From Thalassotalea fonticola (GTDB taxonomy: Bacteria; Pseudomonadota; Gammaproteobacteria; Enterobacterales; Alteromonadaceae), in contig NZ_CP136600.1 of NCBI RefSeq assembly GCF_032911225.1, positions 4,278,001-4,342,000 on the forward strand: DNA of 64,000 nt, read 5' to 3'. Below, piece by piece: positions 1-64,000 of this stretch. The notes below the pieces were generated by a model that did not search any database, had not been told where the DNA came from, and saw only the letters and a list, made by a program, of their open reading frames with translations. Each line of letters opens with the position of its first letter. Position 1 is the first letter of the stretch. The position numbers and the translations under genes were made by a program.

Positions 1-63
1 GTAACGTTGTAGCTTTATTACTAAACCATCTTTTTGTGCTTTTGAAAATTCAATTGTAGACAA
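1..63 (-). CDS. DUF2164-type protein, N-terminus only (cut by window edge)
   Basis: Reading leftwards from a TTG at 63, the frame is open to the window edge and encodes 21 residues beginning MSTIEFSKAQKDGLV. An AAGGA Shine-Dalgarno sequence lies 5 bases upstream of the TTG. The start matches my memory of the small DUF2164 family, which usually begins with I-x-F-[ST]-K-x-[EQ]-[KR] and has no known function. It follows the 76-residue gene at 95-325 by about 30 bases on the same strand, so the two are probably co-transcribed. Only the N-terminus is visible, so the family call is tentative. Confidence 0.5.
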   Translation of the reverse strand, partial: MSTIEFSKAQKDGLVIKLQRY

Positions 64-94
64 AGTAATCCTTATTTGTGTGTTGCAATTGGTA

Positions 95-325
95 TTAATT
101 TAACGCAATAACCTTTGGGTGTTTGTCGCTAGAATATTCGTGGTAAATATCATCTAAATAAGTAGCTAAGTTCGTCACTTCCATTTCAGCAGGGATTATT
201 ACATCATAAACCCTAGAGCGTATACCAACATCAGATTCGATAAACAATAGCCACTCGTTATTCCTTCTATGAACAGACATTTTTTTGCCGAATACGTCAA
301 ATTGAAGCGGTTTATTGTGCTGCAT
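95..325 (-). CDS. Small conserved hypothetical protein (DUF7661-like)
   Basis: This is a 76-residue soluble protein with no signal peptide or membrane segment. It opens with a short beta-rich stretch (LQFDVFGKKMSVHRRNNEWL) and ends with an acidic helix and a HP-x-V motif (YLDDIYHEYSSDKHPKV). That pattern resembles the small DUF7661 family, from memory and without a search. No strong ribosome binding site is visible. The next gene on the same strand, at 63, is about 30 bases downstream, suggesting a two-gene unit. Function is unknown. Confidence 0.55.
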   Translation of the reverse strand: MQHNKPLQFDVFGKKMSVHRRNNEWLLFIESDVGIRSRVYDVIIPAEMEVTNLATYLDDIYHEYSSDKHPKVIALN

Positions 326-401
326 TAATATTATTCATTAACTAAAAAATCTAGATTACTTAGTTAAAGATTAATTTTCAAGAGAAAATCTAGACATAAA
401 A

Positions 402-423
402 AAGGCGGGTATAAGCCCGCCTT
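402..423 (-). terminator. Rho-independent terminator of gltBD
   Basis: An 8-bp GC-rich stem (AAGGCGGG with CCCGCCTT, loop 410-415) is followed on the minus strand by a run of T. It lies just downstream of the gltD stop codon. Confidence 0.85.
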
Positions 424-446
424 CGTGATCATTATAATGATTTAAT

Positions 447-6358
<5,912 letters not shown>

Positions 6359-6916
6359 GCATTGTTCTCCTGAATACTTTCTCGTTGGCGATATTTTTAT
6401 GCAATAAAGAGAATATTAATATCTAAAAAATGAATAATTATCACAAATCCCAACGGGGGAACTTTCTAAGATATAAGGATGTGAGGCAAAGGTCAATATA
6501 AATTAGAGTTATTACTCTTTATGTTTTATAGGTCGTATGGGGCCATTTTCAAAGTATGGAGCTCGGTATGTTTTTACAAAAACCAGTAAAAATAAGGGGA
6601 TGAAAGATTTGTAGTTTACCTTGGAAACTTTTGACTGTTATTCCATTTGTGTCAAAAAAATAAATAAAAAATATAATTCGATTATATAAAGCAATGTTTG
6701 TTCTGGTTAATTAGTGTTCAGGTAAGGTGGTTTGCATTTTAATATCGATATATTTTCGAAGCAGTTAACTGCGCTATAACGAGTGAATAAATTCATGCAG
6801 AGCCCACTAGATTGAAAAACTCATAGAACGATGATTAGAAAAGTTGATTGCTCTGATTTGAGATTATCATCAGAAATATTTATCCTGAGGTTATTTCCTA
6901 ATGAACGGCATAAAAA
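6359..6916. other. Gene-free region upstream of gltB
   Basis: About 560 bases between the gltB start and the folE2 terminator. It is AT-rich and must hold the gltBD promoter. I found no convincing coding frame, tRNA or strong hairpin on either strand. Confidence 0.5.
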
Positions 6917-6941
6917 AGCCAGTAGTTAAAAACTACTGGCT
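6917..6941 (-). terminator. Rho-independent terminator of folE2
   Basis: A perfect 11-bp stem (AGCCAGTAGTT with AACTACTGGCT, loop AAA) is followed on the minus strand by six T residues. It lies 35 bases past the folE2 stop. Confidence 0.9.
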
Positions 6942-6975
6942 GTTAAAACCGTCAGATATAAGGTTAGCTAAACTA

Positions 6976-7902
6976 TTAAGCTTTATAACCGTCTTCAATG
7001 CCTTTGGTGGTGATAGCAATAGCATCATGGGCATGTAAAGATTCAAGGTGGTTAATTTTAACCCAGAAGTCATCATAACCTTCAATTAAGTTCATTGCAT
7101 GTTGAACACGACGAGCAGCATCTTCACAGAACATTAAGTTTTGACCATTCAAGCGAGCAAATTCTTGTTCGTCTTCGCGCTTAACTGCAGCTTGTACAGG
7201 TGTTTGTAATGACGCTTCTACCGTGTCAACTATATCGGTAATAGGGAAGGAACTTACCATTGAATTAAGTTTCACTTTTATTTCAGCAATAGAACGTTGG
7301 CTATGCGGAGTTGCTACAATACCTTCAGTGGTGCCTAACCATTGCTGGATGTCTTCTTTTGCAATACTGTCTTGCTGTTCAAACTTACTTGCAAATGCTT
7401 GTTGAATTAATTGGCGGGCAAGGGCAGCTGAACATGGACATGTAGATGAATAGGCAATATCTATGCATAGTTCAATGTCTAGTTTGCCTTGTTCAATTTT
7501 ACCAATAATGGTCACCGGGTATACACGCCAGCCTTTTTTACCACTAATTAACGCTTCTCTGCGCATCGGATAGTCAAAGCTAAATTTAACAAATGCAGTA
7601 TCACTTAAGTCTTCATGTGAACTAATAAACTCATTAAGTAAGCCTGTTAATGCTTGGTAAGTCAGAGTGTTGTTGCTGGCTAAATCGTCAAGTAATAAAT
7701 ATAAGCGCGACATGTGAATGCCTTTCGCTTTTGGATCGTTTAAATTAACAAAAGCATCTATGTGAGCAGAAACAACACGCTCAGCTTCATCTTTAGCTGC
7801 AACCATTACTGGCATTTCAATATTACCCATACCTACTCTATCTAGAGTACCTTCGGTTTGTGCCGCGGTTTGGTTGGCTATATCTGGCATTGATGTAGGC
7901 AT
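6976..7902 (-). CDS. folE2: GTP cyclohydrolase FolE2 (type IB)
   Basis: FolE2 converts GTP to 7,8-dihydroneopterin triphosphate, the first step of folate and queuosine/biopterin synthesis. The 308-residue length fits the COG1469 family. The conserved metal-site segment [13 protein letters not shown] lies near residues 150-160 and FCEDAARR near residue 260. Type IB enzymes can work with metals other than zinc, unlike FolE. In several bacteria they are switched on by Zur under zinc shortage, but I see no clear Zur box upstream here. The gene is transcribed alone. Confidence 0.93.
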
Positions 7903-8345
7903 ATTGTTCGTGATTCCTATAAGTATTCGTTAATGTGCAAATTGCTTAATTTAAAGGCGCATATTTTAGCTGAACTTGGCTAATTATTTTATCTTTTTTT
8001 AGAGTTTAAAAGAAAAACTTATATACTTTTTTAAAGACCTAGTAAAAAGGTCGGCTATTTTGAATGAATTATGCGCTAAAAGCAATGTTTATACCTGTTG
8101 CCATTCAAAGTGAAGTTAAATTTTAGACCTGATTATTGAGGATCTACAGGTATCGAAGGGATTTAACTATACTAAAAGGTTAAATCCCTTAAGTGTTTGT
8201 GAGTTTTAGGTTGCAAAAATGTACTTTGTTGGTAACTGCAGGTGTTAATTGTATTTTATTGCAGCAAAGCGAAATCTTTCATGCTATGTTTTTCAAAATT
8301 ATAAACGTAAAAAGTTTCACTTAAATATTTTCCGGAGAAGAAATA
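7903..8345. other. Intergenic region between folE2 and the HPt gene, with a 12-bp inverted repeat
   Basis: This divergent spacer should hold promoters for folE2 and for the HPt gene. A perfect inverted repeat, AAGGGATTTAAC (8156-8167) with GTTAAATCCCTT (8179-8190), sits about 155 bases upstream of the HPt start. It has no T-run and no gene ends there, so it looks more like an operator or an RNA structure than a terminator. Confidence 0.5.
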
Positions 8346-8678
8346 ATGGAATTTCTTGATAAAGAGTTAATTAAACAATACATGGATGCGTTGGGAAATG
8401 AAGTGTTTAATCAAACAATTGATTTATATATTGAACAATCAGAAATATATTTAAAGCAATTAAATAATGCAATCAGTGACCAAAACTATACTTTATGGCA
8501 GGAAAGTTGTCATATTTTGAAATCAGCATCGGGTAATACCGGTTTAAAGCAAGTTTTTATTAAAGCTGGCAATATTGAATATTCTAAGCGCGACTTTTCG
8601 CAATTAGCCAAAGATTTAGATGAATTACACCAACTTAATAAAATTAGTATTGAACACATACAAAAATGGCTAGCCTGA
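8346..8678 (+). CDS. Stand-alone HPt phosphotransfer protein (HptA-like)
   Basis: A 110-residue HPt four-helix bundle. The phosphorylatable histidine is H56 in CHILKSASGNTGL, matching the family pattern H-x-L-K-[GS]-x-[SA]-x-x-x-G. It has no kinase or receiver domain, so it must relay phosphate between other proteins. A strong GGAGAAG ribosome binding site precedes the ATG. It converges on arcA at 8732-9454. In Shewanella a separate HPt protein, HptA, does the phosphotransfer to ArcA that the ArcB HPt domain does in E. coli. The position here suggests the same role, by inference. The stop codon lies inside the terminator hairpin. Confidence 0.85.
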   Translation: MEFLDKELIKQYMDALGNEVFNQTIDLYIEQSEIYLKQLNNAISDQNYTLWQESCHILKSASGNTGLKQVFIKAGNIEYSKRDFSQLAKDLDELHQLNKISIEHIQKWLA

Positions 8679-8694
8679 TCAGGCTAGCCATTTT
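8663..8694 (+). terminator. Terminator overlapping the HPt stop codon (likely bidirectional)
   Basis: A perfect 14-bp stem (AAAATGGCTAGCCT with AGGCTAGCCATTTT, loop GATC) contains the last codons and the TGA stop of the HPt gene. The A and T ends provide a short U-tract in both directions. Confidence 0.85.
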
Positions 8695-8705
8695 ACTTCA
8701 TCGAT

Positions 8706-8731
8706 TTGTAGTTATTAATTAATAACTACAA
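8706..8731 (-). terminator. Palindrome directly after the arcA stop
   Basis: A perfect 26-base palindrome with 13-base arms (TTGTAGTTATTAA and its complement) abuts the arcA stop codon. It may contribute to arcA 3'-end formation together with the hairpin at 8663-8694. Confidence 0.5.
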
Positions 8732-9454
8732 TTAAGCGTTTAAATTACCAACAAAACGGTAACCTTCACCATGAATTGTATTGATAAATTCAGGGCTTGT
8801 TGCATCTGTTTCAAAATGCTTACGTAAACGACGTATTGTTACATCTACAGTACGGTCATTTTCACGTAAATCTCGGCCTGTCATCTCTTGGATCAAATCT
8901 TGACGAGTTACTATTTTACCACGATTAGCCATCAATAAACGTAATGCACGGTACTCACCACGAGGAATTGGGAAAGTATTACCTTGTGGTGAAGTCATTT
9001 GACGAGAGTTAGGATCTAATTGCCATTCATTAAATTGAATCATCGCTGTATCGGCTACTGGCGTTGACTTTTCAGGTTGTGACATACGCTTTAATAAGTT
9101 ACGTACGCGAATGGTTAACTCACGTGGATTAAATGGTTTCGTGATATAGTCATCGGCACCAATTTCTAGCCCCAATACTTTATCTACATCGCTATCACGA
9201 CCAGTGATAAAGATTAAACCAGTATCATTTTTCTCAACCAATTCACGAGCTAGTAATAAACCGTTTTTACCCGGTAGATTAATGTCCATTAATACTAGAT
9301 CAATGTCGTTATCTTGTAATTGCTGTGACATGCTTTCGCCATTGGCTGCAATTAAAGTAGTGTAACCTTCAGCATCAAATAAGTTCTGTAGGTTTAAACG
9401 TGTTACTTCTTCATCTTCAACAATTAAAATTTTAGCTTGAGCTTGGTTGATCAT
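8732..9454 (-). CDS. arcA: Aerobic respiration response regulator ArcA
   Basis: An OmpR-family regulator of 240 residues. The N-terminal receiver has the acidic pocket (EDEE, 13-16), phospho-acceptor D57 in LMDINLPG, and the conserved lysine in DYITKPF near 106. The C-terminal winged helix (about 140-236) ends in INTIHGEGYRFV. The sequence is close to enterobacterial ArcA, which represses aerobic respiration genes when oxygen is low. No sensor kinase is nearby. Its convergent neighbour is an HPt protein, the likely phosphodonor. A small hairpin (9479-9503) lies in its 5' leader. Confidence 0.92.
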   Translation of the reverse strand: MINQAQAKILIVEDEEVTRLNLQNLFDAEGYTTLIAANGESMSQQLQDNDIDLVLMDINLPGKNGLLLARELVEKNDTGLIFITGRDSDVDKVLGLEIGADDYITKPFNPRELTIRVRNLLKRMSQPEKSTPVADTAMIQFNEWQLDPNSRQMTSPQGNTFPIPRGEYRALRLLMANRGKIVTRQDLIQEMTGRDLRENDRTVDVTIRRLRKHFETDATSPEFINTIHGEGYRFVGNLNA

Positions 9455-9864
9455 ATCTACCTCTGTTTAATAAACTTTAACAAGTAAGTAGTGCCTACTT
9501 GTTGTTCAGAAAGTGATGTTATTTTAGACAATCAATTTTCTGTTCAAAAATATATGTTGCATATGATAGAGCAAGTAGCCAAGGATACAATGGTGAAATT
9601 GTTGTAAAAATGTAAGTTAAAATATGTAAATGAGAATCAGCAATACTGAGTTAAGTTGTTGAAAATTAATAATAAATAAATGTACTTAAATTGTGTGATG
9701 TAAAACTTGATTTGCAACAAATTGTAAACAGGAAGGTTTTTTTAGGTTAGTTAGAGATGAATTTCGCAAATATATGATTGAATTTTGGTTAATGGCTTGT
9801 TGCCATCAACCTTTAATTAACTTTGTTTTGAGTTAATTATAACTTCTCATCAATAGTTCTTACG
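9455..9864. other. Gene-free region upstream of arcA
   Basis: About 410 AT-rich bases. An 8-bp inverted repeat, AACAAGTA (9479-9486) with TACTTGTT (9496-9503), falls in the probable arcA leader. An imperfect hairpin at 9787-9811 and an inverted repeat AATTAACT/AGTTAATT (9814-9837) lie past the rsmC stop and may end that transcript, but neither has a clear T-run. No coding frame is seen. Confidence 0.45.
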
Positions 9865-10908
9865 TTAATGGCTATTTTTACAATGATGAATGGCAAAGCC
9901 TTTTTTATTAGCTAATATTTCAGGCTGGTTAATTTCAGCTTTAATAATTGGTGCATATTTTAGAAAATTATTAGCAACGATGGTTAGAGTGGCATTTTTT
10001 AACAAGTGCATTTTTATATTCTTTAAAAATTGCTCTGTTGCCTGGTAATTGGTTTTAATACCCTGATGGAATGGTGGGTTTGATAATACCGCATTGTATT
10101 TACCACTAACGTTAGATAAACCGTTTGATGGATAAACCTTTGCAGATAATTTATTCAGTTGCAGAGTTTTATTGGTGCTGGCAATAGCTAGGGCATTTAC
10201 ATCAAGCATTTCTACTTCAGTATTTGGAAATGTTTTTTTCACAAAGCCGCCAATGATACCGGCGCCACAACCAAAATCTAAAACCTTTCCTGAAATGTTA
10301 CTGGGCAAATTCTCCAACAGTAAACGAGTTCCATTATCAACTTCGCCGCTACTGAATACTCCCGGTAACGATGCCACCTGAATTTCAGTATTATCAATAG
10401 TTAAACTGAATTTGTCGTACCAAGCCTCTAAATTAAACTCCGGAGCATGATTATTAAATATGATCTCAAATATAATGCAATGTCTGGCAGAGTCTATTTT
10501 ATTAGCGTTGAGAGAATAGTCGCTACTTAATTTTATAGCTGATTTAACGCCACCTTTATTTTCACCGACCACTAAAATCACAGCGTTTTCAGCCAGTGTT
10601 GGTGCCAGCATAGCCAATAAGAATTGATATTCTTTTTTTGATTTTGGAAAATAGATAATAACCAAGTCGTGCAATTGTTCTGTTATGTACTGTTCACTAC
10701 ACTGACTATTTATTTGGCTTGAATATTTTGAGCTGATGCTTTGGTATTCTGCGTAATTTACGTTGTAGCTACTAATCGTTGCTTGCGGGACGGTTGTTTG
10801 CAAGTGGGTAAAAAATTCATTATCAGGACAGCCAACAACCAGTGGATTTGTACTTTCCAGTAAATCTTCGTTTCTAAGTAATAGTTGTGATGGGTTTGAT
10901 AATGACAT
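9865..10908 (-). CDS. rsmC: 16S rRNA (guanine1207-N2)-methyltransferase RsmC
   Basis: RsmC methylates G1207 of 16S rRNA in the 30S subunit using S-adenosylmethionine. The 347-residue protein has the two-domain RsmC layout: a degenerate N-terminal half, then a catalytic Rossmann domain with the SAM motif VLDFGCGAGIIG (about 210-221). The N6/N2-methylase signature NPPFHQG lies near residue 277. The C-terminal end (NNFLKYAPII...GFAIHHCK) is typical. It is transcribed alone. Confidence 0.92.
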   Translation of the reverse strand: MSLSNPSQLLLRNEDLLESTNPLVVGCPDNEFFTHLQTTVPQATISSYNVNYAEYQSISSKYSSQINSQCSEQYITEQLHDLVIIYFPKSKKEYQFLLAMLAPTLAENAVILVVGENKGGVKSAIKLSSDYSLNANKIDSARHCIIFEIIFNNHAPEFNLEAWYDKFSLTIDNTEIQVASLPGVFSSGEVDNGTRLLLENLPSNISGKVLDFGCGAGIIGGFVKKTFPNTEVEMLDVNALAIASTNKTLQLNKLSAKVYPSNGLSNVSGKYNAVLSNPPFHQGIKTNYQATEQFLKNIKMHLLKNATLTIVANNFLKYAPIIKAEINQPEILANKKGFAIHHCKNSH

Positions 10909-11079
10909 TAAGTAAACTCAATTAAATATTTAAGCGCTATTTTCTTAATTAAGCAGAGAATAGTAAAGAAAATATTCATAAAAGCGGTAAGTAATATACC
11001 TTATGCTTAAAATGATTCACTTTTTGATGTTAAAACATTGAAATAAATTTAACTAGATGATTAAATAGCCAGCATTGAA

Positions 11080-11264
11080 TGTCCCTAGAAATAGGGTTAC
11101 ATCAGAAGAGGAGCGTTAACCAGGTAGTTATCTTTAGGGGCCTTTACCCCGAAAATAGATAATGAGGGGGATTAACGCCGAGGCATAAGTGAAAAAGGTA
11201 ACACTTATGTCGGACGAATGGGTTGAATCCCTTCGGCTGTCACTTAACGGCACATAAATGTTTA
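11080..11264 (+). ncRNA. Lysine riboswitch (L box)
   Basis: The conserved lysine aptamer blocks appear in order: CAGAAGAGGAGCGTTAACCA (11104-11123), a variable stem, GAGGGGGATTAACGCCGAGG (11164-11183), a CATAAGTG/CACTTATG stem, then GGGTTGAATCCCTTCGGCTG with GTCAC (to about 11263). These correspond closely to the E. coli lysC leader blocks. The aptamer lies 140 bases upstream of a dapA-type gene on the same strand, so lysine is expected to reduce its expression. The expression platform (about 11290-11350, with GAGAG/CTCTC and TTGCACA/TGTGTAA pairings) is not a textbook terminator, so control may be translational or through RNA decay. Confidence 0.93.
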
Positions 11265-11401
11265 CTACAACAGTAGATAATTTTGGTTTAAGTGGAGAGC
11301 TTCTGGTATTTGCACATTACTTGTGTAAATTCCTCTCTTCCTTTCTCTAAAACGCTTAACGATTAAATTAATAATAGGTATTTCCATATTATTAAGAAGT
11401 A

Positions 11402-12328
11402 ATGAGATTTAACATGACAACTTTTCAACTTAATGATTTTGCTCTTTGGACTGCACTTGTTACCCCCTTTGACCAAAACGGTAGCGTCGATTATAACTGC
11501 TTGGCAAAAATTGTGGACGATCAGCAACAAGCTGGTAATGGTATTTTAATTTGCGGCAGTACCGGCGAAGGTTTAGCTCTTAAGCAAGAAGAGCAATTAA
11601 ATATTGTAAAATTCATTTGTGATTTAAAACCAACGGTGCCTTTAATGGTCGCAGTTGGCGCTTTTGATCTTCCTGCTCAAATAGCTTGGATTGAAGCGTG
11701 TAATGAATTGCCGGTGCACAGCTATTTATTAACCGCACCAATTTATGCCAAACCAGGTGTTATTGGTCAAACTCAATGGTTTTCAGCGTTGCTTGATGCG
11801 GCAAAACAGCCTTGTATGTTATACAACGTGCCTTCTCGTGCAGGTATTAGTATTCCAGCTCAAACCGTTAAAAATTTATCAGAACATGAAAATTTATGGG
11901 CGATGAAAGAAGCCAGCGGTGATATAAACGAATTTCTTGCTTTTGCGGGCGCTGCGCCAAACATGAAAATGTTTTCTGGCGAAGATACACTTATCCCTTA
12001 TTTAGCCGCTGTTGGTGCTGTTGGCTTAGTATCGGTATGTGCCAATGCATGGCCAGAAGCCACTAATTTGTATGTACAAAAATCTTTAGCCGGCGAAGGT
12101 ACTGATCTGGTTCCTGTTTGGAATAGCGCTATCTCATCATTGTTTGATGTAGCTAACCCTATTCCTGTAAAAGTGTTAATGCATAAACAAGCGGTGTTAA
12201 ACACCCCTGTTTTACGTGCACCTTTAACTCATCTTGAACTCGAATCAGATAAAGCAATACTAGCAGCTGATTCTGCTATTACAGAATGGTTATGTCAAAG
12301 CCGTACTCATTTACGTATCGTTAAGTAA
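11402..12328 (+). CDS. dapA: 4-hydroxy-tetrahydrodipicolinate synthase family protein (DapA)
   Basis: A class I aldolase of the DapA/NanA superfamily. DapA condenses pyruvate with aspartate semialdehyde in the first committed step of lysine and diaminopimelate synthesis. Visible active-site features are GSTGE (52-56), Y141 in YNVPSRAG with R146, and the Schiff-base lysine K169 in WAMKEASGD. The lysine riboswitch upstream supports a role in lysine synthesis over sialate or other aldolase functions. The ATG at 11402 has AAGAAG close in front; ATG 11414, behind a weak GAG, is an alternative start. A strong hairpin follows the stop. Confidence 0.88.
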   Translation: MRFNMTTFQLNDFALWTALVTPFDQNGSVDYNCLAKIVDDQQQAGNGILICGSTGEGLALKQEEQLNIVKFICDLKPTVPLMVAVGAFDLPAQIAWIEACNELPVHSYLLTAPIYAKPGVIGQTQWFSALLDAAKQPCMLYNVPSRAGISIPAQTVKNLSEHENLWAMKEASGDINEFLAFAGAAPNMKMFSGEDTLIPYLAAVGAVGLVSVCANAWPEATNLYVQKSLAGEGTDLVPVWNSAISSLFDVANPIPVKVLMHKQAVLNTPVLRAPLTHLELESDKAILAADSAITEWLCQSRTHLRIVK

Positions 12329-12348
12329 TTAAATTCTAACTGCATTAA

Positions 12349-12385
12349 GTGTGACCGTTGGCGGATAGCCAGCGGTGCTTCACAC
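12349..12385 (+). terminator. Strong hairpin after dapA, possible terminator
   Basis: GTGTGA (12349-12354) pairs with TCACAC (12380-12385), and CCGTTGGC pairs with GCCAGCGG inside it, with one G-T wobble. The following sequence is only moderately T-rich. Termination of dapA is the simplest role. Confidence 0.6.
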
Positions 12386-12504
12386 ACTATTTCTGTTAAC
12401 TCCTTTAATTTTATTTGATCTTGGCAAAATAAAACCGCACAATCCTCGGCTGATCTGCAACTTGCCATAAACGCAGTATAAAGCAGGGTAAAAAATCAAG
12501 AGAC

Positions 12505-12558
12505 TAATCCGTTTGGTATTAGACCGCAAGCGGCAATATTTAATCCGATTGGTATTAG
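12505..12558. repeat. Pair of 18-bp direct repeats upstream of the TrmH-family gene
   Basis: TAATCCGTTTGGTATTAG (12505-12522) recurs as TAATCCGATTGGTATTAG (12541-12558), with one mismatch and a spacing of 36 bases. The second copy ends 21 bases before the ATG at 12580. Between them is a small CCGC-AA-GCGG hairpin. They could be regulator sites or copies of a dispersed repeat. Confidence 0.7.
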
Positions 12559-12579
12559 TGCGTAACAAGAGTAGAAAGC

Positions 12580-13128
12580 ATGCATTCAAAAATACAGCTT
12601 AGCAAAGAAGACATTAGAAAAACCAAACCAGCACGAAATGAATACTTAAATAAGCCAAAAACACCGTTGATACTGGTATTAGATAATGTAACTAACAGCT
12701 ACAATGTTGGCTCTTTGATACGCTTGGCTGATGCTTTTGCTATCGAAAAAATTATTATTTGTGGCGAGCTAACTATCTCAGATAAGAAGTTTAAAAAAGC
12801 CTCCAGAAATGAAGCTAAGTGGGTTTGTATTGAATATAGTGATAGCACCACTGCAAGTGTACAAACATTAGTGGAGAAGGGGTATGCAGTTTATAGTGTT
12901 GAACTATGCCATCAGTCTGTTGATTATAGTGATGTAACTTACCCATCGCGCTGCGCATTAGTATTAGGCAATGAACGAAAAGGCGTAAGTGAAGCAGTAT
13001 TGCAATTAAGTCATCAGCAAATACACATTCCTATGTTTGGTATGGGTAACTCACTAAATGTGTCAACCGCTGGCGCTATTGTATTAGCTGAATGTGCAAA
13101 TCAAATTAGAAAACAGCCATCAGCCTAA
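12580..13128 (+). CDS. TrmH-family (SPOUT) RNA methyltransferase
   Basis: A 182-residue SpoU/TrmH-type protein that should 2'-O-methylate a ribose in tRNA or rRNA, using SAM bound in a trefoil knot. The three SPOUT motifs are visible: NVTNSYNVGSLIRLADAF (motif 1), ALVLGNERKGVS (motif 2), and IPMFGMGNSLNVSTAGAIVL (motif 3). It lacks the long N-terminal domain of TrmH or RlmB, so the target cannot be assigned. It stands alone, with AAGAG before the ATG and a pair of direct repeats upstream. Confidence 0.85.
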   Translation: MHSKIQLSKEDIRKTKPARNEYLNKPKTPLILVLDNVTNSYNVGSLIRLADAFAIEKIIICGELTISDKKFKKASRNEAKWVCIEYSDSTTASVQTLVEKGYAVYSVELCHQSVDYSDVTYPSRCALVLGNERKGVSEAVLQLSHQQIHIPMFGMGNSLNVSTAGAIVLAECANQIRKQPSA

Positions 13129-13207
13129 TTTCATAGTCAAAAAGTGCTAAAATATTTTCAGACACCTATCATTTAAATGAACATAAGTTGTATTGGAGTA
13201 TCTCTCA

Positions 13208-13657
13208 ATGAATAGCATTGATCTGTTTGTAAAAAACTGGGGTAGCAAACATTCGATGCTCCCAATAGATAACCATGATATTGCCGAGCTTGAGTCAAAA
13301 TTTAATGCATTCTTACCAGACTCATATAAATATTTAATTTCTAAATACGGCTTAGTCCACACGCCAAATGTGTTAACTAAAATCTGTGATTTAGGTGTCG
13401 ATATATCTGAAGTCCAAGACTTTTTAAGCCTTGATGATGTGTTTTCATTATCAAAGTTATATGAAATGAGTGGCATGCCAAAAGGGCATGTTTTGTTTGC
13501 ATCTGACTGTAAGGGAAATATGTTTTGTTTTAAACTTGCCGATTGTGCAGTTAAACAAGCAGATATACCCGTATGGTTTTATGACCATGATGCTCGCACT
13601 GTTAAAAAGGTATCCAATACTTTCACCAAATGGTTGGAAGAGTTCAATGAACTTTGA
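13208..13657 (+). CDS. SMI1/KNR4 (SUKH) family protein
   Basis: A 149-residue protein with the SUKH fold signature: LESKFNAFLPDSYKYLISKYGL near residues 25-45 and GHVLFASDCKGNMFCF near 95-110. Many SUKH proteins are immunity partners of secreted nuclease or CDI/T6SS toxins. No toxin gene is next to it, so it may be an orphan immunity gene or have a housekeeping role. I chose the ATG at 13208 because GGAG (13195-13198) lies 9 bases in front. An upstream in-frame TTG at 13193 overlaps that ribosome binding site. Confidence 0.75.
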   Translation: MNSIDLFVKNWGSKHSMLPIDNHDIAELESKFNAFLPDSYKYLISKYGLVHTPNVLTKICDLGVDISEVQDFLSLDDVFSLSKLYEMSGMPKGHVLFASDCKGNMFCFKLADCAVKQADIPVWFYDHDARTVKKVSNTFTKWLEEFNEL

Positions 13658-13789
13658 GACAGCTAACAAGGTTGTGGAATGAATAATTGATTCAAACAAT
13701 TACTTCACTGCAAATTTAAAAAATAATACCGATACAAAAACAATCAAAACTCTTTACTAAATCTAACTGTGGCTTATTGCTAGTTGCAG

Positions 13790-13856
13790 CTATACGATTT
13801 TAGAAAAAATACCCCTTCATCTCCCACTAGTGGAGCGAGATGAGGGACCTCATTAA
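13790..13856 (+). repeat. Dispersed repeat, 5' module (partial copy)
   Basis: A stretch including TATACGATTTTAGAAAAAAT, CTTCATCTCCCACTAGTGGA and GCGAGATGAGGGACCT matches 23525-23597 over most of its length. It lacks the 3' half seen in that copy. It lies downstream of two converging genes. See the repeats at 23525, 34021 and 38379. Confidence 0.75.
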
Positions 13857-13942
13857 GCGCATTGTGAATATAAAAATCTCGACTTCCGGAACTTGTTTTA
13901 GAATCAATCAAATGTCGTCTTATCCTATTCAGGCCTACTTCT

Positions 13943-15148
13943 TCAAAGTATTTTTTGTTTATTTTCAAGTAGTAAATTTCTGTATGCTGATGGACTATAA
14001 CCAACTACTTTTTTAAACGCTGTATTGAATGTTGATTTAGAATTGAAACCAACGTCATAGGCAATACTTGTGATTAATTTGTCTCTATCTTGTAAAGCCT
14101 GCTTCGCTTCTTCGACTCGAAAGCCATTCACAAATTGGAAAAATTTGGTTTGTAAAAATTGAGAGAGTGTTTCTGAAATGTGGTTTTCAGTTTCAGATAT
14201 GGACTCAGATAGCTTGTTTAGCGATAAGTTATCTTGCAAGAACAACTTATCTTCTTTCATTGCATGCTCTAGCTTTGATGCAATTAATTGCATTTTTTCA
14301 TCGCTAAGTAAAACTGCTCTAGTCTGATTAGTACGAGGCAAGCCTTTATCAGATTCCTTAAGCACTTTTTGGCTTAATGCCTTCTGTATAAAAATAGCCA
14401 GTGCAAAAACCTCTAAAACTGGAAGTAATTTCCCTGAACCAAACCAAAACCAACCCAGTGCACCTAAAAAGAACTCGACGGCATACATCAACCAAACAGC
14501 TCCCCAGATTACCAGTACAGTTCTAAACCAGCCTAATGAACGTTGCTCTATTTCAGAAAAGCGCTCCATGAGTTGTTGACGGTGGGAGATATGGAGTTTT
14601 AAGGCCATTATTAAGAATAAAACGGTGAATGAAATAAAGACACAAGTTGCGAAAAAACAAGTAAACACTGCTATTTGCCAAAGTTCTGGATCTCTAGTCG
14701 AAGGATCTGCTAAAGCCAGCTTTTCTGCGGGACTGATCATAAATATAAAAGGAAGCATTGCCAGTAAAACAAGAATAGGCCCAGAAAACGCTAATGCCCA
14801 TAACCGTTTATCAATTGCTTTGTCTGGTGACATAGTTGCATGAGCATAAAAGTAGAGGGCTGGACCAAGCAAAACTCTAAACGGAAATTGTGCGCCCGCT
14901 AAGGCTGGCGCATAAACATATGCACCTGAATATATAAACAGCTCACCCGCCAAATGTATCAGCAACAACAACAACAGCCCTTTAAGGAAAACGTTTTGTC
15001 GTTCGTTCGGCCTATTGAACACCTCTATTAAAGCAAATATTGTCATTCCCATCATGCAGGAATATATAACCGTGGGAAAAAGGTTGACCATTAAACTACC
15101 AAAGATAAAGATTTTTAAGACTCCTTGGATTATAAAACTAAAATTCAC
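13943..15148 (-). CDS. Membrane-anchored AraC-family transcriptional regulator
   Basis: A 401-residue protein. About 250 N-terminal residues form roughly seven hydrophobic segments, and the C-terminal 110 residues are an AraC-type double helix-turn-helix ending IAYDVGFNSKSTFNTAFKKVVGYSPSAYR. Regulators of this build probably sense a membrane or envelope signal; the ligand is unknown. I used the GTG at 15148, which follows GGATTCAG. An ATG at 15091 (MVNLFP) would still keep most membrane segments. The two genes upstream on the same strand encode small membrane proteins, so the cluster may be self-regulated. A remnant of a related regulator lies at 16732-16839. Confidence 0.82.
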   Translation of the reverse strand: MNFSFIIQGVLKIFIFGSLMVNLFPTVIYSCMMGMTIFALIEVFNRPNERQNVFLKGLLLLLLIHLAGELFIYSGAYVYAPALAGAQFPFRVLLGPALYFYAHATMSPDKAIDKRLWALAFSGPILVLLAMLPFIFMISPAEKLALADPSTRDPELWQIAVFTCFFATCVFISFTVLFLIMALKLHISHRQQLMERFSEIEQRSLGWFRTVLVIWGAVWLMYAVEFFLGALGWFWFGSGKLLPVLEVFALAIFIQKALSQKVLKESDKGLPRTNQTRAVLLSDEKMQLIASKLEHAMKEDKLFLQDNLSLNKLSESISETENHISETLSQFLQTKFFQFVNGFRVEEAKQALQDRDKLITSIAYDVGFNSKSTFNTAFKKVVGYSPSAYRNLLLENKQKIL

Positions 15149-15301
15149 CTGAATCCATATATCGTAAAATAAACCGATTTATACGCAACAGAAAAGTTCA
15201 CCCCCATTTACCACTCAGTAAAGGTCAGTAAATGGCTAGTAATGCTTAGCTACGCTTGTGAGCGCAGTAAGCAAAATTTAGCTTTATTAGTTGTCGTTGA
15301 T

Positions 15302-16018
15302 TTATTTATTAGGCGTATTGTCACTGTCATTTGGAAAGTTTATGCCCATAGTTAACAGCCAAATACCCACTCCCAGTTCAAAAAGAGCACCAGGAAAAAG
15401 CACGAACATTGCCTCGCGAGGTAAGTCAGGTATAAGCAGTTTAGCTAGAGGGTACAGAATCAAGCTCGAGTAAGTAATAATTCCCCATACTGACCAAGCT
15501 TTTGGTATATAACGAGTTTTAAAAAACAAATAAAATGTAATTACACCCGCAACTCCCATAGAAATCCAGCTATATTCATACGCAGGCACTCTAAAGCTTG
15601 AAGCTACAACAACTATTGTGTGTAATTGCTCCAAATCAAACATTTCTAAGAGGTATGCTTTACTCGATAATGCCAGTATTGCCATACTGATAACAACAGC
15701 AATTCCGCCAATAATTATCTCGACTAATCTAAGGCATAAGGCTGTTTGTGCTAGTTGCTTATTTACTGATTTTAGAACAACATAAAATGACACTGAAGCC
15801 ATAATAACACCAAGAAACATTATTATTTCTGCCGCGATTCCTAGTCGAAAATGCATTTCGTTTTCAAATAAGCTGTTTGCTTGCATAGCGCCTATATCAG
15901 ACAACTTAGTATTCAATAAAAAGTTATTAACCAAGCCTGCGACAGTAAAAGCAATATAAGAAAAACCTGCTATTCTGGCGTATAAATTTTGAATGTTTCG
16001 TTCAGATTCTGTACTCAT
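15302..16018 (-). CDS. DUF4386 family integral membrane protein
   Basis: A 238-residue protein with about six hydrophobic helices. The N-terminal NLYARIAGFSYIAFTVAG, the middle LRLVEIIIGG and the C-terminal PGALFELGVGIWLL are typical of DUF4386 proteins, whose function is unknown. It sits between the AraC membrane regulator and a second small membrane protein, all on the minus strand with gaps of about 150 bases, so each may have its own promoter. Its role is unknown. Confidence 0.75.
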   Translation of the reverse strand: MSTESERNIQNLYARIAGFSYIAFTVAGLVNNFLLNTKLSDIGAMQANSLFENEMHFRLGIAAEIIMFLGVIMASVSFYVVLKSVNKQLAQTALCLRLVEIIIGGIAVVISMAILALSSKAYLLEMFDLEQLHTIVVVASSFRVPAYEYSWISMGVAGVITFYLFFKTRYIPKAWSVWGIITYSSLILYPLAKLLIPDLPREAMFVLFPGALFELGVGIWLLTMGINFPNDSDNTPNK

Positions 16019-16187
16019 TTTACATCTCTATTAGTTTTTAAATTAAGTGTTAAAGTTAAATTTTCTATTTATCTTCACCTTCTGCTGGTTGTCATTCATA
16101 TTTAGCACCTAGGGCTAGGTAAGAATTGAAGTTCAACACTGTCGCTTATGCAGTAAACGATTTGGTACTTCTCGTTATGATTTCAAA

Positions 16188-16601
16188 CTACGACGCAGTT
16201 TCTTGTTTCCAAGTTACAGCTAAATAAATAATGAATAAGCCGGTACAAATCTCAAAAAAACTAAAGAGCATATAGTGAAGTGTCGCGCCCCCCATAGCTA
16301 CTGTAAAAGCTTGGACTGAAGTGGTGATGATGCCCGCAACAATATTAAAATATTTGTTTAGCGTGAAAGTTAAGAACTTAGATAAAACAATCATGATCAT
16401 AGGGACCTGCATTATCACGGCAAAGACTAATAAAAATTCTTCAGTGATCTTCATACCACCTACATCACCAGATAAAAAAGCCTCTAAATAACTTGCAAGA
16501 TGTAAAGTCATCACATCGCAAAAGATATAATTCACCGTTAGGAAAATCCAAAGATAAGGTAATAGGTTTTTACGATTGCCATCCCATTCAAAAATTTTCA
16601 T
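16188..16601 (-). CDS. DUF6326-like four-helix membrane protein
   Basis: A 137-residue protein with about four membrane helices and a short cytoplasmic N-terminus (MKIFEWDGNRKNLLPYLW). It resembles the DUF6326 family of unknown function, from memory. I placed the start at the ATG at 16601 because AGAGGA lies 5 bases upstream. The open frame extends 16 codons further but without such a site. It is the first of three same-strand genes (this, DUF4386, AraC regulator). Confidence 0.65.
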   Translation of the reverse strand: MKIFEWDGNRKNLLPYLWIFLTVNYIFCDVMTLHLASYLEAFLSGDVGGMKITEEFLLVFAVIMQVPMIMIVLSKFLTFTLNKYFNIVAGIITTSVQAFTVAMGGATLHYMLFSFFEICTGLFIIYLAVTWKQETAS

Positions 16602-16731
16602 ATCATTCCTCTTTTTAAGTAATAGGTTTTGATATGAAAAGTGCCTCAATTTAGCCGTGTTGTCGTTTAAATGGGCCTATTCGAACGTATTTTTCAATTA
16701 TTTTTCAAAAATTTGCACCTTTTGCTGCTTG

Positions 16732-16839
16732 CTAAAGGTTTAGGGGGTAAGTCTGTTGATTTTTTAAACGACTTATTAAATGCCGATTCGTTTCTTCAAT
16801 ACGAAAGCCATTTATAAAATAGAAAAAATCAGATGCTGT
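16732..16839 (-). pseudogene. Remnant of an AraC-family regulator
   Basis: On the minus strand this stretch reads TASDFFYFINGFRIEETNRH and runs on to a TAG. DFFYFINGFRIEE closely parallels KFFQFVNGFRVEE, the first helix-turn-helix of the neighbouring AraC regulator. A stop codon directly precedes it and the second helix-turn-helix is missing. It is best read as a decayed duplicate or the scar of a lost regulator gene. Confidence 0.7.
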
Positions 16840-16931
16840 TTATTTTTCACATTGGCAGTCAAATTATTGGTAAGTATTAACAACTGCTTTGTCGCATCAG
16901 CTGACAAAATACATCCATTCCATTATAAAAT

Positions 16932-18053
16932 TTAGGGCAATGGAAAATAATTAATAAAACATTTATATAATTGCGTACCGCATAATACTGACGCAGAAGG
17001 GAAGTGTAGTATGGTGATTAAATCTTCAGGCGCGTAAATATAACTCACTGCATTGTCATTATCTAAATCATCTACGTTTAGCATTTTTGCGAGTACATCA
17101 CCTTTTTTTACATGCTGTCCAGGTTTTACATTATATTCAACAATGCCACCTTCTTGGGTGTACAAAATTTTATAGTCTTTGAGCATTACTGCGTACCGAT
17201 CTATATTTTCTGGCTGTATGTCAGTGTCAATTAGGCAGTTCTTGTAATTAAGATAGGCCAAAATACCTTTTGCATCATACTGGCCCGAGTCAAAATTAAT
17301 GACTTCTTGGCTGCCCATTTCCAGGGTAAATGCTTCAACCGGAATAGGCCATTGGTGTTGTGGGAATTTTTCAGAAAGCTTGTCCGCTAGTGTCCACCAA
17401 TGACAAAACATGGCTTCGTCCAGAGCGCCGTTAAATTGATTTGGTATGAATATAACATGGGGGATATTAAAATATTTCGCCGAGTCTTTGGCATATTCCG
17501 GCACATAAATATGCCTGGTTGCTACAGGACCATTATGTAAATCGATGACTATATCGGCATCAAATGCTTGCGCTTGCAGCTGAAGATTTAAGCGCGGTGC
17601 TAAACCAATACCCCATTCTTTATTGAGCTCAGCTTCTATGGCTTGTTTTACCCATAGACGAAAATCGCGTTTTATATCATCAAATGATACATCTTCAGTC
17701 ACAGTATCAATAAAGTCATTGACTAATTCTTCTTTAAAGTAATATCCGCGATTCCAATTTTGACCATTGATGGGATCAAAGCGTCCTAAGGTATATTCAC
17801 CTGATTTGATATTTGTGCCTACGGGGTTACAGTTTGGTACTAAAACCACTTCTCCGCGAATAGGGGTACTTTTTAGATATTCAATAAGGTGATATATAAC
17901 CACGTTACCTTGTACCTCTGCCCCATGAATAGAGCTTTGAATATACACTTTAGGGCCAGGCTCTTGTCCTTTAAAACGATAAATGGGCACATTCATTTTG
18001 CGCCCCGATGCGTTCGAGGCGACAGTTAAATGTTCTTTGAAAAATTTATTCAT
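16932..18053 (-). CDS. Succinylglutamate desuccinylase/aspartoacylase family zinc hydrolase
   Basis: A 373-residue M14-like amidohydrolase. Zinc ligands H43 and E46 are visible in SSIHGAEVQGN, and a third histidine in VIDLHNGP near residue 174. The C-terminal domain (about 290-345) has the small beta-barrel, biotinyl-like sequence common in this family (EGGIVEYNVKPGQHVKKGDVLAKM). These enzymes cleave N-acyl amino acids or related amides. The sequence does not separate AstE, AspA or a peptide deacylase role, and no arginine catabolism genes are nearby. It is transcribed alone. Confidence 0.8.
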   Translation of the reverse strand: MNKFFKEHLTVASNASGRKMNVPIYRFKGQEPGPKVYIQSSIHGAEVQGNVVIYHLIEYLKSTPIRGEVVLVPNCNPVGTNIKSGEYTLGRFDPINGQNWNRGYYFKEELVNDFIDTVTEDVSFDDIKRDFRLWVKQAIEAELNKEWGIGLAPRLNLQLQAQAFDADIVIDLHNGPVATRHIYVPEYAKDSAKYFNIPHVIFIPNQFNGALDEAMFCHWWTLADKLSEKFPQHQWPIPVEAFTLEMGSQEVINFDSGQYDAKGILAYLNYKNCLIDTDIQPENIDRYAVMLKDYKILYTQEGGIVEYNVKPGQHVKKGDVLAKMLNVDDLDNDNAVSYIYAPEDLITILHFPSASVLCGTQLYKCFINYFPLP

Positions 18054-18153
18054 GGCTTAGCCTAATTCGATCTACATATTTGTATACTTGCTCTTAGTTT
18101 AAAGTTTATTATTAATTATTAAAATATCTTAATTTGTTAAAAGAGTAATAAAT

Positions 18154-18477
18154 TTGAATCGAAATAGTAAAGACGTATCACCTGAAACAGTAAACTCTGC
18201 AGCTGCAATTGCTAAAAGCACCCAAAAGCCAGGGCAAACTAAAGAGCAAACGAAGCTAATTGCGCAAGGTATTCAAAAGGGTATTGAGCAATATAAAAAA
18301 CAGCAAAAAGCGAAAGCTAGAGATGCTGATAAAGCGAAAAAAAAGCAACACAAAGCGAAGTTGCTCAAAAGTGCATCTATTGAAGCCGCAGTTGAAGACG
18401 TTAAGCCTGCAACGTTACCTTGGCTGTTGTTAGGAATTTCTTGGCTGTGCTTTGCTGCCTACATCCTTTTTGTTTAA
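18154..18477 (+). CDS. DUF2956 family protein
   Basis: A 107-residue protein. The first 80 residues are very rich in Lys, Gln and Ala (SPETVNSAAAIAKSTQKPGQTKEQTKLIAQGI...), and a single C-terminal membrane helix follows (LPWLLLGISWLCFAAYILFV). This layout matches DUF2956, a gammaproteobacterial family of unknown function. The start is TTG with AAGAG 7 bases upstream. It is followed after about 80 bases by the DUF1145 gene on the same strand. Confidence 0.8.
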   Translation: MNRNSKDVSPETVNSAAAIAKSTQKPGQTKEQTKLIAQGIQKGIEQYKKQQKAKARDADKAKKKQHKAKLLKSASIEAAVEDVKPATLPWLLLGISWLCFAAYILFV

Positions 18478-18555
18478 TTGGTGTGGTTGCTAGTAATTGC
18501 CTTTTTGACATAAAATCAGTCTATTCGCATTATTCGAAATGTATTAGGAGTCTAT

Positions 18556-18807
18556 ATGAAATTAATGGTTGTGGCGTTGTGGTTAGCCTGTTTTTACAAT
18601 TTGGTTGCACCATTTGAGCAAGGGCTAGAGCAAGTTTTTCATTGGGTACTGATAGTGTTACCTATTGCTCATTTACTTGAATGTATTATTTTCAAGAAAA
18701 GGGTAGAAGAAGCCGAAGGTGATAATATGAAACATTACTTACAAATTTTAGTGTTTGGTGGTGTTCATCTATTACACCTTAAAAAGAAAACTAAAATAAA
18801 AGCCTAA
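18556..18807 (+). CDS. DUF1145 family membrane protein (YhhL-like)
   Basis: An 83-residue protein with two hydrophobic segments (LMVVALWLACFYNLV and VFHWVLIVLPIAHLLECIIF) and a basic tail. It matches the DUF1145 family, which includes E. coli YhhL; function unknown. TTAGGAG 7 bases before the ATG is a good ribosome binding site. In enterobacteria the family sits next to rsmD, but here it follows DUF2956. Confidence 0.78.
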   Translation: MKLMVVALWLACFYNLVAPFEQGLEQVFHWVLIVLPIAHLLECIIFKKRVEEAEGDNMKHYLQILVFGGVHLLHLKKKTKIKA

Positions 18808-18850
18808 CCTCACTAAGTAAACTTAAATATCAAATCAATTACAGACAAAA

Positions 18851-19657
18851 CTACCAATTTTGCCTGTTTTCAAAGTTTGTAGCCTGTTCTGGTTTAAGTT
18901 GTTTATTTACAGCACGGCGCTGGTTTTTTCCTAATATTACCTTAATTTGATACCAGCTTTCTTTGGCAAGTATATGCCAAGATTTTTTGTTCCAGGTATT
19001 GTTGTAAAGCTTTTTAACTGCGGCAACAGAGTCCGGTGAGCGCTCTGCAAAAGGTTTAATAAACTGCTGTGCTGCTTGATAAGGATCGTCTGCAATTTGG
19101 CTGATCAGTCCATAACCAAGAGCTTGTTCAGCAGGAATTATTTTCCCAGTCATGGCAAGTTGTTTGGCTACATCAATGTTTACTAGTTCCCTTAATGCCA
19201 AGTTAGCGCCCATATCGGGAATAAGCCCCCATTTAGCTTCCATGATAGACAAAGTGGCATCAGGAGTGGTTATTCTAAAGTCAGCGCCAAGGGCAATTTG
19301 TAAACCGCCGCCCCAACACCTGCCTTGGATTATAGCAATTACCGGTACTGGAATTTTACGCCAATTGGTACTTACCCGTTGCGCTAAGTTCGAACTTCCA
19401 GGGATAAATTTAAACAGCAACTTTAATATATTAGATTTTTCATTTAGTACTGATTTAACATCTAACCCGCTGCAAAAATCTTCGCCATTTCCACATAAAA
19501 ACACTGCTCTTATTGCTTTGTTCTGACATAATTTTTTACTAACTTTATCTAATGCCTGAAACATCGCCATATCTATGGCGTTATGTTTATCTGCTCTGTT
19601 TAAACGCACTATTGCGATATTGTTTTCGATTTCTAAAGTAATTCGCTGTTGGCTCAT
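18851..19657 (-). CDS. Enoyl-CoA hydratase/isomerase (crotonase) family protein
   Basis: A 268-residue crotonase-fold protein likely to act on an acyl-CoA. The oxyanion-hole segments are NGEDFCSGLDVKS and QGRCWGGGLQIALGADFRI, and an acidic residue occupies the usual catalytic position in SIMEAKWGLIPD. Family members range from hydratases to isomerases and hydrolases, and the sequence does not settle the substrate. It is 12 bases downstream of the MAPEG gene on the same strand, suggesting a two-gene operon, perhaps in lipid or xenobiotic metabolism (inference). Confidence 0.82.
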   Translation of the reverse strand: MSQQRITLEIENNIAIVRLNRADKHNAIDMAMFQALDKVSKKLCQNKAIRAVFLCGNGEDFCSGLDVKSVLNEKSNILKLLFKFIPGSSNLAQRVSTNWRKIPVPVIAIIQGRCWGGGLQIALGADFRITTPDATLSIMEAKWGLIPDMGANLALRELVNIDVAKQLAMTGKIIPAEQALGYGLISQIADDPYQAAQQFIKPFAERSPDSVAAVKKLYNNTWNKKSWHILAKESWYQIKVILGKNQRRAVNKQLKPEQATNFENRQNW

Positions 19658-19669
19658 CTGTTTATTCCG

Positions 19670-20092
19670 TTAAATTAGACTAATGAAAATATTTACTAAT
19701 AAAGCCCATAAGCACATAGAGCTCAACATATAGACTTTAAATCTTTGCATCACTCTATTATTAGTACATTGAATAAAGCTATGTATTATTCTAAAGGCTA
19801 CAAATCCCCAGGCTAAAAACGTTAAACTTGCTGAATCTAGTTCAGTGATTAACGCTAAAATAATAAGCCCATAAAAAATTACCGGTAGTTCAAATAAATT
19901 TTTTAAATTATTCGCCGGTCTATTTACTTCTTCAGGTAAAAGCTCAGGTATCTTTTCCGGTGAGCTTAACTTTTGCGCATTAATTTTATGCTTGATTACA
20001 TAACGTAAGCGCAAAATATACATGTTTATCCAAACGATAGCGGTAAGTATCATAAGGGTTAGCATTGGCAGAATAAGGGGAGATGCTGTCAT
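19670..20092 (-). CDS. MAPEG family membrane protein
   Basis: A 140-residue protein with four hydrophobic helices and the MAPEG core motif NNLKNLFELPVIFY near residues 63-76. MAPEG proteins include microsomal glutathione transferases and eicosanoid enzymes. The bacterial members mostly have no proven substrate. It is co-directional with, and just upstream of, the crotonase gene. Confidence 0.82.
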   Translation of the reverse strand: MTASPLILPMLTLMILTAIVWINMYILRLRYVIKHKINAQKLSSPEKIPELLPEEVNRPANNLKNLFELPVIFYGLIILALITELDSASLTFLAWGFVAFRIIHSFIQCTNNRVMQRFKVYMLSSMCLWALLVNIFISLI

Positions 20093-20180
20093 TCGAATTT
20101 AACTCTTTGTTAACATGAATATAGCCTAAACTATTTTTGTTGTTGATACATAGCATATTTTGTTTAGTAAATTTTTTAAG

Positions 20181-20195
20181 TGTGATAATATCACA
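20181..20195 (+). promoter_or_regulatory. Zur-like operator upstream of the zinc-uptake cluster
   Basis: TGTGATAATATCACA is a perfect palindrome 60 bases before the first gene of the cluster. It differs at only two symmetric positions from the core of the gammaproteobacterial Zur box as I recall it (GTTATAATATAAC). Repression by Zur in zinc-replete cells is inferred. Confidence 0.6.
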
Positions 20196-20254
20196 AAATA
20201 AATGATGTTTTTAATTCAAATCCGAACCTCTGTTCGGTAATAAATCTGGCTAAT

Positions 20255-20554
20255 ATGATTTTTAAACGCTTACAGCAAACTAATAAAATGCTATCTGCAA
20301 TTGTTATTGTGGCTATTTTGTTGTTTGCGCCATTAGCCAAAAGTACTCATTTAGCCGAGCATGACTTTTCTATTGATGATGTTCACTGTCACATATGTTT
20401 AGCAAAGGTTATGGATGACGATGACTATATCAACAGCGATGGTATACGCATTGAGAATCACTATTTTTCTCAAGTTTATTTTCAAAGCTATTCACTGTTA
20501 TTAAAAGTTAAATCAAGACTTTACTCGCCACGTGCACCTCCTAAGTTTCTTTAA
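20255..20554 (+). CDS. Small His/Cys periplasmic protein of a zinc-uptake system (zinc chaperone type)
   Basis: A 99-residue protein with an N-terminal hydrophobic signal or anchor segment (residues 12-28) followed by STHLAEHDFSIDDVHCHICLAK, a cluster of His, Asp and Cys suited to metal binding. The C-terminus ends in the RAPPKFL motif seen in small proteins annotated as zinc chaperones of ABC zinc-uptake systems in Shewanella and relatives. It is the first gene of the cluster, below the Zur-like palindrome. A small imperfect hairpin (20565-20588) separates it from the next gene. Confidence 0.68.
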   Translation: MIFKRLQQTNKMLSAIVIVAILLFAPLAKSTHLAEHDFSIDDVHCHICLAKVMDDDDYINSDGIRIENHYFSQVYFQSYSLLLKVKSRLYSPRAPPKFL

Positions 20555-20616
20555 ATAATTGGCCATTACTCATTATGGTATGAGTGATTTAAACAATATT
20601 TTTTGGAATAAATTTA

Positions 20617-21834
20617 ATGAAATTAAGTAAAATAACTACTGCGGTAGTTTTAGGTTTAGCTGTTGTTCAAGTGCATGCTGCAACTGATGATATCAATGTA
20701 AGTGCTATTATTAATGTGGGTTATACCGAGCGTGAAGACTTTCAAGGCATAGCTGGTTATGGTGTAGATGACCATGCTGCAGGATTAAAAAACGGTTTTT
20801 GGACCGATCATACTGAAATAGCCATTAGTGCTCCTATTGATGATATGTTTTTCGGTAAACTAACTATGGTGTTAGATGAACATGAGGGCGAGACTGAAGT
20901 TGAACTTGAAGAAGCATTTATTCAAACCACCGCTATGCCTTATGACCTGTCTTTTCGCGCTGGTCGATTTTTGTCAAATGTTGGATATTTAAATGGTAAG
21001 CATGCTCATACCGATAGCTTTGCAGACAGGCCATTAGTTTACCGGGCTTTTATGAATGGCCATTATTATGATGACGGTGCACGTTTATCTTGGTTAGCCC
21101 CAACTGACGCGTATATTGAGTTAGGTACAGAGGTTTTTAAAGGCGCAACAATGCCTGCTTATTCTGATGGCGATGGTATTGGATCGCATTCATTATTTGT
21201 AAAAACCGGTGGTGACTTTGATGAATCACACAGTTGGCAATTAGGTGCATCTTATATTGGCTTTAAAAACGATGAAGAATTTTGCAGTAGTCATGACCAT
21301 AGTGAAGATGAACATGAACCGCATGCATTAGAAGACGAGCATGGTGAAGTATTTGGCGCTTGTGATTTTAGTGGCGACAAAGACTACTATATTGTCGACG
21401 CTACATGGAAATGGGCACCTAATGGTAACTATAAATATCAGAATTTTACCTTGTCAGCCGAATACTTTTTTGTTGAAGAAAAAGGTGAATTGCATCATGA
21501 AGATGATCATGAAGAACACGTTAATGTATTTGAAGATGAGCACCACCACGATGAACTTGACGCCGAGCATAGCGGCTATTATGTGAGCGGTGTTTACCAG
21601 TTTACCCCTAATTGGGCTGCAGGGTTACGTTACTCTGAAATTGACTTTGAAGAACCTTATTCTGACGGTTTTAAGCCTGCAGTTTCAACAGCAATGTTGG
21701 AATACCGTCACTCTCATTTTTCAACTGTCAGACTACAATACAGCCAAGAAAAATCTGTTGAAGACTTCACGGATGATCAAATAACGTTACAATTTAACAT
21801 GGCATTAGGAGCTCATGGTGCACATCAATTTTAA
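20617..21834 (+). CDS. His/Asp/Glu-rich outer-membrane beta-barrel (porin-like), zinc-associated
   Basis: A 405-residue protein with a clear signal peptide (cleaved near VHAATDD) and alternating beta-strand sequence, ending in aromatic-rich strands, as in outer-membrane barrels. No TonB box or plug domain is evident. Two predicted loops are packed with His, Asp and Glu: about 228-246 (SSHDHSEDEHEPHALEDEHG) and about 290-325 (HHEDDHEEH and EDEHHHDELDAEH). They could capture zinc at the surface. The gene lies between the zinc chaperone and znuA-like genes and overlaps the latter by 20 bases, so coupled expression is likely. Confidence 0.75.
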   Translation: MKLSKITTAVVLGLAVVQVHAATDDINVSAIINVGYTEREDFQGIAGYGVDDHAAGLKNGFWTDHTEIAISAPIDDMFFGKLTMVLDEHEGETEVELEEAFIQTTAMPYDLSFRAGRFLSNVGYLNGKHAHTDSFADRPLVYRAFMNGHYYDDGARLSWLAPTDAYIELGTEVFKGATMPAYSDGDGIGSHSLFVKTGGDFDESHSWQLGASYIGFKNDEEFCSSHDHSEDEHEPHALEDEHGEVFGACDFSGDKDYYIVDATWKWAPNGNYKYQNFTLSAEYFFVEEKGELHHEDDHEEHVNVFEDEHHHDELDAEHSGYYVSGVYQFTPNWAAGLRYSEIDFEEPYSDGFKPAVSTAMLEYRHSHFSTVRLQYSQEKSVEDFTDDQITLQFNMALGAHGAHQF

Positions 21835-22738
21835 ACAAAAAATTGCTCTAGCTTGCGCAGTGTTGCTGATAACTACGTTACCTGCACAGGCGCAATTAAA
21901 CATATTTGCTTGTGAACCTGAATATGCTGCCCTTGCCAAAGAAATAGCAGGTGAAGAAGCAAATATCTTCAGTGCAACTACAGCTAAACAGGATCCTCAC
22001 TTTGTACAGGCCAGACCAAGTCTAATATCTAAAATGCGCCGTGCTGATGTGGTTATTTGTGCTGGCGCCGATTTAGAAATTGGTTGGTTGCCCATGCTAC
22101 AAATGAAATCAAATAATCGCGACGTACAATCTACTGACAAAGGTCTATTTTTAGCCTCTGATCATGTTGAAAATCTCGATGTTTTGGTTAACGTTGACCG
22201 CTCAATGGGTGATGTACATGAATTAGGTAACCCGCATGTACATTTAGATCCATTTAGAATTTCTAGTTTGGCAGAGTCTTTTACGACTAAACTTGTACAA
22301 TTAGATGCTAAAAATGCTGCACTTTACCAACAAAATTTAGTAAGTTTTAGCGAGCGTTGGCAAGTTGCGACGTCTAAATGGCAGCAACAAGCAAAGCCGT
22401 TGCAAGGAGTGAAAGTGATTGCTTACCATTCCTCTTTCAAGTACTTATTTGAGTTTTTAGGTATGCAACAAGTTGGTGATCTAGAGCCTAAACCGGGTTT
22501 ACCACCAACAAGTTCACATTTACTCAGTGTGCTAGATATTGCGAAGCAGCAACAGATAAAGCTAGTGGTTTATACTACCTATCAAGATGAAAAAGCAGCA
22601 AACTGGTTACAAGATAAAACTGACATCGTCAGTTTGCAGCTGCCTTATACGGTAGGTGGCAATGATCAGTCTCGCGACCTATTTACTTTGATGGACCAAC
22701 ATATCTCTATGTTGTTACTGGCATCACAACAAAAATAA
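21815..22738 (+). CDS. Zinc/manganese ABC transporter substrate-binding protein (ZnuA-like)
   Basis: A 307-residue cluster A-I (ZnuA/TroA) binding protein with a signal peptide (to about ALA/AQAQ, residue 27). Likely metal ligands are the His in QDPHFVQARPS, the HVHLDP motif, and the His in IAYHSSFKYLF. The charged His-rich loop of E. coli ZnuA is absent. It overlaps the end of the outer-membrane gene. AGGAG lies 3 bases before the ATG, or 6 bases before an in-frame GTG at 21818. The permease gene follows after 9 bases. Confidence 0.85.
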   Translation: MVHINFKQKIALACAVLLITTLPAQAQLNIFACEPEYAALAKEIAGEEANIFSATTAKQDPHFVQARPSLISKMRRADVVICAGADLEIGWLPMLQMKSNNRDVQSTDKGLFLASDHVENLDVLVNVDRSMGDVHELGNPHVHLDPFRISSLAESFTTKLVQLDAKNAALYQQNLVSFSERWQVATSKWQQQAKPLQGVKVIAYHSSFKYLFEFLGMQQVGDLEPKPGLPPTSSHLLSVLDIAKQQQIKLVVYTTYQDEKAANWLQDKTDIVSLQLPYTVGGNDQSRDLFTLMDQHISMLLLASQQK

Positions 22739-22747
22739 AAAGGCTAA

Positions 22748-23512
22748 GTGCTAATGGTTGAATTAATTGATATTTTATTGCCGGCATTTGTGGCTGGCCT
22801 GTTAGTGCTTAGCACACATGTCCCTTTAGGCTATCAGGTATTAAAGCGCGGTATTATATTTATTGATTTGGCTATTGCTCAAATTGCAGGGCTTGGCGCT
22901 GTAGTCGTGCAAACAACCGATATTGGTCACCATCTCCCTGGTGCCAGTTATATCGTTGCTGCGCTGTTTGCCTTAAGTGGTGCTGGCGTTATTGCTTTAT
23001 TTGAACGCTTTGCTAAGCAGCAGTTAGAAGCCCTGATTGGCTGTTTGTATGTATTGTCAGCAACTGGCGCCTTTTTATTACTTGCTAACGATCCACATGG
23101 CGGTGATTTATTAAAGCAAGTGCTATCAGGTCAAATTCTCTGGGTTACGTTTTCAGATCTATATCTTCATATGGTGCTATACGCAGCCATTATTGCACTT
23201 ATGACGTTTAAATCAGCGCTATTATCGGGCAGGTGGTTTTACTTTGTTTTCGCTATTGCTATTACTAGCTCTGTGCAAATGGTTGGTGTATTTCTGGTCT
23301 TTAGTACGCTAATTATTCCCGCTTTAGCAACTGTTAGGTTAGCAAGGTTTAATACTCGTTTTGCTTACCTAATTGGTGTGCTGGCATACCTGATTGGTTT
23401 AGTCGCTTCAGCTACATGGGATTTACCAAGTGGTGCTGCAATTGTATGGTCTTTAGCGATGGTTGCGATCATTATCACTTTGCTGATGAATAAAACCAAA
23501 TTGGTTAAGTAA
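22748..23512 (+). CDS. Zinc/manganese ABC transporter permease (ZnuB-like)
   Basis: A 254-residue ABC-3 family membrane permease with about seven to eight helices. It has typical segments LKRGIIFIDLAIAQIAGLGAV near the N-terminus and VGVFLVFSTLIIPALATVRLA near residue 180. It would move zinc across the inner membrane with the ZnuA-like protein at 21815. No ATP-binding subunit is encoded in the cluster; the next gene, on the other strand, is unrelated. The start may be the GTG at 22748 or the ATG at 22754. Confidence 0.85.
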   Translation: MLMVELIDILLPAFVAGLLVLSTHVPLGYQVLKRGIIFIDLAIAQIAGLGAVVVQTTDIGHHLPGASYIVAALFALSGAGVIALFERFAKQQLEALIGCLYVLSATGAFLLLANDPHGGDLLKQVLSGQILWVTFSDLYLHMVLYAAIIALMTFKSALLSGRWFYFVFAIAITSSVQMVGVFLVFSTLIIPALATVRLARFNTRFAYLIGVLAYLIGLVASATWDLPSGAAIVWSLAMVAIIITLLMNKTKLVK

Positions 23513-23524
23513 TTAATTAACGGT

Positions 23525-23672
23525 TATACGACATCAGAAAAAATACTCCGTCATCCCCCACGAGCGTAGCGAGATGAGGGATCTCCAGCCGAGTATCGTG
23601 CTTTGGAAGTGTATTTTTTTAAACCACAGTTTGCATCAGGAGATCCCACCCAAAAGCACGGTGGGATGACGG
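23525..23672. repeat. Palindromic intergenic element with terminal inverted repeats (no gene inside)
   Basis: The outer inverted repeats CCGTCATCCC (23548-23557) and GGGATGACGG (23663-23672) are perfect, and a nested pair GGGATCTCC (23578-23586) and GGAGATCCC (23639-23647) is also perfect. The whole can fold into a long cruciform or hairpin. The 5' part matches 13790-13856 and 38379-38409. The 3' part matches 34170-34219 and 38702-38750. It lies between the convergent znuB-like and S1-domain genes and may also end both transcripts. Confidence 0.85.
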
Positions 23673-23700
23673 TTTATTTTTTCAAGTTTATATTCGTACT

Positions 23701-24729
23701 CTACTTAGAGTTATTTTTATATGGAGATGATTTACCGGCAACGGTTTTTTTATGCGTTTTCGGCTTAGCTGCATTACCCCTTTTGGAATCAGGCTTTTTA
23801 GCATAAGGCTTGCTTGATGTTCCGCTAGCGCTTTTACCTTGGTTGTGTTTACCTTTATTTGGTTTCGACTCAGTAACTGGCTTTTTCGGCTGTGGGTTTT
23901 TAACAAAGCGAATGCCGTCAGCTTCAATGCTTACTCGCCCATGTTTGAATAAATTACCAATGGTGCTTTTAAAAGTTTTTTTGCTTACGCCAAACGTTTG
24001 TTGAATAAGCTCAGGTGAGCTTTTATCGTTGATTGCACTAAAGCCATCATTATCTTGTAAATAAGCAATAAATGTTGGTGCAAAGTCATTCACTTTACCT
24101 ATACCTGGTCGTGTTAGGGTTAAATCGACTCGGCCATCAGGGCGCATGGTTTTAATATAACCTAAGATGTTTTTGCCAACTCTTAACGGCTGAAAAATCT
24201 CGTTGTCGTACAACAAGCCCCAGTTCCTATCATTAATAATCGCTTTAAAACCAAGGTCAGTTTTGTCACCAATAATTAAATTAACACGTTCGCCAATTTC
24301 ATAATTTGCTGGCCATATATCTAAATATTTATCTAATTTGCTCGATGCAGCAATACGATCAGTTTGTATATCGCGATAAATTTTCACCAAGTAGTATTTA
24401 CCTACCACCATTTTGTGATGCTGCTGATTATAAGGAACCAATAAGTCTTTTGGTAAGCCCCAATCTAAAAAGGCACCGGTATTATTTACTTGCAGAACTT
24501 TTAAGCTAACAAAATCGTCAACTTGGCCTTTTGGTGTTTCAGTTGTAGCGATAAGACGGTCATTAGAGTCAAAGTAGATGAATACTTCAACGTTATTTCC
24601 TTCCATACATCCTTCTGGCATGTAACGCGTAGGTAATAGTATTTCACCTAAATCAGCGCCATCTAAATAAGCGCCAAACTCAGTAAGTTTTACGACCTTT
24701 AGCGTATTGATTTTGCCTATATCTGCCAT
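23701..24729 (-). CDS. S1 RNA-binding protein of the CvfB/YitL type with a basic tail
   Basis: A 342-residue protein. Residues 1-215 contain three successive S1-like beta-barrel segments (ITLKVVKLTEFGAYLDG-like repeats at about 8-60, 72-130 and 142-210). A winged-helix segment (about 218-280, FGVSKKTFKSTIGNLFKHGRVSI) follows, as in CvfB. The last 60 residues are a low-complexity tail of Lys, Pro, Ser and Asn, likely disordered and RNA-binding. CvfB-type proteins influence gene expression post-transcriptionally in Firmicutes; the role in gammaproteobacteria is not established. Confidence 0.8.
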   Translation of the reverse strand: MADIGKINTLKVVKLTEFGAYLDGADLGEILLPTRYMPEGCMEGNNVEVFIYFDSNDRLIATTETPKGQVDDFVSLKVLQVNNTGAFLDWGLPKDLLVPYNQQHHKMVVGKYYLVKIYRDIQTDRIAASSKLDKYLDIWPANYEIGERVNLIIGDKTDLGFKAIINDRNWGLLYDNEIFQPLRVGKNILGYIKTMRPDGRVDLTLTRPGIGKVNDFAPTFIAYLQDNDGFSAINDKSSPELIQQTFGVSKKTFKSTIGNLFKHGRVSIEADGIRFVKNPQPKKPVTESKPNKGKHNQGKSASGTSSKPYAKKPDSKRGNAAKPKTHKKTVAGKSSPYKNNSK

Positions 24730-24796
24730 TGGGGTTCCTAGTATTGGGTAAATTCGCGCAATTGTAGCATGATGCTTTAATTTCCGCGGGATCTTT

Positions 24797-25252
24797 TTAC
24801 AGTTCAGCCTGCTGATTTTGGACTTTTAATTTACACTGAATGAATTCTCCATGACGTAAATGCAATAAATCAGCAATTCGCCTGATGATATGTTCTTCTA
24901 TTATATCTAAATGACCATCGGCGTATGCGACTTGCCATAATAACTCAACTATCTTTATACGGTCACTTAGTTCGTAATGTTCATTAATTAATGTGGTGTA
25001 CCGAAAAAAGTCATTGGCATGATGCGACTCATCTTCTGCGACGGCTAATACATCCTGCACTTCATGTTTATCAAGTTGAAATTGAGATTGCAGTAATTCA
25101 ATAACCTTGTGCTTTTCATTATCTTCAAATTTGTGATCGGCCCGCATTACTTCAAACAGTAATACCGCCGTAGCAATTTCTAATGATAAAGTGTTATTTA
25201 CAACATTATCTTGTTGCAGGTTTTTTATAAAAATTCGAATTTTAGTGAGCAT
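24797..25252 (-). CDS. TerB-like (tellurite resistance B family) protein
   Basis: A 151-residue all-helical protein with the TerB/DjlA-like motif pair: ATAVLLFEVMRADHKFEDNEKHKV and LLWQVAYADGHLDIIEEHIIRRIADLL. The acidic AD-x-x motifs probably bind divalent metal. No other ter genes are nearby, so tellurite resistance itself is not implied. It starts 30 bases after the diguanylate cyclase stop on the same strand and may share its transcript. Confidence 0.8.
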   Translation of the reverse strand: MLTKIRIFIKNLQQDNVVNNTLSLEIATAVLLFEVMRADHKFEDNEKHKVIELLQSQFQLDKHEVQDVLAVAEDESHHANDFFRYTTLINEHYELSDRIKIVELLWQVAYADGHLDIIEEHIIRRIADLLHLRHGEFIQCKLKVQNQQAEL

Positions 25253-25282
25253 GATTTACCGTTCTTAATGTTGAGTTAAAGA

Positions 25283-26848
25283 TTATTTATCGAAGACTAT
25301 TTTAGCTTGATTGCGACCATTATTTTTGGCCTGGTACAACGCATTATCTGCTATACCAATAGCGCGAACCAGGTTCATTTTTTCTGTACTTTTTCGCGGC
25401 GGCGTCATTAATGTAGCGCCGATACTTATTGTTATTGATTTTGATACCGAAGAGTCCGGATGTAAAATTTCGAGCATTTCGATACTTTCAATCATTTCTG
25501 TTAATTTCATTTTCAAGCCCGCTAACTCTATACCGCTAAATAGAATAATAAATTCTTCGCCGCCATAGCGAGCAACCATGTCGTTAATTCTTCTTGAAGA
25601 TAATGTTAACGCTTGTGCTACTTTCACTAATGCATCATCTCCCGCTAGGTGACCTAAAGAATCATTATATTTTTTAAAGTAATCAATATCACACATTACG
25701 ATGGCAAATGGCGTTTGATTACGCTGTAAATGGGCCCATTCTTGGGTGAATTTTTTCTCAAAAGCCAGTCTGTTTGGAATTTGAGTTAAAGCATCAGTTA
25801 ATGATAACTCTGACAGTTGCTGTTGTTGGGAGTTCACTATTTCAACCATATGGTTGAAATGTTTAACAAGTAAATGAAACTCTCCTATTCTGCTTCTATG
25901 ATGCAGTTTGATCAAATTCTGTTTGTCATTCATGTTAGTAATCGCGGTATTTACCTGCAGCAATGGTTTTACTACCTTGATTCTTATTAGCCAGAAAATA
26001 AGCAACATAATAATCAATTGGATTAATAAAGTGATTAGCAATTCTTTAGTTAATAACGTTTCTTTATAAACATTCAGATGAGTAATTCTTAACACTAAAC
26101 TAGGAATACCCATTTCATCTTGTAAAACACGATATTTTATTTGTTCGATTGTAGTAACATTTGAAATTTCGTCTGACAGAATTGGGTAATCCTGAAAGTC
26201 GTCCGAATAAGGCAAAATAGTTAATTTAATTTTTACTTGTTCTTCTAGCTCTGAAACAAAGTTTTTGTCAAAACGTTGCAGAAATAATAAAAATCCATTT
26301 GTTTGTTCTGTTATATCACTGTCATATATAGCAGTTAATGCATACACCATTAAGCCTACATTAGTGTTTATAGTACCAACTAATGCTTTATCTGTAGTGC
26401 TAGCTTGTTTCAGTAACCCCGCATGGATAAGTTTTTGTTCAATTAATAGTTGTTTAAAATCCAACGGCTTTAATGTCATATGGTCTAAGCCTTTTTGAAA
26501 AATTGTTTTTCCGGAAGTGTCTAAAATAAAGGCGCCATCGATCTCTAAGTTTTGAAATACGTTGGTCGAAAAATTGGTATCAATATAGTCATCATTTGGT
26601 TGGGTTATATAATTATAAGTATCTTCCAAAATTGCATAACCATAATTCATTTGAGCGAGTGCATCGCCCATATGAACTGTGGTCGATATAATTCTATCCA
26701 AATCTCGGTTTTGTAGCTTAAGTACTGCCAATTTTTCATTAGGGATCTCAACAAAAAAACGATATCCTAACGAGATTGTTAATAAACAAATGGATAAGAC
26801 TACGAGTATCACAATTGAAAGCGAACTTAATGAGAGTTGTTTTTTCAT
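25283..26848 (-). CDS. Membrane diguanylate cyclase (GGDEF)
   Basis: A 521-residue protein predicted to make cyclic-di-GMP. A signal-anchor helix (13-30) and a second membrane helix (about 270-292) flank a periplasmic sensor domain of about 235 residues. A HAMP-like region (about 293-345) leads into a complete GGDEF domain. The active-site motif is GGEEF (near 430), and an inhibitory I-site RIND lies five residues before it, so product inhibition is likely. The ligand of the periplasmic domain is unknown. The TerB-like gene follows on the same strand. Confidence 0.9.
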   Translation of the reverse strand: MKKQLSLSSLSIVILVVLSICLLTISLGYRFFVEIPNEKLAVLKLQNRDLDRIISTTVHMGDALAQMNYGYAILEDTYNYITQPNDDYIDTNFSTNVFQNLEIDGAFILDTSGKTIFQKGLDHMTLKPLDFKQLLIEQKLIHAGLLKQASTTDKALVGTINTNVGLMVYALTAIYDSDITEQTNGFLLFLQRFDKNFVSELEEQVKIKLTILPYSDDFQDYPILSDEISNVTTIEQIKYRVLQDEMGIPSLVLRITHLNVYKETLLTKELLITLLIQLIIMLLIFWLIRIKVVKPLLQVNTAITNMNDKQNLIKLHHRSRIGEFHLLVKHFNHMVEIVNSQQQQLSELSLTDALTQIPNRLAFEKKFTQEWAHLQRNQTPFAIVMCDIDYFKKYNDSLGHLAGDDALVKVAQALTLSSRRINDMVARYGGEEFIILFSGIELAGLKMKLTEMIESIEMLEILHPDSSVSKSITISIGATLMTPPRKSTEKMNLVRAIGIADNALYQAKNNGRNQAKIVFDK

Positions 26849-26982
26849 TCTGTTATGAGTTATTCCAATACGATCAATTAATCTACAATAAATGTTAAAA
26901 TATTCAAATATTTACAGTTAGTTAATTATTACTTACACAGTATAGTGTACAAATAGAACTTTTATATACAGGCACAATAAAA

Positions 26983-28131
26983 ATGACGGAAAATGTACAA
27001 GCGGTCGTAGATAAAACCAATAAAAGTAAGCGTTTATTATCTATTGATGCGTTGCGTGGCTTCGATATGTTTTGGATTTTAGGGGCTGAGGGGGTGTTTG
27101 CTGCATTATTTTTAATTACCGGGTTATCTGTTTTTAATGTTGCTGCAGAGCAGATGTTGCATACCACATGGCACGGCTTCACCATGTACGATTTAATTTT
27201 TCCTTTATTTATTTTACTTTCCGGTGTTAGTTTAGGGCTTGCAGCTAAGCCCATATCATTATATTCGGCAGTTGAACGAAAAGCTAAATATAGACATGCG
27301 TATAAACGACTATGTTTATTAGTGTTACTAGGTATTGTTTATAACCATGGCTGGGGCACTGGTATTCCAGCAGATTTTGGCGAAATAAGGTACGTTAGTG
27401 TACTTGGCCGTATCGGTTTAGCCTGGTTTGTTGCCGCCATGTTGGTTTGGCACTTTAAAACTAAAACTCAACTTTACATCACAGCCGGCATATTTTTCGC
27501 TTATTGGTTTATATTGGCATTTGCCAGCGTTGGTGATTTTGGTGGTGGTAATTTAGGGGCTAATTTCTCAATAAATGCATGGGTTGATCAAACAATGCTG
27601 CCGGGTATTCGTTATCAGGATTCAGCAGTTGATCCGGAAGGATTATTGTCAAATTTAGGCTCCATTATAAACTGTTTAATTGGTGTGTTTATTGGCCGCC
27701 TAATGAAAAGTCAAAAAGATATATCGACAGTTTTATTGCGAAATTTATTGATAATAGGTTTTTTTACTTTGAGTCTTGGATGGTTATTGGATCCAGTTTT
27801 ACCAGTAAATAAAACATTGTGGACACCAACATTTGTATTGGTAACTTGTGGTTGGAGCGTATTATTTTTAGCGCTGTTTTATTGGTTAATTGACATGCTT
27901 AACTGGCAAGCATGGGCAAAGCCTTTTGCCATCATCGGGATGAACTCTATTATTATTTATTTAGGTACGGCTCTGGTAAATTGGAAGTACATCGTTGATA
28001 GCTTGTTTGGTGGGATTTTAACTTCCCTAAGTGATGGTTGGCAGGCATTGTTGGCGATTGTGTTTTTATTGTTGCTGCAATGGTTGTTGCTAGCCTGGAT
28101 GTATAGAAACAAAATATTTATTAAAGTCTAA
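26983..28131 (+). CDS. NagX-like integral membrane acyltransferase (DUF5009/COG4299)
   Basis: A 382-residue protein with about ten membrane helices. The N-terminal motif RLLSIDALRGFDMFWIL and WHGFTMYDLIFPLFILLSGVSL are characteristic of the family related to human heparan-alpha-glucosaminide acetyltransferase. In Shewanella the NagX member belongs to N-acetylglucosamine utilisation, but no nag genes are adjacent here, so the substrate is open. It converges on folA through a long shared terminator. Confidence 0.82.
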   Translation: MTENVQAVVDKTNKSKRLLSIDALRGFDMFWILGAEGVFAALFLITGLSVFNVAAEQMLHTTWHGFTMYDLIFPLFILLSGVSLGLAAKPISLYSAVERKAKYRHAYKRLCLLVLLGIVYNHGWGTGIPADFGEIRYVSVLGRIGLAWFVAAMLVWHFKTKTQLYITAGIFFAYWFILAFASVGDFGGGNLGANFSINAWVDQTMLPGIRYQDSAVDPEGLLSNLGSIINCLIGVFIGRLMKSQKDISTVLLRNLLIIGFFTLSLGWLLDPVLPVNKTLWTPTFVLVTCGWSVLFLALFYWLIDMLNWQAWAKPFAIIGMNSIIIYLGTALVNWKYIVDSLFGGILTSLSDGWQALLAIVFLLLLQWLLLAWMYRNKIFIKV

Positions 28132-28152
28132 TGCGCCATCATTTTTTCAGGC

Positions 28153-28199
28153 AATAACAAAAGGGTCCAAAAATAATATTATTGGACCCTTTTGTTATT
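28153..28199. terminator. Bidirectional terminator between the NagX-like gene and folA
   Basis: A perfect 18-bp stem (AATAACAAAAGGGTCCAA and its complement at 28182-28199) has an 11-base AT loop and T-rich ends in both directions. It lies between two convergent genes. Confidence 0.92.
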
Positions 28200-28213
28200 T
28201 ATGTTGTTTGTTA

Positions 28214-28705
28214 TTATTTGCGCTCGTACACTTTGAAATTGTAGTTATGCGGATTTTTTTCATCTAAGCTATGCGGATCTTCTTTAACACAATGCCAATC
28301 GTTATCTGCATTATAATCAGGGAAGAGGGTATCACCATCAACGCTTAAGTCTATTTCAGTAATGTAAAGGCGTTGTGCTGCTTTTAAACAGTGTTCGTAT
28401 ATACTACCTCCACCTATAACCATTATTTCTTCCACATCAGTTACAAGCGCTAATGCAGCATCTACAGAGGTTACTGTTTCAATGCCTTGTGCTTGATAAT
28501 TTTCATCACGGCTTATCACAATGTTACGTCGACCAGGCAGTGGAAAACCGATAGATTCGAACGTTTTTCGGCCCATAATTACCGGCTTTTTTAATGTTGT
28601 TTGCTTGAAGTACTTTAAATCGGCAGGCATGTGCCAAGGCATTTGATTGTCTTTACCAATTACCCGGCCATTGGCGTGGGCAACAATCATAGATAATATA
28701 GTCAT
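28214..28705 (-). CDS. folA: Dihydrofolate reductase
   Basis: FolA reduces dihydrofolate to tetrahydrofolate with NADPH and is the target of trimethoprim. The protein has the classic N-terminus MIVAHANGRVIGKDNQMPWH, with the substrate-binding region PADLKYFKQTT, the NADPH motif VIMGRKTFESIG, and VIGGGSIYEHCL. I set the start at the ATG at 28705 (MTILSMIVAHANG, about 163 residues, the usual length). AAGG lies in front of it. A longer frame to 28771 adds 22 residues unlike any DHFR. Confidence 0.93.
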   Translation of the reverse strand: MTILSMIVAHANGRVIGKDNQMPWHMPADLKYFKQTTLKKPVIMGRKTFESIGFPLPGRRNIVISRDENYQAQGIETVTSVDAALALVTDVEEIMVIGGGSIYEHCLKAAQRLYITEIDLSVDGDTLFPDYNADNDWHCVKEDPHSLDEKNPHNYNFKVYERK

Positions 28706-28825
28706 TAAGGACCTTAAATCTGGTTTGAATTTAGCATAAAAATTTGCCCATAGAATAGCAAATAAGTTCAAGCTTGAGCAACAGTTCTACTTAACATAAA
28801 GAGTGTGCAATGTGATTAACCTAAG

Positions 28826-29377
28826 TTAAAACTTTCCTTTATCGGTATAACAAATGATATTATGAAACTTCGCTGGCTGTGTGGAGGTATTACGGTAGCC
28901 GTGATTTTGATTCGCATCAAATTTTACCACTTCTCCCGCTCTTAAAGGATGCCACTGCTGATCTAAAAAATATTCTATTTCACCTTCAATAACTAAAATA
29001 TGTTCAATTACGCCAATATTATGAGGTTGTGACATCTGCTCATGCGATGGTGTCAATATTAACGACAGAACTTCACTTTTTGTTGTTTTATCAAAAGGAA
29101 ATAACGTGGTAATGGAAATCCCTTTTTCTGTATTTAGCACTTTTGCGGTCTCATTATTTTCATGGGGAGTGCTGAGAAAGTAAGTGATTGGTAAATGAAA
29201 ACCACTGGCAATCTTCCATAGACGAGTGATGGTGGGGCTTGACTCACCACGTTCAATTTGTCCTAACATAGCTTTTGAAACCCCTGTATGTACACTGGTG
29301 GTATCAAGACTCCAACCTTTCTCGTTTCTCGCTATTTTTAGTTGGGTGCCGACAGTATTATTAATATCTTTAGTCAT
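28826..29377 (-). CDS. XRE-family transcriptional regulator with C-terminal cupin domain
   Basis: A 183-residue regulator. An N-terminal helix-turn-helix (about 12-66, LKIARNEKGWSLDTTSVHTGVSKAMLGQIERGESSPT) is joined to a C-terminal cupin (about 110-180, HILVIEGEIEYFLDQQWHPLRAGEVVKF) that should bind a small effector. It is divergent from benE at 29460, and two similar 19-bp sites lie between them. It is therefore probably the local regulator of that transporter. Confidence 0.87.
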   Translation of the reverse strand: MTKDINNTVGTQLKIARNEKGWSLDTTSVHTGVSKAMLGQIERGESSPTITRLWKIASGFHLPITYFLSTPHENNETAKVLNTEKGISITTLFPFDKTTKSEVLSLILTPSHEQMSQPHNIGVIEHILVIEGEIEYFLDQQWHPLRAGEVVKFDANQNHGYRNTSTQPAKFHNIICYTDKGKF

Positions 29378-29384
29378 TATTCCC

Positions 29385-29431
29385 TTGTGCGTTATAGCAT
29401 ACGGTGATAACTTTGTGCGTTAAAGCGCACG
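29385..29431. promoter_or_regulatory. Paired operator sites between the XRE-cupin regulator and benE
   Basis: TTGTGCGTTATAGCATACG (29385-29403) and TTGTGCGTTAAAGCGCACG (29413-29431) agree at 16 of 19 positions. They are spaced 28 bases start to start, and the second is nearly palindromic (GTGCG...CGCAC). They sit in the short divergent promoter region, the expected place for binding by the adjacent regulator. Confidence 0.65.
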
Positions 29432-29459
29432 ATGAAATATTATTATGGGAGTACTTGCT

Positions 29460-30632
29460 ATGTTAGTCAATCGAATTTTAAGCGCGACGGCCACGGGCTT
29501 GGTGGTTGTGATTATTGGCTTTGCAAGTTCTGCAGCGTTAATTTATCAAACAGTTATTACCTTAGGGGGGGATGTTAGTCTAGCAGCAAGCTGGATTTTA
29601 ACTTTAGGATTATCTATGGGAGTTACTTCCATAGGCTTATCACTTTATTATCGAGTACCAATATTAATTGCTTGGTCAACCCCTGGTGCAGCATTACTCA
29701 TTACCATTGCCCAAGGAGTTACAATCAATGAAGCTATAGCAGGTTTCATTTTTTCGGCATTGCTGATTTTTTTATGTGGTGTCACTGGCTGGTTTGAAAA
29801 ATTGGTAAATAAAATTCCATTGCAGTTGGCGTCAGCTATGCTTGCCGGAATTTTAGTTAACTTTGGCATTGATGTCTTTAACCAAATGAACGCAGAACCG
29901 CTACTTGTTGTGACTATGTTTGTCATTTTTTTGATTGCCAAGCAAGTCATGCCCAAATTTACCATGTTGTTGGTATTATTGAGCAGTATTGGCTTGGCAT
30001 GGCAACTTGAATTAGTCTCATTGAGTGGATTTGTTTGGCAGGTGAGTGAGTTTAAATACATCTCACCTGAATTTAGCGTAGAAGCCTTGTTTGGTATTGG
30101 CATACCATTGTTTATTGTCACCATGGCAGCGCAAAACTTGCCAGGCATTGCCGTGCTAAAAGCACACCACTATAAAACACCTGTATCTTCTATTCTAAGC
30201 GTAACCGGGCTAGTTAACATACTAACAGCACCTTTTGGTGGTTATGCGATAAATTTAGCGGCAATAACGGCTGCAATGTGCATGACAACAGAGGTAGATA
30301 AAGATCCCTGTAAGCGTTATTTATCCGCTGTATTTGCCGGTGGATTTTATATTTTAATGGCATTATCTGCGGGGTATTTAATGGGAGTGTTCTCAGCGTT
30401 ACCGTCAGCACTAATTTATTCATTGGCCGGTATCGCTTTATTCACCACAATTACCCACAGCATTGAACAAAGTTTGTCTGATAAAAAAGTGTCAGAAGCC
30501 GCTATAATTACCTTTTTGGTAACTGCTTCAAATATAGCATTGTGGGGATTTAGTTCAGTGCTTTGGGGGTTGATTGCTGGCTCTGTAACTTTACTTATTC
30601 AAAATTCATTTATGAAAGGTAAACTAACCTAG
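29460..30632 (+). CDS. benE: BenE family benzoate/H+ symporter
   Basis: A membrane transporter of about 390 residues with about twelve helices and the BenE signatures: IAWSTPGAALL near the N-terminus and TAPFGGYAINLAAITAAMC near residue 265. BenE imports benzoate with protons in Acinetobacter; no benzoate catabolism genes lie in this window, so the true substrate is uncertain. I chose the ATG at 29460 because GGGAG lies 8 bases upstream. The in-frame ATG at 29445 lacks a site. It is divergent from the XRE-cupin regulator. Confidence 0.85.
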   Translation: MLVNRILSATATGLVVVIIGFASSAALIYQTVITLGGDVSLAASWILTLGLSMGVTSIGLSLYYRVPILIAWSTPGAALLITIAQGVTINEAIAGFIFSALLIFLCGVTGWFEKLVNKIPLQLASAMLAGILVNFGIDVFNQMNAEPLLVVTMFVIFLIAKQVMPKFTMLLVLLSSIGLAWQLELVSLSGFVWQVSEFKYISPEFSVEALFGIGIPLFIVTMAAQNLPGIAVLKAHHYKTPVSSILSVTGLVNILTAPFGGYAINLAAITAAMCMTTEVDKDPCKRYLSAVFAGGFYILMALSAGYLMGVFSALPSALIYSLAGIALFTTITHSIEQSLSDKKVSEAAIITFLVTASNIALWGFSSVLWGLIAGSVTLLIQNSFMKGKLT

Positions 30633-30653
30633 CTATTGCTATTAGAAACAAAA

Positions 30654-30676
30654 AGGCCAGATTAAAAATCTGGCCT
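30654..30676 (+). terminator. Rho-independent terminator of benE
   Basis: A 10-bp stem (AGGCCAGATT with AATCTGGCCT, loop AAA) is followed by GTTATTTTTA. It lies 20 bases past the benE stop. Confidence 0.88.
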
Positions 30677-30755
30677 GTTATTTTTATCTATGAATCATGC
30701 AAATATACCATGGTGCATAAACACTGAGTTGACTATATACTTATGCAGATTGGTA

Positions 30756-31934
<1,179 letters not shown>

Positions 31935-32065
31935 TTAAGCTCCAAACATAAATGTATGTATTTATTATAACCAGTGATTCAAAAAACCACTAATTAGAAA
32001 AGGTTGCCTTCGTAACCAAGCTGACTTTGGATATCTAAAGTAAAACTTGATTATTTAAACAAAAA

Positions 32066-32088
32066 AAAACCCGCTAGTTAGCGAGTTT
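32066..32088 (-). terminator. Hairpin with T-run after rpmA
   Basis: An imperfect stem (AACCCGCT with AGCGAGTT, loop AGTT, one mismatch) is followed on the minus strand by nine T residues. It would end or attenuate the rplU-rpmA transcript before obgE. Confidence 0.8.
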
Positions 32089-32113
32089 TTTATATCTGTT
32101 TCGCTTATTGCTA

Positions 32114-32371
32114 TTATTCAGCAATAATAGATACAAACTTGCGGTTTTGAGGACCTTTAACATCGAATTGTACTTTACCATCTGTTAAAGCAAATAATGT
32201 GTGGTCTTTACCAATACCCATGTTAGTACCAGCGTGGAATCTAGTACCACGTTGACGAACGATAATGTTACCCGCTAAAACTGACTCGCCACCAAAGCGT
32301 TTAACACCTAAGCGTTTCGCTTCTGAATCACGACCGTTACGAGTACTACCTGCTGCCTTCTTATGTGCCAT
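32114..32371 (-). CDS. rpmA: 50S ribosomal protein L27
   Basis: An 85-residue L27 with the typical start [28 protein letters not shown]; the N-terminal tail reaches the peptidyl transferase centre. It is 15 bases downstream of rplU. The start has a good GGAG site. No cleavable N-terminal extension of the Firmicutes type is present. Confidence 0.97.
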
Positions 32372-32386
32372 CGTTAACTACTCCTA

Positions 32387-32698
32387 TTAACCGTTGATGC
32401 CAGTAATTTTCACTTCAGTATACCACTGACGGTGGCCTTGCTGCTTACGTGAATGCTTACGACGTTTAAATTTAACGATTTTAACTTTATCGCCACGACC
32501 TTGAGAAACAACTTCAGCTGTAACTTTACCACCGGCAACATAAGGTGCTCCGATGTTGATGTCGTCGCCATTAGCAACCATTAAAACATTTTCGAATTCT
32601 ACTGTTGAACCGATTTCTAGTTCAAGTTTCTCTAAGCGAACAGTTTGACCTTCGCTTACACGGTGTTGTTTACCACCGCTTTGGAATACAGCGTACAT
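32387..32698 (-). CDS. rplU: 50S ribosomal protein L21
   Basis: A 103-residue L21, normal length, with [18 protein letters not shown] at the start and the basic [19 protein letters not shown] segment that contacts 23S rRNA near the end. It is the first gene of the rplU-rpmA-obgE cluster and divergent from ispB. Confidence 0.97.
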
Positions 32699-33014
32699 TT
32701 GCTACTCCGTACTGCGCCCATTAATAGTGACGCACAAATTAAAATAATAGGTCGCGGATTCTACGCGAAGATTTAGGGCTTAGCAAGCCTATTTAACAAA
32801 ATTACTGTAATTTTTTATGAAAAAATATTTACAAAAAGTAACCTTTGCTTTTTCATTAGTTAAGGCAGGCCCAATATGGATTTTAATTGTAGCTATTTTA
32901 AGCTTATTTTACTTAGATAACTATGCTATTTGCTAAAATAGTGTAAAATCATCAGCCATATAAAAGTAAACAATCTTTGCATTGTATCCAGCAATAATAA
33001 CAGCCAAATAAACT
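32699..33014. other. Divergent promoter region between rplU and ispB
   Basis: About 315 AT-rich bases that must carry the rplU and ispB promoters. I see no coding frame, strong hairpin or repeat here. Confidence 0.45.
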
Positions 33015-33986
33015 ATGAACATAAATCAAATCCAAGAACTTGCCAGCTCTGATATGAGTGCGGTGAATGCACTTATTTATTCGCAATTAGAATCTGAGGT
33101 TGTGCTTATTAATCAACTTGGCATGTATATAGTTAATTCTGGTGGTAAACGTATTCGTCCACTATTGACGGTATTGGCTGCTCGTGCCATGGGGTATCAA
33201 GGTGATAAGCATATTTGCTTGGCGGCTATTATTGAATTTATTCATACTGCCACCTTGTTACATGATGATGTGGTTGATGAGTCATCAATGCGCCGTGGTA
33301 AAGAAACAGCTAATGAGCTTTTTGGCAATAGTGCCAGTGTACTCGTTGGTGATTTTCTTTATACCCGCTCATTTCAAATGATGGTCACTCTTGACGATAT
33401 GAGTATTATGAAAGTACTTTCCAATGCAACTAATGTTATTGCTGAAGGTGAAGTATTGCAATTGATGAACTGCAATGATCCTGACACAACGGTAGAAAGC
33501 TATAAACAAGTGATTTATTGTAAAACAGCTAAATTATTTGAAGCCGCTACACGTCTTGCAGCAGTTGTTACCGAACAATCTGAAGATATGATAAAAGCTA
33601 TGACAGCTTATGGTATGCACCTAGGTACAGCGTTCCAGTTAATCGATGATTTACTTGATTACACTGCAGATGCACAAGAAATGGGTAAAAATGTTGGTGA
33701 CGACTTATCTGAAGGCAAGCCGACATTACCACTATTACATGCGATGCATAATGGTACTGAAATTCAGCGAGTGTTGATTCGTGATGCGATTGAGCATGGT
33801 AACGGAATGGATCACCTTGATGAAATCTTAACCGCTATGCGTGAAACAGGTGCATTAGAATTAACCCAACAAATGGCCGAAGAAGAATCTGAAAAAGCAA
33901 TAGCTGCTTTAGATTGTTTGGCCGAGTCAGACCATAAACAGGCATTAATCGCACTTGCCCATTTGGCCGTAAAACGTAACGCTTAA
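33015..33986 (+). CDS. ispB: Octaprenyl diphosphate synthase
   Basis: A trans-prenyltransferase of 323 residues that makes the C40 side chain of ubiquinone and menaquinone. The first Asp-rich motif is LLHDDVVDES followed by the arginines MRRG, and the second is LIDDLLDYT. Length and gene position (beside rplU-rpmA) match E. coli IspB. A decayed GIY-YIG element begins about 35 bases past the stop. Confidence 0.94.
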   Translation: MNINQIQELASSDMSAVNALIYSQLESEVVLINQLGMYIVNSGGKRIRPLLTVLAARAMGYQGDKHICLAAIIEFIHTATLLHDDVVDESSMRRGKETANELFGNSASVLVGDFLYTRSFQMMVTLDDMSIMKVLSNATNVIAEGEVLQLMNCNDPDTTVESYKQVIYCKTAKLFEAATRLAAVVTEQSEDMIKAMTAYGMHLGTAFQLIDDLLDYTADAQEMGKNVGDDLSEGKPTLPLLHAMHNGTEIQRVLIRDAIEHGNGMDHLDEILTAMRETGALELTQQMAEEESEKAIAALDCLAESDHKQALIALAHLAVKRNA

Positions 33987-34020
33987 AATCTTCAATTGGT
34001 CTGGCAGTGCCACCTACAGA

Positions 34021-34261
34021 AGTAGAAAAAGTACATCGTCATATAAAAGAAGAAGTCCTTAAGTAATGTTGTTACTTAAGGAGTAAGCTAGAGTGAGAAG
34101 AAGAGGCTATTAAAAAGACAAATCCTGAATGGAAGGACTTGTATTAGGAGCTACTTTAATTCTGTTTTAGTCACAGTTTACGTCAGGAGAACCCACCCAA
34201 AAGCACGGTAGGGTGGCGGCGCTCTTTTATTAATTTTGTGGGGCTGCAATTCGCTCAAAAC
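34021..34261 (+). repeat. Dispersed element enclosing a GIY-YIG remnant (copy at 34.1 kb)
   Basis: The left part (AGAAAAAGTACATCGTCATA, 34024-34043) resembles the left ends at 23525 and 38379. From about 34105 to 34261 the sequence closely matches 38636-38794, including CAGGAGAACCCACCCAAAAG and GGCTGCAATTCGCTCAAA. The middle is a decayed gene end (34109-34159). The usual right-end ATGACGG is degraded here to GTGGCGG. Confidence 0.8.
34109..34159 (+). pseudogene. Remnant of a URI/GIY-YIG nuclease gene (C-terminus only)
   Basis: The frame reads IKKTNPEWKDLY-stop-ELL-stop. IK-x-TNPEW-x-DLY is the characteristic C-terminus of small solitary GIY-YIG endonucleases (COG2827/UPF0213 type, about 90 residues). 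A CAG-to-TAG change explains the early stop. The catalytic N-terminus is gone. The same C-terminus occurs at 38640-38690. Confidence 0.7.
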
Positions 34262-34365
34262 AACTCGTTTGTTTGCCGCTTTGCTTTCGATGTTGCACGT
34301 ACTCCTTAGCTCACCATCGAATACTCTAATGATTGTTGGGGCAATGTAAACCCAAAATAATAGAA

Positions 34366-34394
34366 AACCACCAGATTAAAGAAATCTGATGGTT
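34366..34394 (-). terminator. Hairpin after the DUF4105 lipoprotein gene
   Basis: A 12-bp stem with one mismatch (AACCACCAGATT with AATCTGATGGTT, loop AAAGA) is followed on the minus strand by TTTTCTATT. It would end the three-gene transcript 34529-38210. Confidence 0.7.
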
Positions 34395-34528
34395 CTATTT
34401 AGCTCCGCGCTAGGAAATCGGTTTGGCAAATTACTCCCCATTTTTTAATGAAAAATTAGCTGGTTAATCAACTCTCCTTACAAGTTTAGGCCGTTTAAAA
34501 TTTAGATTAAAAGCATAAACTGCAAACA

Positions 34529-36196
34529 CTACATTGATTCCATTCGTATATATGTATCGACATTTTTCACACTGTCTCTCCAATATCTATAAGCACGCTC
34601 TACAAGTCGCCACTGTTTTGGATCAAAATTCTTCAATTGCAATCTGACTTGTTTCAAATTTAATTTTTCTTGTGCAGAATGACAAAAGTTATAATCGTCA
34701 TCTTTTATTACATTTTCAGGAATACCATCTTTTAGTTTAATTGCTTTAATACTTGCTAACACAGGTAATAACAAGCATTGCTGATAGGTGACAATCTCTT
34801 GCTCGTTGAGAATATTTTGCATATGTTTGTTGATGGATTTGATATCATTTTTCGCAAAATAAGCAGCTAGTTCGACCGACAGCCAACGCTGAGTACGAAC
34901 CACAGAAAGTTCTTCTAATAATATTTGTGCGCTTAACAACTTTTTATTTTTCTTAAGTGTTGCCTGGTATAGCGAATCCTTATTGGCGTTTTCAAAACGA
35001 ATAATAGGCTCAGAATTTAAGTAACTTTCAATATCGTCATAATTACTCTCTTTTAAATATGAGTTAATGGACTCCATTGCTTGCTGGTAAATTGGCAATG
35101 TACTGGAAAAATAAAAACCTTGCTGCTCTGCAACTTCTAAATCACTCAGCTTAGAAGACTTGGTTAATTTACTCGAAGTTAATGCTTTAAAAAAGTTATC
35201 GGGACGCCAATATAACTCGGTAAGTTCGGGGTCATTAGAAAGTTCAGGCCACGAATTTAGTAACGCCGTTTGCATCAAAATACTACAATTATTCGTCAAA
35301 AATTTATAATTTCCGGAAAAACTCCAATGAATATCGATTAAATTGCGCAACAGTAATTTTCGTTGGGCTTTCGTCATTTTTAACGGCAATGAATAGATCT
35401 CGCGAAACTCACCTATTGCGTACTCTTGGTAGGTATCGATAAAATCATGAGCAAATAAATAAGAGTTATAGCCGCCGAATAGCCCCTGAAAAGGATCAAG
35501 GTTAAATTCATCCACATGAGCTCTAAATCCCAGTACGATATGTTCAAATAAATTACTGTTGCATGCTTGCTCACTATAGTCGTTTTCAGGACAAACGATT
35601 AGCCGTAATGATATATGGCCAAACGTCGAAACAATGCCTTCACCACTGCCGGCAAATAAAATGTGAATCGCACTAACTCTGTCAGCATCGATATTCAATT
35701 TATTCTGGGTAGTGAGTGTTGATGTTAAATGAATTGGTAAGTTATTTTTACATTCGGTTGCTGATGCTTTAAGCCCATATCGCGTGATGAAGTACTGAGC
35801 ATAAACAGGCCTTACACAGTGGTAGTCATGTCGAGTAATAAATGAGGATAGCGCCAATGCGAAGCTGTTTAAAACATCACTTTGATGATTGCCAACAATA
35901 TTGAAGACCCGATAGAACTCTTCATCAGGAAGCAATGAAACATTCTCAGTAGCTAATAAAACCGCAGCTATAGAGTCAATCTTAGATAAATCATTAGAGC
36001 CAAATAACGATTTAGATTTGAGCGCTTTTACCTTTGAAAATTTGACTACTTCATCAGCAAGTATATGTTCAAGCTGATTTTGATTAGCCAGGTGTTCCAC
36101 ACTAGATAAATTTTCTGGTGGTGTCAGTCTTTGGCTTGTACATGCACAAACAAACAAAACTGTGAATAATAATGCAAAGCTAGATTTCAAATGCAT
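34529..36196 (-). CDS. DUF4105 domain lipoprotein
   Basis: A 555-residue predicted lipoprotein. The signal peptide ends in the lipobox FVCAC with the lipidated cysteine near residue 19. The central part (about 165-330) has the DUF4105/Lnb-type sequence: IHILFAGSGEGIVSTFGHISLRLI, a conserved aspartate-rich loop, and LTNNCSILMQTALL. The conserved His and Cys hint at a papain-like hydrolase fold (inference). The remaining C-terminal 200 residues are helical. It is last of three closely spaced minus-strand genes, 32 bases after the Sel1 protein. Confidence 0.75.
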   Translation of the reverse strand: MHLKSSFALLFTVLFVCACTSQRLTPPENLSSVEHLANQNQLEHILADEVVKFSKVKALKSKSLFGSNDLSKIDSIAAVLLATENVSLLPDEEFYRVFNIVGNHQSDVLNSFALALSSFITRHDYHCVRPVYAQYFITRYGLKASATECKNNLPIHLTSTLTTQNKLNIDADRVSAIHILFAGSGEGIVSTFGHISLRLIVCPENDYSEQACNSNLFEHIVLGFRAHVDEFNLDPFQGLFGGYNSYLFAHDFIDTYQEYAIGEFREIYSLPLKMTKAQRKLLLRNLIDIHWSFSGNYKFLTNNCSILMQTALLNSWPELSNDPELTELYWRPDNFFKALTSSKLTKSSKLSDLEVAEQQGFYFSSTLPIYQQAMESINSYLKESNYDDIESYLNSEPIIRFENANKDSLYQATLKKNKKLLSAQILLEELSVVRTQRWLSVELAAYFAKNDIKSINKHMQNILNEQEIVTYQQCLLLPVLASIKAIKLKDGIPENVIKDDDYNFCHSAQEKLNLKQVRLQLKNFDPKQWRLVERAYRYWRDSVKNVDTYIRMESM

Positions 36197-36228
36197 AACA
36201 ATGAGCTTAAAAGCCTTTTTTGTCAGGA

Positions 36229-37371
36229 TTATTTCTCAGAGTTAACTTTATTATTAACCGCCTTTGAAATCATCGCGTCGGGCTTGGCATGAGTTGATGG
36301 CCGTGTTGAAATTTCATCTTGCAATCTGTTCAGCTCTGTCGCTTTCGTTGGTGCGCTAGTGACATCCATCATAATGCCGGCAGAAGTTGTTATCGGCACA
36401 GGAATTGAGGACATCAACACCCCACCTTCTCCGGAACTTACCATATCACTTGCACTATCTCCAGCTACATCAACTGACCCCTTGGTCATTTGAAAGAACT
36501 CAATTTCATCAATTTTCTTTTGCACTGCAATTGCCTGTTTTGCTGACGAAGCTTTTCCTGACCAACGCTCGGCCTCACTAGTATTTTGTTCAACGCCTTG
36601 GCCTTTTGCATAATAGTCAGCCATTTCTTCCATTGCCGCTATATCACCATTATTGGCTTTTACAAGTGCGATTTTTGCAACTTCAGTATCAAATTTTTGT
36701 TGCCAGTAATTGGCTAATTCTGAATTTTTTTCTACCCCTTCACCTGTGCTATATAAATTCACTAACGTTCTCATCGGTTTAATATAACCAGCGCGAGCTT
36801 GAGCAATCAAAGTGTTTGCATATTGACGTTTTTCTTCTTCTAATGCTAACTTTTCGTGCTGGCTTTGCTTTGCATGCTGCAACCAATAAGCAACTTTAGT
36901 AGTATCACTACCTATTTCAATACTATCGTCTGAGTTAGGATTATAAAAACGGTCATCATCGACCGCATCTGCTCGTTCATTACTTTGCGTTTGTGCTATT
37001 TCTTTATCGCTACTGCTGTTATCAAGTTGTTCTCCTTGTTGTTGATAATATGCATGTGCGGTCAATTGAGGATCAGGAAATACCACATCGATTTGCTTCG
37101 ATTGTTGCTCGAAAAGAACAATATTTTTAACAAATACTTGCTCATGTGTTTCATCAACAGGTTTAACCACTATCAAGTTGACATCACCTTGCTCAACAAG
37201 CAACTTTGCTGAACAAATGGCGGTAAACTCACCATTAATATAAATCGCAGCATTTTTATCCCAATCATCACATACAACGCTAAGTTCAATATCAGTTTCG
37301 GCAATTGCATTGCTGTTCATAAAGAAAACTAGATAAGTTGCCAAAACGGTTTTTATGGTATTTTTAAACAT
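36229..37371 (-). CDS. Secreted Sel1-repeat protein
   Basis: A 380-residue protein with a signal peptide (residues 1-24, ending SNAIAE). Residues 25-100 look like a beta-sandwich. Two Sel1-like repeats follow (about 200-270: LYSTGEGVEKNSELANYWQQ and YYAKGQGVEQNTSEAERWSG). The C-terminal 100 residues are rich in Ser, Thr and Val and probably disordered. Sel1 repeats usually mediate protein contacts. It sits between two lipoprotein genes with gaps of about 35 bases, so the three likely act together in the periplasm. Confidence 0.72.
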   Translation of the reverse strand: MFKNTIKTVLATYLVFFMNSNAIAETDIELSVVCDDWDKNAAIYINGEFTAICSAKLLVEQGDVNLIVVKPVDETHEQVFVKNIVLFEQQSKQIDVVFPDPQLTAHAYYQQQGEQLDNSSSDKEIAQTQSNERADAVDDDRFYNPNSDDSIEIGSDTTKVAYWLQHAKQSQHEKLALEEEKRQYANTLIAQARAGYIKPMRTLVNLYSTGEGVEKNSELANYWQQKFDTEVAKIALVKANNGDIAAMEEMADYYAKGQGVEQNTSEAERWSGKASSAKQAIAVQKKIDEIEFFQMTKGSVDVAGDSASDMVSSGEGGVLMSSIPVPITTSAGIMMDVTSAPTKATELNRLQDEISTRPSTHAKPDAMISKAVNNKVNSEK

Positions 37372-37406
37372 TTTCTTCCCTTAAAATTTTTATTATTATT
37401 TTACGT

Positions 37407-38210
37407 TTATTTACTGGAGCCATTAAGCATTTCATCAGTCAATTTATCGACCATAAGATCCATAGCCAATATCATCGCTTGACCATCTTCTTTTTTGCTT
37501 TCTATTCGATTGTCATAATGCTGTTTATCGTATTGCTCAGTTGACGAGGAAATCAAATTTTTCACAACAACAATTGGCTTTGCTGATAGTTGGTCGTATA
37601 ACTCAAGCTCTGTTAAGGTCGCTCTGTAATTATAAGAATAACGCTTACTGTTCTTTTCGATATTAAATATTGTGAAGGTTGAATTGTGGCTTCGCGTTTC
37701 GTAGATCATAGACTCAACGCCTAAAATGCTATCAACACGTAACGCTTTAGCAAGCTCTAATTTTTCTTGTGGCGTCATTTTAAAAAAAGCGGCTGCAGTT
37801 AACATTTTGTTGTTTCGATAATTAACTGAATGAGCACGATATTGGTTATCAAACGTCCCATATCTTTTGATCATTTGCAGATAATATGGGTTTGTTATTA
37901 ATTCTGTAGGCTTTAAAACTTTAACGTTTAATTTTTTAGCGTAAGAGCTAATAAATGATTTATATAAATCATCAGTAATAACAGCTCTTAACTTTTTCTC
38001 ATCGTTAGTTTCTCTATCAGACAAAAACACCTGTTCTTGCTCATTAAACACAGAAAAGCCTACGATAGCGGTTGTTTTCGCCTGACTTAAGCGATGTTTG
38101 TCGACTGTCATTGAACAACCTGAAAGCGCAATGATTGAAATAACTAATATAAGTTTTGTTGTTTTATTAATACCTAAATCCGTTGTGAATTGGCTATTTC
38201 CCTCATTCAA
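37407..38210 (-). CDS. Predicted lipoprotein of unknown function
   Basis: A 267-residue protein with a hydrophobic segment ending in the lipobox ALSGC (near residue 32). No family is recognised. Residues 40-200 alternate beta strands and helices (TTAIVGFSVFNEQEQVFLS, LRVDSILGVESMIYET), somewhat like periplasmic surface-assembly proteins. The annotated start is a TTG without a clear ribosome binding site, and the 15 residues before the hydrophobic core are atypical. A start nearer the lipobox is possible but no ATG is present. It is the first gene of the three-gene cluster. Confidence 0.6.
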   Translation of the reverse strand: MNEGNSQFTTDLGINKTTKLILVISIIALSGCSMTVDKHRLSQAKTTAIVGFSVFNEQEQVFLSDRETNDEKKLRAVITDDLYKSFISSYAKKLNVKVLKPTELITNPYYLQMIKRYGTFDNQYRAHSVNYRNNKMLTAAAFFKMTPQEKLELAKALRVDSILGVESMIYETRSHNSTFTIFNIEKNSKRYSYNYRATLTELELYDQLSAKPIVVVKNLISSSTEQYDKQHYDNRIESKKEDGQAMILAMDLMVDKLTDEMLNGSSK

Positions 38211-38378
38211 AGTTAACAGGTTTTACGTATTAAACCAAACAAATGTTCAATTTTAAGCCTGAGAAAAACAAGTAAAACACTAAGCTTATATTTTAAAATG
38301 GTCGAATTCGATCAGTTTATATCGATTAAGCAATCTGGAAATTTTGCACATTGGATGTCTCTGCCGCGCCATCAGCCG

Positions 38379-38794
38379 CTATACTACATTTGAAAAAATA
38401 CTCCGTCATATAAAGGGGAGTGTCTTTATAAAATTATCGAATAAGTACACCGTCCTCCCACTATTTTTAAAGTGACTTTGTAAATACATTAAACCAATAG
38501 CTACATTTTTCATCTACACTTTAGTTTCAAGTATTGAAAAGGACTTCGATCATGAAACAACCAACCATATATATTCCTTCCAACGATTCAAATACTGTTA
38601 TTTATGTTAGTGTTCCTAGCCACCTGGACAGAAAGACCGATTAAAAGGACAAATTCTGAATGGCAGGACTTGTCTCAGGAACTACTTTAATTCAGTTTTA
38701 GTCACAGTTTGCTTCAGGAGAATCCAGCCAAAAACATGGTGGGATGACGGCGCTCTTTTACTAATTATGTGCGGCTGCAATTCGCTCAAACCGC
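38379..38794 (+). repeat. Dispersed element enclosing a GIY-YIG remnant (copy at 38.4 kb)
   Basis: The left end GAAAAAATACTCCGTCAT (38392-38409) is identical to part of the copy at 23538. The right side carries GGGATGACGG (38741-38750), identical to the right inverted repeat at 23663. CCGTCAT (38403-38409) and ATGACGG (38744-38750) form 7-bp terminal inverted repeats. Between them lies a broken GIY-YIG gene (38552-38690). From 38636 to 38794 it matches 34105-34261. The rest of 38211-38969 shows only this element and the mdh terminator. Confidence 0.82.
38552..38690 (+). pseudogene. Remnant of a URI/GIY-YIG nuclease gene (N- and C-termini, middle deleted)
   Basis: An ATG with AAGGA 8 bases upstream opens a 30-codon frame, MKQPTIYIPSNDSNTVIYVS, then VPSHLDRKTD and TAA (38642). 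This resembles the catalytic start of COG2827 GIY-YIG nucleases (MKQP-x-[IV]YIL-x-x-x-x-x-x-x-LY[IV]G[VI]TS-x-L). In the next frame, from 38640, IKRTNSEWQDLSQELL-stop is the family C-terminus. About 45 central residues are deleted with a frameshift. The first GIY motif survives partly (IYI) and the second is degraded (IYVS). Confidence 0.72.
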
Positions 38795-38922
38795 AAGTTC
38801 ATTACCCGATGAAATAAGTTTACCCAGCTGATATTATTGATATTGTCAATTAGCAAGACAGGGGAGATTAGTGATAGAACAACAATTAACTATAATTATC
38901 GGTAGAAAAAATTTAGTAAAAA

Positions 38923-38943
38923 AAACCGGTCATGGACCGGTTT
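38923..38943 (-). terminator. Rho-independent terminator of mdh
   Basis: An 8-bp stem (AAACCGGT with ACCGGTTT, loop CATGG) is followed on the minus strand by a T-run, 26 bases past the mdh stop. Confidence 0.9.
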
Positions 38944-38969
38944 TTAGTGGATGTTTAATCGACTTATAA

Positions 38970-39902
38970 TTAAGCGATAAAATCAACACCTTCTTTAATA
39001 TCAGCATTTAAAGTTGCTAACATTTCGTTTTTAGCATTTTCTTCATAAGCACTTAACGCGCCGTAAGGTAGGTATTCTTCAACACCATTTTTGCCAAGGC
39101 GTACCGGCTGAGCAAAGTAAGTTGCATCACCAGTGTTACCCTCAACGTATGCGTAATCGATAACGTCTTCACCTTGTAAGCCTTTAACAAGAGACATACA
39201 AAAACGAGCAGCAGCTGCGCCCATTGATAACGTAGCAGAACCGCCACCAGCTTTAGCATTCACAACTTCAGTACCAGCATTCTGGATACGAGGAGTTAAT
39301 GAGTCTATTTCTTCTTGAGTAAACTCAACGCCTTCAACTTGAGAAAGAAGAGGTAAGATAGTAGTACCAGAATGGCCACCAATTACCGGAACTTTAACAT
39401 CAGAAGTTGATAAGCCTTTTAATTCAGCAATGAAAGTTTCAGAGCGGATAACATCAAGAGTTGTTACACCGAAAACACGGTTAGCTTCATAAGTACCCGC
39501 TTTTTTGAATACTTCAGCAACAATCGGCACAGTGCCATTTACTGGATTAGTAATAACGCCAACTAATGCTTTAGGACAATTGGCAACAATGCCTTCTGCT
39601 AAAGTTTTAATGATCCCAGCGTTAACTGCGAATAAATCAGCGCGGTCCATACCAGGCTTACGTGGCATCCCAGCAGGAATGATCACAATGTCACAACCTG
39701 TTAGTGCGTCACCTAAAGCGTCAGCACCGTAACCTTTAACGGTTACATCGGTAGGGATGTGAGAAAGATCTACTGCAACACCTGGTACTACTGGCGCAAC
39801 GTCGTATAAAGATAACTCAGAACCCGCAGGTAATTGAGTTTTTAATAATAATGATAAAGCTTGGCCGATACCACCGGCAGCACCTAAAACAGCAACTTTC
39901 AT
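38970..39902 (-). CDS. mdh: Malate dehydrogenase (NAD)
   Basis: A 310-residue TCA-cycle enzyme interconverting malate and oxaloacetate. The NAD motif [14 protein letters not shown] is at residues 7-20. The substrate loop arginines lie in [15 protein letters not shown], and the catalytic histidine in [14 protein letters not shown]. The sequence is of the gammaproteobacterial mitochondrial-type group. It is divergent from argR, the same arrangement as in E. coli. Confidence 0.97.
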
Positions 39903-40122
39903 TGAAACACTCCTAAGATATTTGTGGTGAGCAATTACCTCAGATTATTTGGAGTAATTACTTTATTTTCTAAAAACGGACAAAAGATACCGAATTGCGC
40001 GGTAAATTACAAACTATTTTGTCATGACAGGGCAAAGGCTGATATGATACTTTAGTTTAGATTTCCATGATTTGTACATAAATCTTACCGTTAACCAGAT
40101 ATTAACAATAAAAGACGACTTT

Positions 40123-40593
40123 ATGAGCTCACAACAAAAACAAGAAGCATTAGTAAATGCATTTAAAGACCTGTTGAAACAAGAACAATTTGGCTCCCAA
40201 GGTGACATAGTTGACGCACTAAAAAGTGAAGGCTTTGATAATATTAGTCAATCAAAAGTGTCACGTATGTTAAGCAAATTTGGTGCAGTTAGAACACGCA
40301 ATGCCAGACAAGAAATGGTTTATTGTTTACCTGCTGAATTAGGTGTTCCTACAGCGAAAAGCCCACTTAAACAACTTGTACTAGATATTGAAAGTAATGA
40401 TGTAATGATCATCGTGCGCACAAGCCCTGGCGCTGCCCAGTTAATTGCTCGTTTACTTGATTCATTAAGCAAAGCTGACGGAGTGTTAGGTACCATAGCA
40501 GGTGATGATACTATCTTTATTGCACCAACAGCTGTTGGTGATATTGAAGTAACAAAAGAAAAGTTAAATTTATTGTTTCAGAAAATGTATTAA
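40123..40593 (+). CDS. argR: Arginine repressor
   Basis: A 156-residue hexameric regulator that represses arginine biosynthesis when arginine is bound. The N-terminal winged helix ([35 protein letters not shown]) and the C-terminal arginine-binding and oligomerisation domain ([33 protein letters not shown]) are both complete. I chose the ATG at 40123 ([10 protein letters not shown]), the usual family start. An upstream in-frame codon at 40072 would add 17 atypical residues. Confidence 0.94.
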
Positions 40594-40599
40594 TATTTA

Positions 40600-40634
40600 G
40601 AAACGAGAAACGAGAAACGAGAAACGAGAAACGA
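40600..40634. repeat. Tandem repeat (GAAACGA) x5
   Basis: Five perfect head-to-tail copies of the 7-mer GAAACGA lie directly after argR and before the shared terminator. A degenerate single trace (GAGAAACGAAAAACGA) occurs at 41720-41735, downstream of apaH. Copy number is likely to vary by slippage. Confidence 0.95.
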
Positions 40635-40661
40635 GCATTAAGCTTTCAAAAATAATTTATG

Positions 40662-40686
40662 AAAAAGGGCACATCATGTGCCCTTT
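40662..40686. terminator. Bidirectional terminator between argR and the Dyp peroxidase gene
   Basis: AAAAAGGGCAC pairs with GTGCCCTTTTT around the loop ATCAT, giving U-tracts in both directions between convergent genes. Confidence 0.9.
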
Positions 40687-40714
40687 TTTATGGCTATGCC
40701 AAGGTATTGAACTC

Positions 40715-41644
40715 TTATTCTTCTTTAGCAACGTTCGCAATTAGATCTAACGATGGGGCGAAAAATGCAGCTCCCGTTTCAGCTTGAGTATATTTAAGCA
40801 AATGATCAAAATTACCATGACCATCACCTTCAATCATGCTTTTTAGTTGTAGTTCAAAATTGTCTGGGGTATTACAGTACGCAACAAAAAATAAGCCCTG
40901 AATCTTCATGTGGCCGTACGGCATACTTTGCCTGACTATTTCGAGCGAGTTACCGTTCTTATCTTTTAAATTAGTTCGCTTTATGTGAGCGGAATGAGGC
41001 TTGTCTGCAGAGGCATATTCGATATCATCACGCTTGGTCCTACCGATAATATCTTCCTGCTGCTTTTCTTCAAGGGTTTGCCATAAGTTCAAATTGTGGC
41101 GATAACGTTGAATGTGCAGATAACTGCCTTTAGTAAATTCACTTTGGTCTTGTTCTTTTACTAAGGCAACTTCACGCTTATGCATGCCTTTGGGGTTTTC
41201 ACTACCATCAACAAAACCGGTTAAATCTCTACCATCTAAATAGCGAAAACCTTTTACTTGCTCAACAAGTTCAACTCCATCATTTAATAAGTCACAGACT
41301 TTGGTGCTTACCACGTGATTTACATCAGCTCGATCACTGCGAATTTCTATAAATAAATCATAATTAGTCGCCGGAGCAAACCGGTCTTCAACTTGCATAT
41401 GAGCAAAGGGTTTTAACCCTCTCGGCTTAGCGTGTGGGTAATATTCATCCCAATAACTGGCACCGATGGCAATTACTGCATTTAAATTAGACTCTGAGAA
41501 TTGATCAGCGTAATCGTCAAATAACTCGGGTAGGGCAGCGAGTGCTTTACGTATAAATTTGTTTTTATTATCTAAAACATTAAACATTAAATAATAACTG
41601 TGTAAATTTGGCTCGGCACAAATGCCAAATTGCTCTCTAGCCAT
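40715..41644 (-). CDS. Dyp-type peroxidase (YfeX-like)
   Basis: A heme peroxidase of about 309 residues. It carries the family signature GFVDGSENP (the GxxDG motif with the catalytic aspartate, near residue 155) and a downstream His-Arg region (KPHSAHIKR, and SLEIVRQSMPYG with the conserved Arg). There is no Tat signal, so it is cytoplasmic like YfeX rather than EfeB. I chose the ATG at 41644 (MAREQFGIC), since the 19 residues of the longer frame are atypical. Substrates in vivo are unknown. Confidence 0.87.
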   Translation of the reverse strand: MAREQFGICAEPNLHSYYLMFNVLDNKNKFIRKALAALPELFDDYADQFSESNLNAVIAIGASYWDEYYPHAKPRGLKPFAHMQVEDRFAPATNYDLFIEIRSDRADVNHVVSTKVCDLLNDGVELVEQVKGFRYLDGRDLTGFVDGSENPKGMHKREVALVKEQDQSEFTKGSYLHIQRYRHNLNLWQTLEEKQQEDIIGRTKRDDIEYASADKPHSAHIKRTNLKDKNGNSLEIVRQSMPYGHMKIQGLFFVAYCNTPDNFELQLKSMIEGDGHGNFDHLLKYTQAETGAAFFAPSLDLIANVAKEE

Positions 41645-41772
41645 GAAGATTCTCAAATGGTTAATTTTATTTAAGTATATGAGTTTATTTGTGTTTAACA
41701 AAGAAAAATATTAATGGATGAGAAACGAAAAACGATAAGCTTTGCAGTGCCGCCGTTTCAGTGGGCACTCAT

Positions 41773-42585
41773 TTAAGGTTGGGCAGGAACTGAAAATAGT
41801 TGTTTGTCATGCCAACGCAGCATGGTTAGCCTTCCACCCCAAACGCAACCTGTATCAAGTGCGAAAACATTAGGATTTGCTACTTTGCCATTTAAGCTAG
41901 CCCAATGGCCAAATACCCACTTTGTTGTATCTAGTGACCTAGATAAATCAAACCAAGGCGCAAGGTTGGGAGCTGAGTTATATTTTGGGGAATCTTTACT
42001 GGCAAACTCTAAGGAACCATCATTAAAGCAAAAACGCATACGAGTTAAAGCATTAACACTATACCTAAACTGCTCTTCCTCAGTTTTAGCGTCTATCCAG
42101 CTATTTGGAAAATTGCCATACATTACGTTTAGCCAATGAACACGTTGTGTACCTGAAATACGCTGCTGCACAAAATTTGATTGTGTTAAAGCATCCCTAG
42201 GTTGCCATTGCGGTGATAAACCTGCGTGACTCATATAGGCGTTTTCATTGGGAAGTTGCTCTACTAGGGGAAATTGTGCAAGCCAACTCATTAATTCATC
42301 TAGATCAGGTGCATTAAGCAAGTCGTCTAGAAGATCATTTTTTTTGACTTTTTTAATACCAGCATGAACAGCAAGTAAATGTAAATCGTGATTACCTAAA
42401 ACAACTTTAGCACTATTACCTAACGATTTTACCAACCTTAATGTTGCTAAAGAGTCAGGGCCGCGTGCGACTAAGTCGCCGGTAAACCAAATTTGATCGT
42501 TATTAACATCAAAGTTAACCAGCTTCATTAATTGACATAATTCACTATGACAGCCTTGAATATCGCCAATTAAGTAAATATTCAA
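41773..42585 (-). CDS. apaH: Bis(5'-nucleosyl)-tetraphosphatase (symmetrical)
   Basis: A 270-residue metallophosphoesterase that splits Ap4A into two ADP and also decaps Np4-capped RNAs. The motifs are in order: GDIQGCHSEL (7-16), GDLVARGPDS, GNHDLHLLA, and the later histidines in MSHAGLSPQW and GHWASLNG. It follows apaG by 2 bases at the end of the lptD-surA-pdxA-rsmA-apaG-apaH operon. Confidence 0.96.
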   Translation of the reverse strand: MNIYLIGDIQGCHSELCQLMKLVNFDVNNDQIWFTGDLVARGPDSLATLRLVKSLGNSAKVVLGNHDLHLLAVHAGIKKVKKNDLLDDLLNAPDLDELMSWLAQFPLVEQLPNENAYMSHAGLSPQWQPRDALTQSNFVQQRISGTQRVHWLNVMYGNFPNSWIDAKTEEEQFRYSVNALTRMRFCFNDGSLEFASKDSPKYNSAPNLAPWFDLSRSLDTTKWVFGHWASLNGKVANPNVFALDTGCVWGGRLTMLRWHDKQLFSVPAQP

Positions 42586-42587
42586 GG

Positions 42588-42980
42588 TTAGTTAACTATA
42601 TTAGGGATAGAAAGACCAAAAACAGGAATGGCAATTTTATGCTTGTTGCCTTGTAAATCTTTCATCGTATAAAATCCTTCCATGGTGCCAAATGGAGTTT
42701 TTATTATTGAACCGCTTGAGTAACGATAGCGTTGACCGCTTTGTAAAATTGGCTGTTGGCCAACAACACCATCTCCTTCAACAGATACTTTATTACCATC
42801 TGCATCAGTTATTAACCAGCAACGTGATAGTAACTGCAAAGTTTTATTACTATTATTTTCAATAGTAATGGTATAGCTAAAAACAAATCTGTCTTGATAA
42901 TGATCAGACTGCTCTTCTATAAAGTCGACTTGTGTCGAAATTTTAACTAATTGAGCTGGTGATGAGTTTTCTGTTTCCAA
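42588..42980 (-). CDS. apaG: ApaG protein (DUF525)
   Basis: A 130-residue protein with the ApaG beta-sandwich sequence (FSYTITIENNSNKTLQLLSRCWLITDADG, GVVGQQPILQSGQRYRYSSG). Its biochemical role is unsettled; it has been linked to Co2+ resistance and pyrophosphate binding. It lies between rsmA and apaH in the conserved operon. Confidence 0.95.
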   Translation of the reverse strand: METENSSPAQLVKISTQVDFIEEQSDHYQDRFVFSYTITIENNSNKTLQLLSRCWLITDADGNKVSVEGDGVVGQQPILQSGQRYRYSSGSIIKTPFGTMEGFYTMKDLQGNKHKIAIPVFGLSIPNIVN

Positions 42981-42993
42981 TGCAAATCTCCAT

Positions 42994-43803
42994 TTAAAGC
43001 TCTGGCGGATTGTCCGTTAAGTAATTTGCTACAGTGATATAGTCGTGCATACTTAAATTTTCAGGTCTCAAGCTGGCTTTTATACCTAGTTCTTCTAACT
43101 GTTCAGCGCTAATAAGCCTTTTAAAACTATTACGAATTGTTTTACGACGCATGCTAAATGCTTCTCTGGTCACTCGTTCTAACCACTTTACATCTTTTGC
43201 CGGATATTTAATTTCATCATGCGGTATTAAACGCACAATTGCACTGTCAACTTTAGGTGGCGGCTGAAATGCTTCTGGGCCAATTTCCATCACCGGTATT
43301 ACCTGACAATAGTATTGGCACATTATTGATAAGCGACCATAAGTTTTTGAGTTAGGCTCTGCAGCCATTCTATTCACAACTTCTTTTTGCAGCATAAAGT
43401 GCATATCCTTTACTTTATCTTTAAAAGTAAGAAGATGAAAGATTAGAGGGGTAGAAATATTATAAGGCAAATTACCAAATATTCTTAATGGTTGTTCAGC
43501 AGCAAGCGTAGAAAAATCAAATTTTAAGGCATCGGTTTCATGAATGGTTAAATGCTTTGCAATAAACGGGTGGTGGCGCAATCTATGGGCAAGATCCCGG
43601 TCAAGCTCTACCACTGATATATCGCCAGCTCTTTCAATCACCGGTTCAGTTAAAGCACCTAAGCCAGGACCTATTTCAACTAGGTTTTCTCCTGAGCACG
43701 GGTTTATTGCATCTACTATACGGCTAATTACAGCATCGTCATGTAAAAAGTTTTGGCCAAAACGTTTTTTGGCTTGATGACCTAAATGGCTTTTATTACT
43801 CAT
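42994..43803 (-). CDS. rsmA: 16S rRNA (adenine1518/1519-N6)-dimethyltransferase
   Basis: RsmA (KsgA) dimethylates two adjacent adenines near the 3' end of 16S rRNA late in 30S assembly. The protein has 269 residues. The N-terminus [14 protein letters not shown] motif [13 protein letters not shown], and catalytic [11 protein letters not shown] are all present. The start overlaps the pdxA stop by 4 bases (ATGA-type), indicating translational coupling. Confidence 0.96.
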
Positions 43804-44783
43804 TGCTGATTTTGCACCAGGTTAATTGCATTATTCATTGCTGCTCTGAAACTTCCTGTATCGGCATTTAATGAGCCGGCAAGGTCAATTGCAGTACCGT
43901 GATCTACCGATGTTCTAATAAACGGCAGTCCTAGAGTTATATTTACCGACGCGCCAAAGCCTTTATATTTAAGAACGGGTAAGCCTTGATCATGATACAT
44001 AGCTAAAACAGCATCTGCATCGTCTAGGTATTTTGGTTGAAAAATAGTATCTGCGGGTAAAGGACCAACCAAGTGCATACCTTCTGCCCGTAGTGACTCT
44101 AGAGCCGGACTAATGACTTCAATTTCTTCTTTACCTAAATGGCCATCTTCACCAGCATGAGGGTTTAAGCCGCAAACATAAATTTTTGGCTCTTTGATAC
44201 CAAATTTTTCTTTTAGATCTTTATGTAGTATACGTGTAATCTTTTGAATTCGTTCAAAGGTTATCGCTTTTGACACATAAGCTAAAGGGATATGAGTTGT
44301 CATCAATGAAACTCGTAGACCTTCAGTTGCAAGCATCATCACCACATCAATACAGTTTGCTTGTTGAGCAAAATATTCAGTATGACCGCTAAAAGGGATG
44401 CCAGCTTGGTTAATCAAGCCCTTATGAACAGGACCTGTGACGATCGCTTTAAACTCACTTGACATGTTCCCTTCACAAGCAAGCCTTAATGTTTCAACAA
44501 CATAGGCACCGTTATTAGCGTTTAAAACGCCAGGTTGACACGAGTCGGCTAATTTTACCGGTAATACGTCCAAGCTACCTGCTTGATGTTCTTTTGCTGT
44601 TGCCGAACTGTCATAAATATTAATATTCAAAGGCAAATCTAATTGTTTCGCCCGCTGCTTTAACAACTCAGGATCTGCAATAGCAACAAGTTGAACTGGC
44701 CAGTTTTCTTGAGCCAGCTGTATTAATATATCAGGGCCTACGCCCGCAGGCTCTCCTGGAGTAATGGCTACTTTATTAACCAT
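43800..44783 (-). CDS. pdxA: 4-hydroxythreonine-4-phosphate dehydrogenase
   Basis: A 327-residue enzyme of the DXP-dependent pyridoxal phosphate pathway; it oxidises 4-phosphohydroxy-L-threonine. Metal-binding histidines are seen in [20 protein letters not shown] and [15 protein letters not shown]. The phosphate-binding start EPAGVGPD and the C-terminal RTSVDHGTA are conserved. It starts 2 bases after surA ends. Confidence 0.96.
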
Positions 44784-44785
44784 TA

Positions 44786-46096
44786 CTATTCACCTTCATC
44801 ATCAAAAATTTCAATGTATGCTTCGTCTCGTGTTTCTTTCATCCATCGAATGGCTTCAACGCCAAATTTTCTATTGAATAACAAACTATAGGCACGGTTT
44901 TCATTAATTTGATCGGTTGCATCTAAATTTCTTTTACCGGTTAGTTGCACTAAATGCCATCCAAAAGATGAACGAAATGGTGGATGAAATTCATCAACTT
45001 CTAGCGTAGACAAGGCATTTGCAAATACCGGGTCGTAACTGCTTGGATCTGCCCAGCCTAAATCACCACCTCTAGTTGCTGTTGGCCCTTCAGAATGCTC
45101 ACGAGCTAAAGTGTCAAAATCAGCCTCACCTGCATTTATTTGTGCTAAGAAATCCAGTAATATTTTTTCTGCTTTCTCTTCAGATAATATAATTGAAGGT
45201 TCAATTAAAATATGGCGCGATTTAACTTCACTTATTTCTACCGTTTCTTTACCGCGGATGTCTAAAATTTTAATAATGTTAAAACCTAGACCGGTGCGAA
45301 TGGGTCCAAACACTTCACCTTGTTTCTTACCATCAACTAATTCAGCAAATAAGGTCGGCATTTCATTAATACCGCGCCAACCAATATCACCACCTTCTAA
45401 TGCACTTGGTGCGCCGGAAGAGGCAATAGCGATTTTCTTAAAATCAGAGCCGTTATTTAATAAATCAATAACTTTATCTGCTCGGCTTTTTGCATCAACT
45501 AAGTCATCTTGAGTTGGTTCATCAGGAAAGCTAATTAAAATATGACCAATATTATATTCAACATCAGCATTTTTTTGTTGTTTCATTAATTCAACAAGAT
45601 TAGAAATTTCTTGTGGGCTAATGGCAACACGGCGACGTACGTTGGCTTTTCTAACTTCATTAGTGATCATTTCAGTACGAATACCTTCACGATAACTCTC
45701 ATAATTAACGCCATCAGCCACTAATTTTTGCCTAAATTGTTCAGTTGTCATACCGCCATTATCTTTGGCTACAGAAGCAATTGCTGCGTCTAATTGTGCA
45801 TCACCAATTTGCACCCCCATGCGCTCACCCATTTGGATTAATAAACTATCGTTTATTAATTTTTCCATTGCTTGGGTACGTAGCGCTGCGTCAGATGGTA
45901 AACTTTGCTTTTCAGCTAAAGCCTGCTTCTTAACATTATTTACCAGCTCGTCGATTTCTGATTCAAGCACTACACCGGAATTTACAACTGCGACTACTTT
46001 ATCTAATTCTAATTCTTTTGCATTGACAACAGTTGTTGTTATAGCGCTGCTTACTATGCCTGAAATGATAAAGGCAATTTTGATTATTGTTTTCAT
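44786..46096 (-). CDS. surA: Periplasmic chaperone / peptidyl-prolyl isomerase SurA
   Basis: SurA escorts outer-membrane proteins such as LptD across the periplasm. The 436-residue protein has a signal peptide (to about VNAKE), a helical N-terminal chaperone domain (28-170), two parvulin domains (about 180-280 and 290-390, each with GGDIGW or GGDLGW), and a C-terminal helix. It sits between lptD and pdxA, as in E. coli. Confidence 0.95.
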
Positions 46097-46196
46097 GGAA
46101 TAAAATCTACGGTTATTTATTTCGAATTTGTTAAATTTATTTGAAAGTTCAACTTATTAAAATCTATTTTACTTTTAATGTTGGCCCAAATATGAC

Positions 46197-48482
46197 TTAG
46201 TTACTTAGAAAATACGGGCGTTTGTAGCCAAATATGCCTGATTCTAACATATCATCTATAGGAAGTGGTTTTTGATTTCCACCTAATCCTTTAAGAATAA
46301 ACTGTAGCATAAAACCATTATCAAATTCATCGCGATTTTCATTACTAAAATCTTGCTCATCTAAATTAGTATTTATATTGCGATAAACGGCAAATCGTAC
46401 AGCCCAACAGCAACTTTCATATTGCACCCCACCATAGGCTTCAAGTGACCGTTTTCTGATTAAATCATGAGTTACCCGGCCAACAAATTGCCAATCTTCA
46501 TTGATTGGAAAACTTGATAACGCTGATGCTTGCTCAATTGGCACACCCGAAACATTTTCAATATAGCGATGACTCAACTGAAAAATATTACTATTATCTT
46601 TACGGTAATCTATGCTTACATGGCTTTTGTCGGTGCGTTTATTCTCTGTATCGTACTGAATATCAGATTGAAATTGCCATCGCCGAGCTAGCTGAATAAA
46701 CATATCAGCTGCAAGAGCCGAAGAATCTTCTCGTTTACCTTCCTCATCGAAACTAATGTTACTATCATCTAAGTAAAATATACGACCTACGCTAAGGTGA
46801 AATAGTTCCGTATTAGTTTTATCTAAAAGTCGAGTTGTCGCACCAATAGATACTTGATCAGCTTCTGCGATTCTATCTAAGCCACTAAATCTTCGGTCTC
46901 TAAATAAACCATCAAAATCGTCCTGTAGGGGAGAGGTATCATAAATAAATATATCGCTTTGATCTTTTTCTGGAATATATAAATATTGAATCTGTGGCTC
47001 AAATGTGTGGGTCATATCTTCAACAAAAAAAGAGGTATCTCTGTCAAAGTTCAGGCCAGTATGTATTCTAACTTTTGGTAAGGTTCTATCTGCATCTTCA
47101 GTAATATTAAGTCCCGTAGATATATTAACGGTATCAATATTATCTTGTTGGTAAGCGGTATGCATCACTCTAAAGTCAGAATTAATAAACCAACCAGGTT
47201 TTGAATATGGAATGGAAAGTCCTGCTTCTATGTGTAACCTATCAGCCGTTGGTAAATCCTCATCAGATATATCAAAGTGCGAGTATTCACTATAAATATT
47301 CAGGGTGCTATTGAGAAAGCCTAATGGTTGATAAAGGTCGAATTCCAATTGTGGCAACGTTCGGTAACTAGGGTTATTTTCGCCGAGTACTTTAAAGTCT
47401 TGTACCTTAAACGTTGAATGCCAGTTATTAGCAAAATATGATAGTTCACCTATGCGCCATAAATATGCTTCCGATTTGCTAAATTGTTTACTGCCTATAT
47501 CGACTAAGTAATTATCATCACTGATATCACTGTAATCTACATACACTCGATAATCATTGGCAAATGTACCTGCATGCTGAAACCTTGCTAAATAACGGGC
47601 ATCATCGTTATTTATTAATTCTTCGTCTTTATCTAAATATTCTAAATCTATTTGCCCAAATTGCTGATCAGTCAAATATCTAAATTCTGTGTTTAATTGA
47701 GTGCCACGCTTTGACATATAATACGGGGTGATGGTGGCGTCCATATTATCAGCAATATTCCAATAAAAAGGTACGCCGAACTGAGCTCCCTTATTATTAG
47801 ATGAAGATATAACAGGGTATAATAAACCTGTTTTACGCTCATCTGTAAGTGGGAAGTTAAAGTAAGGAAGATAAAAAACAGGGACGTCTTTTACTCTAAA
47901 TACTGTGTTCCAAGCCTCTCCTTCATTATCTTCAGTCGATAAATTAATTTCACTTGCTGATAGTTGCCAGTCAGGTACTGTTTCAACACAAGTAGTAAAG
48001 CTTGAATCTGTTAGTGTTGCGCCTTGTTCACTTATTTTTATTTCACCAGCCGCACCTCTCGCTGATGATGAATGTAATTGATATTGAGAGTTTGATAAGA
48101 CCATTTTTTTATCAATGGAGCTTGCTATTAAACCATCAGAATTTATGGTCATAGAGCTATCTTGAAAACGGGTATTACCAGTAGCTGATATTTTACCATT
48201 TACTCTGTCGACCAGTATTTCGTCAGCTGCTATTTTTTTATCAGCAGAAGCTAGTTTAACCCCTCCAGAAAAACGGGTTGTCTGATTTTTTTCAACGTAT
48301 GATTTTTTTGACTCTATTAAAATAGATTGTTGGTCGAGCAGTGTTGGGTTTTCTAGAGTAATAGGGGCAGGAACAGGAATAGGGCACTTGACTATTAATG
48401 GTTGAATGTCATTTTCAGCAGCGATAGCAACGCTATTAGCAGCTAATAAAATGACCAAAAGTAAACTACGGGTGTGTGACAT
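46197..48482 (-). CDS. lptD: LPS-assembly protein LptD
   Basis: A 761-residue outer-membrane barrel that, with LptE, inserts LPS into the outer leaflet. A signal peptide (1-22) precedes the periplasmic beta-jellyroll OstA domain (about 50-180), followed by the large barrel. The four cysteines needed for the two inter-domain disulfides are present: one in IVKCPIP, one in FTTCVETVPDW, and the pair in YESCCWAVRF. It is the first gene of the operon running down to apaH and is divergent from amgK. Confidence 0.95.
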   Translation of the reverse strand: MSHTRSLLLVILLAANSVAIAAENDIQPLIVKCPIPVPAPITLENPTLLDQQSILIESKKSYVEKNQTTRFSGGVKLASADKKIAADEILVDRVNGKISATGNTRFQDSSMTINSDGLIASSIDKKMVLSNSQYQLHSSSARGAAGEIKISEQGATLTDSSFTTCVETVPDWQLSASEINLSTEDNEGEAWNTVFRVKDVPVFYLPYFNFPLTDERKTGLLYPVISSSNNKGAQFGVPFYWNIADNMDATITPYYMSKRGTQLNTEFRYLTDQQFGQIDLEYLDKDEELINNDDARYLARFQHAGTFANDYRVYVDYSDISDDNYLVDIGSKQFSKSEAYLWRIGELSYFANNWHSTFKVQDFKVLGENNPSYRTLPQLEFDLYQPLGFLNSTLNIYSEYSHFDISDEDLPTADRLHIEAGLSIPYSKPGWFINSDFRVMHTAYQQDNIDTVNISTGLNITEDADRTLPKVRIHTGLNFDRDTSFFVEDMTHTFEPQIQYLYIPEKDQSDIFIYDTSPLQDDFDGLFRDRRFSGLDRIAEADQVSIGATTRLLDKTNTELFHLSVGRIFYLDDSNISFDEEGKREDSSALAADMFIQLARRWQFQSDIQYDTENKRTDKSHVSIDYRKDNSNIFQLSHRYIENVSGVPIEQASALSSFPINEDWQFVGRVTHDLIRKRSLEAYGGVQYESCCWAVRFAVYRNINTNLDEQDFSNENRDEFDNGFMLQFILKGLGGNQKPLPIDDMLESGIFGYKRPYFLSN

Positions 48483-48704
48483 GCATAGTCCGGTAAATAA
48501 ATGCTGCTTTGATCTGCAAAATTATTAACCTCAAAGATAATTGAGTTTTTACAGACTTTTTAATTATTATTACAATACAATAAGTTTAACATAGCTTTAG
48601 GCAATAATTTTACTAATAATTCAACAAATTATATTTTAGTATTTTTCATTAAGGTATATTGTAGTTAATTCTAGTTTATTCACATCAAATTTTGGGTACT
48701 TTCT

Positions 48705-49715
48705 TTGTCTGCTCTAACTCGTAAGCAAAAGCTTGAAGCTTGGTTGGCTCATCTATTTCCAGATGATTTATTCAGTATTAACCCTCTAACTGGTGATGCC
48801 GGTTTCAGAATTTATTACCGTTTAATTATGGAAGAAAACAGCTATATCATCGTCGATGCACCACCTGAACAATTGAACAATTTGGCGTTTGTAAGTTTAG
48901 CCCATTGTTTTCGTTCAGCCGGATTAATTGTGCCTGAAATCATTTACTACGATGAAACAAATGGCTTTATTTGTATATCGGATTTTGGCGATACTCTATT
49001 GAGTGATCAACTTAATAAAACCACGATAGCTGAGCTCTATGAAAAAGCGATAAAATTGTTACCAAAAATTCAAAATGTAAAAGCGCAAGAACAGTGGCCA
49101 CTGCCAATTTATGATGCAGCGTTTTTACAGCTAGAAATGGATATTTTCAGCGAGTGGTTATTGCAAAAGCATCTAAATATTTGTTTAACGAATGATGAAA
49201 TAAAGCAATTGCAACAATGTTTCGATTTGTTGATAACAAGTGCACTAGAGCAACCACAAGTAACCGTACATCGCGACTTTCACAGTCGTAACTTAATGTT
49301 AATTGAAAGTGGTGATATCGCTGTAATCGATTTTCAGGATGCTGTTACTGGGCCATTTACCTATGATTTGGTTTCATTACTTAGAGATTGCTATGTACGT
49401 TGGGATGACGAATTGATCGAACCACATATTAACCATTATTATTTAAATAGTAATGTCGATGTTAGTTATCAGCAATTTAAGCGTTGGTTTGATTTCATGG
49501 GTTTACAACGTCATATTAAAGCGAGCGGAATTTTTGCCCGTTTATATCATCGAGATGGTAAACAGGGGTATTTAAAAGACATTCCCTTAACATTGTCTTA
49601 TATAGTCGATATTGCCGGAAAGTATCCAGAGTTAAGTTGGTTAAGTCATGTAGTTAAAAATAAAGTAATCCCGAACATTAAAGCACTTGAAACTGTGAAC
49701 AAGGTTGAAGTATGA
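48705..49715 (+). CDS. amgK: N-acetylmuramate/N-acetylglucosamine kinase
   Basis: A 336-residue APH-fold sugar kinase. In Pseudomonas, AmgK makes MurNAc-1-phosphate in a peptidoglycan recycling route that bypasses de novo UDP-MurNAc synthesis. The catalytic loop VTVHRDFHSRNLML and the metal-binding aspartate in AVIDFQDAVTGP are intact. The start is TTG at 48705, preceded by TGGGT. The stop overlaps the murU start (ATGA-type), and MurU does the next step. Confidence 0.9.
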   Translation: MSALTRKQKLEAWLAHLFPDDLFSINPLTGDAGFRIYYRLIMEENSYIIVDAPPEQLNNLAFVSLAHCFRSAGLIVPEIIYYDETNGFICISDFGDTLLSDQLNKTTIAELYEKAIKLLPKIQNVKAQEQWPLPIYDAAFLQLEMDIFSEWLLQKHLNICLTNDEIKQLQQCFDLLITSALEQPQVTVHRDFHSRNLMLIESGDIAVIDFQDAVTGPFTYDLVSLLRDCYVRWDDELIEPHINHYYLNSNVDVSYQQFKRWFDFMGLQRHIKASGIFARLYHRDGKQGYLKDIPLTLSYIVDIAGKYPELSWLSHVVKNKVIPNIKALETVNKVEV

Positions 49716-50398
49716 AGGCAATGATTTTAGCGGCAGGACGCGGCGAAAGAATGAAACCTCTAACCGACAATTGCCCTAAACCTTTATTGAAGGTAGCAGG
49801 AATATCTTTGATAGAACATCATTTGAATAATCTTAAGGCGGCAGGCATTACTGACATTATTATTAATCATGCTTGGCTAGGTAAGCAGATAGAAGAGTAT
49901 TTTGACGATGGTAAGAAGTTTGGCGTCTCAATTAAATATAGTGCGGAGCTTGATGGTGCATTAGAAACTGCCGGCGGGATTGTTAAAGCATTGCCTTTAT
50001 TGGGAAATAAGCCTTTTTTAATTGTTAATGGTGACATTTATTGTCAGTACCCATTTAAACAACTACCAGTATTAAAAGAGGGGGAGTTAGCTCACTTGAT
50101 TTTGGTCAAAAACCCTGAACATAACCGACAAGGGGATTTTGCCTTTAGTAATGGCAAGAGTAATGACAAATTAAAGTGGGGTAAAGAACTTACTAATAAA
50201 TATACTTATTCTGGTATAGGGCTATATCAGCCTAAATTATTTGCCAATATGAAGATTGAAAAAGCACCATTAGCACCCATCTTAATTGAAGCTATGAAAA
50301 AGGATGGTATAACAGGTAGTTTATATCCCGGCTTATGGAGCGATATTGGAACACCTGAGCGACTAGCACAAATTAATAAACAAATAATGGAAAAGTAA
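49712..50398 (+). CDS. murU: N-acetylmuramate-1-phosphate uridylyltransferase
   Basis: A 228-residue nucleotidyltransferase that turns MurNAc-1-phosphate into UDP-MurNAc. The N-terminal motif MILAAGRGERMKPLTDNCPKPLL is the sugar-nucleotide signature, with NGDIYC and GLWSDIGTPERL later. It overlaps amgK by 4 bases, forming the recycling pair. This pathway avoids MurA, the fosfomycin target. Confidence 0.92.
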   Translation: MKAMILAAGRGERMKPLTDNCPKPLLKVAGISLIEHHLNNLKAAGITDIIINHAWLGKQIEEYFDDGKKFGVSIKYSAELDGALETAGGIVKALPLLGNKPFLIVNGDIYCQYPFKQLPVLKEGELAHLILVKNPEHNRQGDFAFSNGKSNDKLKWGKELTNKYTYSGIGLYQPKLFANMKIEKAPLAPILIEAMKKDGITGSLYPGLWSDIGTPERLAQINKQIMEK

Positions 50399-50399
50399 T

Positions 50400-51188
50400 A
50401 TGCGAATTTGGGGAAAAGTATTCGGTTTTGCGCTAGGGTTTATGGCGGGTCGAATAATTGGCGCAATTATTGGTTTATGGTTAGGTCATAAGTTTGATCA
50501 AGGTATGGGCATAGACTTCAACGCGTTCAATAAACAAAACGATAATGAACGTCAAAATGCCTTTTTTAAAGCGACGTTTTCGGTGATGGGCCATATAACC
50601 AAAGCGAGTGGTCGTGTTACCGAAGATGAAATTGCCTTTGCTCGTGGTGCTATGAAGCGTTGGGGATTAAATCAAAATACCACGACAATTGCCCAACAAG
50701 CATTTAATCAAGGCAAACAGGAGTTTTTTGACTTAGATAAACAACTAAGACAATTAAAGAGTTCTTGTTTTGGTCGACATGACTTATTGCAAATGTTTAT
50801 TGAAATTCAAATTCAAGCGGCCTTTGCTGATGGTGAACTGCACCCTAAAGAGCGCCAAATCCTGCACAAGATTGCACGAAGTTTAGGCATATCGGCGCGA
50901 GAATTAGACTTTTTGTTAGATCGAATTGTTGCCGGAGAACAGTTCCATCAAGGCGGCGCAAAAACGCCTCAACAAGCGAAAACCCAATTGGAAAATGCTT
51001 ATAAGATTCTTGGCGTTACTTCGAACACTGAGCATAAAGACGTGAAAAAAGCCTATCGCAAATTAATGTCTCAACATCACCCGGATAAACTTGTCGCGAA
51101 AGGCTTGCCACCAGAATTGATGGAAGACGCGAAACAAAAAGCGCAAGATATTCAAGCGGCATACGAATTAATTTCCGCCCAAAAATAA
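50400..51188 (+). CDS. djlA: Membrane-anchored DnaJ-like co-chaperone DjlA
   Basis: A 262-residue type III DnaJ protein. A glycine-rich N-terminal membrane segment (GFALGFMAGRIIGAIIGLWLG, with possible dimerising G motifs) is followed by a TerB-like helical region (about 50-165). A C-terminal J domain (about 197-262, with the HPD motif in SQHHPDKL) stimulates DnaK. It starts 1 base after murU. E. coli places djlA beside lptD; here the amgK-murU pair intervenes. Confidence 0.93.
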   Translation: MRIWGKVFGFALGFMAGRIIGAIIGLWLGHKFDQGMGIDFNAFNKQNDNERQNAFFKATFSVMGHITKASGRVTEDEIAFARGAMKRWGLNQNTTTIAQQAFNQGKQEFFDLDKQLRQLKSSCFGRHDLLQMFIEIQIQAAFADGELHPKERQILHKIARSLGISARELDFLLDRIVAGEQFHQGGAKTPQQAKTQLENAYKILGVTSNTEHKDVKKAYRKLMSQHHPDKLVAKGLPPELMEDAKQKAQDIQAAYELISAQK

Positions 51189-51199
51189 ACGCATTAATT

Positions 51200-51255
51200 G
51201 TAGGGTCAGAGTCAAATTAAATAACTTTTGATATTTAATTTGACTCTGACCCTAC
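51200..51255. repeat. Long 23-bp inverted repeat (GGGTCAGAGTC type) between djlA and the lipid A acyltransferase gene
   Basis: The arms 51200-51222 and 51233-51255 are perfect complements; the outer part reads GTAGGGTCAGAGTCAAATTA. The loop is about 10 bases. It sits between two convergent genes, so it can act as a terminator. The GGGTCAGAGTC core also resembles a REP-type repeat seen widely in marine gammaproteobacteria (from memory). Confidence 0.9.
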
Positions 51256-51258
51256 TTT

Positions 51259-52197
51259 TTAATCGTAAAATTTAGGATCGGTTTTATTTGGTCTGGTTTT
51301 AAACCTACGATGCAGCCACATGTATTGCTCAGGCTCGCGTAGAATAGCCTGCTCCACCAGTTGATTTATTCTTATAATGTCTTGTTCATCATCACCGCTT
51401 GGGAAGTTTTCAAGTGCCGGTAAAAATTCTAGAATATAACCACTATCATCAGGCAAACGTCTAGGGATCAACATTAACGTTTTTACATTTTTGACTTTAG
51501 CAAATAACATTGTGCCGATAGTCGATGCAGTATGCTCTACATTAAAAAAAGGAACAAAAATAGAACGTTTTCGGCCATAATCCTGATCAGGTAAATACAC
51601 GCAAGTCTCTTTTGCTCTAAGTGCTTTTATCATACCTTTAACATCGGTTTTATCGATCATGTACTTGTTTGAACGAGAGCGACCGCTATGCTGAAAATAC
51701 TCCATTAATTCATTATGATTTGGACGATAAAAAGCCACGGTTGGATGAACATGACCGGTTGCGCGACCTGAAAATTCCAGACTAAGGTAATGCAAGGTGA
51801 GTAATAAAATGCCACTGCCATCAGCTTTTGCTTGTTCTAGATGCTCTAGCCCAGAAACCGTAATTTTCCGCTTTACCCGCCAATCAGGCCACCACCAGCC
51901 CATGCCGGTTTCAAATAAGCCAATACCTGTGTTTTCAAAATTCTTTTTCAGCATTACCTGGCGTTCTTGCTCAGAAAGTTGTGGAAAACAAACAGCAATG
52001 TTTTTCTTGGCAACTTTTAAGCGTGTGCCGCCAAACTTCATCATTAAGCGGCCAACCATACGACCCATCGTAAGTTGCACTTTATAAGGCAACCAGGAAA
52101 TAGTGTACAAAATGATAACACCGAGCCAGGTTAGCCAATATTTTGGCAATAGGAAGCTAAGTTTAAATTTTTCTTGTATAACTTTATTTTTGCTCAA
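51259..52197 (-). CDS. Lipid A biosynthesis acyltransferase (LpxL/LpxM family)
   Basis: A 312-residue inner-membrane enzyme that adds a secondary acyl chain to Kdo2-lipid IVA. An N-terminal membrane anchor (about 15-35) precedes the catalytic HX4E motif LHYLSLE (near 136-142), the segments FYRPNHNELMEY and LPDQDYGRKRSIFVPFF, and the terminal YMWLHRRFKTRP. LpxL versus LpxM or LpxP cannot be decided from sequence alone. It ends 4 bases from the long inverted repeat at 51200-51255. Confidence 0.88.
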   Translation of the reverse strand: MSKNKVIQEKFKLSFLLPKYWLTWLGVIILYTISWLPYKVQLTMGRMVGRLMMKFGGTRLKVAKKNIAVCFPQLSEQERQVMLKKNFENTGIGLFETGMGWWWPDWRVKRKITVSGLEHLEQAKADGSGILLLTLHYLSLEFSGRATGHVHPTVAFYRPNHNELMEYFQHSGRSRSNKYMIDKTDVKGMIKALRAKETCVYLPDQDYGRKRSIFVPFFNVEHTASTIGTMLFAKVKNVKTLMLIPRRLPDDSGYILEFLPALENFPSGDDEQDIIRINQLVEQAILREPEQYMWLHRRFKTRPNKTDPKFYD

Positions 52198-52328
52198 GGA
52201 TCAATCAACTCATTGAAAAGCTTATGTTACACTATACTCAATAACACAAATAATTACCTGTTTAGGTCTAAGTTGAGTATCGAACTAGCATTTAGTATTC
52301 AACTATTATATCCATTTTGGAAACCAGT

Positions 52329-53756
52329 ATGAAAGTAGATATCCCAAATTTTAATCAAGCCCGAGTTTTAGTCGTTGGTGATGTAATGTTAGATCGCTAT
52401 TGGTCTGGACCTACAGCAAGGATCTCGCCAGAAGCGCCAGTACCTGTGGTTAAAATTAGTAATCATGAAGATAGACCAGGCGGCGCAGCGAATGTGGCAT
52501 TAAACATCGCCAGTCTTGGTGGTCAAGTTACGCTTTCTGGGCTAACTGGTGACGATGATGTAGCCGAAAACCTAGACACTAACTTATCAGCGATGGATGT
52601 TATTTGTAAGTTTTCTCGCAACATTGATGTTCCGACCATAACGAAATTAAGAGTGTTAAGCCGTAATCAACAATTGCTGCGCTTAGATTTCGAAGAATCA
52701 TTGCATCAATTAGATAAAACTGAACTCAATAATTTAGTGGAACAAAACATTAGGCAACATCACCTTTTATTACTGTCAGATTACGATAAAGGTACGTTAT
52801 CTAACGTAAGTGAAATAATTGCTTTAGCAAAGAAAAATAATATTCCGGTGCTAGTTGATCCTAAAGGCTCTGATTTTTCAAAGTATAGAGGAGCAACATT
52901 AATCACTCCTAATTTATCTGAATTTGAAGGCGTTGTCGGGCCCTGTAAAGACGAGGCTGAATTAGTCTCTAAAGGTCAGCAGCTGCTGGTTGAACTCGAC
53001 CTGGAAGCTTTGTTAGTAACTCGCTCAGAACACGGTATGACTCTAATTCGAGCGAATGAAGAAGAATTACATTTACCTACTCAAGCGCAGGAGGTTTATG
53101 ATGTTACTGGTGCTGGTGATACTGTTATCGCAACGTTAGCCTTGGCTGTTGCCGCCGGTTCTTCTTTTTGCGAAGCTAGTGCATTAGCAAATATTGCAGC
53201 TGGTGTCGTTGTTGGCAAAATTGGTACATCAACTGTTAGTGAAGTGGAAATTGCCCAAGCTATTTCATCTGGACAAGAAAGCGGCTCAGGTGTGGTTAGT
53301 GAAGAGCAATTAAAAATTATGATCACGCAAGCAAAACAACGTGGTGAAAAAGTGGTTATGACTAATGGCTGTTTTGATATTTTACATGCTGGCCATGTAT
53401 CTTATTTAAGTCATGCTGGTAATTTAGGCGATCGCTTAATTGTTGCTGTTAACGATGATGATTCAGTAAAACGACTAAAAGGCACCGGTCGTCCTGTAAA
53501 TCCTATAGACAGACGTATGGCTGTTTTAGCTGGTTTAGGTGCAGTTGACTGGGTAGTAAGTTTTTCTGAAGATACGCCGCAACGATTAATTGCCAACTTA
53601 TTACCTAATACCTTAGTGAAAGGCGGTGATTATAAAGTTGAAGATATTGCTGGCGGCAAAGAGGTAATTGCAGCAGGCGGTGAAGTACAGGTGCTTAATT
53701 TTGAAGAAGGCATTTCAACCACAGAGATAATTAACACAATCCGTTTAGAGGACTAG
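52329..53756 (+). CDS. hldE: Bifunctional heptose-7-phosphate kinase / heptose-1-phosphate adenylyltransferase
   Basis: HldE makes ADP-heptose for the LPS inner core. The N-terminal PfkB-type kinase (about 1-315) has [15 protein letters not shown] [12 protein letters not shown] and the catalytic DVTGAGDTV. The C-terminal nucleotidyltransferase (about 340-475) has [16 protein letters not shown] with the HxGH motif. I chose the ATG at 52329, with GGA about 8 bases upstream. An earlier in-frame TTG at 52317 would overlap it. Confidence 0.95.
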
Positions 53757-53841
53757 CCGAGTTACGAGGTTAACCATGAACTTGTTTCAGGGGCTTTATT
53801 ACTAACGTAACGTTCGGATAAATTCGGAACAACCAAAAAAT

Positions 53842-53865
53842 AAAGGCGACCAATCGGTCGCCTTT
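53842..53865. terminator. Bidirectional terminator between hldE and tolC
   Basis: A 9-bp stem (AAAGGCGAC with GTCGCCTTT, loop CAATCG) lies between the convergent hldE and tolC genes, with a T-run on the minus strand and a shorter one on the plus strand. Confidence 0.88.
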
Positions 53866-53893
53866 AAGTTTTCATACTAGTAGTTAAGTTTAG

Positions 53894-55246
53894 TTACTTT
53901 GCTAAAGTTAACCCTTGGTTGATTGCCGAAATATCTTCTTCTGAAATAGTACCTGCCGCTTCTTTTAAACGAAGCATATTAGTAATGTATGAGTAACGAG
54001 TACTCGATAGGTTACGTTTAGCATTGTACAAATTACGAGTACTTTCTAATACATCAACAATTGTACGAGTACCAACCTCAAAACCCGCTTCAGTTGCTTT
54101 TAATGCACTTTCAGCTGAAATTACCGACTGTTCGAATGCTTTTACGCCTGAGATAGTGGCGACAATAGTATTGTAAGAGTTGCGCGATTCACGAACGACA
54201 CCGCGGTAGGTAATTTGCATATCTTGGCTCGCGGCAACATAGTTATGTTGGGCAGCGCGAACTTTAGAGCTGGTGTTACCACCAGAATAAATTGGCACAC
54301 TTAACTGAATACCGATCGACTGATCATCTTGTTCAACCCCATTAAATGTATTACAACCACCATAGGAGCCATTCGCTACATCACATTCTCCATCAGTTTC
54401 AGTCGTGCCATAACTTCCCGTTAAACTCAATGTAGGCAGATGATCGGCACTTTCAATATCAATGGCTTCTTTAGCTATATCCATGCTGATTTTTTGCGAG
54501 ATTAATTGTAGATTTTTCGCTTCGGCCATTTTCTGCCAGTCATTAGCACTACTTGGTGAAGGCATTGTCGCACTGAAACGCTCAGTGTTTAATACGTTTA
54601 AATCACGAGGGTAGCTACCGGTAATTTCACGTAAAATTTCTTCTGTAGTATAAACAGAGTTTTGCGCACGAATTTCTTCTGCTACTGAGTTATCAAATTG
54701 TGCTTGTGCTTCATGAACATCGGTAATCGCGGTTAAACCAACCGAGAAGCGTTGTTTAGTTTGCTCTAATTGACGTTCAATAGCCTTTTTCTCGGCAACT
54801 GCAAACTCTAAACCATCGTATGCGGCTAATACATCAAAGTAAGCACCTGTTACGCGAGTGATCATTTGTTGTTTAACAAACTGGTAATTTATATCACTTT
54901 GATGCGCACGTTTTTTCGACGTATCCAAGCCTAACCAGCTGCTGTGATGATAAAGTTGCATGCTTAGATCAAGACTCATACGAGTTCTTTCAGTTTCTTG
55001 GGTAAAAAGATCATTTTCTTCTTCAGAATCTGTAAAAGATGCATTGGCAGATAATTTTGGCAATAAAATAGAACGTGCTTGTTCAATGTTTTCTTGCGCA
55101 GCTTTATACTGAGCTTGCGCTTTCAATGAAGTTGGATCGTTTTGTAGTGCTAACTGGTATATTTCTTGTAAATCTTGCGCGGCTACCACTGAACTAGTAC
55201 TAGCTAACACAACACCAACAAATAAAGAGTTAAGTCTGTTTGTCAT
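53894..55246 (-). CDS. tolC: Outer-membrane efflux channel TolC
   Basis: A trimeric outer-membrane channel used by RND, MFS and type I secretion pumps. The protein is about 450 residues with a signal peptide (MTNRLNSLFVGVVLASTSSV..., cleaved near VAAQ). It has two OEP repeats (about 25-225 and 235-440), each with long coiled-coil helices. The duplicated motif E-x-x-F-x-V-G-x-x-x-x-x-D-V (QRFSVGLTAITDVHEAQ and AGFEVGTRTIVDVLEST) is visible. An ATG 15 bases upstream (55261) is an alternative start. It is divergent from nudF, as in E. coli. Confidence 0.94.
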   Translation of the reverse strand: MTNRLNSLFVGVVLASTSSVVAAQDLQEIYQLALQNDPTSLKAQAQYKAAQENIEQARSILLPKLSANASFTDSEEENDLFTQETERTRMSLDLSMQLYHHSSWLGLDTSKKRAHQSDINYQFVKQQMITRVTGAYFDVLAAYDGLEFAVAEKKAIERQLEQTKQRFSVGLTAITDVHEAQAQFDNSVAEEIRAQNSVYTTEEILREITGSYPRDLNVLNTERFSATMPSPSSANDWQKMAEAKNLQLISQKISMDIAKEAIDIESADHLPTLSLTGSYGTTETDGECDVANGSYGGCNTFNGVEQDDQSIGIQLSVPIYSGGNTSSKVRAAQHNYVAASQDMQITYRGVVRESRNSYNTIVATISGVKAFEQSVISAESALKATEAGFEVGTRTIVDVLESTRNLYNAKRNLSSTRYSYITNMLRLKEAAGTISEEDISAINQGLTLAK

Positions 55247-55405
55247 GAGTTTCTTTTCCATTATTTACACAAACTGATATATATTTGCTAGTTAGTGTAA
55301 CTGTTTTTAATGTTATGCTGAACAATAATAAGTCAATTCAACTTTAATAAAGTGTAACAGAATTTATTTGTAACAGACTGTTATTACTTATAAGAATTAC
55401 AAACT

Positions 55406-56041
55406 ATGCCAAAAAATAACATAATTAAACAGTATTGTTCTAACGATGTCACCGTTAAGGCACGCGATATTAAGTACCAAGGTTTTTTTCGTATTGATCA
55501 ATATCAAATTAAGCATAGGTTATTTAATGGACAGTGGGGGAGTTTAATTTCACGTGAAATTTTTGAACGTGGTGATGCTGTTGTGTTAATCCCCTACGAT
55601 CCAGTTAACAAAAAATTGTTATTAATAGAACAATTTCGTCCTGGTGCAATTCGTACAGAATCATGTCCTTGGTGTTTTGAATTTATTGCTGGCATGTTTA
55701 GCGATAATGAAAGCCCAATAGATGTTGTTATAAGGGAAGCCGAGGAAGAAGCTAACCTAGTTGTTAATGAAAGCCAAATGCGGCATGTAATGAATTATTT
55801 ATCTAGCCCGGGTGGTACAAGTGAGAAATTGTACATGTATGTAGCTTTAATGGATCTTGCTAATGTGGTTAATGGTACTATCTCTGGTCTTGCAGAAGAA
55901 AATGAAGATATAAAATCGCATTTAATGGACTTAGATGAAGCCATTAATTTATTAAATGATGGTAAAATTAATAATGCCTCAACGGTTATTGGCTTACAGT
56001 GGTTGGCGTTAAACCACCAACATTTACTAGCAACTAAATAA
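55406..56041 (+). CDS. nudF: ADP-ribose pyrophosphatase
   Basis: A 211-residue Nudix hydrolase that cleaves ADP-ribose to AMP and ribose-5-phosphate. The Nudix box is GMFSDNESPIDVVIREAEEE followed by ANL; the usual Gly near its end is Ala. The flanking sequence VLIPYDPVNKKLLLIEQFRPGA fits the NudF subgroup. It starts the nudF-DUF1249-cpdA-yqiA-parE cluster, divergent from tolC. Confidence 0.93.
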   Translation: MPKNNIIKQYCSNDVTVKARDIKYQGFFRIDQYQIKHRLFNGQWGSLISREIFERGDAVVLIPYDPVNKKLLLIEQFRPGAIRTESCPWCFEFIAGMFSDNESPIDVVIREAEEEANLVVNESQMRHVMNYLSSPGGTSEKLYMYVALMDLANVVNGTISGLAEENEDIKSHLMDLDEAINLLNDGKINNASTVIGLQWLALNHQHLLATK

Positions 56042-56063
56042 AACTCAAAGGTGTTCTAAATAA

Positions 56064-56513
56064 ATGACTAAATATCGGCCAAGTTTGAAAGGACTTGATC
56101 AATCATTTGAGAAAAACTATATGCTATTAACCCGGTTATTAGGGGGAATGGATGAGCCTTGCGAAGAGCGATATTTTTTTATTACCGATGTACTTGAATA
56201 TAAGGTAGCTATATTAGAGAAAACTAAGTATACCCATTTAGTTGAATTTAAACAGCTTGTCAGTCAAACCGAGTCTTTAGCGAGTAAAGTACATTTGCCC
56301 AAGCCAAGTATGACAATACGCATTTATCATGACGCTCGTCTGGCAGAAGTGATCGAAAGCCAATACATAAAGCAAATTAAACCACGATATGATTATCCCA
56401 ATCAGGAAATGCATTTACCTGATGAAAAACAACAAACTCAGCATTTTTTAACCGAGTGGCTTCACCTTTGTTTAACTGAAGGTAAAGCCAATATACAAGT
56501 TAATATCAAATAG
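56064..56513 (+). CDS. DUF1249 family protein (YqiB-like)
   Basis: A 149-residue protein matching the DUF1249 family: the N-terminus YRPSLKGLDQSFEKNYMLLTRLL, the middle PSMTIRIYHDARLAEVIESQ, and the end FLTEWLHLCLTEG. Its function is unknown. It always keeps company with nudF and cpdA in gammaproteobacteria and starts 22 bases after nudF here. Confidence 0.92.
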   Translation: MTKYRPSLKGLDQSFEKNYMLLTRLLGGMDEPCEERYFFITDVLEYKVAILEKTKYTHLVEFKQLVSQTESLASKVHLPKPSMTIRIYHDARLAEVIESQYIKQIKPRYDYPNQEMHLPDEKQQTQHFLTEWLHLCLTEGKANIQVNIK

Positions 56514-56540
56514 TTAAAAACATAAAAGCTACAATTGCAT

Positions 56541-57296
56541 ATGAATCATTTAACCATAGCCCAATTTTCTGATTGTCATTTATTTTCTACGAAGGATGGT
56601 ATGCATTGCGGCCGTAATGTATTTAGCAATTTATCCAGAGTACTTGCGGAACTTGCTGAAATGAAGTGTCTGGATGCGGCAGTTTTCACCGGTGACTTAA
56701 CTCAAGATCACAGCGTTGCATCATATCAACTATTTAATCAAGCAGTTATAGATAGCAACCTTAATTGTCCTATATATTGGTTAGCCGGGAATCATGATGA
56801 GGTTGAGTTGTTGAATGAGCACTTAATAGCAAAAAATATTCAACCAGACAAAAACATACTAATCAGTAATTGGCGGTTGCTGTTAATCGATTCTAAAAGT
56901 GAAACGCCTGCTGGTTTGGTAAACAAAAAACAGCTAGATAGAATTCGACGCCAAAATGGTAAAGATGAATACACCTTAATCTTGATGCATCATCATGCTA
57001 TTGATGTTGATTACTTTATTGATAAACATGGCCTTAAAAATCAAACTGAGTTTTGGCAAGCAATTAGCCAAAACAGCTCAATAAAAGCGATTTGTTGTGG
57101 CCATATACATAGGGGCTTAAATATAGCAGCAGAAAATCAAGATTTACCGCCACTATATACCTGTCCGGCTACTTCAATTCAATTTGACCCAGAAATTGAA
57201 ACAGTTGCAGCGTTAAATATAGGACCGGGTTATCGAATGTTGAAATTATTTGCCAATGGCAACATAGAAACGTCTATCAATCATTTAAGCGAATAA
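56541..57296 (+). CDS. cpdA: 3',5'-cyclic-AMP phosphodiesterase
   Basis: A class III cAMP phosphodiesterase of about 251 residues, which tunes cAMP-CRP signalling. Metal-binding motifs appear in order: FSDCHLF, FTGDLTQDH, LAGNHDE, LMHHHAID, and CGHIHRG. I chose the ATG at 56541 over an in-frame TTG two codons earlier. It is third in the nudF-parE cluster. Confidence 0.93.
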   Translation: MNHLTIAQFSDCHLFSTKDGMHCGRNVFSNLSRVLAELAEMKCLDAAVFTGDLTQDHSVASYQLFNQAVIDSNLNCPIYWLAGNHDEVELLNEHLIAKNIQPDKNILISNWRLLLIDSKSETPAGLVNKKQLDRIRRQNGKDEYTLILMHHHAIDVDYFIDKHGLKNQTEFWQAISQNSSIKAICCGHIHRGLNIAAENQDLPPLYTCPATSIQFDPEIETVAALNIGPGYRMLKLFANGNIETSINHLSE

Positions 57297-57315
57297 AGCT
57301 ATAACAGAATAAGAT

Positions 57316-57906
57316 ATGAAGAAAAAAATACTGGTGATTCATGGTTTTAACAGTTCACCACAATCTTTTAAAGCACAACTAACGAAGCAATATATACGAC
57401 AACACCTTTCGCATGTGGACGTAGTATGCCCTCAGTTATTATCAAATCCCAATGCAGCAATTGCGCAGTTAATGGATATTATTGATAACGATAAGCAATG
57501 CCAATGGCACTTAACCGGCTCATCGCTTGGTGGTTTTTTTGCAACCTATTTAGCTGCTAAATACAACTTAAAAGCGGTTTTGATAAACCCTGCTATAAGG
57601 CCTTATGAATTACTAGAAGATATTCTAGGAGAGCAAATCAATCCATATACTAAGGAAGTGTATCAAGTCACCTTAGAGCATATGCAGCATTTAAAGGCAT
57701 TTGAAATAGATAAAATAAACGCAAAAAATTTTTTAGTTATGGTACAAACAGGTGATGAAGTGTTAGATTATCAACAAGCAGTTGATAAATATCAGCACTG
57801 CCAACTTTGCGTACAACAAGGTGGTGATCATAGCTTTATTAATTTCGATGAAATGCTGCCCGATATCGTTAACTTTTTTCAGCTGAATAAAGCGGCTATG
57901 GATTAA
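57316..57906 (+). CDS. yqiA: YqiA-type alpha/beta-hydrolase esterase
   Basis: A 196-residue alpha/beta hydrolase. The oxyanion segment LVIHGFNSSPQSFKA is at the N-terminus. The nucleophile elbow GSSLGGFFATY contains the catalytic Ser, and the terminal histidine lies in GGDHSFINF. E. coli YqiA cleaves short-chain acyl esters; its natural substrate is unknown. It lies between cpdA and parE, the conserved order. Confidence 0.92.
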   Translation: MKKKILVIHGFNSSPQSFKAQLTKQYIRQHLSHVDVVCPQLLSNPNAAIAQLMDIIDNDKQCQWHLTGSSLGGFFATYLAAKYNLKAVLINPAIRPYELLEDILGEQINPYTKEVYQVTLEHMQHLKAFEIDKINAKNFLVMVQTGDEVLDYQQAVDKYQHCQLCVQQGGDHSFINFDEMLPDIVNFFQLNKAAMD

Positions 57907-58025
57907 TATTAATTTAATAAAATAATTAATGACTAAACCGAATAGTTAACTTGATTCAAATGCTTAACTGAAGTAAAAATAAAACATAAACGCTGTTATA
58001 GATAATAAAATAACTAGAAGAATTC

Positions 58026-59915
58026 ATGACTGATCAATATAACTCCGAATCCATTGAAGTATTAAGTGGTTTAGACCCAGTACGTCGCCGCCCGGGCATG
58101 TACACTGATACCGTTCGTCCAAATCACCTCGGCCAAGAAGTAATCGATAACTCTGTCGATGAAGCATTAGCGGGCCATGCCCAAAATATTCAGGTTATCT
58201 TACATGAAGACCAATCATTAGAAGTTATTGATGATGGTCGAGGTATGCCAACTGATATTCACCCTGAAGAAGGCGTCCCTGGTGTAGAGTTAATCTTTTG
58301 TCGGTTGCATGCTGGTGGTAAATTTTCAGGTGATAACTATCAATTTTCCGGTGGCTTACACGGTGTAGGTATTTCTGTTGTAAACGCATTATCTAATCGT
58401 GTTGAAGTAACCGTAAAACGCAATCAGCAAGTGTTTGAAATGGCTTTTGAACATGGAGAAAAAGTTTCAGACCTAACGGTTGTTGGCGAGGTTGGCAAAC
58501 GTAACACTGGTACTAGAGTACGCTTTTGGCCCGATGCCAGTTATTTTGACTCACATAAGTTCTCGGTTTCAAAACTCATTCACATATTAAAAGCGAAAGC
58601 GGTACTTTGCCCTGGCTTAAATATAAAGTTCAATGACAAAGTGTCTAATACCAAACACCAATGGTGTTACCAAAATGGTTTAAAAGATTATTTAGTTGAA
58701 GCGCTTAAAGGTTATGTGAGTTTACCAGAAGAGCCTTTTATCGGTGCTTTTACTTCGACTCATGAAGCTGTAGATTGGGCTGTTTGTTGGTTACCTGAAG
58801 GTGGCGAAAGTGTTGGTGAGAGTTATGTTAACTTAATTCCAACCATTCAAGGTGGTACCCATGTTAATGGTTTACGCCAAGGCTTACTTGATTCAATGCG
58901 CGAGTTTTGTGAATTTAGAAATTTAATTCCTCGTGGCCTTAAATTAACACCAGATGATATTTGGGATAAATGTTCATATATTTTATCAGTTAAAATTCAA
59001 GACCCACAATTTGCAGGGCAAACTAAAGAGCGTTTATCGTCAAGACAATGTGCTGCTTTCGTATCAGGTGTAGTAAAAGACTCTTTTAGTTTATGGCTAA
59101 ATGAACATACAGAAATAGCAGAAGCACTTGCCGAATTTTGTATTTCTAATGCTCAACGAAGATTACGAGCAAGTAAAAAAGTTGTACGTAAGAAAGTTAC
59201 TCAAGGTCCAGCATTACCTGGTAAATTAACCGACTGTGGCTCTGGCGAGCCAGAGCGTACAGAATTATTCTTAGTGGAGGGTGACTCTGCCGGTGGTAGT
59301 GCCAAGCAAGCTCGCGATAGAGATTTTCAAGCGATTATGCCATTGCGCGGTAAGATTTTAAATTCTTGGGAGGTAGAGTCCGGTCAAATTTTAGCATCAC
59401 AAGAGATTCATGATATTTCGGTGGCTTTAGGGATAGACCCTGATTCGGAAGATTTATCAACATTAAGATACGGAAAAATTTGTATTTTAGCGGATGCCGA
59501 TTCCGATGGTCTGCATATCGCTACATTACTTTGTGCATTATTCACACAGCATTTTTTACCGCTTGTTCAGGCGGGGCATGTATTTGTTGCTATGCCACCG
59601 CTATACCGCATTGATATCGGTAAAGAAGTGTTTTACGCATTAGATGAACAAGAGAAAGATGGCGTACTCGACCGAATTGAGGCCGAGAAAAAACGCGGTA
59701 AAGTAAATGTACAACGTTTTAAAGGGTTAGGTGAGATGAACCCATTGCAACTTCGTGAAACCACCATGGATCCAAATACTCGCCGTTTAGTGCAACTTAC
59801 CGTTGATGACTTTGATGTTACTATGGAACTGATGGATATGTTGTTATCTAAAAAACGATCTGGCGATCGTAAGGAATGGTTGCAAGATAAAGGAAATTTA
59901 GTCGATTTTGATTGA
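58026..59915 (+). CDS. parE: DNA topoisomerase IV subunit B
   Basis: The 629-residue ATPase subunit of topoisomerase IV, which decatenates daughter chromosomes with ParC. The GHKL ATP site is visible (EVIDNSVDEALAG, EVIDDGRGMP, GGLHGVGISVVNAL), as is the TOPRIM domain (VEGDSAGGSAKQARDRDFQA, PLRGK, DADSDG), with LQFKGLGEMNP-type sequence QRFKGLGEMN before the C-terminus. A 13-bp hairpin terminator follows. parC lies 2.4 kb downstream. Confidence 0.96.
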   Translation: MTDQYNSESIEVLSGLDPVRRRPGMYTDTVRPNHLGQEVIDNSVDEALAGHAQNIQVILHEDQSLEVIDDGRGMPTDIHPEEGVPGVELIFCRLHAGGKFSGDNYQFSGGLHGVGISVVNALSNRVEVTVKRNQQVFEMAFEHGEKVSDLTVVGEVGKRNTGTRVRFWPDASYFDSHKFSVSKLIHILKAKAVLCPGLNIKFNDKVSNTKHQWCYQNGLKDYLVEALKGYVSLPEEPFIGAFTSTHEAVDWAVCWLPEGGESVGESYVNLIPTIQGGTHVNGLRQGLLDSMREFCEFRNLIPRGLKLTPDDIWDKCSYILSVKIQDPQFAGQTKERLSSRQCAAFVSGVVKDSFSLWLNEHTEIAEALAEFCISNAQRRLRASKKVVRKKVTQGPALPGKLTDCGSGEPERTELFLVEGDSAGGSAKQARDRDFQAIMPLRGKILNSWEVESGQILASQEIHDISVALGIDPDSEDLSTLRYGKICILADADSDGLHIATLLCALFTQHFLPLVQAGHVFVAMPPLYRIDIGKEVFYALDEQEKDGVLDRIEAEKKRGKVNVQRFKGLGEMNPLQLRETTMDPNTRRLVQLTVDDFDVTMELMDMLLSKKRSGDRKEWLQDKGNLVDFD

Positions 59916-59943
59916 TTTCTATAAATTATCGTAAACTTTAATG

Positions 59944-59972
59944 AGCCTAGATAACCGCAGGTTATCTAGGCT
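59944..59972 (+). terminator. Rho-independent terminator of parE
   Basis: A perfect 13-bp stem (AGCCTAGATAACC with its complement, loop GCA) ends in TTT. It lies about 30 bases past the parE stop. Confidence 0.88.
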
Positions 59973-60142
59973 TTAGCCCTTCGAAAAGTTCATAATTACA
60001 TTTCTAATACAAATTAATACCATTTACATACAGACAACATTTAATTAACAACTATACTTGTTAACAAGTTTAGTTATTTCAGTGAGTTAGTCTTTACATA
60101 TTTACTGAATGTATATTGTAAAAATAATAAAAGGTAATGTTA

Positions 60143-60694
60143 ATGAAAAAATTATTTGTAATACTCACAGCTCTAGTTCTATCTGCTTGTTCAGCGACCG
60201 GTGATACTCCGGCGGAACAAAAGTCTGCAATCGCTGCAATGAATAACCAAGTTATTGCTGATGTAGAAAAAGCTAGCCCTGGTGCTATGGCTCATATCAA
60301 ATCTGCTCCAGGTTATGCGACCTTCAGTAATGCGCAAATAAATCTTATTTTTGTAGCTGCCGGTGGTGGTTATGGCGTGGTAAATAATAATCAAACTGGT
60401 AGTAAAACCTATATGGATATGTATGAAGGTGGCATAGGCTTTGGTCTAGGCGCTAAAGACTTTAGAGCTGTATTTGTTTTTAATACGGCCGAGTCAATGA
60501 ATATGTTTGTCAAAGAAGGTTGGGCGTTTGGCGCAGAAGCTGATGCTGCAGCAAAAGCAGATGAAAAAGGTGGCGAAGTTGGCGGCGGCGTGACTATTGG
60601 CGACATCACAGTATATCAGCTCACTGAAACCGGCTTAGCTTTGCAAGCAACGGTTAAAGGCACCAAATATGTTAAAAATGATGAATTAAATTAA
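60143..60694 (+). CDS. SYLF/YSC84-domain lipoprotein (paralogue 1)
   Basis: A lipoprotein of about 183 residues. The signal peptide ends in the lipobox LVLSAC. The mature part is a SYLF (Ysc84-like) domain: ASPGAMAHIKSAPGYATFS, GGGYGVVNNNQTGSKTYMDMYEGGIGFGLGAKDFRAVFVF, ending in TVKGTKYVKNDELN. SYLF domains bind lipids or membranes in several systems. I chose the ATG at 60143, since AAGG is 8 bases upstream but only 2 from the ATG at 60137. A similar gene lies at 61178. Confidence 0.85.
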   Translation: MKKLFVILTALVLSACSATGDTPAEQKSAIAAMNNQVIADVEKASPGAMAHIKSAPGYATFSNAQINLIFVAAGGGYGVVNNNQTGSKTYMDMYEGGIGFGLGAKDFRAVFVFNTAESMNMFVKEGWAFGAEADAAAKADEKGGEVGGGVTIGDITVYQLTETGLALQATVKGTKYVKNDELN

Positions 60695-60717
60695 TCCACT
60701 AATCGTAATTATACGAG

Positions 60718-60750
60718 AATGGCAACCAAGCAATTGGTTGCCATTTTTTT
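60718..60750 (+). terminator. Rho-independent terminator of the first SYLF gene
   Basis: An 11-bp stem (AATGGCAACCA with TGGTTGCCATT, loop AGCAAT) runs directly into seven T residues. Confidence 0.93.
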
Positions 60751-60864
60751 GCTCTGAAGCTGGCTACATGCTGTTTGTCATTAACCCCCCATGTCCTGAT
60801 GTATATCATATGTTGTGCTAAAACTTTACAACAACGGATTGAAAATTAATGATAGAAAGAACTG

Positions 60865-61056
60865 ATGAAACATATTGTTTTATCTTTGATTTCAATTTTA
60901 TTGGCTTGTTCAAACACTTCTCCACTAGCAGGGCATCAGCGTGCAGGGATATTAAATATACAAGGTTCAACTATTGCGCAAGTTGATGTTAATGGGCAAA
61001 CAACATTGATCTTTATTGATACTGCCCGGTTTTGGCAAAGTGATCGACTAAATTAA
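60865..61056 (+). CDS. Small hypothetical lipoprotein
   Basis: A 63-residue frame beginning MKHIVLSLISILLACSNTSP, with a hydrophobic core and possible lipobox LLAC, then a short beta-rich stretch. No family is recognised. A weak AGAAAGAA lies upstream. Its place between two SYLF lipoprotein genes, and the signal sequence, favour a real gene, but it could be a remnant of something longer. Confidence 0.5.
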   Translation: MKHIVLSLISILLACSNTSPLAGHQRAGILNIQGSTIAQVDVNGQTTLIFIDTARFWQSDRLN

Positions 61057-61177
61057 GTATTAATAACTTAATGGGTTACATTTAAGAAACATTACACTAA
61101 CAAATCTATCGCACTTAATTATTCATTTAAATTTATAATCACCTTATTAAAAATAAACTTAAAAGTAAGGTATTTCT

Positions 61178-61702
61178 ATGAAGTTAATTTTGGCTTTATT
61201 CGCTGCTATTGCCGTGTCAGGCTGTTCATCTATAGCAGATACTAGATATGAAATGGCAAATAATCATATGAATCAAATTAGTAATATCGAAGAAATTAGT
61301 CCTGGAGCACTAACTGAAATCAATGATGCACCAGGTTTTGCGGTATTTAGCACTGCAGAAGTTAACTTGTTGGTTGTATCAACGGGTACTGGTCATGGTG
61401 CGGTTTATAATAATGAAACTGGCGAAAGAATTTACATGGATGTGTTTGAGAGTGGTGTTGGTGTAGGGATCGGCGGTAAAGATGTAAACACTGTTTTGGT
61501 ATTTAATACCATTGAGTCATTAGAGAAATTTACTAAAGATGGCTGGGTTTTTGATAATGAGCTGGATGCTACCGGTAATGGCTCCGTTGTAAACGGTGAA
61601 AAAATTGGTGATATAACTCTGTATCAGTCAACAAAGACCGGTGTAAATTTACACGCTATGCTAAAAGGTACGCGGTTTTCAAAAAGTGAATACTTGAATT
61701 AA
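61178..61702 (+). CDS. SYLF/YSC84-domain lipoprotein (paralogue 2)
   Basis: A 174-residue lipoprotein with lipobox AVSGC and a SYLF domain clearly related to the gene at 60143: EISPGALTEINDAPGFAVFS, GHGAVYNNETGERIYMDVFESGVGVGIGGKD, ending MLKGTRFSKSEYLN. The Gly/Ala-rich insert of paralogue 1 (around residue 140) is shortened. TAAGGT lies before the ATG. The pair probably arose by local duplication. Confidence 0.85.
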   Translation: MKLILALFAAIAVSGCSSIADTRYEMANNHMNQISNIEEISPGALTEINDAPGFAVFSTAEVNLLVVSTGTGHGAVYNNETGERIYMDVFESGVGVGIGGKDVNTVLVFNTIESLEKFTKDGWVFDNELDATGNGSVVNGEKIGDITLYQSTKTGVNLHAMLKGTRFSKSEYLN

Positions 61703-61719
61703 ATTGAAATAATAAAAAA

Positions 61720-61750
61720 AAGCCGGAAGTATTTTAAATGCCTCCGGCTT
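61720..61750 (+). terminator. Hairpin after the second SYLF gene
   Basis: AAGCCGGA (61720-61727) pairs with TCCGGCTT (61743-61750) around a 15-base AT loop. The T-run is stronger on the minus strand than on the plus strand, although no minus-strand gene ends here. Confidence 0.65.
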
Positions 61751-61798
61751 AATTGTGTGTACAATACTAATAAATACCTAAATAACAATGGTTTTAGT

Positions 61799-62230
61799 AT
61801 GATTGAACAAGCTGACAAAACTCTTTGTCATATCTCCATAGGTACCAACAAACTTGCAAAAGCAAGCGAATTTTATGATGCATTGTTACCTACATTAGGC
61901 ATCAATCGAGTAGTTGAGCATGAGCAAGCCGTTGCTTATGGAAAGAATAATTATCCAACATTTTGGCTGCAAATTCCTTATGACCAACAACAAGCTTCTG
62001 TTGGTAATGGCTCACATATAGGTTTTATGGCAAGCAATAAACAGCAGGTAAATAATTTTTATCAGTTAGCATTAGACTTGGGTGCCACTTGTAATGGTAA
62101 ACCTGGAGCGAGATCTGAATACGGAGAACCGTATTATGGTTGTTTTGTTATAGACCTTGATGGACACAGAATTGAGGCAAGTTTTTGGGATGTAGAACTG
62201 GCAAAGAAAATATACGCTAAAAATCCCTAA
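61799..62230 (+). CDS. VOC (glyoxalase/bleomycin resistance) family protein
   Basis: A 143-residue single-domain VOC protein. Likely metal ligands are His in CHISIGTNKL near the N-terminus, HIGFMASNKQ in the middle, and Glu in GHRIEASFWD at the end. The fold covers glyoxalases, dioxygenases and antibiotic-binding proteins, and the substrate is not predictable. I chose the ATG at 61799 (MIEQADK), since the longer frame begins with GTG and adds 14 atypical residues. Confidence 0.82.
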   Translation: MIEQADKTLCHISIGTNKLAKASEFYDALLPTLGINRVVEHEQAVAYGKNNYPTFWLQIPYDQQQASVGNGSHIGFMASNKQQVNNFYQLALDLGATCNGKPGARSEYGEPYYGCFVIDLDGHRIEASFWDVELAKKIYAKNP

Positions 62231-62354
62231 TTTATTCACAATTTCTATTTTGTGAATATCAAAATTGCGATAAAGTGGTAATATACCAAGTTAAATAAAA
62301 TAATAATAAGCTAGCTAGCAGAGTGTACTGCCACTATAGGGAAAACCATTCGTT

Positions 62355-64000
62355 ATGTCTGATGCAATCGAATTGAGTTTAGATGGGATTGAACAACTCC
62401 CACTTAGACGATTTACTGAAGATGCCTACCTAAACTATTCTATGTACGTGATCATGGATCGTGCTTTGCCGCATATTGGTGATGGCTTGAAGCCTGTACA
62501 ACGACGCATTATTTACGCAATGAGCGAACTAGGCTTACATGCCGGCGCTAAATATAAAAAATCTGCGCGTACTGTTGGCGATGTATTAGGTAAATTTCAT
62601 CCACATGGCGACTCTGCTTGTTATGAAGCTATGGTTTTAATGGCCCAACCTTTTTCATATCGCTATCCATTAGTTGATGGCCAAGGTAACTGGGGGGCAC
62701 CAGATGATCCTAAATCATTTGCGGCAATGCGTTATACCGAATCAAAACTATCTAAATTTAGTGAGTTATTATTATCTGAGTTAGGCCAAGGCACAGTGGA
62801 TTGGGCTCCAAACTTTGATGGCACAATGAAGGAGCCAAAAACACTACCAGCTCGTTTACCGCATATTATGTTAAATGGTATTACCGGTATCGCTGTTGGT
62901 ATGGCGACCGATATTCCACCTCATAACGCCCGTGAAATGGCCAATGCATGTGTGCATTTAATTGAGCAACCTAAAGCCGAGTTAGGCGATTTACTTGAAC
63001 ATGTTCAAGGTCCTGATTATCCAACTGATGCTGAAATTATTACCCCAAGAAATGATATTGAAAAAATATATCAAACCGGTCGTGGTAGTATCAAAATGCG
63101 AGCTGTGTATGATGTTGAACAAGGTGATGTTGTTATCACTGCGTTGCCACATCAAGCATCAGGCGGGAAAATTTTAGAGCAAATCGCGGCACAAATGACC
63201 GCCAAAAAACTGCCGATGGTAGTTGATTTACGTGATGAATCTGATCATGAAAACCCAACGCGTTTAGTCATAATACCTAGATCAAATCGGGTTGATATAG
63301 AGCAGCTAATGCAGCATCTATTTGCCACCACTGATCTAGAGAAAAACTATCGTGTTAACTTAAACATGATTGGTTTGGATAACCGTCCTGCAGTTAAAAA
63401 TTTAAAACAAATTTTAGCTGAGTGGATTGAATATCGCCGCGAAACAATTCGACGTCGATTGCAGTACCGCTTAGATAAAGTGCTAGCGCGATTGCATATT
63501 TTAGATGGCTTATTGGTGGCCTATTTAAACATTGATGAAGTTATTGCGATTATCCGTGAGTATGATGATCCTAAAGCAGAATTAATGAGCCGTTTTTCGT
63601 TAAGTAAAACGCAAGCCGAAGCAATTTTAGAAATAAAATTACGTCAATTAGCGAAACTTGAAGAAATTAAAATTCGTGCCGAGCAAGATGAGCTTGCAGC
63701 AGAGCGTGATTCACTCGAGCTAACCTTAGGCTCTAAAGCGCGAATGAACACGTTAATGAAAAAAGAAATTTTAGCTGCAGCAAAAGATTATGGTGATGAA
63801 CGCCGATCAAAACTGATTGAGCGTGGTGAGGCGAAAGCACTGAATGAAAAAGACTTGATGCCATCAGAGCCTGTAACTGTTGTAGTATCTGACAAAGGCT
63901 GGGCAAGAGCTGCAAAAGGTCATGATATTGACGCATCAGGATTAAGCTATAAAGCTGGCGATGAATATTTATGTTCAGCCAAAGGGCGAAGTAATAGTCC
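62355..64000 (+). CDS. parC: DNA topoisomerase IV subunit A (N-terminal 548 residues, cut by window edge)
   Basis: The frame is open from the ATG at 62355 to the window end. ParC is the DNA-cleaving subunit of topoisomerase IV. The catalytic tyrosine is Y127 in AAMRYTES. The quinolone-resistance region reads [10 protein letters not shown], with S87 and E91 matching wild-type E. coli S80 and E84, so no target-site resistance change is seen. The winged-helix, tower and start of the C-terminal domain are present. No strong ribosome binding site precedes the ATG. It has its own transcription unit, apart from parE. Confidence 0.96.

Follow-up and report, generated by a model that had tools for sequence, protein, structure and literature searches.

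Decayed GIY-YIG nuclease genes between CGTC-type REP hairpins in Thalassotalea fonticola: probable dead members of a mobile unit found in many bacterial phyla

The window analysed here is a 64,000-nucleotide stretch of the Thalassotalea fonticola genome (contig NZ_CP136600.1) that holds three related palindromic segments, called copies 1, 2 and 3. Copy 1 carries the remains of a small GIY-YIG nuclease gene on the plus strand. A ribosome-binding region (TTGAAAAGGACTTCGA, 38534-38549; TTGAAAAGGACTTC at 38534-38547), resembling the sequence that precedes the ATG of intact units, is followed by an N-terminal piece with its start codon at 38552 (MKQPTIYIPSNDSNTVIYVSVPSHL.., 38552-38644, ending at a stop) and by a C-terminal piece in another frame (WTERPIKRTNSEWQDLSQELL, 38625-38690), and by our own count about 50 internal codons are missing relative to the intact sister-species genes L116, L155 and L160, with which the N-terminal piece was compared. 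Both pieces of the broken gene described in the initial annotation, including their difference in frame, could thus be located from 38552 onward. The two 7-mers given there as its enclosing ends, CCGTCAT and ATGACGG, are likewise present (38403-38409 and 38744-38750, respectively), but the left one sits in a second REP-like hairpin (CGTCATATAAAG...CTTTATA, 38404-38431, plus strand), seen in the sequence and by a relaxed REP finder (stem of at least 6, at most one mismatch); a similar start occurs at copy 2 (34037) and in L013. Judged against intact units, the true left REP of copy 1 begins at the CGTC at 38451 and is decayed to CGTCCTCCCACTATTTTT; it occupies 38451-38479 on the plus strand (CGTCCTCCCACTATTTTTAAAGTG..), and its class-A counterpart, by eye, is CGTCATCCCACCATGTTTTTGGGTGGGAT. 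The right REP lies on the minus strand (CGTCATCCCACCATGTTTTTGGCTGGAT, 38722-38749) and matches 23625-23672 at the DNA level. The shared 7-mer ends are by themselves weak evidence, as CCGTCAT/ATGACGG occurs 8 times in the window against 3.75 expected, and as many were obtained in 2 of 100 shuffles.

Copy 2 retains only a C-terminal gene piece, as first described (34097-34159, plus strand; EEEAIKKTNPEWKDLY*ELL, with the inner stop at 34145), between a left CGTCAT (34037-34042, plus strand) and a decayed right REP (34190-34219, minus strand), and is 87% identical to copy 1 in DNA across 151 bases. Copy 3 has REP ends and no gene (23549-23671), again in agreement with the earlier description; its left REP-like hairpin (23549-23582, plus strand) has a stem unlike that of its right REP (CGTCATCCCACCGTGCTTTTGGGTGGGAT, 23643-23671, minus strand), which has a perfect 9-bp stem and is the sole strict CGTC REP of the window. 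At 123 bp tag to tag, copy 3 falls inside the 107-163 bp range of gene-less mini-units in sister genomes, though its stems differ. A whole-genome DNA search with 38379-38794 returned six matches, namely the query itself, copy 2, copy 3 (as two matches) and positions 3853889 and 4564350. An alignment with sister genomes yielded no empty site for the window copy, since synteny is lost at its left neighbour. Between the arms of copy 1 the inverted match scored 16.5, compared with a maximum of 20 in 500 shuffles, and is not beyond chance; the case therefore rests on relatives rather than on copy 1. Elsewhere in the window, a lysine riboswitch (RF00168, 89.5 bits) was found at 11098-11310 on the plus strand, ahead of an ORF at 11402-12328.

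All 15 genomes of the genus matched the family profile, some only with yhbQ-level genes or with fragments. Out of 38 genes from the genus, the finder placed a CGTC or TGTC REP on one or both sides of 32, and the other six were accompanied by other or longer imperfect hairpins (by eye). Most stems belonged to class A (ATCCCACC, that of the window), class B (ATTGCGGC) or class C (ATCCCGCA). Intact COG2827 genes between such ends, for which the initial annotation had asked, do occur: the window's REP type lies beside genes in six sister genomes, the class-A genes having a normal start and an open frame in G001, G003, G008 and G009, a shifted start in G007 and stops in G014. The intact relatives belong to the GIY-YIG superfamily (PF01541), the window copy itself being broken. 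In the window's own 4.90-Mb genome four PF01541 matches were found, consisting of a uvrC-sized frame, a yhbQ-like gene and two intact genes of about 95 aa (59.7 and 61.5 bits; cut-off 22.6). Each of these two small genes lies inside a palindrome array, with CGTCATACCCGA..TCGGGTATCCA-like palindromes around one and TTGCTGAAC..GTTTCAGCATCT and CCCTGAAATAAATTCAGGG around the other (by eye), and since the sequences differ between the two arrays, a general pairing with gene-specific palindromes is suggested. The own-genome locus L002/L106 (G000:C1:1789376-1789660) consists of an intact GIY-YIG gene in a dense CGTC palindrome array of another stem type, and several ORFs listed there extend across palindromes. 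A deeper GIY-YIG clade, made up of L128 (own genome), L117 (G004) and the tandem genes L118 and L130 (G002), is flanked by TTGCTGAAC..GTTTCAGCATCT and CCCTGAAATAAATTCAGGG, hairpins in which the CGTC tag has been lost or changed. For the small nucleases of the units NCBIfam contains no family at cut-off, and no phage record matched protein P0001. Three database proteins (P0035, P0061 and P0071) have extra ends that resemble translated REPs (DWIPAFAGMT, LDSRLRGNDG); ends of this kind are a possible marker of such units, and a source of misannotation.

The association was then quantified across bacteria. In one-genome-per-species contigs, queried with an alignment of 25 relatives, the best 80 of 587 relatives were taken (chosen by the pattern TLY[IV]GVT[SC][ND] and score), of which 73 had 150-bp flanks on both sides; many of the loci come from metagenome bins, and the titles cover Planctomycetes, Chloroflexi and Alpha-, Beta-, Gamma- and Deltaproteobacteria as well as one cyanobacterium and one candidate-phylum bacterium, among others. 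Among these best 80 of 587 relatives, a CGTC-type REP lay within 150 bp of 61 of the 73 genes, compared with 32 of 601 control ORFs from the same loci (Fisher p=2e-50); REPs were present on both sides in 31/73 and 6/601, and by the strict REP definition in 47/73 and 23/601, respectively, the controls being mechanical frames of at least 120 aa and not small genes, with only yhbQ size-matched. In a second, independent sample from 398 Pseudomonadota genomes, REPs were near 44 of 68 genes, against 0 of 29 yhbQ paralogues (29 of 30 loci, own genome excluded) and 11 of 162 control ORFs. This sample was composed of 29 of 30 automatic loci (own genome excluded) and 40 hand-picked ones (one from each genome, taken in approximate order of E-value with a few passed over), 68 of the 69 having flanks. 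Definitions D2 and D4 together missed 18 of the 68 genes, 15 of which have longer imperfect GTCA-tagged palindromes, while L244, L275 and L276 have hairpins or palindromes and no GTCA tag (all by eye). A relaxed REP was found within 200 bp in 16 of 17 title-picked loci, nearly all of them outside the Alpha-, Beta- and Gammaproteobacteria, the exception being L080. An energy-based tagged-hairpin finder was less specific (55/72 and 46/67 genes in the two samples, with 3/29 for yhbQ and 45/275 and 18/135 for control ORFs).

A comparison free of any REP definition was also made. The upstream flank matched the reverse complement of the gene's own downstream flank (score of at least 15) in 38 of 72 loci (from the best 80 of 587) and in 46 of 67, compared with 18/72 and 7/67 when flanks of other loci were used, 0/29 for yhbQ, and 11/596 and 5/156 for control ORFs (16/752). 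Direct-orientation matches were also frequent (29/72 and 36/67) because dimers and arrays occur. Where strict REPs stood on both sides, the 7-nt stem arm was identical in 36 of 42 loci, compared with a mean of 12.2 and a maximum of 19 over 1000 shuffles; REP orientation around the gene was mixed in these 42 loci (+/- 17, +/+ 12, -/+ 7, -/- 6), partly as a result of REP dimers flanking some genes. Intergenic palindromes are common and small orphan genes may fall among them by chance or composition, and 5-7% of control ORFs also lie near a CGTC-type REP; the enrichment over controls, the yhbQ result and the identity of left and right stems refute this as a general explanation, which we consider scarcely credible. 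The association of gene and REPs is almost certainly real: the two form one co-inherited unit in many phyla, the left and right REPs usually matching. Intact COG2827 genes that lack the flanks, named in the initial annotation as evidence that would refute its reading, were encountered only in the yhbQ-type subfamily, which presumably belongs to COG2827 and has a different C-terminus.

In a plasmid collection 33 records matched, and 12 loci were analysed together with seven empty-site or relative records (L140-L142 left out). REPs were marked by the finder beside the gene in seven of the 12, from Neisseria (dRS3-type), Azospirillum lipoferum 4B (REP dimers on both sides of the gene), Sinorhizobium meliloti, Shinella, Rhizobium CIAT894, Aeromonas and Neorhizobium. 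The other five had palindromes on at least one side by eye, in Novosphingobium and Sphingobium (CGTCG, CGTCAC), in Rhizobium K1/93 and Sinorhizobium K101 (CCTC-like), and in Planktothrix (TGTCATTCTGAG). The palindrome-flanked gene on the Planktothrix agardhii plasmid (L102) lies between an MmeI-type restriction gene and the DISARM gene drmA. Azospirillum lipoferum, Sinorhizobium meliloti, Novosphingobium aromaticivorans and Neisseria are all named in the 2013 survey of CGTC REPs, in the sections consulted (PMC3733652).

Evidence of mobility was clearest in the sister genome G007, where six copies of a class-B-type unit begin exactly 180 bp ahead of the ATG, at GTGCCATT, and five of the six end at CTTA(A/T)TCGCTC, the remaining one being cut at its right REP. 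Outside the unit, flanks gave background scores (8-12.5) in 14 of the 15 left-hand pairs and 9 of the 10 right-hand ones, and the exceptional pair on each side (35.5 and 38.5) shares another repeat. The five full units are 90.5-96.2% identical, their outer ends are imperfect inverted repeats by eye (GTGCCATTCAGAGACG vs GAGCGATTAAGAGCC), and no target-site duplication was obvious by eye in five G007 copies. The sharp boundaries sought in the initial annotation were therefore found, with mostly unrelated flanks, for these class-B-type units and not for the window's own class. Gene-less copies measured 107 bp tag to tag (three in G007) and 150-163 bp (three in G006), compared with 464-485 bp for full units; by eye, those of G006 retain parts of both inner arms, and those of G007 retain the left arm together with part of the right. 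The empty sites that had also been asked for were found at one locus: in Azospirillum lipoferum the unit lies between sufB and sufC, which are adjacent in three relatives that lack it, and since the junctions have diverged, the site is resolved at the level of the locus and not of the base. This small gene, intergenic and with a homologous site that is empty in relatives, would fit homing-type spread, in which an unoccupied allele, once cut by the nuclease, receives a copy of the unit through recombination between homologous flanks, as with free-standing GIY-YIG homing endonucleases; GIY-YIG nucleases are known homing enzymes (PMC1564403, in the part consulted). The six G007 copies, however, are not confined to homologous sites, and homing has no need of repeated palindromic ends and gene-less derivatives; we consider it very unlikely.

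Multiple copies with sharp ends at unrelated sites are seen in G007 and not in G001, a single-contig assembly in which the three units of class B are 98.8-99.6% identical to one another and the three of class A 96.6-97.2%, three of these six units having inner stops. The shared sequence of the G001 copies extends past the unit; these copies therefore do not prove independent insertion, and some of the units may have spread inside a larger repeat. Beside the G001 units L152-L157, tandem repeats of about 55 bp (TGCACGGATGCACTAATGCAGGAAGGCTCATGGATGAGCGTATTCTTTCTGTGACG) adjoin the class-A REPs. Spread inside a larger repeat is part of the main rival explanation, which is that the nuclease gene is a passenger moved by another enzyme, the units being mobilised in trans (by RAYT/Y1 or another transposase) or copied in larger repeats, and the gene being kept for DNA repair. 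Y1 transposase (PF01797) matches in 12 of the 15 genus genomes, including that of the window, would fit a passenger, yet G001, with its units, has no present Y1 match. RAYT mobilisation as the whole story was rejected, given that the flanked gene is GIY-YIG and given this genome. A repair function has been suggested before: it was conjectured for the three COG2827 genes of Caulobacter, of which one has an SOS box (PMC1839093, in part), and stand-alone prokaryotic GIY-YIG members were placed in the Slx1 cluster, with a repair prediction cited (PMC1564403, in the sections consulted). On the other hand, the same family recurs within palindromes in many phyla, unlike a chance passenger, and the consulted sections of the 2013 survey report no CGTC-flanked tyrosine transposase and regard links to other transposases as fortuitous (PMC3733652).

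REP classes and copy numbers were also compared with the presence of the gene. The protein tree sorts by REP class instead of by genome (7 changes, against a mean of 21.8 in 200 shuffles, none of which was as low), a co-segregation that is expected, since linkage alone gives it. Where a class-B gene was present (six genomes), class-B REPs numbered 6, 13, 26, 18, 13 and 3, and where it was absent (nine genomes) 0, 2, 0, 0, 0, 0, 1, 3 and 0 (p=7.6e-4); after subtraction of the ends of gene-bearing units by hand count, 0, 9, 8, 15, 9 and 0 remained, compared with 0-3 (p=0.03). The number of class-A REPs does not vary with the gene, whether any class-A gene is counted (p=0.06) or the intact ones alone (p=0.40), as a passenger would lead one to expect, and G006 contains 11 class-A REP copies with no class-A gene found. 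Among the 398 Pseudomonadota genomes, at least five exact CGTC-1 REPs were present in 21 of 102 gene-positive and 11 of 296 gene-negative genomes (p=7e-7), gene-positive meaning a profile E below about 1e-15, and the profile and REP-count sets being assumed to be the same 398; 1186 of 1466 CGTC-1 copies were in gene-positive genomes, but 1018 of these were in four genomes. One genome, G103, has 487 exact copies of one REP type. Eight genomes with at least 10 CGTC-1 REPs gave no profile match, and in a family search seven of them had only long uvrC-sized frames, with an added 105-aa frame in one of the seven, and one had no match, these eight being mostly drafts and four of them less than 90% complete. 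REP-rich genomes without a partner match, which offer natural test cases for how REPs persist when the enzyme is lacking, include G051 (69 exact CGTC-1 REPs), G352, G342, G067 and G179. The existence of REP-rich genomes that lack the gene, a point for the passenger, means that REPs either persist after the gene is gone, as in the window, or are moved by something else. By copy number, action in trans is supported weakly (class B) or not at all (class A). The mixed REP orientation, the lack of a visible target-site duplication, the locus-level resolution of the empty sites and the untagged hairpins of L117, L118, L128 and L130 also count against a unit moved by its own nuclease. We regard the passenger explanation as unlikely, and movement of the unit by its own nuclease as the preferred reading.

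The protein itself is conserved. In 145 proteins, Y18, H32, E65, K69 and R73 were invariant (145/145), R28 was present in 144/145 and Y7 in 143/143, and a C-terminal KxWxRxWK...NxxWxDL motif was nearly invariant; the own-genome yhbQ-like protein lacks this motif. We take the Tyr, Tyr, Arg and Glu of GIY-YIG proteins to be the catalytic residues (see also PMC1564403, in part). The profile matches PDB 1zg2 (YhbQ/UPF0213) at E=5e-4. Pooled pN/pS among the six G007 copies was 0.14, with differences mostly synonymous, and usable between-genome pairs gave 0.03-0.16, rough values, as most had dS >1 and three pairs had undefined dS. The pair L115/L149 (dN/dS 1.29) was set aside because the start of L149 is shifted and the frames are offset. 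The codon changes show purifying selection. In several units of the genus (among them window 38534-38549, L158, L109 and L106) an inverted repeat, TTGAAAAGGAnTTCAA, encloses the ribosome-binding site and might act as a translational switch for the nuclease. Purifying selection and the hint of regulated expression from this TTGAA..TTCAA repeat would both suit a host-serving pair, in which the nuclease processes REP cruciforms or REP-hairpin RNA, both partners are kept for regulation and the spread of copies is incidental; the distribution, however, is patchy (158 of 398 genomes with any match, many only at yhbQ level), and the broken copies in sister genomes and the multicopy units look selfish, which makes a host-serving role highly improbable.

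From these observations we infer, as the initial annotation had proposed, that the enzyme itself may cut or spread the palindromes. The three window copies would then probably be dead members of a mobile unit formed by a small GIY-YIG gene and bracketing hairpins of the CGTC REP superfamily and moved by its nuclease, and it is likewise probable that CGTC REPs owe their spread to the nuclease. The nuclease would recognise the hairpin that a REP extrudes when the DNA is single-stranded or supercoiled, and would nick it at the foot of the stem, at the CGTC tag; nicking could move or copy its own unit as well as gene-less REP dimers, and where the gene decays, as in the window, the REPs would stay as fossils. 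A hairpin substrate fits, because eukaryotic Slx1 cuts in a structure-specific manner (PMC1564403, in the part consulted). With less assurance, we lean towards the wider reading that the small solitary GIY-YIG enzymes make up a transposase class new to prokaryotes, in which every clade recognises its own CGTC-tagged hairpin, moves the bracketed gene and spreads gene-less dimers, and that they are the missing engine of CGTC REPs (dRS3, perhaps rickettsial RPE-4/6) in many phyla. With a nuclease of about 95 residues and a substrate hairpin of about 28 nt, the claim is directly testable.

If true, this would add a new enzyme class to bacterial mobile elements, and a nuclease fold to bacterial transposases. 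Di Nocera, De Gregorio and Rocco (2013) defined the GTAG and CGTC REP superfamilies, reported CGTC REPs in five phyla and left their mode of spread open, with no associated transposase and the suggestion that the enzyme was lost or generic (PMC3733652, in the sections consulted). A concrete candidate enzyme family can now be named for these REPs, one that would, if correct, settle how they spread, and an explanation offered for a widespread family annotated 'GIY-YIG nuclease' or guessed to act in repair (PMC1839093, in part). The text consulted contains no word starting with 'GIY' in PMC3733652, none starting with 'palindrom' in PMC1564403 (a 2006 GIY-YIG phylogenomic study), and none starting with 'nuclease' or 'transposase' in PMC12306157 (a 2025 REP tool paper). 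The initial annotation's impression that the pairing was undescribed held up in the open-licence literature (preprints and most subscription papers lying outside it), where no paper joining COG2827-type genes and REPs was found.

Several known systems resemble the units in part. IS200/IS605 elements are small, with hairpins at their ends and no evident target duplication. The units share these three properties with them, but are without a Y1 transposase, and in the G007 family have imperfect outer inverted ends (by eye). GIY-YIG homing endonucleases of the I-TevI type and Penelope-like elements also place a GIY-YIG nuclease in a selfish element, whereas no intron, NUMOD or reverse transcriptase was seen here, the sites are non-homologous and the ends are palindromic. 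Slx1-like stand-alone GIY-YIG proteins, including YhbQ/UPF0213 (PDB 1zg2), are equally minimal single-domain nucleases, in contrast with which yhbQ genes had no REP flanks by the finder (0/29). The GTAG REP/REPIN-RAYT (TnpA-REP) system likewise has short tagged palindromes, inverted dimers, an enzyme gene between the same palindromes and gene-less dimers. RAYT is an HUH (Y1) enzyme associated with a GTAG tag, however, whereas the flanked gene here is of the unrelated GIY-YIG fold, the tags are CGTC-type, and the sister-species units have defined outer ends beyond the REPs; the GIY-YIG nuclease might do for CGTC REPs what RAYT is thought to do for GTAG REPs. The palindromes of the window are CGTC-type and not of any of the four named families. 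The CGTC REP superfamily, which includes Neisseria dRS3 and Rickettsia RPE-4/RPE-6 (PMC3733652, in part), shares with the REPs found beside the gene across phyla a CGTC (or TGTC/CCTC) tag, AT-led stems of 8-9 bp, inverted dimers and, in most of those listed, a CCA tail. A tag of this kind at the stem foot is found in the right REP of copy 3 and in class-A, -B and -C units, and is decayed in copy 1; the class-A stem is AT-led with 9 bp and a 7-nt loop, and class B has a 4-nt loop and an 8-bp stem with the outermost pair mismatched (superfamily: AT-led, 8-9 bp, loop 4-5), while the CCA tail is lacking in window and genus class A, which mostly end in CTCC or CTTT. Among species of the CGTC survey, Azospirillum lipoferum, Sinorhizobium meliloti and Neisseria here carry the gene beside such REPs, and Novosphingobium aromaticivorans beside a CGTCG variant (by eye). 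CGTC REPs and GIY-YIG nucleases were already known separately; what differs here is their pairing, a specific small nuclease gene inside the palindromes.
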